From: Candidatus Scatomonas merdigallinarum
GTDB lineage: Bacteria; Bacillota; Clostridia; Lachnospirales; Lachnospiraceae
Reading direction: 5' to 3'
Length of the DNA: 64,000 nt
Assembly: GCA_018716305.1 (NCBI GenBank)
Contig: DVKB01000014.1
Location: 1-64,000 of the forward strand
Below the pieces are notes generated by a model. It searched no databases, was not told the origin of the DNA, and was given only the letters and a program-made list of their open reading frames with translations. This document shows, piece after piece, positions 1-64,000 of this stretch. Position 1 is the first letter of the stretch, and each line of letters begins with the position of its first letter. A program made the translations under genes and the position numbers.

Positions 1-21
1 CCTACCCAATATTCGCATATC

Positions 22-39
22 GTGGGATATGCATCCCAC
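22..39. repeat. Perfect 7-bp inverted repeat (GTGGGAT-ATGC-ATCCCAC)
   Basis: Read directly; stem 22-28/33-39 with 4-nt loop. Confidence 0.6.
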
Positions 40-59
40 TTTTATGCTCATATTAGGGC

Positions 60-120
60 GGGTCCCAAGGCCTTAACCCCACTTATGAGCAAGCTCATGT
101 GGGTTTAGGCCTTTTGACCC
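60..120. repeat. Long nested hairpin element (GGGTC..AAGGCC..ACCcCAC..ATGAGC-AA-GCTCAT..GTGGGT..GGCCTT..GACCC)
   Basis: Nearly the whole 61 nt is self-complementary with small symmetric interruptions; upstream of tag. Confidence 0.6.
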
Positions 121-173
121 TGGCATCATTATTTATCAGAGTTGTTTAATATTTACGAACGGGGTGAAAAAGA

Positions 174-779
174 ATGGGATATTGCGCGTGGGCCGGTATG
201 AATGAAGCCAACAGGATATATCACGATACGGAATGGGGAATCCCTGTGCATGACGACCGGAGAATGTTTGAGCACCTGTCCCTGGAATGTCTCCAGTGTG
301 GCCTGAGCTGGAACCTGATGCTGAAGAAACGAGAAATATTCAGGCAATGCTTTGAAAATTTTGATTATGATCGCATTGCAGCATATTCTCAGGCCGATGT
401 GGAGCGGATCATGAATACAGAAGGAATGATCCGATCTCCCAGAAAAATACAGGCGATCATTCATAATGCCGGATGCTGCCAGAAGGTACGGGAAGAATTT
501 GGTACATTCTGTAATTATCTCTGGTCATATTCAGATGGAAAAACGATCCTCTACAGAGGACATGACACAGGACGGATACCGGTCAGCAACGGATTATCTG
601 AAAAAATCAGCAAAGACCTGAAGAAACGCGGTTTTAAATATGTCGGACCGGTAACCATATATTCACATCTTCAGGCCTGCGGGATGATCAATGACCATGA
701 CGCTGACTGCCCGTGCAGGGAGAAGACTGTTGAACAATATCCCGCGGTATATAAACAGAGATATAAAGAAAAATTTTGA
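174..779 (+). CDS. tag: DNA-3-methyladenine glycosylase I
   Basis: CAWAG..YHDTEWG..P..DDR..FE.L.LE..Q.GLSW signature and C-terminal H-x-H/C metal residues typical of Tag. Confidence 0.93.
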   Translation: MGYCAWAGMNEANRIYHDTEWGIPVHDDRRMFEHLSLECLQCGLSWNLMLKKREIFRQCFENFDYDRIAAYSQADVERIMNTEGMIRSPRKIQAIIHNAGCCQKVREEFGTFCNYLWSYSDGKTILYRGHDTGRIPVSNGLSEKISKDLKKRGFKYVGPVTIYSHLQACGMINDHDADCPCREKTVEQYPAVYKQRYKEKF

Positions 780-888
780 ACTGTTGAAAAAAGAGCAGAG
801 ATATATCAGGCAATGGATTCTTCATGATTTCGCTTGGCGGCCTGATAGCCTTTATATCCGTGAGCAGGCAATTTACAAATTTTTCTGT

Positions 889-1107
889 TCAGATTTCCGT
901 GAATGTATATTTGGACCGCAGTCCGGCGCAGTCCACCTCGTAGATGATGGAGCCGTTGTCCGGCTGAATCTGTTCGCAGACCGCTTCCGGCTGCAGGCAG
1001 CTTTTCATATAGCTGTCCAGATCGTCGGTCTCCACTTCGCTGAAAAAGGTCTGAGGTTTTCCGCAGCAGTTGTTGAACATTTCACGAATCAGTTCGTAGC
1101 GTTTCAT
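889..1107 (-). CDS. Hypothetical 72-aa protein, directly downstream of HicB-like gene
   Basis: ORF with RBS-like GAGGTGAC upstream, 34 bp after the HicB-like stop, same strand. Confidence 0.55.
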   Translation of the reverse strand: MKRYELIREMFNNCCGKPQTFFSEVETDDLDSYMKSCLQPEAVCEQIQPDNGSIIYEVDCAGLRSKYTFTEI

Positions 1108-1141
1108 TTGTTGTCACCTCGATTCCGCCCTGGGCAGAGCC

Positions 1142-1417
1142 TTACTCATCCCAGCCCTCATAAAAACGGATATTTACGGAAATATTCCGGATCACGGTTC
1201 CTTCTTCCGCCGGAATATCGCTGATGTCGGACACGGGAGGCAGTTTGGGATCCTCCTCTTCCAGTTCTACCTGGATCCAGTCCAGGGCTGCGGCGTTGGC
1301 GTTTTCCACTGCCTCGTCCAAAGTTTCCCCCTCCGCCTCGCAGCATTCCAGATCCGGAAAATATCCTTTGTAGCCGTGTTCTGTCTTATGAAATACAGCA
1401 GGATATATAAATTTCAT
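1142..1417 (-). CDS. HicB-like antitoxin / HicB_lk family protein
   Basis: YPAVFHKTEHGYKGYFPDLECCEAEGETLDEAVENANAAALDWI matches the HicB N-terminal fold pattern. Confidence 0.8.
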   Translation of the reverse strand: MKFIYPAVFHKTEHGYKGYFPDLECCEAEGETLDEAVENANAAALDWIQVELEEEDPKLPPVSDISDIPAEEGTVIRNISVNIRFYEGWDE

Positions 1418-1620
1418 AAAATTCTCCTTTCTTTCCCTGGCACTGTCAATTCCTCAGTATAATACAATCCGGAGAAATCCGCAAGAATACAGGGAATTTT
1501 TGTAAAATCTTCTTACGAAAATGTTAAAATTGGGTTATAATAAAAACAGGTTAGGCGTAAAAAACCGACGCCTGAAACGGATCAAAACGGGAAAGAAAAT
1601 CAGGAAGGAGGAAGAACGGC

Positions 1621-2133
1621 ATGTGGAAAAAGGGTGATTATGTGGTCTACGGCGAGAAAGGAATCTGTGAGGTGGACGGAACGACGCACCTGAATATCCC
1701 TGGAGCGGACAGCGGAAAATTGTACTATGTTTTCATTCCTGTGGGAGAAAAAGAGACTAAGATATACTCTCCGGTGGACAATGAAAAGGTACCTCTCAGA
1801 AGGCCCATGAATCACCAGGAGGCTATGGAACTGATTGAGGAAATTCCGGAGCTTTCGGAGCTTTCGGTTCCGCAGGAGAAATTCCGGGAAGACGCTTACA
1901 AGGCCGCTCTTCGCTCCCTGGACTGCAGGCAGTGGGCCAGCATGCTGAAAACCCTGCGCCGGCGCCGCCAGAACCGGCTGGGACAGGGGAAGAAGGTAAC
2001 CGCCACCGATGAGCGCTATTTCCGGCGGACGGAAGAGTATCTGTACAGTGAACTGGCTATGGCTTTGGGAAAAAAGAAATCTGAAATGGAAGAATTTATC
2101 TCTCTGTGTATCAGAAAACGGGAGCAGGCATAG
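1621..2133 (+). CDS. CarD family transcriptional regulator
   Basis: N-terminal KGDYVVYGEKGICEVDG..YYVFIPVGEKETKIYSPVDN CarD/TRCF RNAP-interaction-like domain. Confidence 0.85.
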   Translation: MWKKGDYVVYGEKGICEVDGTTHLNIPGADSGKLYYVFIPVGEKETKIYSPVDNEKVPLRRPMNHQEAMELIEEIPELSELSVPQEKFREDAYKAALRSLDCRQWASMLKTLRRRRQNRLGQGKKVTATDERYFRRTEEYLYSELAMALGKKKSEMEEFISLCIRKREQA

Positions 2134-2184
2134 AGGGCTCCGGCATTGTTTCACAGAAAATTTTGAAAATCGAAAAGGAAAAAA

Positions 2185-2229
2185 GGGAAGCCTGTCGTAT
2201 ATATAAATATAGGACAGGTTTCCTTGTTT
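2185..2229 (+). terminator. Hairpin after carD-like gene
   Basis: GGGAAGCCTGTC...GACAGGTTTCC followed by TTGTTT. Confidence 0.5.
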
Positions 2230-2240
2230 GGAGGTAAAGA

Positions 2241-3248
2241 ATGAATATTCGGGAAAGGTTTGAGGAAAAAGAATTTCAGGAACTGAGTCCCTGCGCCTCC
2301 CACAGCAGAAATTCCAGAGGACGGGACCTGCCGGAACCGGAGTGTGATATCCGGACAGTGTATCAGCGGGACCGGGACCGCATTCTGCATTCCAAGGCTT
2401 TCCGCCGCCTGAAGGATAAAACCCAGGTGTTTCTGGCACCCCAGGGGGATCATTACCGGACGCGCCTGACCCATACCCTGGAGGTTTCCCAGACGGCCAG
2501 GACCGTGGCCAAGGCTCTGAAACTCAACGAAGATCTGGTGGAGGCCATTGCTCTGGGCCATGATCTGGGGCATACACCCTTTGGCCATGCCGGGGAGGAC
2601 GCCCTCAATGAAGTCTGCCCGGAGGGGTTTGCGCATTACAAGCAGAGCCTGCGGGTAGTGGAGATTCTGGAAAAAGAGGGGCGCGGACTGAATCTGACCT
2701 GGGAAGTCAGGGACGGGATCCGCAATCACAGAACGGCGGGACACCCTCATACGCTGGAGGGTCAGGTGGTCCGTCTCTGCGATAAGATTTCCTATATTCA
2801 TCATGATATGGATGACGCTGAGCGGGCAGGGATCATCAGCGAAGATGATATTCCCATTACCCTGCGGGTGGTTTTGGGAATGACTACCAGGGAACGGCTG
2901 AATACCCTGATCCATGATATGGTAGCCAACAGCTTCGGCAGGGATCGGATCATTCAGTCTGAAGAGATCCACGAGGCCATGATGACCCTGAGAAAATTGA
3001 TGTTTGACAATGTCTACACGAACCCCATGGCGAAACACGAGGAAATCAAGGCAAAACGGATGCTGCAGCAGCTGTATGAATACTACAGCAAACATCCGGA
3101 AAAATTATCCAGAGAATATCAGGAGCTGATCGCCAGAGGCGAAAAAAAGGAAAGGGTAGTCTGCGACTATATTTCCGGGATGACGGATCAGTATTCCATA
3201 CATAAATTCCAGGAAATTTTTGTGCCGAAAGCCTGGGCGGTATATTAG
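2241..3248 (+). CDS. dgt: Deoxyguanosinetriphosphate triphosphohydrolase-like HD protein
   Basis: RDRDRILHSKAFRRLKDKTQVF, RLTHTLEVSQ, HDLGHTPFGHAGE dGTPase motifs. Confidence 0.93.
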   Translation: MNIRERFEEKEFQELSPCASHSRNSRGRDLPEPECDIRTVYQRDRDRILHSKAFRRLKDKTQVFLAPQGDHYRTRLTHTLEVSQTARTVAKALKLNEDLVEAIALGHDLGHTPFGHAGEDALNEVCPEGFAHYKQSLRVVEILEKEGRGLNLTWEVRDGIRNHRTAGHPHTLEGQVVRLCDKISYIHHDMDDAERAGIISEDDIPITLRVVLGMTTRERLNTLIHDMVANSFGRDRIIQSEEIHEAMMTLRKLMFDNVYTNPMAKHEEIKAKRMLQQLYEYYSKHPEKLSREYQELIARGEKKERVVCDYISGMTDQYSIHKFQEIFVPKAWAVY

Positions 3249-3264
3249 ATGGGAGAGATGCGGT

Positions 3265-5049
3265 ATGCGGTATTCAGAGGATATAATAGAAGAAGTCCGG
3301 GCCAAAACGGATATCGTGGAATTGATATCGGGTTATGTAAAACTGCAGAGAAGAGGCAGCTCCTATTTCGGGCTATGCCCCTTCCACAATGAGAAATCCC
3401 CGTCCTTCTCGGTGAGCCCCGGAAAACAGATGTATTACTGCTTCGGCTGCGGGGCAGGGGGCAACGTGTTTACCTTTCTGATGGAATATGAAAATTATTC
3501 CTTTCAGGAGGCTTTAAAACTGCTGGCTGACCGGGCGGGAGTAAAACTGCCGGAAGTTTCCTATTCCAGGGAGGCCAGAGAAGAAGCGGACCGAAAAGCT
3601 CTGCTGCTGGAGATCAACAAGGAGGCGGCCAAGTATTATTACTGCAAACTCAGATCCCCGGCGGGGGAAAAAGCCATGGAATACCTTAAAGGCCGGGGGT
3701 TAAGGGATGAGACCATACGAAAATTCGGGCTGGGCTATTCGGACCGGTATAACAGCGATCTCTACCGCTATCTGAAAAGCAGAAAGTATTCGGATGAGGT
3801 ATTGCGGGAGACCGGGCTGTTCAACGCGGATGAAAAAAAGGGGATGTACGATAAATTCTGGAACCGGGTTATCTACCCCATTATGGACGCCAACAGCCGC
3901 GTCATCGGTTTCGGAGGCCGCGTCATGGGAGACGGAAAGCCCAAATATCTGAATTCTCCGGAAACAAAGATTTTTGATAAGAGCCGGAATCTGTACGGCC
4001 TCCATGCCGCCCGCGGCTCCAGGCGGAAAAATCTCATCATCTGCGAGGGATACATGGACGTGATCTCCATGCATCAGGCGGGATTTACCAATGCCGTGGC
4101 TTCCCTGGGCACAGCCCTTACCTCCCAGCAGGCCAGCCTGCTGAAGCGGTATACCCAGGAAGTGCTGGTCATCTACGACAGCGATGAGGCGGGAATCAAG
4201 GCGGCTCTCAGGGCCATCCCCATGCTGCGGGGAGCGGGGCTTTCCCCCCGGGTGGTGAATTTAAATCCCCACAAGGATCCTGATGAGTTTATTCAGGCGG
4301 AAGGAAAGGAAGCTTTTGAGGAGCGGCTGGAGCAGGCGGAGAACGGTTTTCTGTACGAGATCCGTATGCTCCAGAGAAATTATGACATGAAAGATCCCCA
4401 GGGGAAATCGGATTTCTTTCACGAAGCCGCAGGGAAGCTGCTGAAGTTTGAAGATGAAATCGAGAGAAACAGCTATCTGGAAGCGGTGGCAAGAACCTAT
4501 CACACAGAACCGGAGAGCCTGAGAAAGCTGGTAAACCGTCTGGCCCTGGGAGGAACCGGGCAGGAAGCGCGGCGGCAGCAGGAAGCGCCTGACCGAAAGA
4601 AAAAAGAACGGGAGGACGGGGTTCAGAAAGCGCAGAAACTGATGCTCACCTGGATGACCAGCTATCCGGAAATTTTGAAAGGACTTTCGCGGTATATTAC
4701 CAGCCGGGATTTCGTGACGCCCTTCTACCGGCGGGTGGCGGAAATGGTGGAGGAACAGTACCGGGAAGGCCAGGTGAATCCGGCCCGGATTATCAGCCGA
4801 TTTGAGGCGGGAGAAGAGCAGAATCTGGCAGCCTCCCTGTTTCATACCAAGCTGTCCCTGGAAAGCGATATGGAGAAGCAGACCGCTCTGAAGGATGTGA
4901 TCTGCAATATGAAAGAGAGCAGCCTCAATTACAGGCTCTCTCATCTGAGTCCGGAAGATCTGGCCGGGCTTCAGAATCTGATGACAGAAAAGAAAAAGCT
5001 GGAAGAATTCAAGGCGGCGCCCCTGCCCGGGGATCTTTCCCCCGCATAA
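3265..5049 (+). CDS. dnaG: DNA primase
   Basis: Zinc finger CPFHNEKSPSFSVSPGKQMYYCFGCGAGG and Toprim EGYMDVISMHQAG; start at 3265 preferred to the ORF-track 3220. Confidence 0.96.
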   Translation: MRYSEDIIEEVRAKTDIVELISGYVKLQRRGSSYFGLCPFHNEKSPSFSVSPGKQMYYCFGCGAGGNVFTFLMEYENYSFQEALKLLADRAGVKLPEVSYSREAREEADRKALLLEINKEAAKYYYCKLRSPAGEKAMEYLKGRGLRDETIRKFGLGYSDRYNSDLYRYLKSRKYSDEVLRETGLFNADEKKGMYDKFWNRVIYPIMDANSRVIGFGGRVMGDGKPKYLNSPETKIFDKSRNLYGLHAARGSRRKNLIICEGYMDVISMHQAGFTNAVASLGTALTSQQASLLKRYTQEVLVIYDSDEAGIKAALRAIPMLRGAGLSPRVVNLNPHKDPDEFIQAEGKEAFEERLEQAENGFLYEIRMLQRNYDMKDPQGKSDFFHEAAGKLLKFEDEIERNSYLEAVARTYHTEPESLRKLVNRLALGGTGQEARRQQEAPDRKKKEREDGVQKAQKLMLTWMTSYPEILKGLSRYITSRDFVTPFYRRVAEMVEEQYREGQVNPARIISRFEAGEEQNLAASLFHTKLSLESDMEKQTALKDVICNMKESSLNYRLSHLSPEDLAGLQNLMTEKKKLEEFKAAPLPGDLSPA

Positions 5050-5110
5050 AGGTTTATACTGCGGCACCCAAGGACAAAATACACATAGACAATGAAAGGA
5101 TGGACATTCT

Positions 5111-6241
5111 ATGGAGATGGACAAAGAGAAGTTCATGGAAAAACTGAAAGGACTTCAGGAACTGGCGAAGAAAAAGAAAAACGTGCTGGAAAACCGGGAG
5201 GTCAAGGATTATTTCCATGATACGCCTCTGAACGACCAGCAGATGGAGAAGGTTTACCAGTACCTGGAAGCCCATGGGATCGACGTATTAAGAATTTCTG
5301 AAAATGACGCGGATGTGGATTCCCTTCTGCTTCTCAGCGATGATGACATCAATCTGGACGATGAAGAAGAAGTGGATATGGAGAATCTGGACCTGTCGGT
5401 GCCTGAGGGGATCAGCATCGAGGATCCGGTCCGCATGTATCTCAAGGAGATCGGAAAAGTGCCGCTTCTGTCCGCGGAGGAAGAGATCGACCTGGCCCAG
5501 CGGATGGAACAGGGAGACGAGAGCGCAAAAAAACGTCTGGCTGAGGCAAATCTGCGTCTGGTGGTCTCCATTGCCAAGCGCTATGTAGGCCGCGGCATGC
5601 TGTTCCTGGATCTGATCCAGGAGGGAAATCTGGGACTGATCAAGGCGGTGGAAAAATTTGATTACCGGAAAGGCTACAAATTTTCCACCTACGCTACCTG
5701 GTGGATCCGTCAGGCTATTACCAGAGCTATTGCCGATCAGGCCCGAACCATCCGCATTCCGGTGCATATGGTGGAAACCATCAACAAGCTGATCCGGGTT
5801 TCAAGGCAGCTGCTCCAGGAACTGGGCAGAGAGCCTACCCCGGAGGAAATCGCCGAGGAGATGCACATGTCGGTGGAGCGTGTCCGGGAGATCCTGAAAA
5901 TTTCCCAGGAACCTGTCTCGCTGGAGACCCCCATCGGTGAGGAGGAGGACAGTCATCTGGGAGATTTTATCCAGGACGACAATGTGCCGGTTCCGGCGGA
6001 CGCCGCGGCGTTTACCATGCTGAAAGAACAGCTGGAAGATGTATTAAGCACCCTGACAGACCGGGAACAGAAGGTTCTGCGGCTGCGCTTCGGCCTGGAC
6101 GACGGGCGTGCCAGAACCCTGGAGGAAGTGGGAAAAGAGTTTAACGTGACCAGAGAGCGGATCCGCCAGATTGAAGCTAAGGCTCTCCGGAAGCTGCGCC
6201 ATCCCAGCCGCAGCCGGAAATTAAAGGATTATCTGGACTGA
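5111..6241 (+). CDS. rpoD: RNA polymerase primary sigma factor
   Basis: Regions 2-4: [69 protein letters not shown]. Confidence 0.97.
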
Positions 6242-6246
6242 GGCCC

Positions 6247-6948
6247 GTGATGCAGCTGTCAGAGAGAATGGCCGCGGTGGCGGATATGGTAACGCCGGGC
6301 TGCCGCCTGGCGGATGTGGGCTGTGATCACGGATATCTGTCGGTGTGGCTGTGCGGCAAAAAGATTGCCCGCAGAGCTGTGGCATTGGACGTCAGCCGGG
6401 GGCCTCTGCGGTCGGCGGCCAGAAGCGTTGCCGCTGCCGGGCTGGAGGCGTACATAGAGACCAGGCTGTCCGACGGACTGGCGGCGGTAGCTCCGGGGGA
6501 GGTGGATTCCGTGGTGATCGCCGGCATGGGGGGAAGGCTGATGTGCCGGATCCTTAAGGAGGGGAAATCGGTGCTTGCCGGTATCCGGGAGCTGGTGCTG
6601 GAGCCGCAGTCCGAAGCATCGGAGGTGCGAAAGTTTCTGCAGCAGGAGCAGTTTCAGATCGACAGGGAGGACATGGTTCGGGAAGCGGGAAAATTTTATC
6701 CGGTGATCCGGGCGGTCCCCGGGGCTGTCACAGGGAAAATGACGGAAGAGGAGCTGCGGTTCGGTCCGCTGCTTCTGCGGGACAGACATCCGGTTCTGCG
6801 GCAGCTGCTGGACAAGGAGGAGCGTACCTATATAAAAATCCGGGAGTCCCTGGAGGGACAGCAGGGAGAAAAGGCATCGGCCAGACTCCTGGAGATTCAG
6901 AAGGAGCTGCGGTATATCCGCAGAGCGGTGGCATATTATGAAGAGTGA
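6247..6948 (+). CDS. trmK: tRNA (adenine(22)-N(1))-methyltransferase, TrmK family
   Basis: ADVGCDHGYLSVWL, VIAGMGGRLMCRIL, LVLEPQSE motifs. Confidence 0.9.
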   Translation: MMQLSERMAAVADMVTPGCRLADVGCDHGYLSVWLCGKKIARRAVALDVSRGPLRSAARSVAAAGLEAYIETRLSDGLAAVAPGEVDSVVIAGMGGRLMCRILKEGKSVLAGIRELVLEPQSEASEVRKFLQQEQFQIDREDMVREAGKFYPVIRAVPGAVTGKMTEEELRFGPLLLRDRHPVLRQLLDKEERTYIKIRESLEGQQGEKASARLLEIQKELRYIRRAVAYYEE

Positions 6949-7720
6949 AGAAATTATTAAGATCCTGGAAGAAAAATATCCTCCTTCCTGCGCGGAAGAG
7001 TGGGATAATCCGGGACTTTTGCTGGGACGCCGGGACAGGGAAGTCCAAAAAATCCTGGTGAGCCTGGATGTGACGGATCAGGCGGCGGAGCGGGCCATCA
7101 GCTGGGGGGCGGACATGATCGTTTCCCATCATCCCCTGATCTTCCGGGGAATAAAAAAAATCAGCGATGAAACCTTTCTGGGAAGAAGGCTTCTTACTTT
7201 GGCGGAGCACAGGATCGTCTGCTACGCCATGCACACTAATTTTGACGTGCGGGGCATGGCGGAGCTCAACGCCAGGCAGCTGAGGCTGAAGAATACGGAG
7301 GTTCTGCTGATTACCGGGGAATACCAGGGAAGGCCGGAGGGCATCGGCCGTACAGGTGATCTGCCGGAGCCCATGGAACCCGGGCGGCTGGCGGAGTACG
7401 TAAAAGCCGCAATGGAACTTCCGGCCGTGCGCTGCTACGGGAAGGGGGAGAAAAAGATCCGCCGGGCCGCGGTGAGCGGAGGCTCCGGAAAGAGTGTGGT
7501 GGAGGAAGCCATCGCCGCGGGGGCGGAGGCTTTGATTACCGGAGACATCGACTATCATACCGCCATTGACGCGGCGGCCCAGGGGCTTGTGATTATTGAC
7601 GCGGGCCATTACGGGACGGAATCTGTTTTTATTAAAGCAGTGGCGGAGGAACTGTCCCGGCAGCTGCCGGACTGCCAGGTAAAAGCCATGGAGGTAGAAC
7701 AGCCCTTTACTGTAATCTGA
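6938..7720 (+). CDS. Nif3-like dinuclear metal centre protein
   Basis: P..CAEEWDNPGLLLG, SHHPLIF, HTNFD, ITGDIDYH, GHYGTE motifs. Confidence 0.92.
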   Translation: MKSEEIIKILEEKYPPSCAEEWDNPGLLLGRRDREVQKILVSLDVTDQAAERAISWGADMIVSHHPLIFRGIKKISDETFLGRRLLTLAEHRIVCYAMHTNFDVRGMAELNARQLRLKNTEVLLITGEYQGRPEGIGRTGDLPEPMEPGRLAEYVKAAMELPAVRCYGKGEKKIRRAAVSGGSGKSVVEEAIAAGAEALITGDIDYHTAIDAAAQGLVIIDAGHYGTESVFIKAVAEELSRQLPDCQVKAMEVEQPFTVI

Positions 7721-7733
7721 AGGAGGCCGATGA

Positions 7734-9392
7734 ATGGAAGACAGACTTTGCAGAGTAACGGTGGGAGAAAAAACATTCTTTTACCCGGCGGGAACTCCTT
7801 ATGGAAGAATCGCGGAGGATTTCCCCGGGCAGCAGGACTGCCCGGCTTTGCTGGTGGCGTCCAACGGAAGGCTTCGAGAGCTTCACAAGCCTTTGAGGGA
7901 AGACTGTACGCTGGAATACATTACCATTAAAGATGAGATCGGATATATGGCTTACCGCAGAAGCGTGACGCTGCTGATGCTGGCCGCGGTCCGCCGTGTG
8001 GCGGGAGCGGACGGGGCAAGGGTGGTTCTGCATTTTTCCGCAGACAGCGGCTACTACTGTACTCTGAAGGGAAAGAAAAAGCCAGACCAGGAGTTTCTGG
8101 ATGCCGTGAAGGGAGAAATGCGCCGGATGGCGGATCAGAAGCTTCCTATCCGGAAGGAAAATGTCAATACCTCCGAGGCACGGAGGATGTTCGCGGCGGC
8201 GGGAATGCCGGACAAGGAAAAATTGTTCCGCTACCGCCGGGCGTCCAGAGTCAATACATATTGCCTGGCAGACTGCAGAGATTATTTTTATGGATTTATG
8301 GTCTGGCATACCGGATATCTGCGCTGGTTTGACCTTCGCTCTTACGATGAGGGCTTTGTGCTGCTGTTTCCGGAGAGAGAAAGCCCGGGGCGGATTCCGG
8401 ATTTTCATCCTTCACGGAAACTTTTCAAAATCCAGCAGGAGGCGGAAAGATGGGGGGAGCGCATGGGCGTCAACGGCGTCGGGGATCTGAACGAATGCAT
8501 CAGCCAGGGAGAGAGCGGACATCTGACTCTGGTAGCGGAAGCTCTGCAGGAAAGCCGGGTGGCGGAAATCGCCGGGGAGATCAGCGGAAGGCCGGAGGTC
8601 AAGTTTGTGCTCATCGCCGGTCCCTCTTCTTCCGGGAAAACAACTTTTTCCAGACGCCTGGCCGTGCAGCTGACGGCCAGAGGGATGAAGCCCCACACCA
8701 TCAGCCTGGACAATTATTACCATAACCGGGAGAACACCCCGAAAGACGCGGAGGGCAATTATGATTTTGAATGCCTGGAGGCCCTGGATATCCCTCTGTT
8801 TAACCGTCAGATGAAAGCGCTGATGGAGGGAGAGCGGGTGGAACTTCCCCGTTTTAATTTCCAGACCAAAAAGCGGGAATACCGGGGGGATTTCCTTCAG
8901 CTCGGAAAAGAAGATATTCTGGTGCTGGAGGGGATTCACGGGCTGAACGGCCGGCTGAGCTATATGCTGCCTGCCAGCAGCAAATATAAAATCTATATCA
9001 GCGCCCTGACGCAGCTGAACATTGACGAGCATAACCGGATCTCCACCACAGATGGGCGTCTGATCCGTCGGATTGTCAGGGATTATCTGACCAGAAACAC
9101 CTCGGCCCGGGAAACCATTGCCATGTGGCCCTCGGTGCGGCGGGGAGAGACAAATTATATTTTTCCCTTCCAGGAGCAGGCGGACGCGGTTTTTAACTCG
9201 GCCCTGGTCTATGAACTGGCGGTGCTGAAACTGTATGCGGAACCCATTCTGTTTCAGGTTCCGGAGGATGCTCCGGAATATACAGAAGCCAAACGGCTGC
9301 TGAAATTCCTGGACTATTTCCTGGGGCTGCCGTCGGAAACCGTTCCCGCCCATTCCATCCTTCGGGAATTTATCGGGGGAAGCTGTTTTTAA
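7734..9392 (+). CDS. Nucleoside kinase (N-terminal TGS/ThrRS-like region plus uridine-kinase-like domain)
   Basis: GPSSSGKTTFSRRL Walker A, SLDNYYHNRENTP, VLEGIHGLN; N-terminal TGS-like segment. Confidence 0.88.
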   Translation: MEDRLCRVTVGEKTFFYPAGTPYGRIAEDFPGQQDCPALLVASNGRLRELHKPLREDCTLEYITIKDEIGYMAYRRSVTLLMLAAVRRVAGADGARVVLHFSADSGYYCTLKGKKKPDQEFLDAVKGEMRRMADQKLPIRKENVNTSEARRMFAAAGMPDKEKLFRYRRASRVNTYCLADCRDYFYGFMVWHTGYLRWFDLRSYDEGFVLLFPERESPGRIPDFHPSRKLFKIQQEAERWGERMGVNGVGDLNECISQGESGHLTLVAEALQESRVAEIAGEISGRPEVKFVLIAGPSSSGKTTFSRRLAVQLTARGMKPHTISLDNYYHNRENTPKDAEGNYDFECLEALDIPLFNRQMKALMEGERVELPRFNFQTKKREYRGDFLQLGKEDILVLEGIHGLNGRLSYMLPASSKYKIYISALTQLNIDEHNRISTTDGRLIRRIVRDYLTRNTSARETIAMWPSVRRGETNYIFPFQEQADAVFNSALVYELAVLKLYAEPILFQVPEDAPEYTEAKRLLKFLDYFLGLPSETVPAHSILREFIGGSCF

Positions 9393-9405
9393 GGGAGGAG
9401 CTTTC

Positions 9406-9435
9406 TTGACTTCTCTTCAAAATTCATGGTATAGT
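9406..9435 (+). promoter_or_regulatory. Promoter of RNase P RNA (TTGACT-N18-TATAGT, extended TGG)
   Basis: Sits immediately upstream of the 5' end of the rnpB fold. Confidence 0.7.
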
Positions 9436-9441
9436 GATACG

Positions 9442-9790
9442 GTGCGAGCAGGGTATGTGGCCGCGGCTGGCAGGACCGAAAGGGGCCAGGCGAGGAAAGT
9501 CCGGGCTTCACAGGGCAGGATGCCGGATAACGTCCGGCGGAGGCGACTCCAGGGACAGTGCAACAGAAATAAACCGCCTGCGTCCGCAGGTAAGGGTGGA
9601 AAGGCAGTGTAAGAGACTACCGCCGCCCTGGCAACAGGACGGGCACATGTAAACCCCATCCGAAGCAAGACCAGACAGAAGACGGTGCGGCGGCCCGCCG
9701 CGTCTTCAGGTAGGTCGCTGGAGGCTGCCGGCGACGGCAGTCCTAGATAGATGGCCACACACGACATAACCCGGCTTACCGCCCTGCTCG
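9442..9790 (+). ncRNA. rnpB: RNase P RNA, bacterial class A
   Basis: CGAGGAAAGTCCGGGC, GACAGTGCAACAGAAA, GTAAACCCCATCCGAAGCAAGACCAG; ends CGAGCAGGG/CCCTGCTCG pair followed by TTTTTT. Confidence 0.95.
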
Positions 9791-9838
9791 TTTTTTAGAT
9801 TCCAAAAGCAGACAGCCTGCGGACAGGAGAAAGAAAAG

Positions 9839-10468
9839 ATGAGATGGATACTGGCATCGGCCTCACCCAGAAGGCGGGAACTCTTAAGGCAGATTGAACT
9901 GCCCTTTGAGGTCTCGCCCAGTGAGGCCGATGAAAATATAGAGAGGGAAACGCCGGAGCTGCTGGTGGAGGAGCTCTCCAGACGAAAATGCGCGGAAGTG
10001 GGAAACAGAATCGGGGGAGAATGCCTGGTGCTGGGAGCCGACACGGTGGTAGCTCTGGGAGATCAGGTTCTGGGCAAACCCGGAACCGAAGAGAGGGCGG
10101 CGGAAATGCTGCGGATGCTGTCCGGCAAAGCCCATAAGGTCTGTACCGGGGTAACCCTGGGGGAATTCCGGGAGGGAAAACTTCAGAGGCAGACTACTTT
10201 TTCGGAAGTGACAGAGGTGTTTCTCTATCCCCTAAGCGAGGGGGAGATCCGGGAGTATATCGCGTCCGGAGAACCCATGGACAAGGCGGGAGCCTACGGC
10301 ATCCAGGGCCGGTTCGCGAAATTTGTAAAAAAAATCTACGGAGATTACAACAACGTGGTAGGGCTTCCGGCGGCCCGGGTCTATCAGGAAATCAAGAAAC
10401 TGGGACTTCTGGAACAAATGCCGGGGACAGAGTGTCCGAAAAACGGAAGGACAGATCAGCGGAGGTGA
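9839..10468 (+). CDS. maf: Maf-family nucleotide pyrophosphatase
   Basis: LASASPRRRELL, GADTVVALGDQVLGKP, EPMDKAGAYGIQG motifs. Confidence 0.93.
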   Translation: MRWILASASPRRRELLRQIELPFEVSPSEADENIERETPELLVEELSRRKCAEVGNRIGGECLVLGADTVVALGDQVLGKPGTEERAAEMLRMLSGKAHKVCTGVTLGEFREGKLQRQTTFSEVTEVFLYPLSEGEIREYIASGEPMDKAGAYGIQGRFAKFVKKIYGDYNNVVGLPAARVYQEIKKLGLLEQMPGTECPKNGRTDQRR

Positions 10469-10474
10469 AAGAGT

Positions 10475-11704
10475 ATGGAGGAATACAGCAGCTACTTTCT
10501 TATGAAGCCGGAGGAAGCGCCCGCCTATGTGCAGGCAAAGCTTCATTATTTCCCGGAAGGGGACAGGCTGTCGGGAAAGGAAATCGGAGACGGAAATATC
10601 AACTATGTATTCCGGGTGACCGATGAGGATACGGGAAAATCCATCATTGTCAAGCAGGCAGGGCTGAAGACCCGGATTGAGCCGGATCTGGGGGTTTCTA
10701 CAGACCGGGGAAGGATCGAGGCCCGGATTCTGAAGCTGCAGAATGAATACGCTCCGGGGCTGGTGCCCAGGATCTACCTCTATGATGAGGTGATGTGCGC
10801 CATGATTATGGAGGATATGACCGGCCATACCATGATGCGCACCGGTCTGCTGCAGCATCAGACATACCTCCGGTTCGCGGAGGATATCACCACCTTCCTG
10901 GCGAACTGTCTGTTGCGCACCTCTGACCTGGTGATGGATCACAAGGAAAAGAAAAAGCTGGTGGGAGAATTTATTAATCCGGATCTCTGCGGCATCACCG
11001 AGGACCTGGTGCTGATGGAGCCTTATAATGACATCTACGGCAGGAATCATGTGTTTGCTCCCAACAGAGATTTTATCCGGAGGGAAGTCTATGAGGATGA
11101 GGCCCTCCGCCTGGAGGCGGCCAAGCTGAAATTTGAATTTATGAATCACGCCCAGGCCCTGATCCATGGGGATCTGCACACAGGTTCCGTGTTTATCAAC
11201 CAGGAACATACCTATGTGTTTGATCCGGAATTTGCCTTCTACGGCCCCATGGGCTACGACATCGGCAATGTGGTCATGAACCTTCTGTTTGCCTGGTGCA
11301 ACGGGGAGGCGGTCATGGAGGACGGGAAAGAGAAGGAGGATTTCCTGGACTGGTGCATGGACGCCATGGCGGATACGGTGGATCTGTTTGTGCAGAAATA
11401 CGACGCGGTCTTTGATCAGTATGTGACGGAGCCTATGGCAAAGGTTCCGGGCTTTAAATCCTGGTATCTGTCCGGAATTCTCTCCGACACCGCGGGTTAC
11501 GCGGGAACAGAGGGACTGCGCCGGGTTCACGGCATGGCCAATGTAAAGGATCTTACTTCCATTGAGGATGCGGAGAAAAGAGCCAGGGCGGAACGGATCG
11601 TTATTACCTTTTCCAAGGACTGTATTATGAACCGGACCGGCTTTATCTGCGGGGCGGATTACACAGCGGCGGCGGAGAGAGCGGTTAAGGCTCACAGCTG
11701 CTGA
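10475..11704 (+). CDS. mtnK: S-methyl-5-thioribose kinase
   Basis: GDGNINYVFRV, IVKQAG, IHGDLHTGSVFI, DPEFAFYGPMGYDIG motifs; followed by mtnA. Confidence 0.92.
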   Translation: MEEYSSYFLMKPEEAPAYVQAKLHYFPEGDRLSGKEIGDGNINYVFRVTDEDTGKSIIVKQAGLKTRIEPDLGVSTDRGRIEARILKLQNEYAPGLVPRIYLYDEVMCAMIMEDMTGHTMMRTGLLQHQTYLRFAEDITTFLANCLLRTSDLVMDHKEKKKLVGEFINPDLCGITEDLVLMEPYNDIYGRNHVFAPNRDFIRREVYEDEALRLEAAKLKFEFMNHAQALIHGDLHTGSVFINQEHTYVFDPEFAFYGPMGYDIGNVVMNLLFAWCNGEAVMEDGKEKEDFLDWCMDAMADTVDLFVQKYDAVFDQYVTEPMAKVPGFKSWYLSGILSDTAGYAGTEGLRRVHGMANVKDLTSIEDAEKRARAERIVITFSKDCIMNRTGFICGADYTAAAERAVKAHSC

Positions 11705-11715
11705 CGGAGGAAAAA

Positions 11716-12816
11716 ATGGAAGAAAAAAGAAAGACCATCGGAGAGTACGATACTGTCTGGCTGGAGGAAGAACGCCACGCGCTGGCCATCATCGATCAGA
11801 CCAGACTGCCCGGAGAGACGGAAATCCTGTATCTTACGGAGCAGAAAGACATATGGAACGCCATTTATCTCCTCCAGGTCCGGGGGGCTCCGGCCATCGG
11901 AGTGGCGGCGGGGATTGCCGTCTATCTGGCAGCCCGGCAGATACATACCGGGGATTATGAAGAATTTTACCGGGAATTCCGGAAGGCATCAGACTACTTG
12001 AATTCGTCCCGTCCCACGGCGGTAAACCTTTCCTGGGCCCTGAAGCGCCAGGAACGGGTGGTAAAGGCTATGCGGGGCCGTCCGGTTCCGGAGATCGTGG
12101 AAGCCCTTCACAGGGAGGCTCTGAAGATCCGGGAAGAGGACATTCAGGTCTGCCGGGCCATTGGAGAAAATGGACTGACCCTGGTGAAACCGGGAGACGG
12201 ACTGCTGACCCACTGCAACGCGGGCAAGCTGGCCGCCGTCCGCTACGGCACGGCCACCGCGCCCATGTATCTGGGCCATGAGAGAGGCTATCATTTCCGG
12301 ATCTTCGCGGATGAGACAAGACCCCTGCTGCAGGGGGCCAGGCTGACTGCCTGCGAGCTGCAGGAGGCAGGAATGGACGTGACGCTGATCTGTGACAATA
12401 TGTCAGCCGCGGTTATGCGCAGCGGCCGGGTCAACGCTGTTTTTGTGGGCTGCGACCGGGTGGCGGCCAATGGGGACACCGCCAACAAAATCGGCACCTC
12501 CATGGCGGCTCTGGCGGCGAAGCGTTATGGGATTCCCTTTTATGTCTGCGCTCCCACCTCTACCATTGATATGGATACACCCAGCGGAAAAGAGATCTGT
12601 ATCGAGGAACGCAAACCGGAGGAAATCACGGATATGTGGTATGAAAAGCCCATGGCGCCTAAGGGGGTGAAGGTCTGCAATCCTGCCTTCGACGTGACAG
12701 ACAGCGATCTTATCACCGCTTTTGTCACAGAATACGGGGTAGTGCGCCCGCCCTATCCGGAAGCCTTCCGGGAACTCTTTCTAAAGAAAGAATTAAAAAA
12801 GAGCCAGTCATATTGA
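11716..12816 (+). CDS. mtnA: S-methyl-5-thioribose-1-phosphate isomerase
   Basis: RGAPAIGVAA, THCNAGKLA, DNMSAAVM, GCDRVAANGDTANKIGT motifs. Confidence 0.95.
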   Translation: MEEKRKTIGEYDTVWLEEERHALAIIDQTRLPGETEILYLTEQKDIWNAIYLLQVRGAPAIGVAAGIAVYLAARQIHTGDYEEFYREFRKASDYLNSSRPTAVNLSWALKRQERVVKAMRGRPVPEIVEALHREALKIREEDIQVCRAIGENGLTLVKPGDGLLTHCNAGKLAAVRYGTATAPMYLGHERGYHFRIFADETRPLLQGARLTACELQEAGMDVTLICDNMSAAVMRSGRVNAVFVGCDRVAANGDTANKIGTSMAALAAKRYGIPFYVCAPTSTIDMDTPSGKEICIEERKPEEITDMWYEKPMAPKGVKVCNPAFDVTDSDLITAFVTEYGVVRPPYPEAFRELFLKKELKKSQSY

Positions 12817-12829
12817 CTGGCTCTTTTTG
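12801..12829 (+). terminator. Rho-independent terminator of mtnKA
   Basis: GAGCCAGTCA-TAT-TGACTGGCTC followed by TTTTT. Confidence 0.85.
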
Positions 12830-12841
12830 CGGCGGTATAGT
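12813..12841 (+). promoter_or_regulatory. Putative dnaK promoter (TTGACT-N17-TATAGT) overlapping the preceding terminator
   Basis: Hexamers and spacing read directly; no CIRCE-like inverted repeat seen. Confidence 0.6.
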
Positions 12842-12897
12842 GGAAAAAGCGGCGGGACACCGCCGGGATCAGTCATGAGACGAAGGAGCAGACAAAC

Positions 12898-14655
12898 ATG
12901 AGCAAAGTAATAGGAATTGATCTGGGGACTACCAACAGCTGCGTGGCGGTGCTGGAGGGCGGCGAGCCGGCGGTGATCCCCAACGCGGAAGGGATGCGGA
13001 CCACTCCCTCAGTGGTGGCCTTTGCCAAAAGCGGGGACCTGCTGGTGGGGGACGTGGCCAAGCGTCAGGCGGCTACCAACGTAAGCCGCACCATCTCCTC
13101 CATCAAACGGGAAATGGGAACGGATACCCGCATCAAGATAGACGGAAAAGATTTTTCTCCCCAGGAGATCTCCGCTTTTATTCTGAAAAAGCTGAAAAAA
13201 GACGCGGAAGCCTATCTGGGCGAGACGGTCAGCGAGGCGGTGATTACGGTGCCGGCGTATTTCAACGACGCTCAGAGGCAGGCCACCAAGGACGCGGGGC
13301 GGATCGCGGGGTTAAATGTACTGCGGATCATCAATGAGCCCACATCGGCGGCTCTGGCCTACGGGCTGGATCACGGCAAGCCCCAGAAGATTATGGTTTA
13401 CGATCTGGGAGGAGGAACTTTCGATGTGTCCCTCATCGAGATCGGGGATAATCTCATTGAGGTGCTGGCTACCGCCGGCGACAACCGTCTGGGAGGAGAT
13501 GATTTTGACGCCAGACTGACCGAGTATATTGTGCAGGAATACATCCGCACCAACCGGGTCAACCTGTCCAAGGATATGTCCGCCATGCAGAGGATCCGGG
13601 AAGCGGCGGAGGAAGCCAAGAAGACCCTGTCCAATCAGACCGTGACCACCATCAATCTCCCCTTTGTAGCTACGGTAAAGGGGGAGCCGGTGCATCTGGA
13701 AATGGAGATCACCCGCAGCAAGTTTGAGGAGCTCACCAGAGATCTGGTGGACCGGACCGAGGCTCCGGTGCGGAAGGTGTTAAGCGACGGCGGCGTCAGT
13801 GTTTCCGAGCTGGGCATGGTGCTGCTGGTAGGCGGCTCTACCCGGATGCCCGCGGTCCAGGAGAAGGTACGCCAGCTTACCGGAAAGGAGCCTTCCCACA
13901 GCCTGAACCCCGATGAGTGCGTGGCAATCGGCGCTGCTGTTCAGGGAGGCAAGCTGGGCGGAGAGATTACTGCCGGAAACGCGGCGGAGATCATTCTCAT
14001 GGATGTAACGCCCCTGTCTCTGGCCATTGAGACCGTGGGGGGCATCGCCACCAAGATTATTGACCGGAATACCACCATCCCCACCCGACACAGCCAGGTG
14101 TTTTCCACGGCGGCTAATTTCCAGACTTCCGTGGAAATCAAGGTTCTCCAGGGAGAGAGACAGTTTGCCAAGGACAATACCCTTCTTGGCACTTTCCGAT
14201 TAAGCGGCATTAAGCGGGCGCCGGCGGGAGTGCCCCAGATCGAGGTGACCTTCGACATTGACGCCAACGGCATCGTCAATGTTTCCGCCAAAGATCTGGG
14301 AACCGGCAAGCAGAAGCAGATCACCATCACCGCCCGTTCCAAGCTCTCCGAGGATGAGATTGAGCAGGCCATCCGGGACGCCCAGGCCTTCGCGGGGGAG
14401 GATACCAGCCGCAAACGCCACTGGGATGTACTGAATGACGCCCAGAACGCTGCTTTGGGGGCGGAGCAGTATCTGAACCAGAATAAGAAGACCCTGAGCC
14501 GGGAGGATAAGCGGAACATCAAGGGAGAGATTGCCGCGATGCAGAAACTGATCCGGGGCAAAAAGCCGGAAAAAATGTCGGATCAGGAGGCGGATTATAT
14601 CGAAGCCCAGGCGGGACGGCTGAAAGCCATGACAGGACAGAATTCCGAAAACTGA
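12898..14655 (+). CDS. dnaK: Hsp70 / DnaK-family chaperone
   Basis: [46 protein letters not shown]; 585 aa, no grpE/dnaJ neighbours. Confidence 0.94.
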
Positions 14656-14663
14656 CAGAATAC

Positions 14664-14708
14664 AGCGCGGGAACACGCAAGACTACCCTTGCATTCCCGC
14701 GCTTTTTG
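14664..14708 (+). terminator. Terminator after dnaK
   Basis: AGCGCGGGAA..CGCAAG..CTTGC..TTCCCGCGCT followed by TTTTT. Confidence 0.75.
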
Positions 14709-14753
14709 TTATATGATGGAACACAGAAAATTTAACGCGACGGGAGGTATACT

Positions 14754-15674
14754 ATGCGACACATTATGAGTCCCCTGGATTTTTCCGTGGAAGAGCTGGA
14801 TCAGATGATGGATCTGGCGGTGGACATTGAAAAACATCCGGACAAATACGCGCATGCCTGCGACGGCAAAAAAATCGCGACTCTGTTTTACGAACCCAGT
14901 ACCAGAACACGTTTAAGCTTTGAGACAGCCATGCTGAACCTGGGCGGTTCCGTCATCGGGTTTGCCTCCGCGGATTCCAGTTCCGCTTCCAAAGGCGAGA
15001 GCGTAGCCGATACAATCCGTGTTATCAGCTGTTTCGCAGATATATGCGCCATGAGACATCCCAAGGAGGGAGCGCCTCTCGTGGCTTCTCAGGTTTCTTC
15101 TATTCCCGTGATCAATGCCGGCGACGGCGGTCATCAGCATCCCACTCAGACATTAACCGATCTGCTCACTATCCGCTCCCTGAAGGGACGGCTGAGCAAT
15201 CTGACCATCGGTCTCTGCGGAGACCTGAAATTCGGCCGCACCGTTCATTCTCTCATCAGCGCTCTGGTGCGCTACACGGGAATGAAGTTCATACTGATCT
15301 CTCCGGAGGAGCTGAAAGTGCCCTCCTACATCCGGGAGGACGTTCTTAAAGCCAACCATGTGCAGTATGAAGAGGTGATCCGGCTGGAAGACGCCCTTCC
15401 CAAACTGGATATCCTCTACATGACCCGGGTGCAGAGAGAACGCTTTTTTAACGAGGAAGACTACGTCCGCATGAAGGATTTTTATATTCTGGACAAGGCC
15501 AAAATGGAACTGGCCAGACCGGACATGTTTGTGCTGCATCCCCTTCCCAGAGTCAACGAGATTTCCGTGGAGGTGGACACTGACCCCAGAGCCGCCTATT
15601 TCCGTCAGGTACAGTACGGGGTCTACATCCGGATGGCTTTGATTCTCACACTGCTGGAGGTGAAAGTATGTTAA
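14754..15674 (+). CDS. pyrB: Aspartate carbamoyltransferase catalytic subunit
   Basis: [38 protein letters not shown] motifs. Confidence 0.96.
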
Positions 15675-16105
15675 ATGTAGGAGCGCTGGAAGAGGGGTTT
15701 GTTCTGGATCACATAAAGGCCGGAAAGGCCATGACCATTTACCACGACCTGAAGCTGGACAAACTGGACTGCTGCGTAGCCATTATCAAAAATGCCCGCA
15801 GCAATAAAATGGGGAAAAAAGATATCATTAAGGTGGAGTGTCCGGTGGACACCATGGATCTGGATATCCTGGGTTTCATCGATCACAATATCACCGTCAA
15901 TGTGATTTCCAACGGGAAAATTGTAGAGAAAAAGAAGCTGAAACTGCCCAAACAGGTGGTGAATGTGATCCGCTGCAAAAATCCCCGCTGCATCACCTCC
16001 ATTGAGCAGGAACTGGATCAGGTCTTTGTGCTGACAGATCCGGAGAAAGAAGTATACCGCTGCAAATACTGCGAAGAAAAGTATCACGGCAGCCGCAACA
16101 AGTAA
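15668..16105 (+). CDS. pyrI: Aspartate carbamoyltransferase regulatory subunit
   Basis: Zn-binding CKNPRCIT...YRCKYCE; overlaps pyrB end. Confidence 0.95.
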
Positions 16106-16128
16106 AGGAAAGGAAGAGCGGCCCATTT

Positions 16129-17433
16129 ATGGATCATATTATTTCGAAGCTGCTGATCTACGGGGATCTTCCCAAAGACAGCATCCTGGCGCAGATGGCG
16201 GATATCTGCAGACAGGCCAGAGAACATACCCAGGGAAAGGATCAGCTGGCAGCCAGAGTCTACCATCAGGTAAAACAGATTCTGGTAATTGCCACAGACT
16301 ATGGCTTCGACCGGAATCTGTGGCAGAACTACCTGACCTTTCTTCTGATGACAGATGAAAATCCCTTCAGCCTCACCTGTGAAAAAACCGGGGCCCAGGA
16401 GGGCAGCGTCAACTATTTCGCAAAACAGGATTTTAAGGCTTTCCGGGAACTGTTCCACTATGACTTCCGCTGGCTGGAGGAGGAGCTTTCCCTGGACTGC
16501 TTCTCCCGCCTGACGGATTACAAAGCCATTGTAAAGCCGGAGCTTATGTACAACAAAAACGTCAGTGAAAAGGTCCGGGCCCTCAGCGAGAGGCTGGATC
16601 AGGCGGAAGATGAGAATGCTTTTTTTGACCTGGTGACAGAGTTTTACCGGGATTTCGGCGTGGGAATGTTCGGCCTGAACAAAGCCTTCCGCATCGCTTC
16701 CTCGGAAGAGGGGAAGATCGTCTTTCATGCCATTAACAATATGGACCGGGTGATGCTGGACGACCTGGTGGGGTACGAGATCCAGAAGAAGAAACTGGTG
16801 GACAATACCAGAGCCTTTGTGGAAGGCCGGAAAGCCAACAACTGCCTGCTGTTCGGAGATTCGGGAACCGGAAAATCCACCAGCATCAAGGCCATTGTCA
16901 ACGAATTTTACCCCCAGGGGCTGCGGATGATCGAGATTTACAAGCATCAGTTTAAGGATCTCTCCAACGTCATCGCCCAGATCAAAAACAGAAATTATAA
17001 ATTCATCATTTACATGGATGATCTTTCCTTTGAGGAATTTGAGATCGAGTATAAATTCCTGAAGGCAGTCATTGAGGGAGGGGTGGAGACTAAGCCGGAA
17101 AATGTGCTGATTTACGCCACCTCCAACCGGCGCCATCTGATCAAGGAAAACTGGAGCGACCGGGACGACATGGAGACCGGGGCCGGCATCCACCGGTCGG
17201 ATACCATTGAGGAAAAGCTTTCCCTGGTAAACCGGTTCGGCGTTACGATCTGCTATTCCAAGCCTACCCAGCAGGAGTATTTCCATATTGTGGAGGAACT
17301 GGCCGGGAAAGCAGGTCTGGATCTTCCGGAGAGGGAACTCCGGGCGGAAGCCAACAAGTGGGAACTGAGCCACGGAGGCATTTCCGGAAGGACGGCCCAG
17401 CAGTTTATTACCTATCTGCAGGGACAGGCTTAA
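16129..17433 (+). CDS. DUF815 family AAA ATPase
   Basis: LLFGDSGTGKSTSIKAI, FIIYMDDLSFEEFE, IYATSNRRHLIKE typical of DUF815. Confidence 0.88.
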   Translation: MDHIISKLLIYGDLPKDSILAQMADICRQAREHTQGKDQLAARVYHQVKQILVIATDYGFDRNLWQNYLTFLLMTDENPFSLTCEKTGAQEGSVNYFAKQDFKAFRELFHYDFRWLEEELSLDCFSRLTDYKAIVKPELMYNKNVSEKVRALSERLDQAEDENAFFDLVTEFYRDFGVGMFGLNKAFRIASSEEGKIVFHAINNMDRVMLDDLVGYEIQKKKLVDNTRAFVEGRKANNCLLFGDSGTGKSTSIKAIVNEFYPQGLRMIEIYKHQFKDLSNVIAQIKNRNYKFIIYMDDLSFEEFEIEYKFLKAVIEGGVETKPENVLIYATSNRRHLIKENWSDRDDMETGAGIHRSDTIEEKLSLVNRFGVTICYSKPTQQEYFHIVEELAGKAGLDLPERELRAEANKWELSHGGISGRTAQQFITYLQGQA

Positions 17434-17500
17434 AGCCGCGGTTGGGGCTTTTATGTAAAATTCGATTTTTTACTTTACTCCGGGAGGTTTTATCGTTATC

Positions 17501-18799
17501 ATGGATTACAGAGAGGCGCGTGCCTACATTGAGGAACAGCAGAGGTACGGCGGTGAAATGAGCCTGGGTCCCATCCGGGCTCTTCTGGAGGAACTGGGGC
17601 ATCCGGAGCGGTGTCTCAGGTTTGTCCATATTGCCGGAACCAACGGAAAGGGAAGCATCCTTTCCTATATTTCCACAGCGCTTACCCACGCGGGCTACCG
17701 GGTGGGTCGTTATATATCCCCTACTTTGTACAGCTACCGGGAACGGTTCCAGGTAAACGGAAGCTTTATATCCCGAGAAGAATATGTGGAATTTGCTGAA
17801 AAAATCCGGCAGGCAGTGGAGAACATCGCGGAGCGGGGCGGCAGGAAGCCCTCTCCCTTTGAACTCGAGACCGTGCTGGGCTTTTTATATTTCCGGGCCC
17901 GGAACTGTGATCTGGTGGTGCTGGAGTGCGGAATGGGAGGCCGGGATGACGCTACCAATGTGATTCCCGCCCCGGAACTGTGTGTGTTTGCTTCCATCAG
18001 CCTGGACCATACTCAGTATCTGGGGGGCACGCTGGAAGAGATCGCCGCGGTAAAGGCCGGGATTCTGAAGGAAGGAACCTGGGCCGTTATGGGCGGCCAG
18101 AAGCCGGAAGCTTCCAGAGTCCTGGAGAAAGTCTGTCTTGCAAAAAAGATTCCTTTTTTCAAGGCGGAGCCGGAGAAGGCATTGACGCAAAAGGACAGTC
18201 TGGAGGGCCAGGTATTTCTGTACCACGGTTACAGACTGGAAATTTCTCTGGCAGGAAGCTGCCAGAAGGAGAATGCGGTAACTGCCTTTGAAGCCCTGAA
18301 GGCTCTGCAGAAAAAAGGCTGGGCCTTGACGGACGCGCAGATTCTGGAGGGGATCCGGAAAACTCTCTGGCAGGGCCGCTTTACAAAAATCGGGGATCAT
18401 CCGCTGTTTTATGTGGACGGGGCCCATAATCCCGACGCGGCGGACAAGCTGCGGCAGTCGGTCAGACAGTATTTCGCGGGCAGGCGGCTGTTTTTTATTA
18501 TCGGAGTTTTAAAAGATAAGGACTACCGAAGGGTTGTTTCCATGACCGCCCCCCTGGCGGAGCAGATTTTTACCATTGAGACGCCGGACAATGACCGGGC
18601 TCTGCCGGCGGAAGAACTGGCGGAGGTCATCGCGGAATACAATCCCCGGGTCGCAGCCTGCCAAAGGATTTCTGACGCGGTGGAGCAGGCGTATCTGGCG
18701 GCGGGAAAAGACGATGTGATCCTGGCCTTCGGTTCATTGTCCTTTCTGGGAGAACTGACCCGGCAGGTATCAGAATACAGGGAGAGAATGAGATGTTAG
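17501..18799 (+). CDS. folC: Folylpolyglutamate synthase / dihydrofolate synthase
   Basis: HIAGTNGKGS, LECGMGGRDDATN, SLDHTQYLG, DGAHNPDAA motifs. Confidence 0.94.
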   Translation: MDYREARAYIEEQQRYGGEMSLGPIRALLEELGHPERCLRFVHIAGTNGKGSILSYISTALTHAGYRVGRYISPTLYSYRERFQVNGSFISREEYVEFAEKIRQAVENIAERGGRKPSPFELETVLGFLYFRARNCDLVVLECGMGGRDDATNVIPAPELCVFASISLDHTQYLGGTLEEIAAVKAGILKEGTWAVMGGQKPEASRVLEKVCLAKKIPFFKAEPEKALTQKDSLEGQVFLYHGYRLEISLAGSCQKENAVTAFEALKALQKKGWALTDAQILEGIRKTLWQGRFTKIGDHPLFYVDGAHNPDAADKLRQSVRQYFAGRRLFFIIGVLKDKDYRRVVSMTAPLAEQIFTIETPDNDRALPAEELAEVIAEYNPRVAACQRISDAVEQAYLAAGKDDVILAFGSLSFLGELTRQVSEYRERMRC

Positions 18800-19920
18800 A
18801 TTTGCAGGAAATCCGTAATAAAATAGATGAAATCGATGCCGGGATCCTGAGTTCCTTTGAAAAGAGGATGGAACTGGCAGAGCAGGTGGCGGCATATAAA
18901 ATTTCCGCGGGGAAACCGGTATTTGACGGAAAGCGGGAGGCAGAAAAGCTGAAGAATCTGGAGGAAGCGGCCTCCACCCCTTTTAACGCCAGGGGCGCCC
19001 GGGAATTGTTCCAGCACATCATTGCCGTCAGCCGCATGCGGCAGTATCAGCTGCTGGCTGAAAGAGGTGTGTCAAAAGAATCCTATGAGCAGGTGGACAG
19101 CCTTCCCGCGGAAAATGCCCGGGTGGTATTTCAGGGAGTGGAAGGAGCCTACAGTTTTGCTGCCATGAGAAGCTTTTTCGGGGAAAAGATCCGCAGCACG
19201 CATGTGGAAACCTGGAGGGAGGCCATGGAGCAGGTGGCTGCCGGCGAGGCGGACTACGCAGTGCTTCCCATTGAAAATTCCACGGCCGGAAGCGTCTCGG
19301 ATATTTATGATCTGATGACGGAATATCCGAATTATATTGTGGGCGAGGAAATCCTGGAGATCCGCCACACACTTATGGGTCTGCCGGGAGCATCCCTGGA
19401 GGACATCCGGACCGTCCTTTCCCACCCACAGGCCCTGTATCAGTGCCGGCATTTCCTGGAGAGCCATCCGCAATGGAAGCAGGAGAAAATGCTGAATACG
19501 GCTATGGCCGCGGAAAAAGTGGCGAGAGATCAGGATAAAAGCCAGGCAGCCATTGCCAGCCGCTTCGCGGCGGAGCATTTCGGACTGCGGATTCTTCAGG
19601 AGGAGGGACTGGCCGGAGAAAGCAATTCCACCCGCTTTGTGATCCTATCCAATCAGAAACGCTTTGTGAAGGGAGCGGGAAAGATCAGCATCTGTCTGGA
19701 GCTGCCCCACACCTGCGGAAGCCTTCACGGGATTCTGGCACATTTTGATTACAACGGCCTGAATATGACGAAAATTGAATCCCGGCCGATTCCCGGCCGG
19801 CCCTGGGAATATCGTTTTTTCATAGATTTTGAAGGAAATCTCGCGGAAGCGGCGGTAAAGAATGCCCTGCTCGGCATCCGCTCCGAGGCGGCGGCCCTGC
19901 GGATTCTGGGAAATTACTGA
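18793..19920 (+). CDS. pheA: Bifunctional chorismate mutase / prephenate dehydratase
   Basis: N-terminal CM helix IRNKIDEIDAGILSSFEKRMELAEQV; VFQGVEGAYSFAA, LPIENSTAGSV, ESRPIPGRPWEYRFFIDFEG. Confidence 0.94.
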   Translation: MLDLQEIRNKIDEIDAGILSSFEKRMELAEQVAAYKISAGKPVFDGKREAEKLKNLEEAASTPFNARGARELFQHIIAVSRMRQYQLLAERGVSKESYEQVDSLPAENARVVFQGVEGAYSFAAMRSFFGEKIRSTHVETWREAMEQVAAGEADYAVLPIENSTAGSVSDIYDLMTEYPNYIVGEEILEIRHTLMGLPGASLEDIRTVLSHPQALYQCRHFLESHPQWKQEKMLNTAMAAEKVARDQDKSQAAIASRFAAEHFGLRILQEEGLAGESNSTRFVILSNQKRFVKGAGKISICLELPHTCGSLHGILAHFDYNGLNMTKIESRPIPGRPWEYRFFIDFEGNLAEAAVKNALLGIRSEAAALRILGNY

Positions 19921-19946
19921 CTGCGGATCATGGAAAGGAGGAGCGT

Positions 19947-21488
19947 ATGCAGGTATCAACCTTTGCGGCCATTGACATCGGAAGCTACGATGTCACCCTG
20001 GAAATATTTGAAATATCGAAAAAGGCGGGGATTAAAAGTATAGACACCATACGCCACCGTCTGGAACTGGGCACGGACACCTATACCCACGGAAAGCTGG
20101 GCCCGAAAATGGAGGAAGAGCTCTGTACGGTGCTGAAAGATTTTGTGAGGATCATGAAAGGGTATCGGGTGGAGAGCTACCGGGCCATTGCCACCAGCTC
20201 TCTTAGGGAAGCGGAGAACAGTCTGTTTATTCTGGGAAAGATCCGCCAGGCCACCGGGCTGACTGTGGAGATTCTCAGCAATTCCGAACAGAGATTCTTA
20301 AGCTATAAGGCCATCGCTTCCATTGAAAGCCGCTTCAACAAAATGATTGAAAAGGGAACAGCGGTCATTGACGTGGACGGCGGCAGCATTCAGATTTCTC
20401 TTTTTGACAAGGACGCCCTGGTGACCACCCAGAATATCCGCATGGGAAATTTAAGGATCCGGGAGCGCCTTCTGCCCCTGAAAAACAACACCGCCAATTA
20501 TGAGCGCCTGGCGGAGGAACTGATCCGCAACGAGATTTTAAGCTTCAAGCGCATGTATCTGAAAGACCGGAAGATCGAGAATATTATGCTGATCGGCGAT
20601 TTTATTACAGATACTGTCTTCCGGGACACGGAGGACAAGGCCAGCCGTACAATTTCCAGAAGCGATTTTGACGCCTGGTATCAGAATATTGTGGAGCATT
20701 CCACCATGGAACTGGCTGTGACCATGGATGTGCCGGTGGAATACGCCTCCCTGCTGCGCCCCTCCGCTATTATTTATCACCGCCTCATTGAAGAGATGGG
20801 GGCGGCCATGATCTGGACCCCGGGCATTCATCTGGCCAGAGGCCTCGCCTATGAATACGCGGAGCAGAAGAAGCTGCTGAAGGTAAAGCACGACTTTGAA
20901 AATGATATTATTATGGCTGCCAAGAATATCGGCAAGCGGTACGCGGTAAACCGCGCCCACATTCAGAATATGGAAATGACAGCCATGGCCGTCTTCGACG
21001 CCATGAAGAGAGTTTACGGCCTGGGAGAGCGGGAGCGGCTGCTGCTGCGGATCGCCGTGATGCTCCATGATGTGGGAAAATATATCAGCATGAATTTCAT
21101 TGCCGAGAGTTCCTACAATATCATTATGAGCAACGAGATTATCGGCCTTTCCCATGCGGAACGGGAAACCATTGCCCTTATCGCCCGGTATAATACCAGA
21201 GAAATGCCGCCCTTTGAGGAATTGTCCCAGGAGACCAGCATCGATACCGGAAGATATCTTCTGGTGGCGGAGCTTACCGCTATTGTCCGCTATGCCAACA
21301 GTCTGGATCGAAGCCACATGCAGAAAGTGCAGTCCATCCGGGCGGTTTTGAGAGAGCAGGAGCTGCGGCTGTATCTGGAAGTGAACCGGGACTTTACCCT
21401 GGAGCAGGGGCTCATCGGAGAAAAGGCGGATTTCTTCTACGAAGTATTCAGCGTCCGGCCGGTGCTGAAAATTAAAAGACAGATATAG
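19947..21488 (+). CDS. Ppx/GppA-family phosphatase with C-terminal HD domain
   Basis: AAIDIGSYDVTLEI, IDVDGGSIQISLF; HD segment RIAVMLHDVGKYIS. Confidence 0.88.
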   Translation: MQVSTFAAIDIGSYDVTLEIFEISKKAGIKSIDTIRHRLELGTDTYTHGKLGPKMEEELCTVLKDFVRIMKGYRVESYRAIATSSLREAENSLFILGKIRQATGLTVEILSNSEQRFLSYKAIASIESRFNKMIEKGTAVIDVDGGSIQISLFDKDALVTTQNIRMGNLRIRERLLPLKNNTANYERLAEELIRNEILSFKRMYLKDRKIENIMLIGDFITDTVFRDTEDKASRTISRSDFDAWYQNIVEHSTMELAVTMDVPVEYASLLRPSAIIYHRLIEEMGAAMIWTPGIHLARGLAYEYAEQKKLLKVKHDFENDIIMAAKNIGKRYAVNRAHIQNMEMTAMAVFDAMKRVYGLGERERLLLRIAVMLHDVGKYISMNFIAESSYNIIMSNEIIGLSHAERETIALIARYNTREMPPFEELSQETSIDTGRYLLVAELTAIVRYANSLDRSHMQKVQSIRAVLREQELRLYLEVNRDFTLEQGLIGEKADFFYEVFSVRPVLKIKRQI

Positions 21489-21500
21489 GAGGTGTGAACC

Positions 21501-23669
21501 ATGGATTACGATTACACGGAGTATAGGAAGCCGGAATATTACCGGAACCGGGAGCTTTCCTGGATCAGTTTTGACGAGAGAGTTCTCAGCGAGGCCAGGG
21601 ATAAAAATATCCCGCTGTTTGAGCGGCTGAAATTTTTAAGCATTACGGCGTCCAATCTGGATGAGTTTTATATGATCCGGGTAGCCTCCCTGAAGGATAT
21701 GGTGCATACCCAGTACAATAAGCCGGATATTGCCGGCATGACCCCCAAGGAGCAGCTGAAGGCGATCTCTGCCAGCACCCATGACCTGGTGGCTCAGCAG
21801 TACAGAACCTACAACCGCTCCCTGATCCCCGCGCTGAAGCATATTAACCTGCACGTTGTCAGCTCCCACGAGGATCTCACGAAGGAGCAGGCGGCATACG
21901 TGGACGAGTATTTTGAGGAGAATGTCTATCCGGTGCTGACTCCCATGGCCATGGACTCCTCCAGACCCTTCCCGCTGATCCGCAACAAGACCCTGAATAT
22001 CGGGGCGCTGATTTCCAAAAAGGAAGATAAAAAAACCAAGGAGGGGAAAAAGGGAGAAGGCTCCGGGCATCTGGAATTTGCCACGGTGCAGGTTCCCGCG
22101 GTGCTGCCCCGGTTTGTGCAGCTGCCCGCCGGAGAAGACGGAGCGCATTCCCTGATTCTGCTGGAGGAGATCATTGAGAGAAATATCGGGAAGCTGTTCC
22201 TGAGCTACGATGTGGTGTGCGCGCATCCCTACCGGATTATGCGTAACGCGGATCTGACCATTGACGAGGACGAGGCGGCGGATCTGCTCATTGAAATCCA
22301 GAAACAGCTGAAAAAGCGCCAGTGGGGTGAAGTGATCCGCCTGGAGGTGGAGGACAAGATCGACAAGCGGCTGCTGAAGATACTGAAGACGGAATTTAAT
22401 ATCAAGGATGACGATCTGTTCTTTATTCCCGGCCCCCTGGACCTGACCTTCCTCATGAAAATGTACGGACTGGAGGGATACGAGGCATATAAGACGCCTA
22501 AATACGTTCCGGCACCGGTTCCGGCTCTGCAGAACGACGATGATATTTTTACCAATATCCGCAGAGGCGATATCCTGCTGCATCATCCCTACATGAGTTT
22601 TGATCCGGTGGTGGATTTTGTGCGCCAGGCGGCCAGGGATCCGGAAGTGCTGGCCATCAAGCAGACGCTGTACCGGGTCAGCGGAAATTCTCCCATTATC
22701 GCCGCTCTGGCTCAGGCGGCGGAAAACGGCAAGCAGGTTTCCGTTCTGGTAGAACTGAAGGCCAGATTTGACGAGGAAAACAATATAGTCTGGGCGAAAA
22801 TGCTGGAGAAGGCCGGCTGTCATGTAATCTATGGCCTCCTGGGCCTGAAGGTTCACAGCAAGATCACTCTGGTGGTGCGCCGGGAGGAGGAGGGAATCCG
22901 CAGGTACGTGCATCTGGGAACCGGAAACTATAACGATTCCACCGCCAAGCAGTATACCGACTGCGGAATCCTCACCTGCGACGCCAAGATCGGAGAAGAC
23001 GCCACCGCTGTTTTTAACATGCTGTCCGGGTATTCCGAGCCCAGCACCTGGAACAAACTGGTGGTAGCGCCCATCTGGATGAGAAACCGGTTCCTGCATA
23101 TGATCCGCATGGAGGAAGAGCATGCCAGAAACGGGCAGGAGGCCAGGATCGTGGCCAAGATCAACTCTCTCTGCGACCAGGAGATCATCGCGGCCCTCTA
23201 CAGCGCTTCCGCCGCGGGAGTAAAAATCGACCTGATCGTCCGGGGCATCTGCTGTCTGATCACCGGAATTCCCGGAATCAGCGAAAATATTACGGTGCGG
23301 TCCATTGTGGGAAACTTCCTGGAGCACGCCCGGATTTTCTATTTCTACAGCAACGGAAACGAAGAGGTGTATATGGGAAGCGCCGACTGGATGCCCAGGA
23401 ATCTGGACAAGCGGGTGGAGATTGTGTTCCCGGTAGAAGATCCGCAGATCAAGAAGGAGGTTATGAATATCCTGAAAGTGCAGCTGGAGGATAATATGAA
23501 GGCCCATGTGCTGCAGCCGGACGGCCTCTATGTGAAGCCGGACCGCAGAGGAAAAACTCCCGTCTGTGCCCAGGAGTATTTCTGCCAGGAAGCGCAGGAA
23601 AAGGCAAAAGAAAAAAAGGCTGCCCTGGATAAAAGGGTATTTATCCCGGCGGAGCCCGTGGAAAACTGA
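21501..23669 (+). CDS. ppk1: Polyphosphate kinase 1
   Basis: NRELSWISFDERVLSEA, IKQTLYRVSGNSPI, RFDEENNIVWAKMLEKAGCHVIYG, HLGTGNYN motifs. Confidence 0.96.
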   Translation: MDYDYTEYRKPEYYRNRELSWISFDERVLSEARDKNIPLFERLKFLSITASNLDEFYMIRVASLKDMVHTQYNKPDIAGMTPKEQLKAISASTHDLVAQQYRTYNRSLIPALKHINLHVVSSHEDLTKEQAAYVDEYFEENVYPVLTPMAMDSSRPFPLIRNKTLNIGALISKKEDKKTKEGKKGEGSGHLEFATVQVPAVLPRFVQLPAGEDGAHSLILLEEIIERNIGKLFLSYDVVCAHPYRIMRNADLTIDEDEAADLLIEIQKQLKKRQWGEVIRLEVEDKIDKRLLKILKTEFNIKDDDLFFIPGPLDLTFLMKMYGLEGYEAYKTPKYVPAPVPALQNDDDIFTNIRRGDILLHHPYMSFDPVVDFVRQAARDPEVLAIKQTLYRVSGNSPIIAALAQAAENGKQVSVLVELKARFDEENNIVWAKMLEKAGCHVIYGLLGLKVHSKITLVVRREEEGIRRYVHLGTGNYNDSTAKQYTDCGILTCDAKIGEDATAVFNMLSGYSEPSTWNKLVVAPIWMRNRFLHMIRMEEEHARNGQEARIVAKINSLCDQEIIAALYSASAAGVKIDLIVRGICCLITGIPGISENITVRSIVGNFLEHARIFYFYSNGNEEVYMGSADWMPRNLDKRVEIVFPVEDPQIKKEVMNILKVQLEDNMKAHVLQPDGLYVKPDRRGKTPVCAQEYFCQEAQEKAKEKKAALDKRVFIPAEPVEN

Positions 23670-23675
23670 CAGACA

Positions 23676-23722
23676 AAAAAAGAGGGCGCGCCCTTCCCCA
23701 AAGGAAAGACGCGTCCTTTTAT
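23676..23722. terminator. Probable bidirectional terminator between ppk1 and the PHP gene
   Basis: AAAAAAAGAGGGCGCG...CGCGTCCTTTT between convergent genes. Confidence 0.55.
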
Positions 23723-24564
23723 ATCGCGCGCCGGCTCAGGCTCTCCCAGAGAGAATAAGGGATTTTCAGATTTCCCTTCCCGATGCCAAGATCAATATCC
23801 GGTTTGTTGGAACCGTGAAAATCCGATCCGCCGGTGACGCAGAGGCCATGGCGTTTTGCCAGCTGCTTCATGGAGGATTCCTCAGAAAAACGGTTGGAGG
23901 AATAGATGGCCTCCAGTCCCTGAAGGCCGCTGCCGCAGAGAAGATCCACCAATTTTTCCAGCTCCCGGGAACTCAGACGGTAGAGCAGGGGGTGGGCCAG
24001 CACCGGGTGGCCGCCGCATTCCAGGATCAGCCGGACAGCTTCCCAGGGAGGAATCTGTTCTTTGGGAACAAAGCAGGGCGCCTCATCTCCCACATATTTC
24101 TGAAAACCTTCCTCCATAGTGCGGACAAAGCCTCTGTCCTTCAGAAAGCGGGCGAAGTGGGCCCGGGTCCATACACACCCGGGAAAGACGGTCTCCATAA
24201 CTTCTTCGTTAATCGGAATGCCCCGCTGCGCTAATTTTTTCATCATTTTATGATTCCGAATCTCTCTGGCAGATTGAAACTCCTCCAGATATTTCAAAAA
24301 TTTCCGATTTTCCGCGTCGATCCCCAGGCCCAGAATATGAATATCCCGTTTTTGGTAATCGGAGGACAGTTCGACCCCGGGAATAACGGTAAGACCGGTT
24401 CCCGCGGCCGCGTCCGCGGCCCGGGCCACGCCGGTTACCGTATCGTGGTCTGTGAGCGCGAAAGCCTGCAGCCCTTTTTTTCGCGCGTAAGAAACAAGCT
24501 CCTCCGGGGAAAAGGTTCCGTCAGAGCAGTTTGAATGAACGTGTAAATCAATATACGCTTCCAT
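23719..24564 (-). CDS. PHP-domain phosphoesterase
   Basis: DLHVHSNCSDGTFSPEELV, LTDHDTV, GGSDFHG motifs. Confidence 0.92.
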   Translation of the reverse strand: MEAYIDLHVHSNCSDGTFSPEELVSYARKKGLQAFALTDHDTVTGVARAADAAAGTGLTVIPGVELSSDYQKRDIHILGLGIDAENRKFLKYLEEFQSAREIRNHKMMKKLAQRGIPINEEVMETVFPGCVWTRAHFARFLKDRGFVRTMEEGFQKYVGDEAPCFVPKEQIPPWEAVRLILECGGHPVLAHPLLYRLSSRELEKLVDLLCGSGLQGLEAIYSSNRFSEESSMKQLAKRHGLCVTGGSDFHGSNKPDIDLGIGKGNLKIPYSLWESLSRRAI

Positions 24565-24593
24565 AAAAATTCCCTCTTAAAGTCAAATCGAAG

Positions 24594-24839
24594 TTAGTCG
24601 GAAAAACGGTCATGAAAATCAAACAGATAGGTCAATGGAATATCAAGCGCGTCGGCGATGTCCATGAGGAGGGTAATAGAGACAGAAGTTTTGGCGTTTG
24701 GCGCTTCGATGTTGCTGATGTGGGTGCGGCTCACATGAATTTCCCTGGCAAGCTGCGCCTGGGTATACCCTTTGGCACGCCGGTAGTAGGAGATGGTGAT
24801 GCCCAGCATGCGAAGTTCCTGCTGACGCTTTTTATCCAT
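24594..24839 (-). CDS. XRE-family HTH transcriptional regulator
   Basis: ISYYRRAKGYTQAQLAREIHVSRTHISNIE; MDKKRQQ start at 24839 with AGGAAACCTCC-complement RBS. Confidence 0.87.
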   Translation of the reverse strand: MDKKRQQELRMLGITISYYRRAKGYTQAQLAREIHVSRTHISNIEAPNAKTSVSITLLMDIADALDIPLTYLFDFHDRFSD

Positions 24840-24860
24840 AGGAAACCTCCAGTTAATTGC

Positions 24861-24873
24861 GATAATAATTATC
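24861..24873. promoter_or_regulatory. Palindrome GATAATAATTATC upstream of the XRE gene
   Basis: Perfect 6-1-6 inverted repeat. Confidence 0.4.
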
Positions 24874-24918
24874 ATAATACATTTTGTCGAAAAAAGAAAC
24901 TGTCTGGAATTTTACAAA

Positions 24919-24937
24919 TGCAATATATTTTATTGCA
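24919..24937. promoter_or_regulatory. Inverted repeat TGCAATA-TATTT-TATTGCA
   Basis: Perfect 7-bp arms in AT-rich intergenic region. Confidence 0.4.
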
Positions 24938-25085
24938 TCAGTGAAAAATTGCAAAGACCGGGTAAAAAAGATATAAAATTCCGCCGACTGGTTTTCATTG
25001 CCAGGAGGATTGCGGATGTGGTATGATGTAACCGTATTCTGCCGATTGCTGCGGATTAAATTCAAAGACAGGAGCGGATGTTTTT

Positions 25086-25814
25086 ATGCGGGAAGAGTTT
25101 TCCAGAACAGAGATGATTCTGGGCCCGGAGGCGGTGAAAAAGCTGGAAGCCTCCAAGGTGGCAGTGTTCGGGATCGGAGGCGTGGGAGGCCATGCGGCGG
25201 AAGCCCTGGTCCGCAGCGGTGTGGGTTCCCTGACTTTTGTGGACTATGACCGGGTGACCCTGTCCAATCTAAACCGTCAGATCATTGCCCTCCACAGCAC
25301 TTTGGGTATGTATAAAGTGGATGCCATGAAGGAGAGAGCGCTGGACATTAATCCCCGGGCCAGCATCGACGCCCGGAGATGCTTTTTTCTGCCGGAGACC
25401 CAGGAGGAGTTTGATTTTCGCGGGTATGATTATGTGGTGGACGCGGTGGACAATGTAACAGCCAAACTCCTGATTATCCGCGGAGCCCGGGAAGCGGGAG
25501 TGCCGGTGATCAGCGCTATGGGAGCGGGAAATAAGCTCAGGCCGGATCTGTTTAAGGTGGCCTCCATTGAGGAAACATCCGTATGCCCCCTGGCCCGGGT
25601 CATGCGCAGAGAACTGCGGAAGCTGGGAATTTCCGGGGTGAAGGTGGTTTTCTCTACAGAGCAGCCCCAAAAACGGAACAGTCCTCCCAAGGAGGGCGCG
25701 GATGGCAGAAGCGCCCCGGGAAGTCTGGCTTTTGTGCCGGCGGCGGCAGGGCTGATCCTTGCAGGGGAAGTCATCCTGGATCTGACAGGCAGGCGGGACA
25801 ATCTTACAGAGTGA
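25086..25814 (+). CDS. tcdA: ThiF/MoeB-family protein, TcdA-like (tRNA t6A dehydratase)
   Basis: FGIGGVGGHAAEALVRSGVG, DYDRVTLSNLNRQ, DAVDNVTAKL motifs. Confidence 0.88.
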   Translation: MREEFSRTEMILGPEAVKKLEASKVAVFGIGGVGGHAAEALVRSGVGSLTFVDYDRVTLSNLNRQIIALHSTLGMYKVDAMKERALDINPRASIDARRCFFLPETQEEFDFRGYDYVVDAVDNVTAKLLIIRGAREAGVPVISAMGAGNKLRPDLFKVASIEETSVCPLARVMRRELRKLGISGVKVVFSTEQPQKRNSPPKEGADGRSAPGSLAFVPAAAGLILAGEVILDLTGRRDNLTE

Positions 25815-25835
25815 GAAGAAAGAGAGGAAAAGATC

Positions 25836-26162
25836 ATGCAGGTGAGACGTGTGGAAAATATGGCCGGAGGAGAAGGACATGTAATCATCCGGGATATTCT
25901 CAGCCAGGACAGGCTGGGGGAGAAATGCCGGATGTACGCGGAAGTGACCCTGGAGCCGGGCTGCTCCCTGGGAGTACATGAACACAGGGGAGAGTGCGAA
26001 AGCTACTACATACTTCAGGGGGTGGGAGAGTATACAGACGACGGAGAAAAACGCCGGGTGCAGGCGGGGGATGTCACCGTTACCCCCAGCGGCCACAGCC
26101 ATGGGCTGGCAAACAGAGGAGATACAGACCTGAAATTTATGGCGCTGATCCTTCTGGATTAA
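25836..26162 (+). CDS. Cupin-domain protein
   Basis: GCSLGVHEHRGECESYYILQGVGEY...VTVTPSGHSHGLANRG. Confidence 0.88.
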   Translation: MQVRRVENMAGGEGHVIIRDILSQDRLGEKCRMYAEVTLEPGCSLGVHEHRGECESYYILQGVGEYTDDGEKRRVQAGDVTVTPSGHSHGLANRGDTDLKFMALILLD

Positions 26163-26280
26163 AAAGCCGGCCTTGACACCGGCTCAGCCTCTGACTTATA
26201 ATCAAACAGTATCTGCGGCTGCCGGCGGGCAGTACGCGAAAGGAAGGCAACGAGAAAGAAAAAACCTGGAGGAAAGACAA

Positions 26281-27417
26281 ATGGAATTTTTAATTGACGG
26301 ATTCCGGAACGTAACCTGGCAGCAGGGAGTCATGTATGTCATCGGCATTGTGCTGATCTGGCTGGCGATCAAAAAAGAGTACGAACCTGCTCTGCTGCTG
26401 CCCATGGGCTTCGGCGCGATTCTGGTAAACCTGCCTCTGTCCGGGGTCATTGATCAGGTGCTGGAAGGCGTGGGCAATACCCCCGGCATCATTGAATGGC
26501 TGTTCAATGTGGGCATCGAGGCCTCGGAGGTCATGCCGATTCTGCTGTTCATAGGTATCGGAGCCATGATCGATTTCGGCCCCCTGCTCTCCAACCCCAT
26601 TATGTTTCTCTTTGGAGCGGGAGCTCAGTTCGGTATCTTCGCGGCCATTGCCCTGGCTGCCGTTCTGGGATTTGATATGAAGGACGCGGCCTCCATCGGA
26701 ATCATCGGCGCGGCGGACGGCCCCACCTCGATTCTGGTGTCTCAGATGCTGGATTCCCGGTACGTAGGCCCCATCGCGGTGGCTGCCTACTCCTATATGG
26801 CCCTGGTGCCCATTGTGCAGCCCTTCGCCATTAAACTGGTAACCACCAAGAAGGAGCGCCGCATCCATATGGAGTACAATCCCAAGTCCGTATCCAAGGG
26901 CATGCGGATCGCGTTCCCTATTGTTGTGACCATCATTGTCGGTTTTGTAGCGCCTCAGTCTGTGGCTCTGGTAGGCTTCCTGATGTTCGGAAATCTCATC
27001 CGGGAGTGCGGCGTTCTGCAGACCCTGTCCGAGACGGCCCAGGACAACCTGGCAAACCTGATTACGCTGCTTCTGGGAATTACCATTTCCTTCAGCATGC
27101 GGGCGGCGGATTTCGTACAGGTGCAGACCCTGATGATTATGGCCATCGGCCTGTTCGCCTTTGTGATGGATACCATCGGAGGAGTGCTTCTGGCGAAGTT
27201 CCTGAATCTCTTCCGCAAAAAGAAAATCAATCCCATGGTGGGAGGCGCCGGTATTTCGGCGTTCCCCATGTCCTCCAGAGTGGTGCAGAAAATGGCTATG
27301 AAAGAGGATCCAACCAATATCATCCTGATGCACGCGGCGGGCGCCAATGTATCCGGCCAGATCGCTTCCGTAATTGCCGGGGGCATGGTCATCAATCTGG
27401 TCAGCCAGTTCTTATAA
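26281..27417 (+). CDS. Sodium-translocating decarboxylase beta subunit (OadB/MmdB/GcdB family)
   Basis: Multi-TM; GIGAMIDFGPLLSNP, GIIGAADGPTSILVSQML, HAAGANVSGQIASVIAGG motifs; start at 26281 fits the RBS. Confidence 0.92.
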   Translation: MEFLIDGFRNVTWQQGVMYVIGIVLIWLAIKKEYEPALLLPMGFGAILVNLPLSGVIDQVLEGVGNTPGIIEWLFNVGIEASEVMPILLFIGIGAMIDFGPLLSNPIMFLFGAGAQFGIFAAIALAAVLGFDMKDAASIGIIGAADGPTSILVSQMLDSRYVGPIAVAAYSYMALVPIVQPFAIKLVTTKKERRIHMEYNPKSVSKGMRIAFPIVVTIIVGFVAPQSVALVGFLMFGNLIRECGVLQTLSETAQDNLANLITLLLGITISFSMRAADFVQVQTLMIMAIGLFAFVMDTIGGVLLAKFLNLFRKKKINPMVGGAGISAFPMSSRVVQKMAMKEDPTNIILMHAAGANVSGQIASVIAGGMVINLVSQFL

Positions 27418-27426
27418 GGAGGGGCT

Positions 27427-27558
27427 ATGGAAAACAATTTAGTGAATTTAGAGCATGCCTTTGAAATTATGGGCAAAGGAATGGGCGGAATTTTCATCAC
27501 TATTCTGATTATTATTGTGTGTGTATGGATTATGACAAAACTGGGCAAAAAACAGTAA
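27427..27558 (+). CDS. Small (43-aa) OadG-like single-TM protein
   Basis: Not in ORF track. Translation MENNLVNLEHAFEIMGKGMGGIFITILIIIVCVWIMTKLGKKQ; GGAGGGG RBS, 9 bp after the beta-subunit stop. Confidence 0.75.
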   Translation: MENNLVNLEHAFEIMGKGMGGIFITILIIIVCVWIMTKLGKKQ

Positions 27559-27571
27559 ACTGCCCGGTCTG

Positions 27572-27597
27572 AAAGGGCGGATTTTTCCGCCCTTTTC
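27572..27597 (+). terminator. Terminator after decarboxylase beta/gamma genes
   Basis: GGGCGGA-TTTT-TCCGCCC-TTTT. Confidence 0.85.
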
Positions 27598-27689
27598 TGC
27601 TATGGAGCGCGGAGGCAAAAAAGGGAAGGCGCTTCCGCGGTTCGCTGATACAAGTTTTTGAAACAGTGTAGAGAGGAAAGGGTTGCGGT

Positions 27690-29195
27690 ATGAGAGGGTT
27701 AGACACTCCAATCAGAAAAATCAGACGAGAAGTATTTAAAGAGATCTCCCGGGTGGCTTTCGAGTCCACGGAAGAAAATTTCCAGGACAGGATCGAGGCG
27801 ATTCCCTATGAGATCGTCCGGGAAAGAGCCACGTACAGAGAAAGCATTTACCGGGAGCGGGCGGTGGCCAGCGAGAGGGTCAGGCTTGCCATGGGCATGT
27901 CTCTGCGGCCGGAGAACCAGGCGGTTCATATTACGGCGGGCATGGAGGCCAGCAATATTGACGAAAAGTATTACGAACCGCCCCTGATGCAGGTGATTCC
28001 TTCGGCCTGCGACGCCTGTGAGCCGAATATGTATATGGTCAGCGACATGTGCCGGGGCTGCGTGGCCCATCCCTGCCGCCAGGTCTGTCCCAAGGGGGCT
28101 ATCACCATCAGGAAAGGAAAGTCCATCATTGACCAGGAAAAATGCATTCACTGCGGAAAATGCAAGGCGGTCTGCCCCTATGACGCCATTTCGCACATGG
28201 AAAGACCCTGCGCCAGAGCCTGCGGCGTCAACGCCATCGAGAGCGACGGACAGGGCCGGGCGGTGATTAACCCGGACAAATGTGTTTCCTGCGGCATGTG
28301 TATGGTCAGCTGTCCTTTCGGGGCGATTTCCGACAAGTCCCAGATCTTCCAGCTGTCCAGAGCGCTCCGGGAGGGACAGGAGATCATCGCCGAGGTGGCC
28401 CCGGCCTTTATCGGACAGTTCGGACCAAACGTAACGCCCGGGAAATTCAAAGCGGCGCTTTTAAAACTGGGATTTTCCGAGGTATACGAGGTGGCTCTGG
28501 GAGCGGATATCGGAGCGGTGACGGAAGCCCATCATTACGCGGAAAAGGTGGCCTCCGGAGAACTGCCTTTCCTGCTGACATCCTGCTGTCCTTCCTGGTC
28601 CATGCTGGCCAAGATTTACTTCCCGGATCTCATTGAGAGCGTTTCCCAGGAGCTGACGCCTATGGTGGCTACGGCCAGAAGTATTAAAAAAGAACATCCC
28701 AACGCTCATGTAGTCTTTATCGGCCCCTGCGCCTCCAAGAAACTGGAGGCTTCCCGGACGGACGTCCGCAGCGATGTGGATTTTGTAATTACCTTTGAGG
28801 AACTCCAGGGAATGTTTGACGCCAGGGAGATTGATCCGGAAGCCATAGAAGGAGGCACATCCTTCCATGACGCCACAGCGGCAGGGCGGGGCTACGCCGT
28901 AGCCGGGGGCGTGGCGGAAGCCATAGAGAAATGTCTGAAGGAATACTATCCGGAAGTGCCGGTGCGCATTGAACACGCGGAGGGATTAAGCGAGTGCAAA
29001 AAAATCCTTACCCTGGCAAAAGCCGGAAAAATGAAGGGCTGTCTCATCGAGGGCATGGGCTGCCCGGGAGGCTGCGTGGCGGGAGCCGGGACCAATATTC
29101 CCATTAAAACCGCCCAGGCGGAGCTGAAAAAGTTTAAGGCCGCCTCCACGCAGCAGATTCCTCCCAAAGATCTGATGGAGATCGAACTGAACTGA
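27690..29195 (+). CDS. Monomeric [FeFe] hydrogenase-like protein (group B-like)
   Basis: Ferredoxin-like Cys motifs; H-cluster motifs TSCCPSW, GPCASKKLEA, EGMGCPGGCVAGAG. Confidence 0.85.
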   Translation: MRGLDTPIRKIRREVFKEISRVAFESTEENFQDRIEAIPYEIVRERATYRESIYRERAVASERVRLAMGMSLRPENQAVHITAGMEASNIDEKYYEPPLMQVIPSACDACEPNMYMVSDMCRGCVAHPCRQVCPKGAITIRKGKSIIDQEKCIHCGKCKAVCPYDAISHMERPCARACGVNAIESDGQGRAVINPDKCVSCGMCMVSCPFGAISDKSQIFQLSRALREGQEIIAEVAPAFIGQFGPNVTPGKFKAALLKLGFSEVYEVALGADIGAVTEAHHYAEKVASGELPFLLTSCCPSWSMLAKIYFPDLIESVSQELTPMVATARSIKKEHPNAHVVFIGPCASKKLEASRTDVRSDVDFVITFEELQGMFDAREIDPEAIEGGTSFHDATAAGRGYAVAGGVAEAIEKCLKEYYPEVPVRIEHAEGLSECKKILTLAKAGKMKGCLIEGMGCPGGCVAGAGTNIPIKTAQAELKKFKAASTQQIPPKDLMEIELN

Positions 29196-29211
29196 ATCTG
29201 AATTTTTTAAG

Positions 29212-29272
29212 GCTTCAAACTGCTTGTTTGGTCAGTATTTCGCGGACAGGCAGTTTGAGGTCTTTTCTTTTT
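29212..29272 (+). terminator. Terminator after the first hydrogenase gene
   Basis: CTTCAAACTGCTTGT...ACAGGCAGTTTGAGG followed by TCTTTTCTTTTT. Confidence 0.6.
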
Positions 29273-29443
29273 GTGAAAAACAGGTAAAACAGACGGGATA
29301 AACAAAAAAGAAATAGTCGGATTGACGAAAAGCACAGAGTGTGTTAAATTATAATCAATGTATGGGTAGGGGTTGCGTATGGAGAAAATGGGTTTACGCA
29401 GCCGAAAGGCAACTTTAAATTGCGAACAGATGTGGAGGTTGAG

Positions 29444-31276
29444 ATGAGCAGACTAAGTATTTTCACACAGAATGAAGCGCAGAAAACAGTGGAACAGCTC
29501 TACAAAGATCTGGAACGCAGAGTAGTCGCCAGTCCGCCGGGTTTATGTCCGGTTGACCTGGCGACCTCATTTCTGCGGATGTGCCATGCGCAGTCCTGCG
29601 GAAAATGTGTTCCCTGCCGGATCGGTCTGGGGCAGCTGCAGGCGCTGATGGAATCCGTGCTGGACGGAAAAGCGCAGATGAAGACCATCGATGTCATTGA
29701 GAGAACTGCGGAGAGCATCTTTTTATCTGCCGACTGCGCCATCGGCTACGAGGCTGCCAGGATGGTGCTGAAGGGGGTCAGAGGCTTCCGGGGCGACTTT
29801 GAGGAACATATCAGGAACGGAAGATGCTCCGGCACAGTGAGCCAGCCGGTTCCCTGTGTGGCCCAGTGTCCCGCGGGCGTGGATGTTCCCGGATACATAG
29901 CCCTGATCCACGAGGGAAGATATTATGACGCTGTGCGTCTGATCCGCAAAGACAATCCTCTTCCCGCCACCTGCGGACTGATCTGCGAGCATCCCTGCGA
30001 GGTCCGCTGCCGCCGCACCATGGTGGACGATCCCATTAATATCCGGGGGCTGAAGCGGTTCGCGGTAGAGCATGCGGGGGATGTATCTGTTCCCAAATGC
30101 CTGAAGCCCACGGGCAAGAAGGTGGCTGTCATCGGCGGAGGCCCCGGCGGCTTAAGCGCCGCCTATTACCTGGCGCTGATGGGCCACGATGTAACCATTT
30201 ACGAGCAGAGAAAGCAGCTGGGCGGCATGCTCCGCTACGGTATTCCCAGCTATCGGCTGCCCAGGGAAACTCTGGATAAGGAGATCGAGACCCTGCTCTC
30301 CGTGGGGATCAAGACCGTAACCAATGTGCGGGTGGGGGATGATATCCCCATTAAGGAACTCCGGGAAAACTGCGATGCCATGTATGTGGCCATCGGCGCC
30401 CATGTGGACCGGAAAATCGGCATTGAGGGCGAAGATGCCAAGGGGGTTCTTTCCGCGGTAGAAATGCTCCGGAGCATCGGAGATTATGATATGCCAGATT
30501 TCTCCGGAAAGCGGGTCGTTGTGGTAGGAGGAGGCAACGTGGCTATGGATGTGGCCCGGTCTGCCGTGCGGCTGAAGGCAAAGTCCGTGACCATTGCCTA
30601 CCGCCGGAGAAAAGTTGATATGACGGCGCTTCCGGAGGAAGTAGAGGGCGCTGTCGCGGAGGGCTGCGAGGTTCTGGATCTTCACGCGCCTATCCGGATC
30701 GAAAAGGATGACCAGGGGCGCGTGGCGGCTCTGTGGGTGAAACCCCAGATCGTAGGCCCCATTCAGGACGGACGTCCCAAGCCGGTAAATTCTTCGGAAC
30801 CGGAAGTGCGGATCCCCTGTGAGATCGTCCTGGTAGCCGTGGGACAGGGCATCGATTCCCTGAAATTCGGCGAATACGGAATCCCCATCCGCCGGGGGGC
30901 CATTGAGGCTCTGGACTGGAGCGGCGTTAAGAATACAGAAGGCGTGTTCGCCGGAGGAGACTGCGTAACCGGGCCCGCCACAGTCATCCGGGCCATTGCC
31001 GCCGGAAAAGTGGCGGCCGCCAACATCGATGAGTACCTGGGCTTCAGCCATAAGGTCCGCAACGATGTGGAGATCCCGCCGGTTCGTCTGGACGACCGGA
31101 GAAGCTGCGGACGCATCAATCTGAAAGAGCGGGAGGCCGCTTTGCGGATCAAAGACTTCAAACTGATGGAATGTGGAATGACGGAGGAGGAAGCGCGCCA
31201 GGAATCCGGGCGCTGCCTGCGGTGCGACCACTTTGGCTATGGAGTGTTTAAAGGAGGCAGGGTACGGGAATGGTAA
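29444..31276 (+). CDS. NAD(P)H-dependent Fe-S flavoprotein: NuoF-like 4Fe-4S N-terminus fused to GltD-like oxidoreductase
   Basis: SFLRMCHAQSCGKCVPCRIGLGQL; CPAGVDVPGYIALI; GGGPGGLSAAYYLALMGHDVTIYE; VVGGGNVAMDVAR. Confidence 0.88.
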   Translation: MSRLSIFTQNEAQKTVEQLYKDLERRVVASPPGLCPVDLATSFLRMCHAQSCGKCVPCRIGLGQLQALMESVLDGKAQMKTIDVIERTAESIFLSADCAIGYEAARMVLKGVRGFRGDFEEHIRNGRCSGTVSQPVPCVAQCPAGVDVPGYIALIHEGRYYDAVRLIRKDNPLPATCGLICEHPCEVRCRRTMVDDPINIRGLKRFAVEHAGDVSVPKCLKPTGKKVAVIGGGPGGLSAAYYLALMGHDVTIYEQRKQLGGMLRYGIPSYRLPRETLDKEIETLLSVGIKTVTNVRVGDDIPIKELRENCDAMYVAIGAHVDRKIGIEGEDAKGVLSAVEMLRSIGDYDMPDFSGKRVVVVGGGNVAMDVARSAVRLKAKSVTIAYRRRKVDMTALPEEVEGAVAEGCEVLDLHAPIRIEKDDQGRVAALWVKPQIVGPIQDGRPKPVNSSEPEVRIPCEIVLVAVGQGIDSLKFGEYGIPIRRGAIEALDWSGVKNTEGVFAGGDCVTGPATVIRAIAAGKVAAANIDEYLGFSHKVRNDVEIPPVRLDDRRSCGRINLKEREAALRIKDFKLMECGMTEEEARQESGRCLRCDHFGYGVFKGGRVREW

Positions 31277-33003
31277 AACTGATAATTGATGGAAGAGAAG
31301 TGAATGTTCCGGAAAATACAACGATTCTGGAAGCGGCAGCCAGTGTGGGAATCAAGATTCCGACCCTCTGCTATCTGAAAAATCTCAATGAGATCGGAGC
31401 CTGCAGGATCTGCATGGTGGAGATTGAGGGATATGAAAAGTTATTTACCGCCTGCAACAACCCGGTGAGAGAGGGGATGGTGATTCACACCAACAGCAGG
31501 AAGGTATGGAAAGTGCGCAGAAACAACCTGCAGCTTCTGCTGTCCCAGCACGATGTGAACTGCGCCCTCTGTGTGAGAAACGGAAATTGTTCTCTGCAGA
31601 CGCTGGCCAGCGAGATGGATATCCGGATGGTGCCCTTTGACAAGCAGATTCCCTTCCAGAAGGGCAGCAGAAAATTCCCCCTGATTAAGGACTACACGAA
31701 ATGCATCAAGTGCATGCGCTGTATCCAGGTCTGCGACAAGGTACAGACCTGCAGCATCTGGGATGTGGTGAATACCGGATCCAGGGCAACCGTGGATGTG
31801 AAAAATGTCCTGCGGCTGGAGGAGTCAGACTGTACCCTCTGCGGACAGTGCCTGACCCACTGTCCGGTAGGAGCTCTCATTGAGAGGGATGATACCGGAA
31901 AGGTCTGGGACGCTCTGGACGATCCGGAGAAGATCGTTGTAGTGCAGATCGCGCCTTCGGTGCGGGCTGCCTGGGGCGAGGATCTGGGGCTGAAGCCGGA
32001 GTTTGCCACAGTAAAACGGCTGGCGGCAGCCCTGCGCCAGGTGGGATTCGATTATATATTTGACACGGATTTTTCCGCGGACCTCACTATCATGGAGGAA
32101 GCCAGCGAGTTTCTGGAAAAACTGAAAAATAAAGACCATGAGAAATTCCCCATGTTTACCTCCTGCTGTCCGGGATGGGTGCGTTTTGTGAAAGGCTATT
32201 TCCCTGAATTTGTAGATCAGGTCTCCACCGCGAAATCCCCTCAGCAGATGTTCGGAGCCATCGCCAAGAGTTATTACGCCAAGATTCTGAACGTGGATCC
32301 CAGCCGCATTTTCAGCGTTTCCATCATGCCCTGCATTTCCAAAAAGCAGGAGTGCGCTCTGCCGGTGATGAATGACGCCGGAGCCGGACAGGATGTGGAC
32401 GTGGTGCTGACCACCAGGGAGATCGACCGGATGATCAAGGCTGCCCACATTATTCCCCAGGGGCTGAAAGAAGAAGAACTGGATATGCCTCTGGGTCTGG
32501 GAAGCGGCGCGGGAGTCATTTTCGGAGCGACCGGCGGCGTCATGGAGGCGGCGCTGCGGACAGCCAGCTATTTTGTAACCGGGAAGAATCCGGATCCGGA
32601 TGCTTTCCGCCAGGTCAGAGGCATGCAGGGATGGCGGGAGGCAGAGTTCGATCTGGCCGGCCAGACCTTAAAGGTGGCTATGGTCAACGGCCTTGGAAAC
32701 GCCAGAAAGCTGCTGAAGAAACTGAAAAAGGGAAAAGTATCCTACGACTTTGTGGAGGTGATGGCATGTCCCGGCGGCTGCGTAGGCGGCGGAGGGCAGC
32801 CCATCCATGACGGGTACGAAATGGCTCCGGAGCGGGGCGAAATCCTGTACCGCCTGGACCGTCAGAGCCAGCTGCGGTTCTCCCACGAGAATCCCTCCAT
32901 TAAACAGTGCTACGCGGATTTCCTGGGGCAGCCCTTAAGCGAGCGGGCCCATCATCTGCTCCACACCGACCATCACGCCTGGAAAATGCCCGGGGAACTG
33001 TGA
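31270..33003 (+). CDS. [FeFe] hydrogenase catalytic subunit (group A2-like by context)
   Basis: 2Fe-2S CY...GACRICMVE, 4Fe-4S clusters, H-cluster motifs TSCCPGW, MPCISKKQE, EVMACPGGCVGGGGQP; overlaps upstream flavoprotein gene. Confidence 0.92.
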   Translation: MVKLIIDGREVNVPENTTILEAAASVGIKIPTLCYLKNLNEIGACRICMVEIEGYEKLFTACNNPVREGMVIHTNSRKVWKVRRNNLQLLLSQHDVNCALCVRNGNCSLQTLASEMDIRMVPFDKQIPFQKGSRKFPLIKDYTKCIKCMRCIQVCDKVQTCSIWDVVNTGSRATVDVKNVLRLEESDCTLCGQCLTHCPVGALIERDDTGKVWDALDDPEKIVVVQIAPSVRAAWGEDLGLKPEFATVKRLAAALRQVGFDYIFDTDFSADLTIMEEASEFLEKLKNKDHEKFPMFTSCCPGWVRFVKGYFPEFVDQVSTAKSPQQMFGAIAKSYYAKILNVDPSRIFSVSIMPCISKKQECALPVMNDAGAGQDVDVVLTTREIDRMIKAAHIIPQGLKEEELDMPLGLGSGAGVIFGATGGVMEAALRTASYFVTGKNPDPDAFRQVRGMQGWREAEFDLAGQTLKVAMVNGLGNARKLLKKLKKGKVSYDFVEVMACPGGCVGGGGQPIHDGYEMAPERGEILYRLDRQSQLRFSHENPSIKQCYADFLGQPLSERAHHLLHTDHHAWKMPGEL

Positions 33004-33152
33004 TGTCCTGAGGATAAAAAATAAAGCTGTCTTATGCAAAGATAACAAAAAAACTGCGAAAAATCCAAAAAAATTTCTGTTTTATCCCTTTTTCTGCCGG
33101 AAAAATTGCGGTATAATACATCGTAAATCAGGCAGACACAGAGATGAGTTCG

Positions 33153-33186
33153 AAACCGGCTTGCCGCCTGAGCGGAAGCCGGTTTT
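33153..33186 (+). other. Strong hairpin AAACCGGCTTGCCGC-CTGA-GCGGAAGCCGGTTTT
   Basis: Near-perfect stem just upstream of the ilvN promoter; may terminate transcription starting near 33112 TATAAT. Confidence 0.55.
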
Positions 33187-33188
33187 CG

Positions 33189-33217
33189 TTGACAAACAAA
33201 TTCTGACAGAGTAGAAT
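33189..33217 (+). promoter_or_regulatory. ilvN promoter TTGACA-N17-TAGAAT
   Basis: Consensus -35, 17-bp spacer. Confidence 0.7.
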
Positions 33218-33312
33218 AGAAAAAGAGTTGACTGTCGGGAAAGATATTTCTCCGAAAACAGTCCCCTGTGAAAAGAATTGATACGACAGTATCAGGAAAG
33301 TTGGTATGCGTT

Positions 33313-33810
33313 ATGAAAAAGCGAATTTTATCCCTGCTGGTAGATAACACTTCCGGTGTTTTAAGCCGTGTGTCCGGCCTGTTCAGCCGCCGGGGCTACA
33401 ACATTGACAGCCTGACAGTAGGAGTGACTGCGGATCCCAGGTACTCCCGGATGACGGTGGTAGCTACCGGGGACGATCTGGTTCTGGAGCAGATCACCAA
33501 GCAGCTGGCAAAGCTGGTGGATGTAATCGATATCAAGGTGCTTCAGCCAAAGGAAAGCGTAAACCGGGAGCTGATCATGGTGAAGGTAAAAGCCAATGCC
33601 ATGGAGCGCCAGAGCATTATGTCCGTGGCCAGTATTTTCCGGGCCAAGATTGTGGATGTGGGACCGGAGTCCCTGATTATTGAGCTGACCGGGGCTCAGA
33701 GCAAACTGGACGCCTTCCTGAAGCTTCTGGAAGGCCATGAGATCCTGGAACTTGCCAGAACCGGCATTACCGGCCTGTCCAGGGGAATGGACGATGTCCG
33801 CTATCTGTAA
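33313..33810 (+). CDS. ilvN: Acetolactate synthase small subunit
   Basis: ACT domain: LLVDNTSGVLSRVSGLFSRRGYNIDSLTVG; start at 33313. Confidence 0.94.
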   Translation: MKKRILSLLVDNTSGVLSRVSGLFSRRGYNIDSLTVGVTADPRYSRMTVVATGDDLVLEQITKQLAKLVDVIDIKVLQPKESVNRELIMVKVKANAMERQSIMSVASIFRAKIVDVGPESLIIELTGAQSKLDAFLKLLEGHEILELARTGITGLSRGMDDVRYL

Positions 33811-33861
33811 AAGAGGCGGCGCGGCAGCAGCTTGCTAAAAGGCAGAGCCTTTTAACAATAG

Positions 33862-34908
<1,047 letters not shown>

Positions 34909-34934
34909 TGGAATGTCCCGCCTTCGGGCGCAGG

Positions 34935-34973
34935 AAAACCGGTTCTCAGGCTTTGCCTGAGGCCGGTTTTTTT
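34935..34973. terminator. Terminator after ilvC overlapping the 3' end of convergent lysR
   Basis: AAAACCGG..CTCAGGC-TTT-GCCTGAG-GCCGGTTTTTTT; lysR stop at 34946. Confidence 0.8.
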
Positions 34974-35869
34974 GCGGGCTTTTCACCGGCGCCGGAAAGC
35001 GCCAGAAATTCCCGCACAGGCGATAGATCCATAGACTCTTTCAGGCAGGCGAAGCCGATTTCCCTGGGTGGAAAGGCGATCCCCAGGGGGACTTCCAGCA
35101 GTTCTTTTTGGTCCAGCTCCTTTTGGACAAATTCCCGGATCACGCAGGCGGCGCCCATGCCGATTTTCGCGAATTCAATCAGCAGATCCATGGAAGTCAC
35201 TTCCAGGACATTTTTCAGCTCAATCCCCTGTTCCCGCAGAGCATCGTTGACAAACTGCCGCGTGATGTTTTCTTCGTCCAGCATCATAAAAACCGCGGTG
35301 TGAAAAAGATTGCTGTCCTTTTCCCTGAGCGACAGATTGGACAGGTAGGTGTCTGTGGACACAAAGGTATCCTGGATGGACTGCAGGGGAAGAAACTCGC
35401 AGCCTTTCAGGGAACCGGGGCGGCCAACCAGGCCCAGATCGATCTTTTTTTCCCGGAGCAGTTCCAGGGTCCGGTACGTAGACTGACAGGCGATGGTAAT
35501 TTTCACATGAGGATACGCCCGGATAAAGCGCTGCAGAAAGGGCAGAAGCACGTATCTGCTGAGTGTGGCGCTGGCCCCCAGACGCAGGTGGGAAATGCCG
35601 AGCTTTTTTCTTCTGGCCAGGGTCTGCTCCGCTTCATCCAGGGAATGAAAAGCTTCCCGCACATGGCGGTACAGTAGCCGGCCCTCCTCCGTCAGGGACA
35701 CGCCTCTGGCCTCCCGGCGGAAAAGCACCGTGTTCAGGGATTGCTCCAGCTTTTGGATGGCTTTGCTGACGGCAGGCTGGCTGATGTACAGTTCCCGGGA
35801 GGCCCGGGAAATGCTGCCGCATTGGGCCGCGGTATAAAAAATATAATACTGAGACAGATTCTGTTCCAT
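34946..35869 (-). CDS. LysR-family transcriptional regulator
   Basis: N-terminal HTH YYIFYTAAQCGSISRASRELYISQPAVSKAIQKLEQ; divergent from leuCD. Confidence 0.93.
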   Translation of the reverse strand: MEQNLSQYYIFYTAAQCGSISRASRELYISQPAVSKAIQKLEQSLNTVLFRREARGVSLTEEGRLLYRHVREAFHSLDEAEQTLARRKKLGISHLRLGASATLSRYVLLPFLQRFIRAYPHVKITIACQSTYRTLELLREKKIDLGLVGRPGSLKGCEFLPLQSIQDTFVSTDTYLSNLSLREKDSNLFHTAVFMMLDEENITRQFVNDALREQGIELKNVLEVTSMDLLIEFAKIGMGAACVIREFVQKELDQKELLEVPLGIAFPPREIGFACLKESMDLSPVREFLALSGAGEKPAKKPASGKA

Positions 35870-35960
35870 GGAAGCCTCCTATCATTTGAGACAAGCGACA
35901 AAAGGTCATGCGGGCTGCGCTGGCGCAGGCAATCATGATTTTATGGCGTGTCTCATGCCC

Positions 35961-35975
35961 ATTTGTCGGGCAAAT
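35961..35975. promoter_or_regulatory. LysR-type inverted repeat ATTTG-N5-CAAAT (T-N11-A)
   Basis: Perfect arms in the lysR/leuC intergenic region. Confidence 0.55.
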
Positions 35976-35993
35976 CATAATTTAAAGTTATAG

Positions 35994-36016
35994 CAAATAT
36001 GATAAATATGTATTTG
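35994..36016. promoter_or_regulatory. Second inverted repeat CAAATA-N11-TATTTG, overlapping the leuC -35
   Basis: Perfect 6-bp arms. Confidence 0.5.
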
Positions 36017-36042
36017 TATTATATCCTATTCCATGATAGAAT
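36014..36042 (+). promoter_or_regulatory. Putative leuC promoter TTGTAT-N17-TAGAAT
   Basis: Spacing and hexamers; 38 bp upstream of the leuC start. Confidence 0.5.
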
Positions 36043-36080
36043 GGCAATCAGAATATGAAGGCAACAGGAGGAAAAGAGAT

Positions 36081-37349
36081 ATGGGTATGACAATGACGCA
36101 GAAGATCCTGGCGGCTGCGGCAGGCCTGGATCAGGTGGAGGCCGGCCAGCTCATCGAGGCAAAGCTGGATCTGGTTCTGGGAAATGATATCACTTCCCCG
36201 GTCGCCATCCACGAGATGGATAAATTCAACAAAAAGGAAGTATTTGACAAAGACAAGATCGCCCTTGTAATGGATCATTTTATTCCCAACAAGGATATTA
36301 AATCCGCGGAGCACTGTAAGTGTGTCCGGGAGTTTGCCTGCGCCCATGAGATCACCAATTATTTCGATGTGGGAGAGATGGGCATCGAGCACGCGCTGCT
36401 GCCGGAGAAAGGACTGGTGGTGGCCGGAGATGTGGTGATCGGAGCGGATTCTCACACCTGTACCTACGGCGCCCTGGGAGCTTTTTCCACCGGTGTGGGC
36501 AGCACGGATATGGCAGCGGGCATGGCTACCGGAAAAGCCTGGTTCAAGGTTCCCTCCGCCATTAAATTTAACCTGACGGGAAGCCTGCCCAAATGGGTCA
36601 GCGGAAAGGACGTGATCCTGCACATCATCGGCAGGATCGGCGTGGACGGAGCCCTGTATAAATCCATGGAATTCGTGGGCGAGGGAGTGAAGAGCCTGTC
36701 TATGGACGACCGTTTCACCATCGCCAACATGGCCATTGAAGCCGGAGGCAAAAACGGCATTTTCCCGGTGGATGAGAAGGCGGAAGCCTACATGAAAGAG
36801 CATTCTTCCAGAAGCTATAAGATCTATGAGGCGGATCCGGACGCGATCTATGAGGAGGAATACACCATTGACCTCAGCCAGCTGAAGCCCACCATAGCCT
36901 TCCCCCATCTGCCTGAGAATACAAAGACCATCGATGAGATCACCGAGGATGTAAAGATCGACCAGGTGGTTATCGGCTCCTGCACCAACGGCCGCATGGA
37001 GGATCTGCGGACCGCGGCGGCTGTTCTCAAAGGCCGCAAAGTGAAAAAAGGAGTCCGCTGCATTGTGATCCCGGCAACCCAGGCGATTTATCTGCAGGCT
37101 ATGGAAGAGGGACTGCTGAAGATCTTTATCGAAGCGGGAGCGGTAGTCAGCACACCTACCTGCGGTCCCTGTCTGGGAGGCTATATGGGCATTCTGGCAG
37201 CCGGAGAACGCTGCGTTTCCACCACCAACCGGAATTTTGTGGGACGTATGGGCCATGTGGACTCAGAAGTGTATCTGGCCAGCCCGGCAACAGCGGCGGC
37301 CAGCGCGGTAACCGGAAAAATCAGCGCTCCGGCAGAGCTTGGAGAGTAA
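36081..37349 (+). CDS. leuC: 3-isopropylmalate dehydratase large subunit
   Basis: Aconitase-family motifs [53 protein letters not shown]. Confidence 0.94.
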
Positions 37350-37360
37350 GGAGGCGTCAA

Positions 37361-37855
37361 ATGCAGGCAAAAGGAAGAGTATTTAAGTATGGAGACAATG
37401 TGGACACAGACGTGATCATCCCCGCCCGGTATCTGAACTCCTCAGACCCGGCGGAGCTGGCTGCCCACTGCATGGAGGATATTGATAAAGAATTTATAAA
37501 GAAGGTTCAGAAGGGCGACATTATTGTGGCCAACAAAAATTTCGGCTGCGGATCTTCCAGAGAACATGCGCCCATCGCCATTAAGGCCGCCGGGGTCAGC
37601 TGTGTAATTGCCGAGACCTTTGCCCGAATTTTTTATCGAAACTCCATTAATATCGGCCTTCCTATTATCGAGTGTCCGGAAGCGGCCAGAGATATCCGGG
37701 ACGGCGATGAGGTGGAGATTGATTTCGATTCCGGCATGATCTATGACAGAACCAGGGGAACGGAATACAAAGGTCAGGCATTCCCGCCGTTTATGCAGAA
37801 AATCATCAAAGCGGAAGGTCTGGTCAATTACATCAATCAGCAGAGCGAGTCATAA
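37361..37855 (+). CDS. leuD: 3-isopropylmalate dehydratase small subunit
   Basis: [44 protein letters not shown]. Confidence 0.95.
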
Positions 37856-37877
37856 ATGCCATGATTTTACACCATAA

Positions 37878-37946
37878 CCCCTCTTTTTCTGCGGATACTA
37901 AAAAGGCGGAACTGTTTCGGCAGTTTCGCGGATCCGCAGGAAAGGG
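37878..37946 (+). other. Nested hairpin in the cotJ leader; 3' arm includes the RBS
   Basis: CCCTCTTTTTCTGCGGAT...ATCCGCAGGAAAGGGG, inner CGGAACTG..CAGTTTCG. Confidence 0.5.
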
Positions 37947-37958
37947 GGTTTATTTATT

Positions 37959-38396
37959 ATGGAAGAAACACCATTAGCCATGGCTTCGGTTCCGGTTCAG
38001 AAATGGGGAAGGCGGTACGATGACGCCAAGGCTCTGGAACAGGGAACCATTTTTCCGGATCTGGATAAGCCGTTTTTTGCGGCGGAAACCCTGTATTTTC
38101 CCGGAAAATGCCAGGAGCAGACCGAGAGGGACCGGCTTCTGACTAAAATCCGGCAGACGGGATTTGTCCTGGATGATCTGACCCTGTATCTGGACACCCA
38201 CCAGGATGACCGGGAAGCGGCCCAGCTGTACCGGGAAAAAAGCCGGGAGAAAGAGCAGCTCATGGGCTGCTTCGCGGAGCAGTTTTATCCTCTGACCAGA
38301 AGCTGTGCCGCGGAATGTGACAAAACAGGGGAAGGATTCTGCTGGCTGGCGGGCCCGATGCCTTGGGAAGGAGGATGCGATCATGTGGTATTATGA
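37959..38396 (+). CDS. Fused spore coat protein CotJA-CotJB
   Basis: CotJA-like ALEQGTIFPDLDKPF then CotJB-like LLTKIRQTGFVLDDLTLYLDTHQDDREAAQLY; upstream of cotJC. Confidence 0.8.
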   Translation: MEETPLAMASVPVQKWGRRYDDAKALEQGTIFPDLDKPFFAAETLYFPGKCQEQTERDRLLTKIRQTGFVLDDLTLYLDTHQDDREAAQLYREKSREKEQLMGCFAEQFYPLTRSCAAECDKTGEGFCWLAGPMPWEGGCDHVVL

Positions 38397-39009
38397 AAAA
38401 CGGCTGCAGTTTCCCGTAAAAATTACCAAAACCTGTCCCAAGACTGCCCAGCTGATTATCAGCCAGTACGGAGGGCCGGACGGAGAGCTGTCCGCTTCCA
38501 TGCGGTACCTGGCTCAGCGGTATTCTATGCCGGTGAAAGCCGTGGGAGGTCTGCTGACAGACATCGGCACAGAGGAGCTGGCCCATATGGAGATGATCTG
38601 CGCCATGGTTTACCAGCTGACCAAAAATCTTACCCCGGAGCAGGCAAAGACGGCTGGATTTGACGCCTACTATATTGACCACACCGCGGGAATCTGGCCC
38701 CAGGCGGCTTCTGCCCTGCCATTTTCGTCGGTAGAATTTCAGTCCAAAGGGGACGCGCTGACAGATCTGACCGAGGATCTGGCGGCAGAGCAGAAAGCCA
38801 GAACTGTGTATGATAACCTTCTGCGGGTGATCGAGGACCCGGAGGTAAGGGAGCCTCTGAAGTTTCTGAGAACCCGGGAGATCGTTCATTTCCAGCGGTT
38901 CGGGGAAGCTCTGGAAAAGGTAAAAGAAAAATTGGACAGCCGGAATTACTATTATTTTAATCCGGAATTCGACAAATCCATGTACGGCAAAACCCCGGCT
39001 TCTTTCTGA
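38383..39009 (+). CDS. cotJC: Spore coat manganese catalase-like protein CotJC
   Basis: MWYYEKRLQFPV...GGPDGELSASMRYLAQRYSMP..GLLTDIGTEELAHMEMI; overlaps upstream CDS by 14 bp. Confidence 0.92.
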   Translation: MWYYEKRLQFPVKITKTCPKTAQLIISQYGGPDGELSASMRYLAQRYSMPVKAVGGLLTDIGTEELAHMEMICAMVYQLTKNLTPEQAKTAGFDAYYIDHTAGIWPQAASALPFSSVEFQSKGDALTDLTEDLAAEQKARTVYDNLLRVIEDPEVREPLKFLRTREIVHFQRFGEALEKVKEKLDSRNYYYFNPEFDKSMYGKTPASF

Positions 39010-39125
39010 AACCGGGGTACCGGGAAGGAACGCATCGGCAGGCAGAAAGGCGGATGCGTTCTTTCTGTTTGACGAAAACCAGACAATTCAGTATAATCAG
39101 AAAAAAAGTATGGGAGAAGGACTTC

Positions 39126-39833
39126 ATGGAATTTGTCATCGAACATCTGGAGAAACATTTTGAAAAAAAGCAGGTGCTGCGGGATGTGAGCTTTACTTTC
39201 GAGAGCGGAAAAATTTACGGGCTTCTTGGGAGAAACGGAGCCGGAAAGACTACTCTGTTTAACTGTCTGAACCGGGATATGAAGGCGGACGGCGGCAGGT
39301 TTTTTATCCGGGAAGAGGGAAAGGAGAGAGAAGTGCTGCCGGAAGAAATGGGATATGTGCTCTCCACCCCGGCGGTGCCGGAATTTCTCACCGGCCGGGA
39401 ATTTCTGAAGTTTTTTATGGAAATCAACCGGGACAGCATCCGCCGGCCAAAGACCATCGACGCGTATTTTGATCAGGTGGGCATCGCGCCGGAGGACCGG
39501 GACCGGCTGCTGAAAGACTATTCCCACGGCATGAAAAACAAGATGCAGATGCTGGTACAGATCATTGCCAGGCCCTCCATTCTGCTGCTGGATGAACCGC
39601 TCACCTCCCTGGACGTGGTGGCGGCGGAGGAAATGAAACAGCTGCTCCGCTCCCAGAAACAGGAGCGGATCCTGATCTTCTCCACCCACATCATGGAACT
39701 GGCCCTGGATCTCTGCGATGAGATTGTTGTGCTGAATCAGGGGATTCTGGAGGAGATCCGGCGGGAAAACCTGGACCAGAAGGAGTTCCGGGAGCGCATC
39801 CTTGAGATGCTGAGGGAGGAAGGACATGTTTAA
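39126..39833 (+). CDS. ABC transporter ATP-binding protein
   Basis: GLLGRNGAGKTTLF, YSHGMKNKMQ, ILLLDEPLTSLD; start at 39126. Confidence 0.92.
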   Translation: MEFVIEHLEKHFEKKQVLRDVSFTFESGKIYGLLGRNGAGKTTLFNCLNRDMKADGGRFFIREEGKEREVLPEEMGYVLSTPAVPEFLTGREFLKFFMEINRDSIRRPKTIDAYFDQVGIAPEDRDRLLKDYSHGMKNKMQMLVQIIARPSILLLDEPLTSLDVVAAEEMKQLLRSQKQERILIFSTHIMELALDLCDEIVVLNQGILEEIRRENLDQKEFRERILEMLREEGHV

Positions 39834-41406
39834 AATCTTCCGCATTGCCTTTTCATTGAAAAATACATATCGGGTAAATACCATTTTGTTTTCGCTGAAG
39901 CAGATCCCTCTGGTAAAACGTCTGCTTCCCCTCCGCCTCTATCAGAGCAGGGGGCTGAAGCGCCTGGGTCTGGTGCTGTCCATTTTCTGGGAGATAGCGG
40001 GCGCTCTGCTGGGAAAGCTTCTCTACCTGCTCCTTATGGTGGTATGGGCCGGGAATTTGTACGGGAAGGAAAACGGGACGGAGATATACGCCCACCTTTT
40101 ATTTTTCCTGACCCTTATCGGCGCCTATATGAACACGTATCTGTTTAACCCCACCAATGATAAATACTATGCCATGATACTCATGCGCATGGATGCCCGG
40201 AAGTATACTCTGACAGATTACGGCTACACGCTGCTGCGGACGGGCCTGAGTTTTCTGCCCGCGCTGCTCTGGATCAGCTTCAGCAGAGGCCTGCCCCTGT
40301 GGGCCTGCCTGCTGGCGCCCCTGCACATACTGTCCGTAAAACTGGCGGCCGCCGGGCTGTTTCTGCGGCGGTACGAGAAGACAGGGGTCTGCAGCAACGA
40401 AAATCTGCCCCCGGGCCTGGCCTGGGGCCTTACGGGAATCCTGCTGGGAGCCGCCTACGCTCTTCCGGCCCTGGGGCTTTGCCTGCCCCTTCCCCTGTAC
40501 GGCGCCCTTGCGCTTTTCTCCCTGGTTCCCGGGATTTTTGGAATTATAAAAATTGCCGGTTTTACAGAGTACCGCGCGATGTATCAGATGCTTCTGGCGC
40601 AGAAGAGATGCGCGGTGGATGTGAAGCAGTCTGTACAGACCGCGGTGCTGGAACAGAACCGGAAAAACATCAGCAAAGAAGGGGGAATGACCACGCAAAA
40701 GGAAGGATTCGCGGGCTTTCAGGAGCTGTTTATGAAACGGCACCGGAAGATCCTCTGGAAATCCGCCAAGCGGATGGCGGGCATTCTGGCGGCGGCGTCC
40801 CTGGGAGCGGCGGGAGCCTCCCTCATCAGCCGGGAAGCGGCCCTCGCCCTGAATGGCCTGCTCCTGAAAGCCCTTCCCTGGTTTGCCTTTATTATGTACA
40901 CGGTCAATCGGGGCACTGCCTTTACCCAGGCTTTGTTTATGAACTGCGACAGAAGCATGCTGACCTATTCCTTTTATAAGAAACCGGCTTTTATTCTGCG
41001 GCTGTTCCGCCTGCGGCTTTTGGGGATCATTGGAGTCAATCTGCTGCCGGCGGGGGTGCTGGCGGCAGGGATGCCCCTGATTCTGTATCTTTCCGGGGGA
41101 ACGGGACAAGTCCTGTACTATCTGCTGTACCCGGCCTCGATTCTGGCTATGAGTGTATTCTTTTCCGTTCACTATCTGACCCTGTACTACCTGCTGCAGC
41201 CCTACACCGCCAGTACAGAACTGAAAAGCGGAACCTACCGGCTGGCAGTCTGGGCCACCTATCTGGTCTGCTTTTTGCTGCTGCAGGTGGAGGTGCCGCC
41301 GCTGCTGTTCGGAATCCTCTCGGTGGTCTTCTGCCTGGGATACTGCGGGGCTGCCTGCGCGCTTGTTTACCGGCTGGCGGGAAGAACCTTCCGCATTCGG
41401 TATTAA
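39826..41406 (+). CDS. ABC transporter multi-TM subunit
   Basis: Multiple hydrophobic segments; overlaps the ATPase gene. Confidence 0.75.
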   Translation: MFKIFRIAFSLKNTYRVNTILFSLKQIPLVKRLLPLRLYQSRGLKRLGLVLSIFWEIAGALLGKLLYLLLMVVWAGNLYGKENGTEIYAHLLFFLTLIGAYMNTYLFNPTNDKYYAMILMRMDARKYTLTDYGYTLLRTGLSFLPALLWISFSRGLPLWACLLAPLHILSVKLAAAGLFLRRYEKTGVCSNENLPPGLAWGLTGILLGAAYALPALGLCLPLPLYGALALFSLVPGIFGIIKIAGFTEYRAMYQMLLAQKRCAVDVKQSVQTAVLEQNRKNISKEGGMTTQKEGFAGFQELFMKRHRKILWKSAKRMAGILAAASLGAAGASLISREAALALNGLLLKALPWFAFIMYTVNRGTAFTQALFMNCDRSMLTYSFYKKPAFILRLFRLRLLGIIGVNLLPAGVLAAGMPLILYLSGGTGQVLYYLLYPASILAMSVFFSVHYLTLYYLLQPYTASTELKSGTYRLAVWATYLVCFLLLQVEVPPLLFGILSVVFCLGYCGAACALVYRLAGRTFRIRY

Positions 41407-42779
41407 GAAACGGTTCCGGAGGAGCGGGAGTTCTCCTCCGGCAGAAGGGTTTTCCGGCAGCGGAGGTAGCAGAGGAGTCCCGTGAGATCCGCCGCGGCCC
41501 AGCCGATGGGAACGGACATCCAGATGCCGGTGACGCCAAGAAACGGAACGGAAGACAGAGTGTAGGCCAGGGCAACCCGCAGCCCCAAGGAGATCACAGT
41601 GAGAACAATGGACATCATGGGCTTTTTCACAGCCCGGTAGAAGCCGTACAGCAAAAAGAGAATGCCGATGCCCCAGTAAAAGCTTCCTTCTACTCGCAGA
41701 TACTCCACGCCTGCCGCCACAATAGCGGTTTCTGAGTGATCTACAAAAATATGCATCAGAGGGCGGGCAAACAGAAATACCACGGCGCTGACTCCCAGGC
41801 TGAAAAGCACTGAGGTGAGAACCGCGCAGCGGAATCCGGCAAAGACCCGCCCGGGTTTTCTGGCTCCATAGTTCTGGGCTACAAAGGTGGAAAAGGCATT
41901 TCCGAAATCCTGTACCGGCAGATAGGCGAAGGAGTCAATTTTTACCGCCGCGGCGAAAGCGGCCATAATGACAGAGCCGAAACTGTTGACCAGCCCCTGC
42001 ACCATCAGAATGCCGAAATTCATGACAGACTGCTGAATGCAGGTGAGAAAGGAGAGGTTGGCAATTTCTTTCATTACGGAACTCCGGAACCGCAGATGCC
42101 GGCGCTGAAGCCGCAGTTCCGGAAAGCGGGCCATGGTGTAGATCACTATGCCGGCACCGGACACATACTGGGAGAGTACTGTGGCAAAAGCGGCCCCTGC
42201 CACGCTCCATTGAAAACCTACCACAAAAAGCAGGTCCAGGCCTATATTCAGGAGAGCGGAAACCGCCAGAAAAATCAGGGGCGTGACAGAATTTCCCACG
42301 GCCCGCAGCAGGGAGGCAAAATAATTGTACAGAAAAACAGCCGGGATCCCGGCAAATATGATCCAGAGATACTCTCTCATAAGGGGATACACATCGGAAG
42401 GAACCTGAAGAAGGCCCATAATGGGATCGATAAAAAGGAAGACAATGAAATTCATCACTGCCGCCACAGCGCCGATCAGGAGAAAGGAATGAAAGATTCC
42501 GGCTTTCAGCCCCTCCTGGTCGCCCTCTCCGTACCGGATGGAGAATACGGCGCCGCTGCCCATGGAAAGCCCCAGAAGCACCGAGGTGAGAAAGGTCATA
42601 AGCGTATAGGCGGAACCCACCGCCGCCAGAGCGTCGGAGCCCACAAAACGTCCTACGATCAGAGTATCTGCCACATTGTAAAGCTGCTGCAGCAGGTTGC
42701 CCAGCATCAGGGGCAGGGCAAAACGGATCAGCCGGCGGAAAATCGGTCCCTGGGTCAGTTCAACATTCATGATTGCCAT
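41403..42779 (-). CDS. MATE-family efflux transporter
   Basis: FALPLMLGNLLQQLYNVADTLIVGRFVGSDALAAVGSA; 12-TM type. Confidence 0.95.
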   Translation of the reverse strand: MAIMNVELTQGPIFRRLIRFALPLMLGNLLQQLYNVADTLIVGRFVGSDALAAVGSAYTLMTFLTSVLLGLSMGSGAVFSIRYGEGDQEGLKAGIFHSFLLIGAVAAVMNFIVFLFIDPIMGLLQVPSDVYPLMREYLWIIFAGIPAVFLYNYFASLLRAVGNSVTPLIFLAVSALLNIGLDLLFVVGFQWSVAGAAFATVLSQYVSGAGIVIYTMARFPELRLQRRHLRFRSSVMKEIANLSFLTCIQQSVMNFGILMVQGLVNSFGSVIMAAFAAAVKIDSFAYLPVQDFGNAFSTFVAQNYGARKPGRVFAGFRCAVLTSVLFSLGVSAVVFLFARPLMHIFVDHSETAIVAAGVEYLRVEGSFYWGIGILFLLYGFYRAVKKPMMSIVLTVISLGLRVALAYTLSSVPFLGVTGIWMSVPIGWAAADLTGLLCYLRCRKTLLPEENSRSSGTVS

Positions 42780-42877
42780 CTTCCTTTCACTGTGATAAAT
42801 TGAATCTATCGAATCGTAATTATTTTATTTCTGAAACATACAAATGTCAATATCATACTTTCAAAAGGAGTGGTTAC

Positions 42878-43336
42878 ATGTTTCTGGACGGACTGAATGA
42901 ACTGGATCAGAAAATCCTGAGCCTTCTGATCGAGAACGCCAGGCTTTCCTATTCAGAGATCGGGGAGAGGGTAGGGCTCTCCCGGGTGGCCGTAAAGGCC
43001 AGAATTCAGGGAATGGAGGAGAGCGGAATAATCGAGGAATACACGGCGGTAGTCAATCCCCAGAAAATCAGCGGCGCTGTATCCTGTTATTTCGATATTG
43101 AAACCAGGCCGGAGGCCCTGGAGGAGGTGTCGGAACAGCTCTGCGCCAACGAAGCGGTGACGCAGATCTACCGGATGACGGGAAACTGCCGGCTCCATGT
43201 CCATGCGGTGGCAGCGGGACAGGAGGAAATGGAGCGGCTGATCCGGGAGGAGATGGACCGGCTGCCGGGCGTGATCCGGCTGGAAAGCCATGTGATTTTA
43301 AGCAGGATCAAGGATGTGAAGGGACTGCGGCTGTAG
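42878..43336 (+). CDS. Lrp/AsnC-family regulator
   Basis: LNELDQKILSLLIENARLSYSEIGERVGLSRVAVKARIQGMEESGIIEEYTAVVNP; start at 42878. Confidence 0.93.
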   Translation: MFLDGLNELDQKILSLLIENARLSYSEIGERVGLSRVAVKARIQGMEESGIIEEYTAVVNPQKISGAVSCYFDIETRPEALEEVSEQLCANEAVTQIYRMTGNCRLHVHAVAAGQEEMERLIREEMDRLPGVIRLESHVILSRIKDVKGLRL

Positions 43337-43363
43337 CTCCCGGAAAGAGGAGGGGTTGTTCAG

Positions 43364-44947
43364 ATGTATAAAGTACTGATTGCGGATGACGAGATAAAAG
43401 TCTGCCAGTTGATAGAAAGTCTTGTAGACTGGGAAAAAATGGATCTTCAGCTGGTTTCCATGGTTCACAACGGACTGGAGGCGGTAAAGGCTGTGGAGGA
43501 ATCAGCCCCGGATATCGTAATCGCGGACATACGCATGCCGGAATTGGACGGGCTTTCTCTGCTGCGCAGAATCAAGGAAGCAAAAAGAGACATCAATTTT
43601 CTCATTGTCAGCGGGTACAGAAATTTTGAATACGTCAGGGATGCTCTGCAAAATGAAGCGGAAGATTATCTTCTGAAGCCGATCCGCAGGGCAGAGTTAA
43701 ATGAGGCTCTAAAAAAAATTATTGAAAAGAGAAACAGGAAGCAGGAAATCTCCCGTAATGTAAGCAGTCTCCGCCAGGGCGGGTTTGTCCGGGAACTGCT
43801 GGAACATCAGACAGAAGAGGATTATCCGGTTTCCTATGAAAAAGTCAACGAAGAATTTCATTGTACCTTCAGCGGTGGAACTGTAACAGCCTTCGCTGTC
43901 AAGATGGACATATGGACCAGTCAGAATCTGACGGAAAATCTTTCTGTACTGGGGAAAAGAGCGATGCAGATAATCCGCAGGGAAATGGAAAAAAACGGAT
44001 TTTGGCCTTATATGGCTGTAAAAAAGGATCTGATACTCTGTATTGTAGAGGGAGCGGATATACAGTCGGAAAATTTTAAAAACGGACTTCGGCATATTAT
44101 CCGGAATATTCATGCCGTCAGTGATCAGACCATGAAGGTTCGCGCGGCAATAGGGGCGGGCGGCTCAGGACAGTTCCGTGATCTGTACCGTCTGTCTTTC
44201 CAGGCTCAGAAACTGGTATGGGATCGTCTGTGGATGGAAAGGGCGGACATTATTTTTGCCGGTGGGGACGAGAGAGACGGTTCTGTACATGAGTTTTTTT
44301 CATATGGGATGCAGAGAGATTTTAAAAATGCGGCGGAGTGTCTGAATCAAGAGCAAGTTCTCGCTGTCATGGAACGGGTTGCAGAAAAATATAAAGGAAA
44401 GCAGCTGTCTGGGCAGGGATGGAAACTGTATGAAGCCTATGAAAAAATGTTTTCCATGGTTGGGGATATGATCCGGAAAATAGATCCGTCCGCGGAACTG
44501 GCGGATGACTATAGAACGGCTTCTATCCGGCTCCGTATGTGCGGCAGCCTGACGGAAATGCATCGGTTTGCGAAAGAAACCGTAGAGCATCTGTTTGGTG
44601 AGATCAGAAAAAACAGGGAACTCCTGAACCGGAAACCTGTCCGGGACGCGAAACAGTATATCCTGCAGCACTTCGCGGAGGAATTGACCCTGGAAGAGGT
44701 AAGCAGCAGGGCGGGACTGAATCCGGCCTACTTTTCTACTGTCTTTAAAGGAGAGACAGGGCAGACATTTACAGAGTATCTCGCGGATATACGAATAGAA
44801 AAAGCTAAAGAACTGCTGCTTCAGAATGAATTTTCTGTCTCGGAGGTGGCCTGGCGCGTGGGATACAGAGATGAAAAATATTTTATGCGGGTGTTTAAGA
44901 AAAAAGTAGGTCTTACTGCCGCCAAATACAGAAAACTTTACGGGTGA
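43364..44947 (+). CDS. Response regulator with AraC-type DNA-binding domain (YesN-like)
   Basis: VLIADDEIKVCQLIESLVDWEKMD..DIVIADIRMPELDGLSLL; C-terminal AraC HTH. Confidence 0.94.
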   Translation: MYKVLIADDEIKVCQLIESLVDWEKMDLQLVSMVHNGLEAVKAVEESAPDIVIADIRMPELDGLSLLRRIKEAKRDINFLIVSGYRNFEYVRDALQNEAEDYLLKPIRRAELNEALKKIIEKRNRKQEISRNVSSLRQGGFVRELLEHQTEEDYPVSYEKVNEEFHCTFSGGTVTAFAVKMDIWTSQNLTENLSVLGKRAMQIIRREMEKNGFWPYMAVKKDLILCIVEGADIQSENFKNGLRHIIRNIHAVSDQTMKVRAAIGAGGSGQFRDLYRLSFQAQKLVWDRLWMERADIIFAGGDERDGSVHEFFSYGMQRDFKNAAECLNQEQVLAVMERVAEKYKGKQLSGQGWKLYEAYEKMFSMVGDMIRKIDPSAELADDYRTASIRLRMCGSLTEMHRFAKETVEHLFGEIRKNRELLNRKPVRDAKQYILQHFAEELTLEEVSSRAGLNPAYFSTVFKGETGQTFTEYLADIRIEKAKELLLQNEFSVSEVAWRVGYRDEKYFMRVFKKKVGLTAAKYRKLYG

Positions 44948-44958
44948 GGGAAGGTATT

Positions 44959-45984
44959 ATGAAAACGTTAAGGGGTCGTTTGAAAGTATTCGCGGCGGGC
45001 CTGCTCCTTCTGTGGATATTGGACGGGGTTCTTGCTCTGCTGGTTCTGCCCCATACTGCTTTTGCGGAGGGTACAGCTTTTTTTATATTCCATTTTGGAG
45101 CGGCTGCGCTTTTGTCAGTTGTTTTCTGGAGATGGGTCTGCTGTCCATTTAGAAAAACAGAAAAGGCTATGGACGATTTTGGAAAAGGATATGTAGATCA
45201 GAGTGTACTCCAAAGTCAGCTTCCGGTATCAGAAGGGTATCTGGAAATGATCCGGCAGTTTGACTCTGTTGTAGACAGAAAAAAACTTTTGGAGCTGTCC
45301 GTGGAACAATCCAGGCTGATTGCCCTGCAAAATCAGATGAATCCTCATTTCCTTTATAATACCCTGGATGCGATCCGGGGAGATGCCTTGAGGGCGGGCA
45401 TGACAGAGCTGGCGCAGACCATGGAATCCTTATCCCTGTTTTTAAGCTATTCGATTTCTGAATTGGACAAATACGCCACCATTGGGGAGGAAATCTGTAA
45501 TGTCAGGGATTATTTTCAGGTTCAGCAGTATCGTTTCGGGCAAAAGCTGAAACTGCATGTGGATTTATCTGACGCGGACCCGGAAGTAAATGATTATTAT
45601 ATTACCCGAATGACGCTGCAGCCCCTGGTGGAAAACGCCATCTGCCATGGATTAGAGAGAAAAGCGTCTATGGGAACCGTTACGGTAAAAGTTATTCAGA
45701 CAGAAAAGAAAGTCCTTCTGCTGGTGTCAGACGACGGCGTGGGCATGACGCAGGCAGAAACAGACCGGCTGAACCGGCTGCTGCACAGTCCGGGCGTTTT
45801 AATGGCCGGGCAGAAAAGGAAGGGCGGCATAGCTCTGAATAATGTGAATGCGCGCATGAAACTGTTGTTCGGAGATGAATATGGATTGACAGTTTTCGCG
45901 CAGCAGGGCATCGGATGTACCGTTCAGGTGAAATGTCCTGTTCTGACGAGGAATATCTATGAAAAAAGAACTTCTGAGCATTGA
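44959..45984 (+). CDS. Sensor histidine kinase (YesM/LytS-like) with two TMs and a very short loop
   Basis: ALQNQMNPHFLYNTLDAIRG, LQPLVENAICHGLE, VSDDGVGM. Confidence 0.92.
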   Translation: MKTLRGRLKVFAAGLLLLWILDGVLALLVLPHTAFAEGTAFFIFHFGAAALLSVVFWRWVCCPFRKTEKAMDDFGKGYVDQSVLQSQLPVSEGYLEMIRQFDSVVDRKKLLELSVEQSRLIALQNQMNPHFLYNTLDAIRGDALRAGMTELAQTMESLSLFLSYSISELDKYATIGEEICNVRDYFQVQQYRFGQKLKLHVDLSDADPEVNDYYITRMTLQPLVENAICHGLERKASMGTVTVKVIQTEKKVLLLVSDDGVGMTQAETDRLNRLLHSPGVLMAGQKRKGGIALNNVNARMKLLFGDEYGLTVFAQQGIGCTVQVKCPVLTRNIYEKRTSEH

Positions 45985-47377
45985 AAATGGAATATGCTTC
46001 AGCGGAGGGCAGAAATCTATGTATTCCATTTTTCTCCGGGTTTTTGCCGGGGATATTATGGGGATTCTGTCAGATAACCATCCGGATCTTGAGAACATGC
46101 TGGGCATTGTCAGCGGACGTAAAAAAATAGATTATGGAAGAGTGTATCTCAAAGAAACGCTACTTCGGGAGCCGGAAAATCTGCCGGTTCTGAAAGAGCA
46201 GGTTACTGTGGTCAGTTCAAAGGCAGCTTTGATTCCCAATCTCACCATTGCGCAGAATATGTTCGCCATTCAGCGGAAAACAAATATTTTTTTCAGGAAA
46301 AAAGAAAGTGAATTTAAACTGAGAAAATATATGGATTTGTTCGGAATACGTCTGTCCGTTGACACGCCGGTAAAAAAACTGGATATTGTACAGAGAATTG
46401 AATTAGAAATATTGAAGGCCTGGCTTCTGAAGCATCCAATCATTCTTCTGGATCTTCGCAGTATTTATCTTTCAGAGGAAGAACTTCAAGCGCTGAAACG
46501 ATACCTTTGCCGTTACAGAAATCATGAATGTGCTGTTTTAATTTTTGATCAGAACATAAACCGGCTGTTTTTCCTTACAGACAAAATTTCTGTCCTGTCA
46601 GGCGGAAAAACCATAGGCAACTTTCTGTGTGAAGAACAAATAAGACAGAAACTTTTGAAGCTGTATTTGAGCCCGAAGGCAAAAGAAACATCTGCGGCTG
46701 CCGAAAAATCCGGGAAAAAGATCTTTTCCCTGGAGCATGTTAATCTCCCGGGGCTTCCGGAACTGAATTTTTCTGTGCGGGCAGGGGAGACAGTGCTCCT
46801 TCAGATTCCCGACTGGAGAGCGTCCGAAAAACTGATTGCCCTTTTTAAAGGGGAAATACAACAGAAAAGCGGAGAGATATGGATCGGAAAAAACAAGTAT
46901 CAGGCAAAAGGAGCGGCAAACGGACCGAAACAGTCGCTGGTGGTGATGGAGCCCCCATATCTTGGATCCCTATTTTATAATCTGAATGTATATGATAACT
47001 TCTGCATCGCGAGAGGGTGTATTCGAAAAGGACTCTGGTCAGATAAAAAATGCCGTCAAAGTGTTCGGGAATACATCCGGAAAATATTCGGCCGTGATAT
47101 TTCAGAGCGGAAGCTATCTGAATTAAGCCCTGGGGAGACTCAAAAGCTGGTATGGTTCCGATGGATTTTTTACGCGCCGGCAGTTCTGGTCTGCGCGGAT
47201 CCTTTTGACAGCGCGGATATGAGTCTCCGCAGTGACGTGGAAGAATATCTTTCCCTGCTGGCCGGACGGGGAACCGCGCTGGTGCTTATTGCCAGAAGCG
47301 ACCGGACCTATTCCGGAATTCGCGGCCGGTGCATCCGAATTACAGATATATTCCAGGCGCAGTCAAAGGGGCTGTGA
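45959..47377 (+). CDS. Tandem ABC-domain protein of RbsA-like architecture with degenerate catalytic motifs (predicted pseudo-ATPase)
   Basis: RbsA-like landmarks (LTIAQNMFAIQRK, ITVL/ISVLSGGKTIG) but Walker A, signature and Walker B degenerate in both halves; overlaps the kinase gene by 26 bp. Confidence 0.75.
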   Translation: MKKELLSIENGICFSGGQKSMYSIFLRVFAGDIMGILSDNHPDLENMLGIVSGRKKIDYGRVYLKETLLREPENLPVLKEQVTVVSSKAALIPNLTIAQNMFAIQRKTNIFFRKKESEFKLRKYMDLFGIRLSVDTPVKKLDIVQRIELEILKAWLLKHPIILLDLRSIYLSEEELQALKRYLCRYRNHECAVLIFDQNINRLFFLTDKISVLSGGKTIGNFLCEEQIRQKLLKLYLSPKAKETSAAAEKSGKKIFSLEHVNLPGLPELNFSVRAGETVLLQIPDWRASEKLIALFKGEIQQKSGEIWIGKNKYQAKGAANGPKQSLVVMEPPYLGSLFYNLNVYDNFCIARGCIRKGLWSDKKCRQSVREYIRKIFGRDISERKLSELSPGETQKLVWFRWIFYAPAVLVCADPFDSADMSLRSDVEEYLSLLAGRGTALVLIARSDRTYSGIRGRCIRITDIFQAQSKGL

Positions 47378-47396
47378 AAAAACATAGCTCAAAACA

Positions 47397-47439
47397 AAGA
47401 AGGACCAAGGGTGAAAAATAAGCCCAAGGTCCTTCTTTT
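47397..47439 (+). terminator. Terminator after the two-component/pseudo-ABC operon
   Basis: AAGAAGGACC-AA-GGG...CCC-AA-GGTCCTTCTT-TT. Confidence 0.75.
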
Positions 47440-47484
47440 GCTGTAAAGATCTAAAAAATGTCCACTTTTTCCAATCTATGTTAG

Positions 47485-47513
47485 TTGTTCAAAAACAGAA
47501 AAATGAATATGAT
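47485..47513 (+). promoter_or_regulatory. Putative sugar-ABC operon promoter TTGTTC-N17-TATGAT
   Basis: Downstream of the terminator, upstream of the ATPase gene. Confidence 0.4.
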
Positions 47514-47571
47514 GTAAGCAGTGAATCGGACCGATCATCGTGACATCACAGAGAGGAGGTGCAGTAGGAGC

Positions 47572-49059
47572 GTGTATCAGGGAGAGTATATTCTTGAGAT
47601 GCGGAATATTGTAAAAGTTTTTCCGGGGGTGCGGGCTCTGGACGGTATGAGCATAAAAATACGTCCCGGGACAGTGCATGCTATTGCCGGAGAAAACGGC
47701 GCGGGAAAATCTACGCTGATGAAAGTCATTAACGGGGATTATGCTCCGGAAGAGGGGGAAGTAGTCTACAAAGGAAAAACTTTAGGGAAGCGGACGATTA
47801 TGGAAACAATTCAGATGGGGATTTCCATGATCCGCCAGGAAATGAACCCCATCCGTCAGATGACCATCGCGGAAAATATTTTTCTGGGCCGGGAACCGCA
47901 GAAAAGAAAAGGCTTTGTAGATTTTAAAAAGCTCAACGAAAATACCAACGAATTGCTGAAAGAACTGAATATGCCCTTTGAAGCGTCTCAGAAAATGGAT
48001 ACGCTCAGTATAGCGGCGCAGCAGCAGGTGGAGATCGCCAAGGCGATCAGCTGCAATGCTTCTGTAATCATCATGGATGAACCCACATCGGCTATTTCCG
48101 ATCATGAAATAGAAATATTATTTGAGCAGATTCGAAATCTGAAAAGGAAGGGAGTCGCGATTATTTATATTACCCATAAAATGGATGAAATTATGGAAAT
48201 CGCGGACGAAGTAACCATCATCCGAGACGGCGCGTGGATCAGTTCCGGCCCCATCGGCGATTATACCAGCGATAAAATTATATCTCTGATGGTGGGAAGA
48301 AAAATTTCCAATATTTTTCCGAAGGAGAAGGCGCCTATTGGGGACACCGTATTGGAAATCAGAGAACTTTGCAGCAGAGGTGTATTCAGGAATATAAGCT
48401 TCTCCGTAAAAGAGGGAGAAATCCTCGGATTTGCCGGACTGGTGGGCGCAGGACGCTCAGAGGTGATGAGGGCGGTCTTTGGGCTGGATGAATATCAGTC
48501 GGGAGAGATCTTCGTAAATGGGAAAAAAGCAGAGATTCACAGGACAGAAGATGCTATTGCCGCCGGAATCGCCATGGTGTCAGAAGATCGAAGAGCGGAG
48601 GGAATCATCCCTGTTCGTTCCGCGAGAGAAAATATTACGCTGCCGTTTATAAAAAAATTCAGGAAGCATGGTCTTATCAGCAAAAAAGCGGAAAGCAGAA
48701 CGGCGGAAAAAATGATTGAAAAATTCCAGATCAAGGTTTCCACCCCGGAACAGGAGATACGGAATCTGTCCGGGGGAAATCAGCAGAAGGTAATTCTCGC
48801 GAAATGGCTGCTGGGAAACCCCAAAGTACTGATTTTGGATGAACCTACCAGGGGGATTGACGTGGGATCCAAGTCAGAAATACACCGGCTGATGTGCGAG
48901 TACGCGAAACAGGGTCTGGCAATTATCATGATCTCCTCGGAACTGCCGGAAGTGCTGGGGATGAGCGACCGGATTATAGTCATGCGGGAAGGGCGCATAT
49001 CCGGAGAGCTCATCCGTGAGGAAGCAGATCAGGAAGCGATTATGCGTCTGGCTACATGA
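47572..49059 (+). CDS. Sugar ABC transporter ATP-binding protein (RbsA/MglA-like)
   Basis: Intact GENGAGKSTLMKV, VEIAKAISCNASVIIMDEPTSA, LSGGNQQKVILAKWL, LILDEPTRGIDVGSK; GTG start at 47572 behind GAGGAGG/AGGAG. Confidence 0.93.
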   Translation: MYQGEYILEMRNIVKVFPGVRALDGMSIKIRPGTVHAIAGENGAGKSTLMKVINGDYAPEEGEVVYKGKTLGKRTIMETIQMGISMIRQEMNPIRQMTIAENIFLGREPQKRKGFVDFKKLNENTNELLKELNMPFEASQKMDTLSIAAQQQVEIAKAISCNASVIIMDEPTSAISDHEIEILFEQIRNLKRKGVAIIYITHKMDEIMEIADEVTIIRDGAWISSGPIGDYTSDKIISLMVGRKISNIFPKEKAPIGDTVLEIRELCSRGVFRNISFSVKEGEILGFAGLVGAGRSEVMRAVFGLDEYQSGEIFVNGKKAEIHRTEDAIAAGIAMVSEDRRAEGIIPVRSARENITLPFIKKFRKHGLISKKAESRTAEKMIEKFQIKVSTPEQEIRNLSGGNQQKVILAKWLLGNPKVLILDEPTRGIDVGSKSEIHRLMCEYAKQGLAIIMISSELPEVLGMSDRIIVMREGRISGELIREEADQEAIMRLAT

Positions 49060-49082
49060 GAAGGAAGAGAGGTAAACAGCTT

Positions 49083-50087
49083 ATGAAAAAGGAGAGAAAA
49101 AAATTCAGCTTCGCGGAGTTTTATAATAAATTCGGAGTGGTAACAATTCTGGTGATTGTTTTTATAGTAGCCTCGGTGCTGTCGCCCAATTTTCTGAAGC
49201 TGACAAACCTTACCAATGTTCTGCGGCAGATTGTGGTGGTAACCGTCATCGGCTGCGGCGCTACCTTTGTACTGATCACTGCCCAGATCAATATTGCCTA
49301 TGATTCCCTGATTGCCTGTATCGGATGCACTGCCTGCATCGCCATGGTGGGAACAAAAAATCTTTTGGCGGCGGTAATCGCGGGGGTTGCCCTGGGCGCT
49401 TTGATCGGATATTTTTACGGATTCTGCGTGACGAAATTTTCTATGCCCGGATTTATCGTCGGCCTGGCCATTGACACCATTGCCTCCGGCGCGATCCTGC
49501 TGGCTACCAATGGAAATCCGGTTTCTCAGCTGGGAGCCTTTACCGTGATCGGACAGGGACATATTTTCGGAGTGATTCCGATTTCCGTTGTAATTATGTT
49601 TGCTGTATTGATTCTGAGCTATATTATCCTGAATAAAACCTGTTTTGGCCGGAAAGTCTACGCGGTGGGAGGCAACCGCACTGCCGCCATCGCCTCCGGC
49701 ATCGACGCGGACAAGGTGATTCGCACCGTGTATGTATACGATGGAATTATGACAGCTATCGCGGCTATCATCTTCATGTCCCGGCTCTCCTCCGGACAGC
49801 CTTCGGCAGGGGTCGGTTATGCTTTTGACGCGATTACCGCTGTGGTAGTAGGCGGTGTATCCATCTACGGCGGAACCGGAAATGTCATGGGAACTATAGT
49901 AGGAGCGGCCATCGTAGGAATCTTAAATAATCTGATGAATCTGAAAAATGTCACCAGCTACTGGCAGGATATTATTTCCGGCATAGTCATCCTGCTGGCG
50001 GTCCTGATGGATGTGATGACAAAACGCGCGTCAGCCAACGCCATCAAAAAGGCAATGGCTGACAGAACGGAGAAAGCATCGGCGTAA
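49083..50087 (+). CDS. Sugar ABC transporter permease (RbsC-like)
   Basis: NLTNVLRQIVVVTVIGCGATFVLITAQINIAYDSL..YAVGGNRTAAIASGIDADKV. Confidence 0.92.
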   Translation: MKKERKKFSFAEFYNKFGVVTILVIVFIVASVLSPNFLKLTNLTNVLRQIVVVTVIGCGATFVLITAQINIAYDSLIACIGCTACIAMVGTKNLLAAVIAGVALGALIGYFYGFCVTKFSMPGFIVGLAIDTIASGAILLATNGNPVSQLGAFTVIGQGHIFGVIPISVVIMFAVLILSYIILNKTCFGRKVYAVGGNRTAAIASGIDADKVIRTVYVYDGIMTAIAAIIFMSRLSSGQPSAGVGYAFDAITAVVVGGVSIYGGTGNVMGTIVGAAIVGILNNLMNLKNVTSYWQDIISGIVILLAVLMDVMTKRASANAIKKAMADRTEKASA

Positions 50088-50146
50088 GGAACCTTATGGG
50101 GAAACCCCGATAAGATAAAAAATTAATATGACAGGGAGGGAAAAGA

Positions 50147-51151
50147 ATGAAGTACAGACGAAAAATGATTGCATGGTTACTGGCAGGCACTATGACGGTT
50201 TTGCTGGCGGGCTGCGGAGAAAGCGGCGGGGAAAACAGTGACAGCGCCGCGGGGGGAAGCAGCGCGGCCGGGGAAAGCGCGGAATCCGCGGAAACCTGGA
50301 CGATTGGATTTGCCAACCGTCTGGCCTCCGATACATTCCTGAAGCTTTTGCAGGATAAATTTGTCGGACTCTGTGAAGAAGATGGCAGCTTTGAAGTAGT
50401 GCTTGCCGACGCCAATAACGACAGTCAGGCGCAGATCGATCAGGTGGCAAATTTTATGGTGCAGGAGGTGGACGCCCTGGTACTGTGCCCCAATGACGGG
50501 GAATCTCTTGTACCCCAGATTGAAGAGGCAAACAAAGCGGGAATTCCGGTGTTTTGTTTCTCCCAGGCGGCAAACGGAGGAGATTTTGTGATGGTGGGCA
50601 TCTCCAATTATGACTGCGGCCTGCAGCAGGGAGAATGGTGTTATGAAAATCTGCCGGAGAATGCCAAAATCCTGTACCTGGGCGGCAACAGCGGATTCCA
50701 GTCTTCTATTGACAGAAAAGAAGGATTTCTGGACGGTCTGGGGGACCGGCTTTCCGATAATGGCGGAGATTTAGAGATTTTATCTTATCAGGAATGTATG
50801 TACACCATGAACGAAGGCATGACGATTACCGAGGACTGGATCCAGACCTTTGAAACCTTTGACGCCATTGTGGCGGTCAATGACCTGTCTGCGCTGGGGG
50901 CGGTACAGGCCCTGAAAGCAGCCAATAAGCTGGATGAGGCAGCCGTGATCGGAATCGATGGGATCGATGACGCTATGAAAGCTGTGGCAGACGGCGAAAT
51001 GGAGATGACGGTATATCAGGATCCGAATCTGCAGGCGGAAGCTCTTTACAACGCGCTGGCAGAAACAAGAGACGGAAACATGCCCACAGAAGATATCAAT
51101 GTGGAGGTAATCACAGTCACGGCAGAAAATGTTGCTGACTATACTTCATAA
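50147..51151 (+). CDS. Sugar ABC transporter substrate-binding lipoprotein
   Basis: Lipobox LLAGCG; periplasmic-binding fold motifs TIGFANRLASDTFLK, VVLADANNDSQAQIDQVANF. Confidence 0.93.
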   Translation: MKYRRKMIAWLLAGTMTVLLAGCGESGGENSDSAAGGSSAAGESAESAETWTIGFANRLASDTFLKLLQDKFVGLCEEDGSFEVVLADANNDSQAQIDQVANFMVQEVDALVLCPNDGESLVPQIEEANKAGIPVFCFSQAANGGDFVMVGISNYDCGLQQGEWCYENLPENAKILYLGGNSGFQSSIDRKEGFLDGLGDRLSDNGGDLEILSYQECMYTMNEGMTITEDWIQTFETFDAIVAVNDLSALGAVQALKAANKLDEAAVIGIDGIDDAMKAVADGEMEMTVYQDPNLQAEALYNALAETRDGNMPTEDINVEVITVTAENVADYTS

Positions 51152-51219
51152 GGATCACCAAAGACAAAGGAGAGCTGCCGCTGCGCGGCAGCTCTCCGGC
51201 TATCACAGGAGGAATTCAT

Positions 51220-52965
51220 ATGTTTCATGGAATCGAATTTGATCCCGGATATAACCGTCTGGCGCTTGATCTTTCCTTTCTTTCAGGAGAAAGTAAAATC
51301 ACCCAGAAGCCTGTGGATCCGGAGGATCCCTACCAGGCGCCGCATCGGGGTCTGTTTTATAAAACCATTAAAGCCGAGGGAGTCAACAGAAGGTATGCGG
51401 TTTATATTCCGGATCGTTTTCCGCCCTTTGGAGATGGGATTCTGCTCTTCGCGCCGGGAGGAGAAAATACGGAATCCTTTATAGAAAAAAGCGGGATCAG
51501 GGAAATTGCCGAAAAAAAGACACTGATGTTCCTGGTACTGGAATCCGCGGAAAAAAGCTGGAGGGAATGGAAAGAAGAAGAGATCCTCGCCTACGGGAGA
51601 ACCGTGTACCGGGATATAAACAGGAGAGAACTGTGCAGCTGGAATGAATCGGCCTGTTACGCGGTGGGATTGAAAGACGGAGCTTACGCCGGAAATGTGT
51701 TTATATCCCTGTACAGCAGTGTGTTCGCGGGATGTGTGCTGGCCGGAAACTCAGCGGTGTCCGAAGAGTTTCGGAAAGCGGCCGGAAACCTGCCCTCCGA
51801 CGGAGATCCCCATGTTCAGAAAAGGCAGGTGCCGATTTCTGTGTGGATTATGGGGGATGACGAAGAAACCTGCCGGTATTTCCAGCAGGCGGACAGGGTT
51901 TCCGCTGAATACGCCGTCAGGGATGAAATCCGCATGTTTCAGCCGGAGCCGGACCTGGTAATCTCTCTGGTGGACGAACAGTCTGTGGCGGAAGTCTGGG
52001 TCAGCAGCCCGGAGACGGCGGCAGCCTGGAGCAAGGAGAGGTTCTGGGAGGAAGCAACCTCCTTTTTGCTTCGGTGCAAACGGTGGGCCGGCACCGGGAA
52101 CAGGAAACTTCGCAGAGCATCCAGCCTGGATCAGATCGGGCTGAAAAAGATGGAACTTACGGTAGAAGGAAAAAAACGATTCTGGTACATATACGAACCG
52201 TCAGTCTACAGACAGAATCCGGAGCAAAAACTCCCTCTGGTAATCGGCCTGCACGGGATCTGTACCTCCGGCGAATTTTTTGCCCAGAATTCCGAATGGC
52301 ACAGAGTAGCGGAGGCCCGGGGGTTTTTTATGGTTTATCCCAACGGATATATGCATCTGTACGGCGAATGCATGTGCGCCACCCGGGCCTGGGCCGGTGC
52401 GGGCATGGAAATGCCGGACGACTGGGATGATATTCCGTTTTTCAAAGCAATGATTGAAACCCTGTGCCATAAGTATCCGGTGGACAGATCCAGAATCTAT
52501 GCTGCCGGGCATTCCAACGGCTCTGCCATGGTTCAGATGCTGATCCAGAAAATGCCTTCCACATTTGCCGCGTACGGGCCGAACGGTTTCGCGGAGGGAG
52601 ATACCGGCCCTGGGGCCGGGCCGCTGAAACCCTATGAACATCATATTGTCTGCCCTGCCTGGCTTTTTAAAGGAGAAAAGGATATCGGCTGCGGGTCAAG
52701 CCTGGAAGCCGGATGCCCCAACGAGCAGGTGCTGCGGAGATTATGCCGGTTAAACGGAGCGGATTATGAAAAACCGAAAATATACAAAAACGGAATTTAT
52801 ACCAATTATGTGTGGTATGACCGGGAACACACACCAGTGGTGCGCTTCAGCGCCCTGCGGGGATTCCCTCACGCCTACACTCCGGAAAACGCCTGGATGA
52901 CCTGGGACGAGTATTTCTGCCATTTTCGAAGAAATGAAGATGGCTCTTCCGAGTATCTGGGATAA
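51220..52965 (+). CDS. PHB-depolymerase/feruloyl-esterase-like alpha/beta hydrolase with duplicated architecture
   Basis: C-terminal half LPLVIGLHGICTSGEFF...IYAAGHSNGSAMVQ; N-terminal half aligns by eye but lacks the Ser nucleophile. Confidence 0.8.
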   Translation: MFHGIEFDPGYNRLALDLSFLSGESKITQKPVDPEDPYQAPHRGLFYKTIKAEGVNRRYAVYIPDRFPPFGDGILLFAPGGENTESFIEKSGIREIAEKKTLMFLVLESAEKSWREWKEEEILAYGRTVYRDINRRELCSWNESACYAVGLKDGAYAGNVFISLYSSVFAGCVLAGNSAVSEEFRKAAGNLPSDGDPHVQKRQVPISVWIMGDDEETCRYFQQADRVSAEYAVRDEIRMFQPEPDLVISLVDEQSVAEVWVSSPETAAAWSKERFWEEATSFLLRCKRWAGTGNRKLRRASSLDQIGLKKMELTVEGKKRFWYIYEPSVYRQNPEQKLPLVIGLHGICTSGEFFAQNSEWHRVAEARGFFMVYPNGYMHLYGECMCATRAWAGAGMEMPDDWDDIPFFKAMIETLCHKYPVDRSRIYAAGHSNGSAMVQMLIQKMPSTFAAYGPNGFAEGDTGPGAGPLKPYEHHIVCPAWLFKGEKDIGCGSSLEAGCPNEQVLRRLCRLNGADYEKPKIYKNGIYTNYVWYDREHTPVVRFSALRGFPHAYTPENAWMTWDEYFCHFRRNEDGSSEYLG

Positions 52966-52986
52966 AAGAAAGGAGGGAAACGCGCA

Positions 52987-54273
52987 ATGACGCTGCTGGA
53001 GAAAATGATGGAAATATTTGACGGGATTCCGCTGATCGATACGCATTCCCATCTGTGCCCGGTGGAGGCGGAATATAACGCTTCCGGAGATATTCTCACA
53101 GACTGGGTGCCGGCCTATTTTCTGGACGACCTGCGCTCGGCAGGGCTCACAGAAAAACATGCGGAGATGATTCTTGACAGCGGCCGGGATCTGGTTTTTC
53201 GCTGGAGGCTTCTGGAACCTTTTTGGAAACAGACAGAAAATACAGGATATGCCCGCATGTGGAAGCTTTCCCTCCAGAGACTGTACAAAAAGGAACAGAT
53301 TACAGCGGATAATATTCTGGAACTGAATGAGCAGTACAAAAAGCTGCATGAAAGCCCCGGATTTTACCGCAGGATTTTAAAGGAAATCTGCAATATACAG
53401 GCAGCTGTTTCGGATTACAGCCTGTACAAAGGCATCCGCATGGAGCATGACAGGGAGTTTTTCCGGCCTGTGTTCCGGATGGATCATCTGATTTTTCCGA
53501 AAGATTCAGGAGATCTTTCCCTTATAGAGGAAGAATGCGGTTTTCCGGTTAACTCCCTGGATGATATCATAGAGGCGGTACCGATCATCATGGACCGCGC
53601 CCTGGAAAACGGCGCGGTGGGCTTCAAAGCCGGGCTTGCCTATCTCAGAAGCCTGGATTATGCCTTCGCGGACTATGAGGAAGCGCGCCGGGGGTTCCAG
53701 GTGCTCCGTTCCTTCCGTATCGGCCTGCCGGATGAACTGCGGATGTCCGGCAGGGTTCCGAAAGCATACCAGGATTTTGTTATGCATGAAATCCTGCGGG
53801 CGGCAAATAAACGGGGAGCTGTATTTCAAGTTCATACCGGCATGCACGCGGGGGCCGGGAACTATCTGCAGACCTCCAATCCGGTGCTGCTGTCCAATCT
53901 GTTTCTGGAATATCAGAACGTTAAATTTGATATTTTTCACGCGGGTTATCCCTATTACCGGGAATTAGGCGTGCTGGCGAAACAGTTTCCAAATGTATAC
54001 GCGGATCTCTGCTGGACCCATGTAATTTCTCCTTCCGATTCCAGAGACGCCCTGCGGAGCTGGCTGGAGACAGTTCCCGCGGGAAAAATTCTGGCCTACG
54101 GCGATGATCTGCATTCTGTGGATCTGGTAACGGGGCACACCATGACGGCAAGAGACAATATATGCAGAGTACTGGCCGAGAAAGTGAAAGAGAAATTATT
54201 CACTCTGGAGCAGGCGGAGCGGATTCTGCAGCTGATCCTCCGGGAGAACGCAAAAAAACTGTATCGGATATAG
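52987..54273 (+). CDS. Amidohydrolase-superfamily protein
   Basis: PLIDTHSHLCP metal motif, FQVHTGMHAG, FHAGYP, GDDLHS. Confidence 0.82.
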   Translation: MTLLEKMMEIFDGIPLIDTHSHLCPVEAEYNASGDILTDWVPAYFLDDLRSAGLTEKHAEMILDSGRDLVFRWRLLEPFWKQTENTGYARMWKLSLQRLYKKEQITADNILELNEQYKKLHESPGFYRRILKEICNIQAAVSDYSLYKGIRMEHDREFFRPVFRMDHLIFPKDSGDLSLIEEECGFPVNSLDDIIEAVPIIMDRALENGAVGFKAGLAYLRSLDYAFADYEEARRGFQVLRSFRIGLPDELRMSGRVPKAYQDFVMHEILRAANKRGAVFQVHTGMHAGAGNYLQTSNPVLLSNLFLEYQNVKFDIFHAGYPYYRELGVLAKQFPNVYADLCWTHVISPSDSRDALRSWLETVPAGKILAYGDDLHSVDLVTGHTMTARDNICRVLAEKVKEKLFTLEQAERILQLILRENAKKLYRI

Positions 54274-54343
54274 CCTGCCGGAAGGGTAAAAATATATGAT
54301 TGGTTTGTTTTTTTACGAATGTGAACAAAATGTGATTTTCAAG

Positions 54344-54372
54344 TTGCGGAGAAATGTAGCAGATGGTATAAT
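54344..54372 (+). promoter_or_regulatory. Putative promoter of the GH127-like gene TTGCGG-N17-TATAAT (TGG extended -10)
   Basis: Read directly; predicts a ~210-nt leader. Confidence 0.5.
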
Positions 54373-54591
54373 TTTCCAATTAGGACATCTTGCAGTCTGG
54401 AAATCTTGTGAAAAATCACGGTATCTTCTTTGGCGGAAGGAGAGGGGTTGACAGACGCGGGCGCCTGAGAAAGATCCGGTTCGTCCATCGGCCGGCTTTT
54501 TTCCATGTAATTCGGAGCACTGTTATACGATGTGGAAAAGGGAGGCCGGGAAGGGCTGAGATCAAAAAAATAACAGGAGGAAGGCGAGAAA

Positions 54592-57500
54592 ATGAAAAAA
54601 CGAATCCTGGCAGGTCTTTTAAGCGCGGCTATGGTCGTGACACTGCTCCCTGTGAGCGCCGTCATAGCCGCGCCGGAAGACAGCAATGATTCACAGAGTC
54701 AGGTTTCTGTCCTTGCGGACGCGGAAAATCCCGGTGTCAACATTGCCACCAGGGCTACGGCGGATGCTTCCTATACCAATGTATGGAGCATCACTCCCGC
54801 GTCCATGAACGATGGAGAGCTGGCTACCTCGGATCCCTACACCAGCTGGAACAGCTGGGGAACCAATGACGAGGCGTACCCGGTGACGACATCCCTGACC
54901 TGGGACGCGCCCCAGGTAATCTCCGGCATGCGGGTGATGTGGTGGGCGGACAACGCGGAACTTACGTCCAACGCTAATGTAACATTCCCCAAAAGCTGCG
55001 AGGTTTATTATGTGGACGCGGAGGGAAATGAGCAGAAAATCACCGGCATGACCAATGAAAGCGGTCAGGCCACCGATCAGGTGGGAGTTGTGTACGATTC
55101 CAGCTCCAACAACGGAATCAACGGCAACAACCACTACTGGAACTATGTGCAGTTTGCGGAACCTATTACCACCTCCGAACTGCGGCTGAAGATCCAGCGC
55201 AGCGGCTCCGGCACCAACGGAGTGGGAATCAGCGAGTGGGAAGTCTTCGGATATACCCCCGTTGCCACCGGAGAGAATGTGGCTTCCAATGCAGAGGTCA
55301 TTCCCTCTTATACGAACACCTGGCTGGACGCGGATGAGGCAGCGGCAGCGGTAACAGATGGTGTGCTGGCAACAGATTCCACCACCACCTGGAACAGCTA
55401 CGGTGCTTCCGATGAGGACTACCCGGTGACCGTAGAACTGAACTGGGGAGACGCGGAGTACGAAGTCTCCAGCCTGCGGGTAATGTGGTGGAGAGACTAC
55501 GGCGGCGTAATGCCTCCCTCGGACTGCAGCCTGCAGTACTACAACAGCCGCTCCAGAGAGTGGACAGACATCACCGACCTGATCGATGAGACGGGAGAGG
55601 ATGTTTCTTCCGTAGGCGTGAAGTTTGGAACTGAAACCACTGCGGCGGAAAGCAGCGATGATTATCAGGAAGGAGCCAACCGCTACTGGAACGGCGTCTC
55701 CCTGAAAGAGCCGGTAACCACCAGCCGTCTCCGTCTGGTGATCAACCGCAGCGGAGAAGGCGAAACAGGCGTGGGTATCGGCGAGCTGGAAGTGTACGGC
55801 AAGGAAGTAGAGGCAACCCTGGGAGGAAATGTGGCTCCCGAGGCCACCGCTTCCGCTGACGCCCAGAACACACCGGTGACCAACGTAAACGACGGCGCCC
55901 TGGCAACCTGGGCTTCCTCTTCCTGGAACACCTGGAACAGCAGCACCTATCCCACTACAGTCACCCTGACCTGGGACGCTCCCTATGAGCTGAACGGCAT
56001 GCGCGTTATGTACTGGGCGGACAACGGTGATCTGTATGCTAACGGCAACGTAACCTTCCCAAAGAGCTGCAACGTAGAGTACTACGATTACGAGACAGCC
56101 TCCTGGCAGCCCATCACCGCCATGACGGATGAGACAGGAGCTGACGTTGAATCTGTGGGAGTAAAATACGGCACCGCCGAGGCGGCTTCCGACCAGCCGG
56201 GGAACTTCCTGAACGGGGACAACCGCTACTGGAACCAGGTAACCTTTAAGGAGCCGGTGAGAACCACACAGCTTCGTCTGCTGATTGACCGCAACGGTTC
56301 CGGCGCCAACGGCGTGGGTATCGGCGAGTGGGAAGTCTTCGGCGAGGAGATGACTGCCGAGTGGAACCAGCTGGTTTCCGCTAAGATCACCGGAAAAGAG
56401 AGAATTCTCAAAGGTGAGAGCGGAGTCTTCACGGCGGAAAGCCTTCCCGTGGGACTGGACGGACTGTCCTATCAGTGGGAACTGACAGAGGGCAGCGAGT
56501 TTATGGAGATCGATGGCGCGGCTAATGAAGCGCAGGTAACCATCAATGCAAAGGACAGCGGCTACGGAACCCTGAAGCTGACGGTTTCCCGTCAGGAGGA
56601 CGGCGCCACCGTATCCCGGACCGCCAGCCTGCAGATCAAGGTGGACGGCATCGAAAGCATTGACACTTATAAGGCAGCTACAGCGGCGGGAACCGCTCCG
56701 ATCCTGCCCAAGACGGTAGTTGCCAACGGAATCGCCTTTGACGATCCCACGCCGGAGCTGATTGGGCCTACCGGTTACGATTTCGGAGAAGAGTTTAACT
56801 CCAAACTGGTTCCCGTGGAATGGGAAGAGGTTGATCCCGCCCTGTACGCGGAGGATCAGGTTGGAAAGACCTTTGAGGTAAAAGGAACCGTAACCTCCGG
56901 AGACGAGACCTTTGAGGCGGTGGCAGAAGTCACAGTCAACGAGCCGGTTGTGGCGGCGGCAGCCAACACCACGGTTACCTTTGAGAATGTGCAGCTGACC
57001 GACAATTTCTGGAACCCCAAACAGAAGGTAAATGCGGTAAATTCTCTGAATAAAGCCATCTATCAGATCGAGCAGGCTTCCGGCGGCGAGCCCAACTTTG
57101 TGAACGCCATCAAGAAGCTGAACGGCGAGCCCTACGATGAGTTCCAGGGATATGTATTCCAGGATTCCGATATCTACAAGAGCATCGAGGCCATTTCCTA
57201 CACCCTGTCTGTCATCAACGATGACACAGATCCGGAGATGGTAGCTCAGAAAGCGGTACTGGAAGAAAAACTGGCCTACTGGATCTCTCTCATTGAGCAG
57301 GTACAGTACGCGGACGGCTACATTGACACCCACTTTACCCTGAGAAGCACCGCCCACGCCGGCGGAAGCTCACCGGGAACACATCGGTGGAGAGATTTCT
57401 CCAACCATGAGATGTACAACGCCGGCCATTTCTTTGAGGCGGTGGTGGCTTACACCCGCTACAGAGAAGGCATCGGCGATCCGGACTACAGCCTGTATGT

Positions 57501-59928
57501 AGTCGGAAAACGGTTCGCGGACGAGATCGTAACCCTCTTCGGACCGGACGGAAGCCGTCACGAGGTTCCCGGCCATGAAGAGATCGAGCTGGGTCTTGTG
57601 AAGCTGGCGAAGCTGGTGGAAGAGTACGAGGGCGAGGGAACCGGACAGAAGTATCTGGATACCGCCAAGACCCTGATTGACCGCAGAGGTGTGGAAAAAG
57701 ACCAGAGAGAAAGCGGATACAACGGAGGAGAATATTCTCAGGACAATGCCTCCATTAAGGAAATCACGGAAGCGGTAGGACATGCCGTGCGCGCCTGCTA
57801 TTTCTACGCTGGTGTAACGGACATCGCCACCCTGCTGCCGGAAGACGATCCGGATCGGGCTGCGTACCTGAACACCATGGACGCCATCTGGGATTCTGTG
57901 GCCAATACCAAGACCTATATTACCGGCGGTATCGGCGTGCGTTCCCACGGTGAGGACTTCGGCGATCCCTACGAGCTGCCCAACGATGACTCTTACTGCG
58001 AGATCTGCGCCACCATCGCTCTTGCCAACTGGAATCAGAGAATGAACCTGATCCATGAGGACGCCAAGTACGCGGATGTGGTGGAGAAGAACCTGTATAA
58101 CGCCATCCTGGTGGGAACCAACCTGACTGGCGATAAGTTCTACTACAGCACATACCTGGAAGCCAGAAACGGAGATCCCCGTTCTGACTGGTTCGCCTGC
58201 GCCTGCTGTCCGCCCAACCTGATGCGCACCATTGCCAAACTCAGCGAGTATATGTACACGGTACACGGAGACGACCTGTTCGTGAACATGTATGTCGGCA
58301 GCGACGGCAATGTGAATGTGGACGGTACAAATGTCGGACTGACCCAGGAGACAGAATATCCCTGGGATGGAGCGGTGAAGCTGACTGTCAATCCGGCGGA
58401 GGAGAAGGAATTCACCATGAAGATCCGTATCCCCGGATGGATCCAGGAGCAGAACAACAAAGAAGTTTCTATTTATGTAAATGGCGAGGCGGTGACCGCT
58501 GAGGCGGAAAAAGGTTACGTTTCCATCACCCGTACCTGGAAAGAAGGGGATGTGGTGAGAATCGATATGCCCATGGAAATCAGAATGACCGAGGCAGATC
58601 CCAACGTGACCACCAACGCCGGAAGAATTGCCCTGCAGCGCGGCCCCATTGTTTACAGCATTGAGATGGCAGGAAACGCTCAGCTGAACTCTGATATCGC
58701 AAACTTCAGCCCCCTGAATTTTGTAATTCCCAGAGACGCCCAGCTGACCGCAACCTACAACGAAGACCTTCTGAACGGCGTGGTGGAGATCACCGGCGAT
58801 GTCAAATATGACAACAACGGAGAGCTCATCGACGCGAAGCTGCAGGCGATTCCGTACTATGCATGGAACAACCGCGGCAACGACGGCGTAGAAGGCCAGA
58901 ACAACTGCAGCCAGATGCTGATCTGGACCAAGGCCACCGGTGAAACTCCGGAAGCCACGGCGCCCACCCTTGACCGGATTGAGATTTCCGGACCTGCCAA
59001 GACAGAGTATGTCCAGGGTGAAGAGCTGGATCTCGCGGGACTGTCCGTCATAGCGGTATACAGCGACGGCAGCAGCAAACCGGTTGCGGCAGAAGACTGC
59101 GAAGTGACCGGCTATGACGCCAATACCCTGGGTGAGCAGACCATTACGGTGACCTACGAAGGAAAGACAGCGGCCTTTACCGTAAATGTAAGGGAAGAAG
59201 GTCAGCCTGTGCCTACCCTGGAGAAGATCGAAGTGACAGCGCCTGCCAAGACAGAGTATGTCCAGGGCGAAGCACTGGATCTTGCGGGAATGACCGTGAC
59301 AGCTGTGTACAGCGACGGAAACAGAAAGGAGATCACGGAGGGATACCAGGTAACCGGCTATGACGCCAACGCGGTTGGTGAGCAGACCATTACGGTGACC
59401 TACGAAGGAATGGAAGCATCCTTTACTGTAACTGTGAAGGAAGCGGAAACTCCCGCCCCCACTCTGGAGAAGATCGAAGTGACAGCGCCTGCCAAGACAG
59501 AGTATGTCCAGGGCGAAGAGCTGGATCTCGCGGGAATGACCGTGACAGCTGTGTACAGCGATGGCAGCACCAAGGAGATCGCGGAAGGATACACCGTCGG
59601 CGGCTATGACGCCAATGTGGCCGGTCCCCAGACAGTGACCGTTACATACGGCGGAAAGACCGCCTCCTTTACTGTGACAGTGACGGAGAAGGGTGAACCT
59701 TCTGATCCCGATCAGCCTACAACGACTCCGACCCAGGAGCCTACGGACACCCAGAAACCCTCTGATACCCAGAAGCCTTCTGTCACCCAGAAGCCCGGCA
59801 CCACCGGACGGCCCGGAACTTCAGCGGCTACGGGAGATCAGACCAATCTGTTCCTGCCTTCAGTTTCCATTCTGCTGGCAGCGGCAGTGCTGTTTGCAGT
59901 TCTGAAAATCAGAAAAACAGAGAGATAA
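54592..59928 (+). CDS. Cell-surface GH127-like beta-L-arabinofuranosidase with three N-terminal F5/8C-like modules, Ig-like modules and C-terminal anchor
   Basis: Signal peptide; VTFENVQLTDNFWNPK; YCEICA and CACCPPNLMRTIAKLSEY Zn-thiolate motifs; C-terminal SAATGD-hydrophobic-RKTER. Confidence 0.87.
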   Translation: MKKRILAGLLSAAMVVTLLPVSAVIAAPEDSNDSQSQVSVLADAENPGVNIATRATADASYTNVWSITPASMNDGELATSDPYTSWNSWGTNDEAYPVTTSLTWDAPQVISGMRVMWWADNAELTSNANVTFPKSCEVYYVDAEGNEQKITGMTNESGQATDQVGVVYDSSSNNGINGNNHYWNYVQFAEPITTSELRLKIQRSGSGTNGVGISEWEVFGYTPVATGENVASNAEVIPSYTNTWLDADEAAAAVTDGVLATDSTTTWNSYGASDEDYPVTVELNWGDAEYEVSSLRVMWWRDYGGVMPPSDCSLQYYNSRSREWTDITDLIDETGEDVSSVGVKFGTETTAAESSDDYQEGANRYWNGVSLKEPVTTSRLRLVINRSGEGETGVGIGELEVYGKEVEATLGGNVAPEATASADAQNTPVTNVNDGALATWASSSWNTWNSSTYPTTVTLTWDAPYELNGMRVMYWADNGDLYANGNVTFPKSCNVEYYDYETASWQPITAMTDETGADVESVGVKYGTAEAASDQPGNFLNGDNRYWNQVTFKEPVRTTQLRLLIDRNGSGANGVGIGEWEVFGEEMTAEWNQLVSAKITGKERILKGESGVFTAESLPVGLDGLSYQWELTEGSEFMEIDGAANEAQVTINAKDSGYGTLKLTVSRQEDGATVSRTASLQIKVDGIESIDTYKAATAAGTAPILPKTVVANGIAFDDPTPELIGPTGYDFGEEFNSKLVPVEWEEVDPALYAEDQVGKTFEVKGTVTSGDETFEAVAEVTVNEPVVAAAANTTVTFENVQLTDNFWNPKQKVNAVNSLNKAIYQIEQASGGEPNFVNAIKKLNGEPYDEFQGYVFQDSDIYKSIEAISYTLSVINDDTDPEMVAQKAVLEEKLAYWISLIEQVQYADGYIDTHFTLRSTAHAGGSSPGTHRWRDFSNHEMYNAGHFFEAVVAYTRYREGIGDPDYSLYVVGKRFADEIVTLFGPDGSRHEVPGHEEIELGLVKLAKLVEEYEGEGTGQKYLDTAKTLIDRRGVEKDQRESGYNGGEYSQDNASIKEITEAVGHAVRACYFYAGVTDIATLLPEDDPDRAAYLNTMDAIWDSVANTKTYITGGIGVRSHGEDFGDPYELPNDDSYCEICATIALANWNQRMNLIHEDAKYADVVEKNLYNAILVGTNLTGDKFYYSTYLEARNGDPRSDWFACACCPPNLMRTIAKLSEYMYTVHGDDLFVNMYVGSDGNVNVDGTNVGLTQETEYPWDGAVKLTVNPAEEKEFTMKIRIPGWIQEQNNKEVSIYVNGEAVTAEAEKGYVSITRTWKEGDVVRIDMPMEIRMTEADPNVTTNAGRIALQRGPIVYSIEMAGNAQLNSDIANFSPLNFVIPRDAQLTATYNEDLLNGVVEITGDVKYDNNGELIDAKLQAIPYYAWNNRGNDGVEGQNNCSQMLIWTKATGETPEATAPTLDRIEISGPAKTEYVQGEELDLAGLSVIAVYSDGSSKPVAAEDCEVTGYDANTLGEQTITVTYEGKTAAFTVNVREEGQPVPTLEKIEVTAPAKTEYVQGEALDLAGMTVTAVYSDGNRKEITEGYQVTGYDANAVGEQTITVTYEGMEASFTVTVKEAETPAPTLEKIEVTAPAKTEYVQGEELDLAGMTVTAVYSDGSTKEIAEGYTVGGYDANVAGPQTVTVTYGGKTASFTVTVTEKGEPSDPDQPTTTPTQEPTDTQKPSDTQKPSVTQKPGTTGRPGTSAATGDQTNLFLPSVSILLAAAVLFAVLKIRKTER
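54739..56350 (+). repeat. Three diverged F5/8 type C-like modules (approx. 54739-55255, 55271-55805, 55825-56350)
   Basis: Repeated GENVAS/GGNVAP...TWNS.....YPVTV.L.WD....SGMRVMWW........TSELRL.I.R.GSG..GVGI.EWEVFG. Confidence 0.75.
58969..59700 (+). repeat. Three tandem bacterial Ig-like (Big) modules, ~246-249-bp period
   Basis: Units start near 58969, 59218 and 59464; units 2 and 3 share >50 identical nt. Confidence 0.85.
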
Positions 59929-60020
59929 GGACAATTACAGACAGCCTTAACCAGGGGCCGGATGATCCTCAGGGGTCATCCGGCCACCTTTATGGAACAT
60001 TTTTCAAGGATGTGCTGAGT

Positions 60021-60677
60021 ATGGAAGTATTGGTAAATGGAATAAAAATTTATTATGAACGGCAGGGCGAGGGCCGGCCTTTGATCCTGCTCCATGGAAA
60101 CGGGGAGGATCACAGCATTTTTGCCGAGACGGCGGAAATACTGAAAGAGCATTTCGCGGTATATATGCCGGATACCAGAGGACATGGGAGAAGTGAAGGA
60201 GTGGAGGAATATCACTATTCAGATATGGCAGAAGATCTCAGGGAGCTGATCCGTGTCCTGGGACTGGAACGTCCCCTGCTCTGCGGATTCAGCGACGGAG
60301 GGATCGTGGGCCTTCTGGCTGCCGTCCGCGATCCAGGTCTGCTGTCCGCCATGGTCCTCTGCGGCGCCAACCTGACGCCGAAGGGCATGAAAACCCGCTG
60401 GTACAGACTGTTTCAAAAAGAATATCAGCGGACCGGGGACGCCAAATTAAAGCTGATGCTGAGGGAGCCGCGCATTACGGCGGAGCAGCTGGCCCGGATC
60501 CGAATTCCCGTGCTGGTCACCGCCGGCAGCCGGGATCTGATCCGCCGCCGGGAGACAGAGCGCATAGCCGCAGGAATTCCCGGCAGCCGTCTGAAAATTT
60601 TAAAGGGCGAGGATCACGGAAGCTATATCGTCCACTGCGGAAAGCTGGCGGGGCTTCTGGCGGATTTTTTCTCCTGA
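60021..60677 (+). CDS. Alpha/beta hydrolase
   Basis: LILLHGNGEDHSIF, DTRGHGRSEG, LCGFSDGGIVGLL. Confidence 0.9.
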   Translation: MEVLVNGIKIYYERQGEGRPLILLHGNGEDHSIFAETAEILKEHFAVYMPDTRGHGRSEGVEEYHYSDMAEDLRELIRVLGLERPLLCGFSDGGIVGLLAAVRDPGLLSAMVLCGANLTPKGMKTRWYRLFQKEYQRTGDAKLKLMLREPRITAEQLARIRIPVLVTAGSRDLIRRRETERIAAGIPGSRLKILKGEDHGSYIVHCGKLAGLLADFFS

Positions 60678-60789
60678 CGCGAACCGGCCGGTTTGGCAGA
60701 AAATAAGAGAGAACAGCGTGGCGAAAGTCACGCTGTTCTGCTTTTGGGGATAATCTTAAATCCTTATATTGCGAAAAAATTGTGAAGTT

Positions 60790-61578
60790 TCACCAGCTAT
60801 ACTCCGATAGCTGGAATGTGTAGGATTCGCCGGGAGTAATATCATAGATTACAACAGAGTCATCCTTGAACTTATCTCCTGCGCTCAAAGAAGGAAGGTA
60901 TATATTGCCGGAGTCTACCAGATAACCCGCACTGTCATACAGCTTATAACTAATCATATCATACCCGGAATCGCTGCTACCGCTCTTTTTTTCTCCGGTA
61001 ATTGTAATGGTCAGCTGCGGAGAATAGTCTTTGTCAAACTTAAATTCGGCTCCTTGAATTTGGATTACGGATGCCGTGCCGCCCATGAAATCCTTCATCT
61101 TCAGTTCCAGAGGAAATGAATCAAACGTCACTTGAACATCCTCAATAGGCAAGCAATTTAGAACATCGCAGTTTACTTCGTCAAACGCAACTGAGTTGCC
61201 CTTGTATACGGTGAAAAAAACTTTTCCGCTTGCGGATTTTCCGGCGCTGATCTCAGTGGAGGGGATTCTTACGTTGGCAAGATACTGTTCCCCGGCGGAC
61301 TGACTGGTATAATAGCCAAAATCGTCAGCAGAAACAGACTTTGTACCAGTATAAACCTCTTCATTCTCATCGTTTACGATTCGAATATCAACATCAACAT
61401 CGGCTGACAAGGGTTTATCATTTTTATCAGCCAACCCAAAGAAAAGGCTGTAATCGCTTGTTCCCTCGTTATACTGAAAAGACCAGCTTTTCAACGTTTC
61501 GATGCTGGGTGCCGATGAACCGCATCCACTTAGTAGTAGGGCAACTATAAGTCCACACATAAGAAAGAATCGTTTCAT
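60790..61578 (-). CDS. Putative lipoprotein of unknown function
   Basis: Lipobox LLLSGCGSS after a hydrophobic signal; no recognised domain. Confidence 0.75.
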   Translation of the reverse strand: MKRFFLMCGLIVALLLSGCGSSAPSIETLKSWSFQYNEGTSDYSLFFGLADKNDKPLSADVDVDIRIVNDENEEVYTGTKSVSADDFGYYTSQSAGEQYLANVRIPSTEISAGKSASGKVFFTVYKGNSVAFDEVNCDVLNCLPIEDVQVTFDSFPLELKMKDFMGGTASVIQIQGAEFKFDKDYSPQLTITITGEKKSGSSDSGYDMISYKLYDSAGYLVDSGNIYLPSLSAGDKFKDDSVVIYDITPGESYTFQLSEYSW

Positions 61579-61904
61579 TTCTGCACCTCCTTATCTGTTC
61601 GTGGCTCTATTGCACGGAACATTTCTTGCTCAGGCAACCGCTTTTTCCTTGGATTCAACATGCAGTAATTGCGATAGCACTGCTCATTTAGAAAACAAGT
61701 CTCACAGATAAGCTGTTCAACTTTCTGCATAATCAGTGCGTCATCACTGGGGAGTTCGTAGGCTTTGATCTTTTGAATATCTGTCGGGTTACGCAGTCCA
61801 TAGTCAATCAGTTTTCCATTCCCGGTTTTTACATAGCGGTAAACCTCGGCTCCAAACGCAACACTGTCGCCAACGTCATACTCTGCAAAGCCGGATTTGT
61901 CCAT
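61575..61904 (-). CDS. Hypothetical protein, Cys-rich C-terminus (overlaps next ORF out of frame)
   Basis: ORF overlapping lipoprotein start by 4 nt; ICETCFLNEQCYRNYC motif. Confidence 0.55.
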   Translation of the reverse strand: MDKSGFAEYDVGDSVAFGAEVYRYVKTGNGKLIDYGLRNPTDIQKIKAYELPSDDALIMQKVEQLICETCFLNEQCYRNYCMLNPRKKRLPEQEMFRAIEPRTDKEVQK

Positions 61905-62059
61905 CCAAACATGATCTTCTTTTCCTTGGCAATCAGAACAGCTGCCTTTTCAAGCCGTTCCTGCTGCTTCTTTGCCTCATTGCGCATACATTCACGCCGT
62001 CCTGCAAGGATACGCTCCTCTATGTGCTTACTCTCCTTTTTTAATTGTTTGTTCTCCAT
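61829..62059 (-). CDS. Hypothetical charged protein, possibly the N-terminal part of the preceding gene after a frameshift
   Basis: Lys/Glu-rich ORF that overlaps 61575..61904 by 76 nt in another frame. Confidence 0.45.
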   Translation of the reverse strand: MENKQLKKESKHIEERILAGRRECMRNEAKKQQERLEKAAVLIAKEKKIMFGWTNPALQSMTLATVLRLEPRFTAM

Positions 62060-62448
62060 AACCGAAACCTCCGTTAATAAGTGCCGCTATAAACAGCGAC
62101 CTGACATGTTAACGTGGTTTTTTAGGGTGTTTATGGGCATTATAGCATAATTTTCTGTACCTGTCTATTTTACTTGCTTGGCAGGATGGCGAAAACAGTT
62201 GCCGAATTCAGAGGTTTTTATTGCTGCAAATGATGTGCTAATTATGGAAGAGATTTTCGCTGTTCACAGATTGGTGAATAATTAACTGTAACCGTGCGAT
62301 AGCGCATGAAATGGCGAGCGCGACACACGGATCGAATAAACGCGAAATAGCCATATTGTTTGTTTCTTGAACCCTGGTTTATGAACAGCTATCTGAGGGT
62401 AAAGAATTTTTTGTGCAGATATTACAAAAATGTACCCAAATGCGTGTA

Positions 62449-62477
62449 TTGTTAAAATTTACCATTAGAGGTATAAT
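62449..62477 (+). promoter_or_regulatory. Putative promoter TTGTTA-N17-TATAAT of the LamG surface gene
   Basis: Read directly; predicts a ~295-nt leader. Confidence 0.55.
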
Positions 62478-62778
62478 GTGGATGTATCCATGATGATGGA
62501 TATGCACAAAAGGCAGCTCAGGTTCCCGAGTCCAATACATATCTGAACGGAAAGGCCCGGCGGATGCTCTGCGTAGAGAAGAGGGCATCCATGGGCGCAA
62601 AAGGCCGTTTTCTCTGACAGTTCAGGCAGAGGAAGGAGGTTGAAGCGGAGGCAGCGCCGGTCAGAAGGCGGCAGAGCGGGAGGATATCGCCAGGACAAAG
62701 ACGGGACTTTCAAAGCTGCGCAGCTCTCCTGACTTTACGGAAAGAGAGAGCAAAAATACTCCATAGAAGGGGAAAGTT

Positions 62779-64000
62779 ATGAGAAAGCTTAAAACAATTC
62801 TAAGAAAGGGAGCAGCTCTTGGCGCGGTGTGCGCCATGACCCTGACCTCACTGCCCATGCAGAGTGTTGTGGCGGCAGAGCAGGACGGAGCGGCTCCGCA
62901 GGCAGAGGAGGACGGACTGGTACTCTGGTATGACTTTGAGTCCCTGAAGTCCGGAACCATTGTCAATGACATGAGCGGAAACGGCTACGCCGGCGTAGTC
63001 CGCCCTACAGGATCCCAGGTAACCACCCAGGATGTGAATATTTACGGAACGGATTACACCGCCTATGATTTCCAGGGCGGCGCTCCCAGCGACACCAACA
63101 CCTATGTAGAACTGCCCGCAGGCGTCTTCAACGGCCTGGAGGACATGACCGTCAGCTGCTGGGTGAATCTGGACGTTTCCGGCAGCCGCTACCAGAGAAT
63201 CTGGGATTTCGGCTTCAAGCAGGATGACGGAAACTTTAACACCACTTCCTATATGTACCTGATCGCTGACGGCGCCAACACGGGTCATGTGGGATACACT
63301 GCCGCCATCACCGATTCCGGATGGGGCAACGAGAAGGGACCGGAGAAGCAGCAGGCCCTGGAGACAGGAAAATGGATCTTCACTACCGTCACCTTTGACG
63401 GCTCCGAGAAGGAAATGTCTCTCTATGAGGACGGCGTTCTCATTGGAACCACCAAGACGGACGCGGTTCTGTCCATCCTGGAGGACGCGGACAACGCCCT
63501 CATCGGCTACGGCCAGTTTAAGAACGACATCATGGACGGCCGGGTTGCGGATTTCAAAATCTACGACTACGCCATGACAGCGGAGCAGGTTGCTGAGAAA
63601 TTCAATATTCCGGATGAGGAAAAAGTCGCAAAAGACAAAGAATGGCTGGATCTGGGAGACCTGAGCGCAGTCATCGAGGATCTGACTCTTCCCACCGCGG
63701 GAGCCGCGGGTTCCGACATCACCTGGGCATCCAGCAATGAAGCGGTGATCGCCCCCGACGGTACGGTGACCAGACCTGCCGCCGGCAGCGGAGACGCGGT
63801 GGTTACTCTGACCGCTACCATCACCGCCGGGGAGGCGAGTGATACCAAGGAATTTGAGGTTACGGTAAAACAGCAGCTGACCGCCGATGAAATCGTGACC
63901 AGAGACGCGGAAGCCCTGAAACTGACGGGGCTGGCTGCGGTAAGCGAGAATCTGGTGCTCCCCACAGCGGGAGAGAGCGGATCTTCCATCAGCTGGATCA
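62779..64000 (+). CDS. Secreted LamG/concanavalin-like plus Ig-like surface protein (3' truncated by window)
   Basis: Not in ORF track. MRKLKTILRKGAALGAVCAMTLTSLPMQSVVAAE...GLVLWYDFESLKSGTIVNDMSGNGYAGVV... then LPTAGAAGSDITWASSNEAVIAPDGTVTRP Ig-like; open to window end. Confidence 0.85.
   Translation, partial: MRKLKTILRKGAALGAVCAMTLTSLPMQSVVAAEQDGAAPQAEEDGLVLWYDFESLKSGTIVNDMSGNGYAGVVRPTGSQVTTQDVNIYGTDYTAYDFQGGAPSDTNTYVELPAGVFNGLEDMTVSCWVNLDVSGSRYQRIWDFGFKQDDGNFNTTSYMYLIADGANTGHVGYTAAITDSGWGNEKGPEKQQALETGKWIFTTVTFDGSEKEMSLYEDGVLIGTTKTDAVLSILEDADNALIGYGQFKNDIMDGRVADFKIYDYAMTAEQVAEKFNIPDEEKVAKDKEWLDLGDLSAVIEDLTLPTAGAAGSDITWASSNEAVIAPDGTVTRPAAGSGDAVVTLTATITAGEASDTKEFEVTVKQQLTADEIVTRDAEALKLTGLAAVSENLVLPTAGESGSSISWI

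Follow-up and report, generated by a model that had tools for sequence, protein, structure and literature searches.

The gene under study lies in a 64,000-nt stretch of DNA (the window), where seven consecutive features on the forward strand form a regulatory operon followed by a transporter operon:

43364–44947, forward strand: response regulator with a receiver domain and an AraC-type HTH (YesN-like), 527 aa (Pfam Response_reg, 1.7e-24; HTH_18, 2e-21)
44944–45984, forward strand: histidine kinase (His_kinase/HATPase_c, YesM/LytS type), 346 aa, with a membrane hairpin and without a sensor domain (Pfam PF06580, 4e-20; N-terminal hydropathy; family topology)
45959–47377, forward strand: putative pseudo-ABC protein, 472 aa, with tandem RbsA-like ABC domains and both ATPase sites lost (Pfam, NCBIfam, motif alignment, family conservation, AlphaFold2 model)
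47396–47438, forward strand: terminator-like hairpin with a T-rich tail, separating the kinase operon from the transporter operon (−23 kcal/mol, z −5.3; sequence)
47521–49059, forward strand: tandem ABC ATPase of the RbsA type with intact motifs, part of the adjacent importer (NCBIfam xylose/arabinose/ribose ATPases, E ≤1e-170)
49056–50087, forward strand: RbsC-type permease (BPD_transp_2; Pfam, 1.2e-33)
50147–51151, forward strand: sugar-binding protein of the importer (Peripla_BP_4; Pfam, 1.6e-50)

The pseudo-ABC gene begins with ATG and its frame is uninterrupted; its first 26 nt lie within the kinase gene, in agreement with the overlap described in the initial annotation. Since the strong hairpin at 47396–47438 separates it from the transporter genes, the gene was assigned to the kinase operon only, and the hairpin, the kinase overlap and the spacers present in relatives all indicated that it does not share an operon with the permease. 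The regulatory pair corresponds to the YesMN type (a PF06580 kinase and a receiver-AraC regulator), and the permease is of the BPD_transp_2 and not of the BceB type. The start of the intact RbsA is uncertain: the ORF begins with GTG at 47521, and the GTG at 47572, after AGAGGAGG, matches the lengths of the homologs better. Downstream of the importer, positions 54592–59928 encode a protein of 1778 aa that combines GH127 beta-L-arabinofuranosidase domains with Ig-like repeats, and esterase-like and amidohydrolase genes are found in between; the region from the importer to the GH127 gene is probably an arabinoside-use locus. Elsewhere in the window we observed a class A RNase P RNA (9445–9794, forward strand) and a Clostridiales-1 RNA truncated by the window edge (1–128, reverse strand).

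Pfam detected two ABC_tran stretches in the 472-aa protein (5.9e-13 for the whole protein), which also aligned over its full length with the AraG/YtfR/RbsA models of NCBIfam (best E-value 6.5e-33). The RbsA-like layout of two fused ABC domains in approximately 500 aa is therefore present. However, the best NCBIfam model gave 113.8 bits against a cut-off of 689, so the curated family cut-off was missed, and identity to the neighboring intact RbsA was 20% over 470 columns (2e-19). In the motif alignment, the P-loop positions read SDNHPDLENM (site 1) and IPDWRASEKL (site 2), with neither the lysine nor the glycines of the P-loop; the signature positions read LDIVQRIELEILKA and LSPGETQKLVWFR, and the Walker B positions ILLDLRS and VCADPFDSAD, with the aspartate of the first Walker B retained. 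Thus, every replacement that had been quoted in the initial annotation for the Walker A loops, the signatures and the Walker B motifs was found, and the functional site (Walker A/B and signature) of which the RbsA type has at least one was not. Judged by these motifs, the protein is without a recognizable ATP site. Given that one ATP site is already degenerate in ordinary RbsA (PMC11466899), the novelty of this protein is the loss of both.

A scan of genome contigs with this single protein as the query found no relative, and profiles were needed. In 200 genomes of the same bacterial family, 18 homologs with 22–30% identity showed the same motif losses. Profile A1 separated members (at least about 345 bits) from ordinary RbsA proteins (at most 302 bits) in the family, class and phylum sets, although the threshold is not absolute and more divergent members fall below it (e.g., L104, at 293). 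By this threshold, the 396 genomes of the bacterial family contributed 40 loci (found in 36 of them), and there were 10 further loci in the class sample and three in the phylum sample; L090, L105 and most of the other matches between 260 and 302 bits were discarded as ordinary RbsA proteins. A second profile retrieved 141 relatives from named genomes, among them those of Tepidanaerobacter, Caloramator, Ruminiclostridium, Clostridium symbiosum, Enterocloster and Blautia schinkii. The family, of about 150 relatives, is spread over the Clostridia and neighboring classes. In 142 of its 150 full-length module proteins no P-loop is in place, while a P-loop is present in all 66 ordinary RbsA proteins used as a control; the other eight module proteins retain a P-loop in place. 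Two proteins with a P-loop pattern at the wrong place (L071, L182) were not counted among these eight. In many relatives, a partial GK persists where the first P-loop would be, and the family has conserved residues of its own, such as QPFxxAD at the former second Walker B and LxVxDNxFV.

At the E-value used, the search of the genomes of its genus found no close ortholog of the window protein (G201 contains a more distant family member), and for this reason selection was estimated from relatives. The dN/dS values of the nine measurable close pairs, 0.044–0.187, showed no relaxation and mostly lay among the values obtained for the kinase and regulator genes. Reading frame, length and gene order are also maintained from class to class. 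As far as sequences can tell, the family is kept by purifying selection and decay is excluded for it, which upholds the earlier argument that such a long open frame is not a decaying one.

The genomic neighborhood links these proteins to the kinase. A PF06580-type kinase gene lies directly upstream of the pseudo-ABC gene in 146 of 151 loci, with a gap of at most 25 nt in 136 of the 146 and an overlap in 82, and the AraC-type response regulator gene precedes the kinase gene as the first of the triad in 143 of the 151. Of the 113 loci with long flanks, 106 have RbsABC-type transporter genes beside the module, variously upstream, downstream or divergent, and the other seven show no transporter gene within the stretch seen. 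Where RbsA is directly downstream (71 loci), the spacer measures 5–316 nt and is terminator-like in 31. The variable position of the transporter genes, together with these spacers and terminators, and the tight gap to the kinase indicate that the pseudo-ABC gene travels with the kinase gene. In the reverse direction, a kinase-only profile (A2) gave 44 matches in 200 genomes, and a tandem ABC gene was directly downstream of 41 of them (one cut by the contig end). Among the remaining three, one kinase is fused to a pseudo-ABC half (L153), another has a half upstream of the regulator (L154), and the last has none (L135), so 43 of the 44 have such a partner. As all kinases used to build A2 came with the partner, this result shows a link within the subfamily and does not extend to every sensor-less kinase. 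Two further candidates (L240, L241) were kinases of the ordinary kind, and no ABC partner was present in the stretch seen. Pseudo-ABC distances correlate with those of the kinase (r 0.86) and of RbsA (r 0.88) more closely than kinase and RbsA distances do with each other (0.80, decreasing to 0.17 given the pseudo-ABC distances). This pattern is in line with a protein that works with both, but it may mean no more than that pseudo-ABC distances are the least noisy measure of a shared history.

The kinases of these modules have little that could serve as a sensor. Exactly two hydrophobic segments, separated by a median of 10 residues, were found in 136 of 143 kinases, and a median of 131 residues precedes the phosphorylation box, which leaves no room for a sensor; one kinase at a contig end with a foreign-looking N-terminus (L244) was left out of this count. 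The large extracytoplasmic sensor domain usual for the YesMN type is missing, as is any ectodomain able to touch a binding protein, and the sensor-less kinase with two membrane helices is a trait shared with the Bce type. Other PF06580 kinases, among those listed from 60 genomes, have mostly 450–670 aa. Two module kinases, L243 (260 aa) and L245 (257 aa), have no membrane helix, and consequently their input must be cytoplasmic. Additionally, a natural fusion was found in G178, where a 616-aa ORF (L153, complement 4418–6268) joins the kinase to the first pseudo-ABC half. A sister species (G967; L266, 4975–6813) carries a fusion 87% identical to it over its length, while the corresponding place in a congener (G968) is occupied by two separate genes. 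A 922-aa ORF (L229) was rejected as a kinase fusion because its N-terminal part is out of frame and a separate kinase is encoded at 3991–5004. The linkage in both directions, the low dN/dS, the sensor-less and membrane-free kinases and the fusion strongly support the view that the pseudo-ABC protein belongs to the two-component system as a dedicated third component; direct binding between it and the kinase is very likely.

The AlphaFold2 model of the window protein obtained with 86 rows (pLDDT 88.9, pTM 0.75), which replaced one of 21 rows (pTM 0.54), showed a tandem ABC fold. In this model, a helix begins right after the strand at residues 38–41, leaving no phosphate loop. The best full-length matches by TM-score were the tandem ATPase subunits of DppABCD and OppABCD; against DppD, the score was 0.73 for the substrate-bound, nucleotide-free state and 0.58 for the ATP-bound state, with 0.70 for an ATP-bound mutant complex. 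The predicted structure thus resembles importer-bound tandem ATPases in their nucleotide-free state. From RbsA to pseudo-ABC proteins, conservation of the two P-loops drops from 0.79 to 0.40 and from 0.72 to 0.38, whereas that of the Q-loop/SDR segments hardly changes, from 0.55 to 0.51 (difference from the ATP motifs, p 1e-6). The Q-loop/SDR segments meet the permease in ABC importers, and no part of the protein is better conserved in the family than this putative permease-docking segment.

In a tree built from 71 module ABC proteins and 66 RbsA proteins, a single branch separated the two sets (SH-aLRT 97). Among the proteins nearest to the RbsA side is L106 (6572–8023), which occupies the slot after the kinase, has both P-loops intact and carries Q in place of the catalytic E of the second Walker B; it is possible that this represents the ancestral form. 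L149 is also nearest to this side; its first P-loop is retained, and the kinase of its locus still possesses a region large enough for a sensor. Beyond them, forms with one P-loop (L142, L146, L148, L152) are followed by P-loop-free forms. From this order, in which the branching near L106 and L149 may be distorted or exaggerated by long branches, the ATPase sites look as if they were lost stepwise in a way that can be followed in living species. Such intermediates, with two, one or no ATP sites, make it possible to dissect the change of function.

The reading that best explains these observations, to which we give a probability of about 0.6, is that the pseudo-ABC protein is a retired transporter ATPase acting as the input subunit of a three-component signaling system. 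According to this proposal, an RbsA-derived ATPase duplicate would have been stripped of its ATP sites and kept as the partner of a sensor-less kinase. The protein would bind the kinase, and its preserved docking surfaces would place it on an RbsC-type permease, either instead of RbsA or on a sub-population of the permease. Once the permease is engaged by a sugar-loaded binding protein, the stroke that otherwise drives the ATPase halves would pass to the kinase; the kinase would phosphorylate the AraC-type regulator, and the phosphorylated regulator could then switch on the neighboring RbsABC importer and the glycan-degradation genes. RbsA works as one tandem protein on a pair of RbsC subunits, RbsAC2B (PMC11466899), and a tandem pseudo-ABC protein could fill that place. 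Docking on the RbsC permease is likely in view of the RbsABC genes beside most loci, the conserved docking segment and the fold similar to importer-bound ATPases, and on the same grounds we favor the idea that the protein reports the state of the permease. At the window locus, the nearby GH127 beta-L-arabinofuranosidase suggests an arabinose-type sugar as the most likely signal. The adaptor role proposed in the initial annotation therefore stands with respect to the association with the kinase and the missing ATPase motifs, while the reporting of transporter state is an interpretation that the fusions complicate: as they retain one pseudo-ABC half, a tandem subunit on a permease dimer is not universal, and the one-for-one replacement of RbsA would not be the whole story. 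The seven long-flank loci with no transporter gene in the stretch seen and one orphan pseudo-ABC gene (L172) also count against this interpretation.

The most serious alternative is that the kinase partner senses a cytoplasmic cue (a sugar, a sugar phosphate, a nucleotide in the remodeled ATP site, or RbsA itself) and does not touch the permease. The membrane-free kinases and the one-half fusion, which work without an obvious tandem-on-permease arrangement, fit this possibility, as do the partial GK of many relatives and the whole P-loop of eight of them. We nevertheless consider it unlikely, since RbsABC genes adjoin nearly all long-flank loci and the most conserved region is the docking segment and not the old pocket. 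The protein could also be an inactive subunit that replaces RbsA to idle the importer, that is, a regulator of transport and not a signaling protein. The full-length homology to RbsA, the preserved docking segment and the model are in favor of such a subunit; however, its gene is grouped with that of the kinase instead of the transporter genes, stays by the kinase wherever the transporter genes are, and is fused to it in two species, which makes this explanation improbable. Even less probable is an ATP-gated switch, in which nucleotide would still be bound, and perhaps slowly hydrolyzed, through unusual residues: the early-branching L106, L142, L146, L148, L149 and L152 with one or two P-loops and the GK remnants are in its favor, but the window protein has no P-loop lysine or glycines and no phosphate loop in its model. 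Finally, a decaying pseudogene of an RbsA duplicate would account for the lost catalytic motifs and is very hard to reconcile with uninterrupted frames, a gene order that stays the same across families and classes, dN/dS values of 0.04–0.19 and the family's own conserved residues; it is contradicted for the family and would require a relaxation specific to the window protein.

Several elements of this proposal have precedents, given that three-component sugar systems based on binding proteins, transporter-sensing Bce modules and transporter-derived receptors are already known. With the RbsA/AraG/MglA-type tandem ATPases the protein shares the two fused ABC domains, full-length homology, the fold and the permease-docking segment; in contrast, it lacks the P-loops, Walker B and signatures, is encoded with a kinase and scores far under every curated cut-off. 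The BceAB-S complex is an example of an ABC transporter whose state is read by a kinase without a sensor, and the BceRS-BceAB peptide modules likewise combine a kinase without a sensor domain and an ABC system that provides its input (PMC10314905). However, the Bce sensor is a working transporter, whereas here a dead ATPase paralogue would be the dedicated third gene, in the context of a sugar-type importer and an AraC-type regulator. CuaDSR (PMC10384115) and XylFII-LytS-YesN also join a kinase and a regulator for a sugar ABC importer to a third, transporter-derived part, but theirs is an extracellular binding protein on a large kinase ectodomain, while the part described here is predicted to be a cytoplasmic pseudo-ATPase associated with a kinase that has no ectodomain. 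In UhpC-UhpB, DctA-DcuS (PMC5703999) and the S-component-like 5TMR kinases (PMC11109136), a transport protein or a relative of one also feeds a kinase; those are membrane carriers or S-components, and none is an NBD subunit. Our search of the open literature, with subscription papers and preprints outside its scope, found no description of an ATPase-dead NBD or pseudo-ABC protein as a kinase partner. The modules of many gut and anaerobic Firmicutes thus suggest a hitherto undescribed way in which bacteria sense sugar uptake. We propose only tentatively, at somewhat less than even odds, that an ATPase-dead importer subunit, a permease and a sensor-less kinase form a new class of receptor in which the former ATP-burning stroke drives phosphorylation. 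If the signaling proposal holds, an ABC nucleotide-binding subunit can be converted into a signaling protein, the source of input would be explained for a large group of kinases that lack a sensor in gut and anaerobic Firmicutes, and the open question of how a kinase learns the state of an importer could easily be tested. A further prediction is that, in these bacteria, many apparent sugar-transport ATPases do not energize transport.

Some loci depart from the common arrangement. In Ruminiclostridium cellobioparum and a relative (L196–L198), the gene after the pseudo-ABC gene has a sequence resembling that of a methyl-accepting chemotaxis protein, and the regulator and the kinase come next. 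The module's cluster of L053 has a permease gene but no full RbsA, and in L086 and L147 an extra RbsC gene lies right after the pseudo-ABC gene; the permease in these three loci is possibly reserved for signaling. An orphan pseudo-ABC gene (L172, 5001–6455), with no kinase nearby, is located between genes that, from reading their sequences, we named ileS and an M42-type peptidase.
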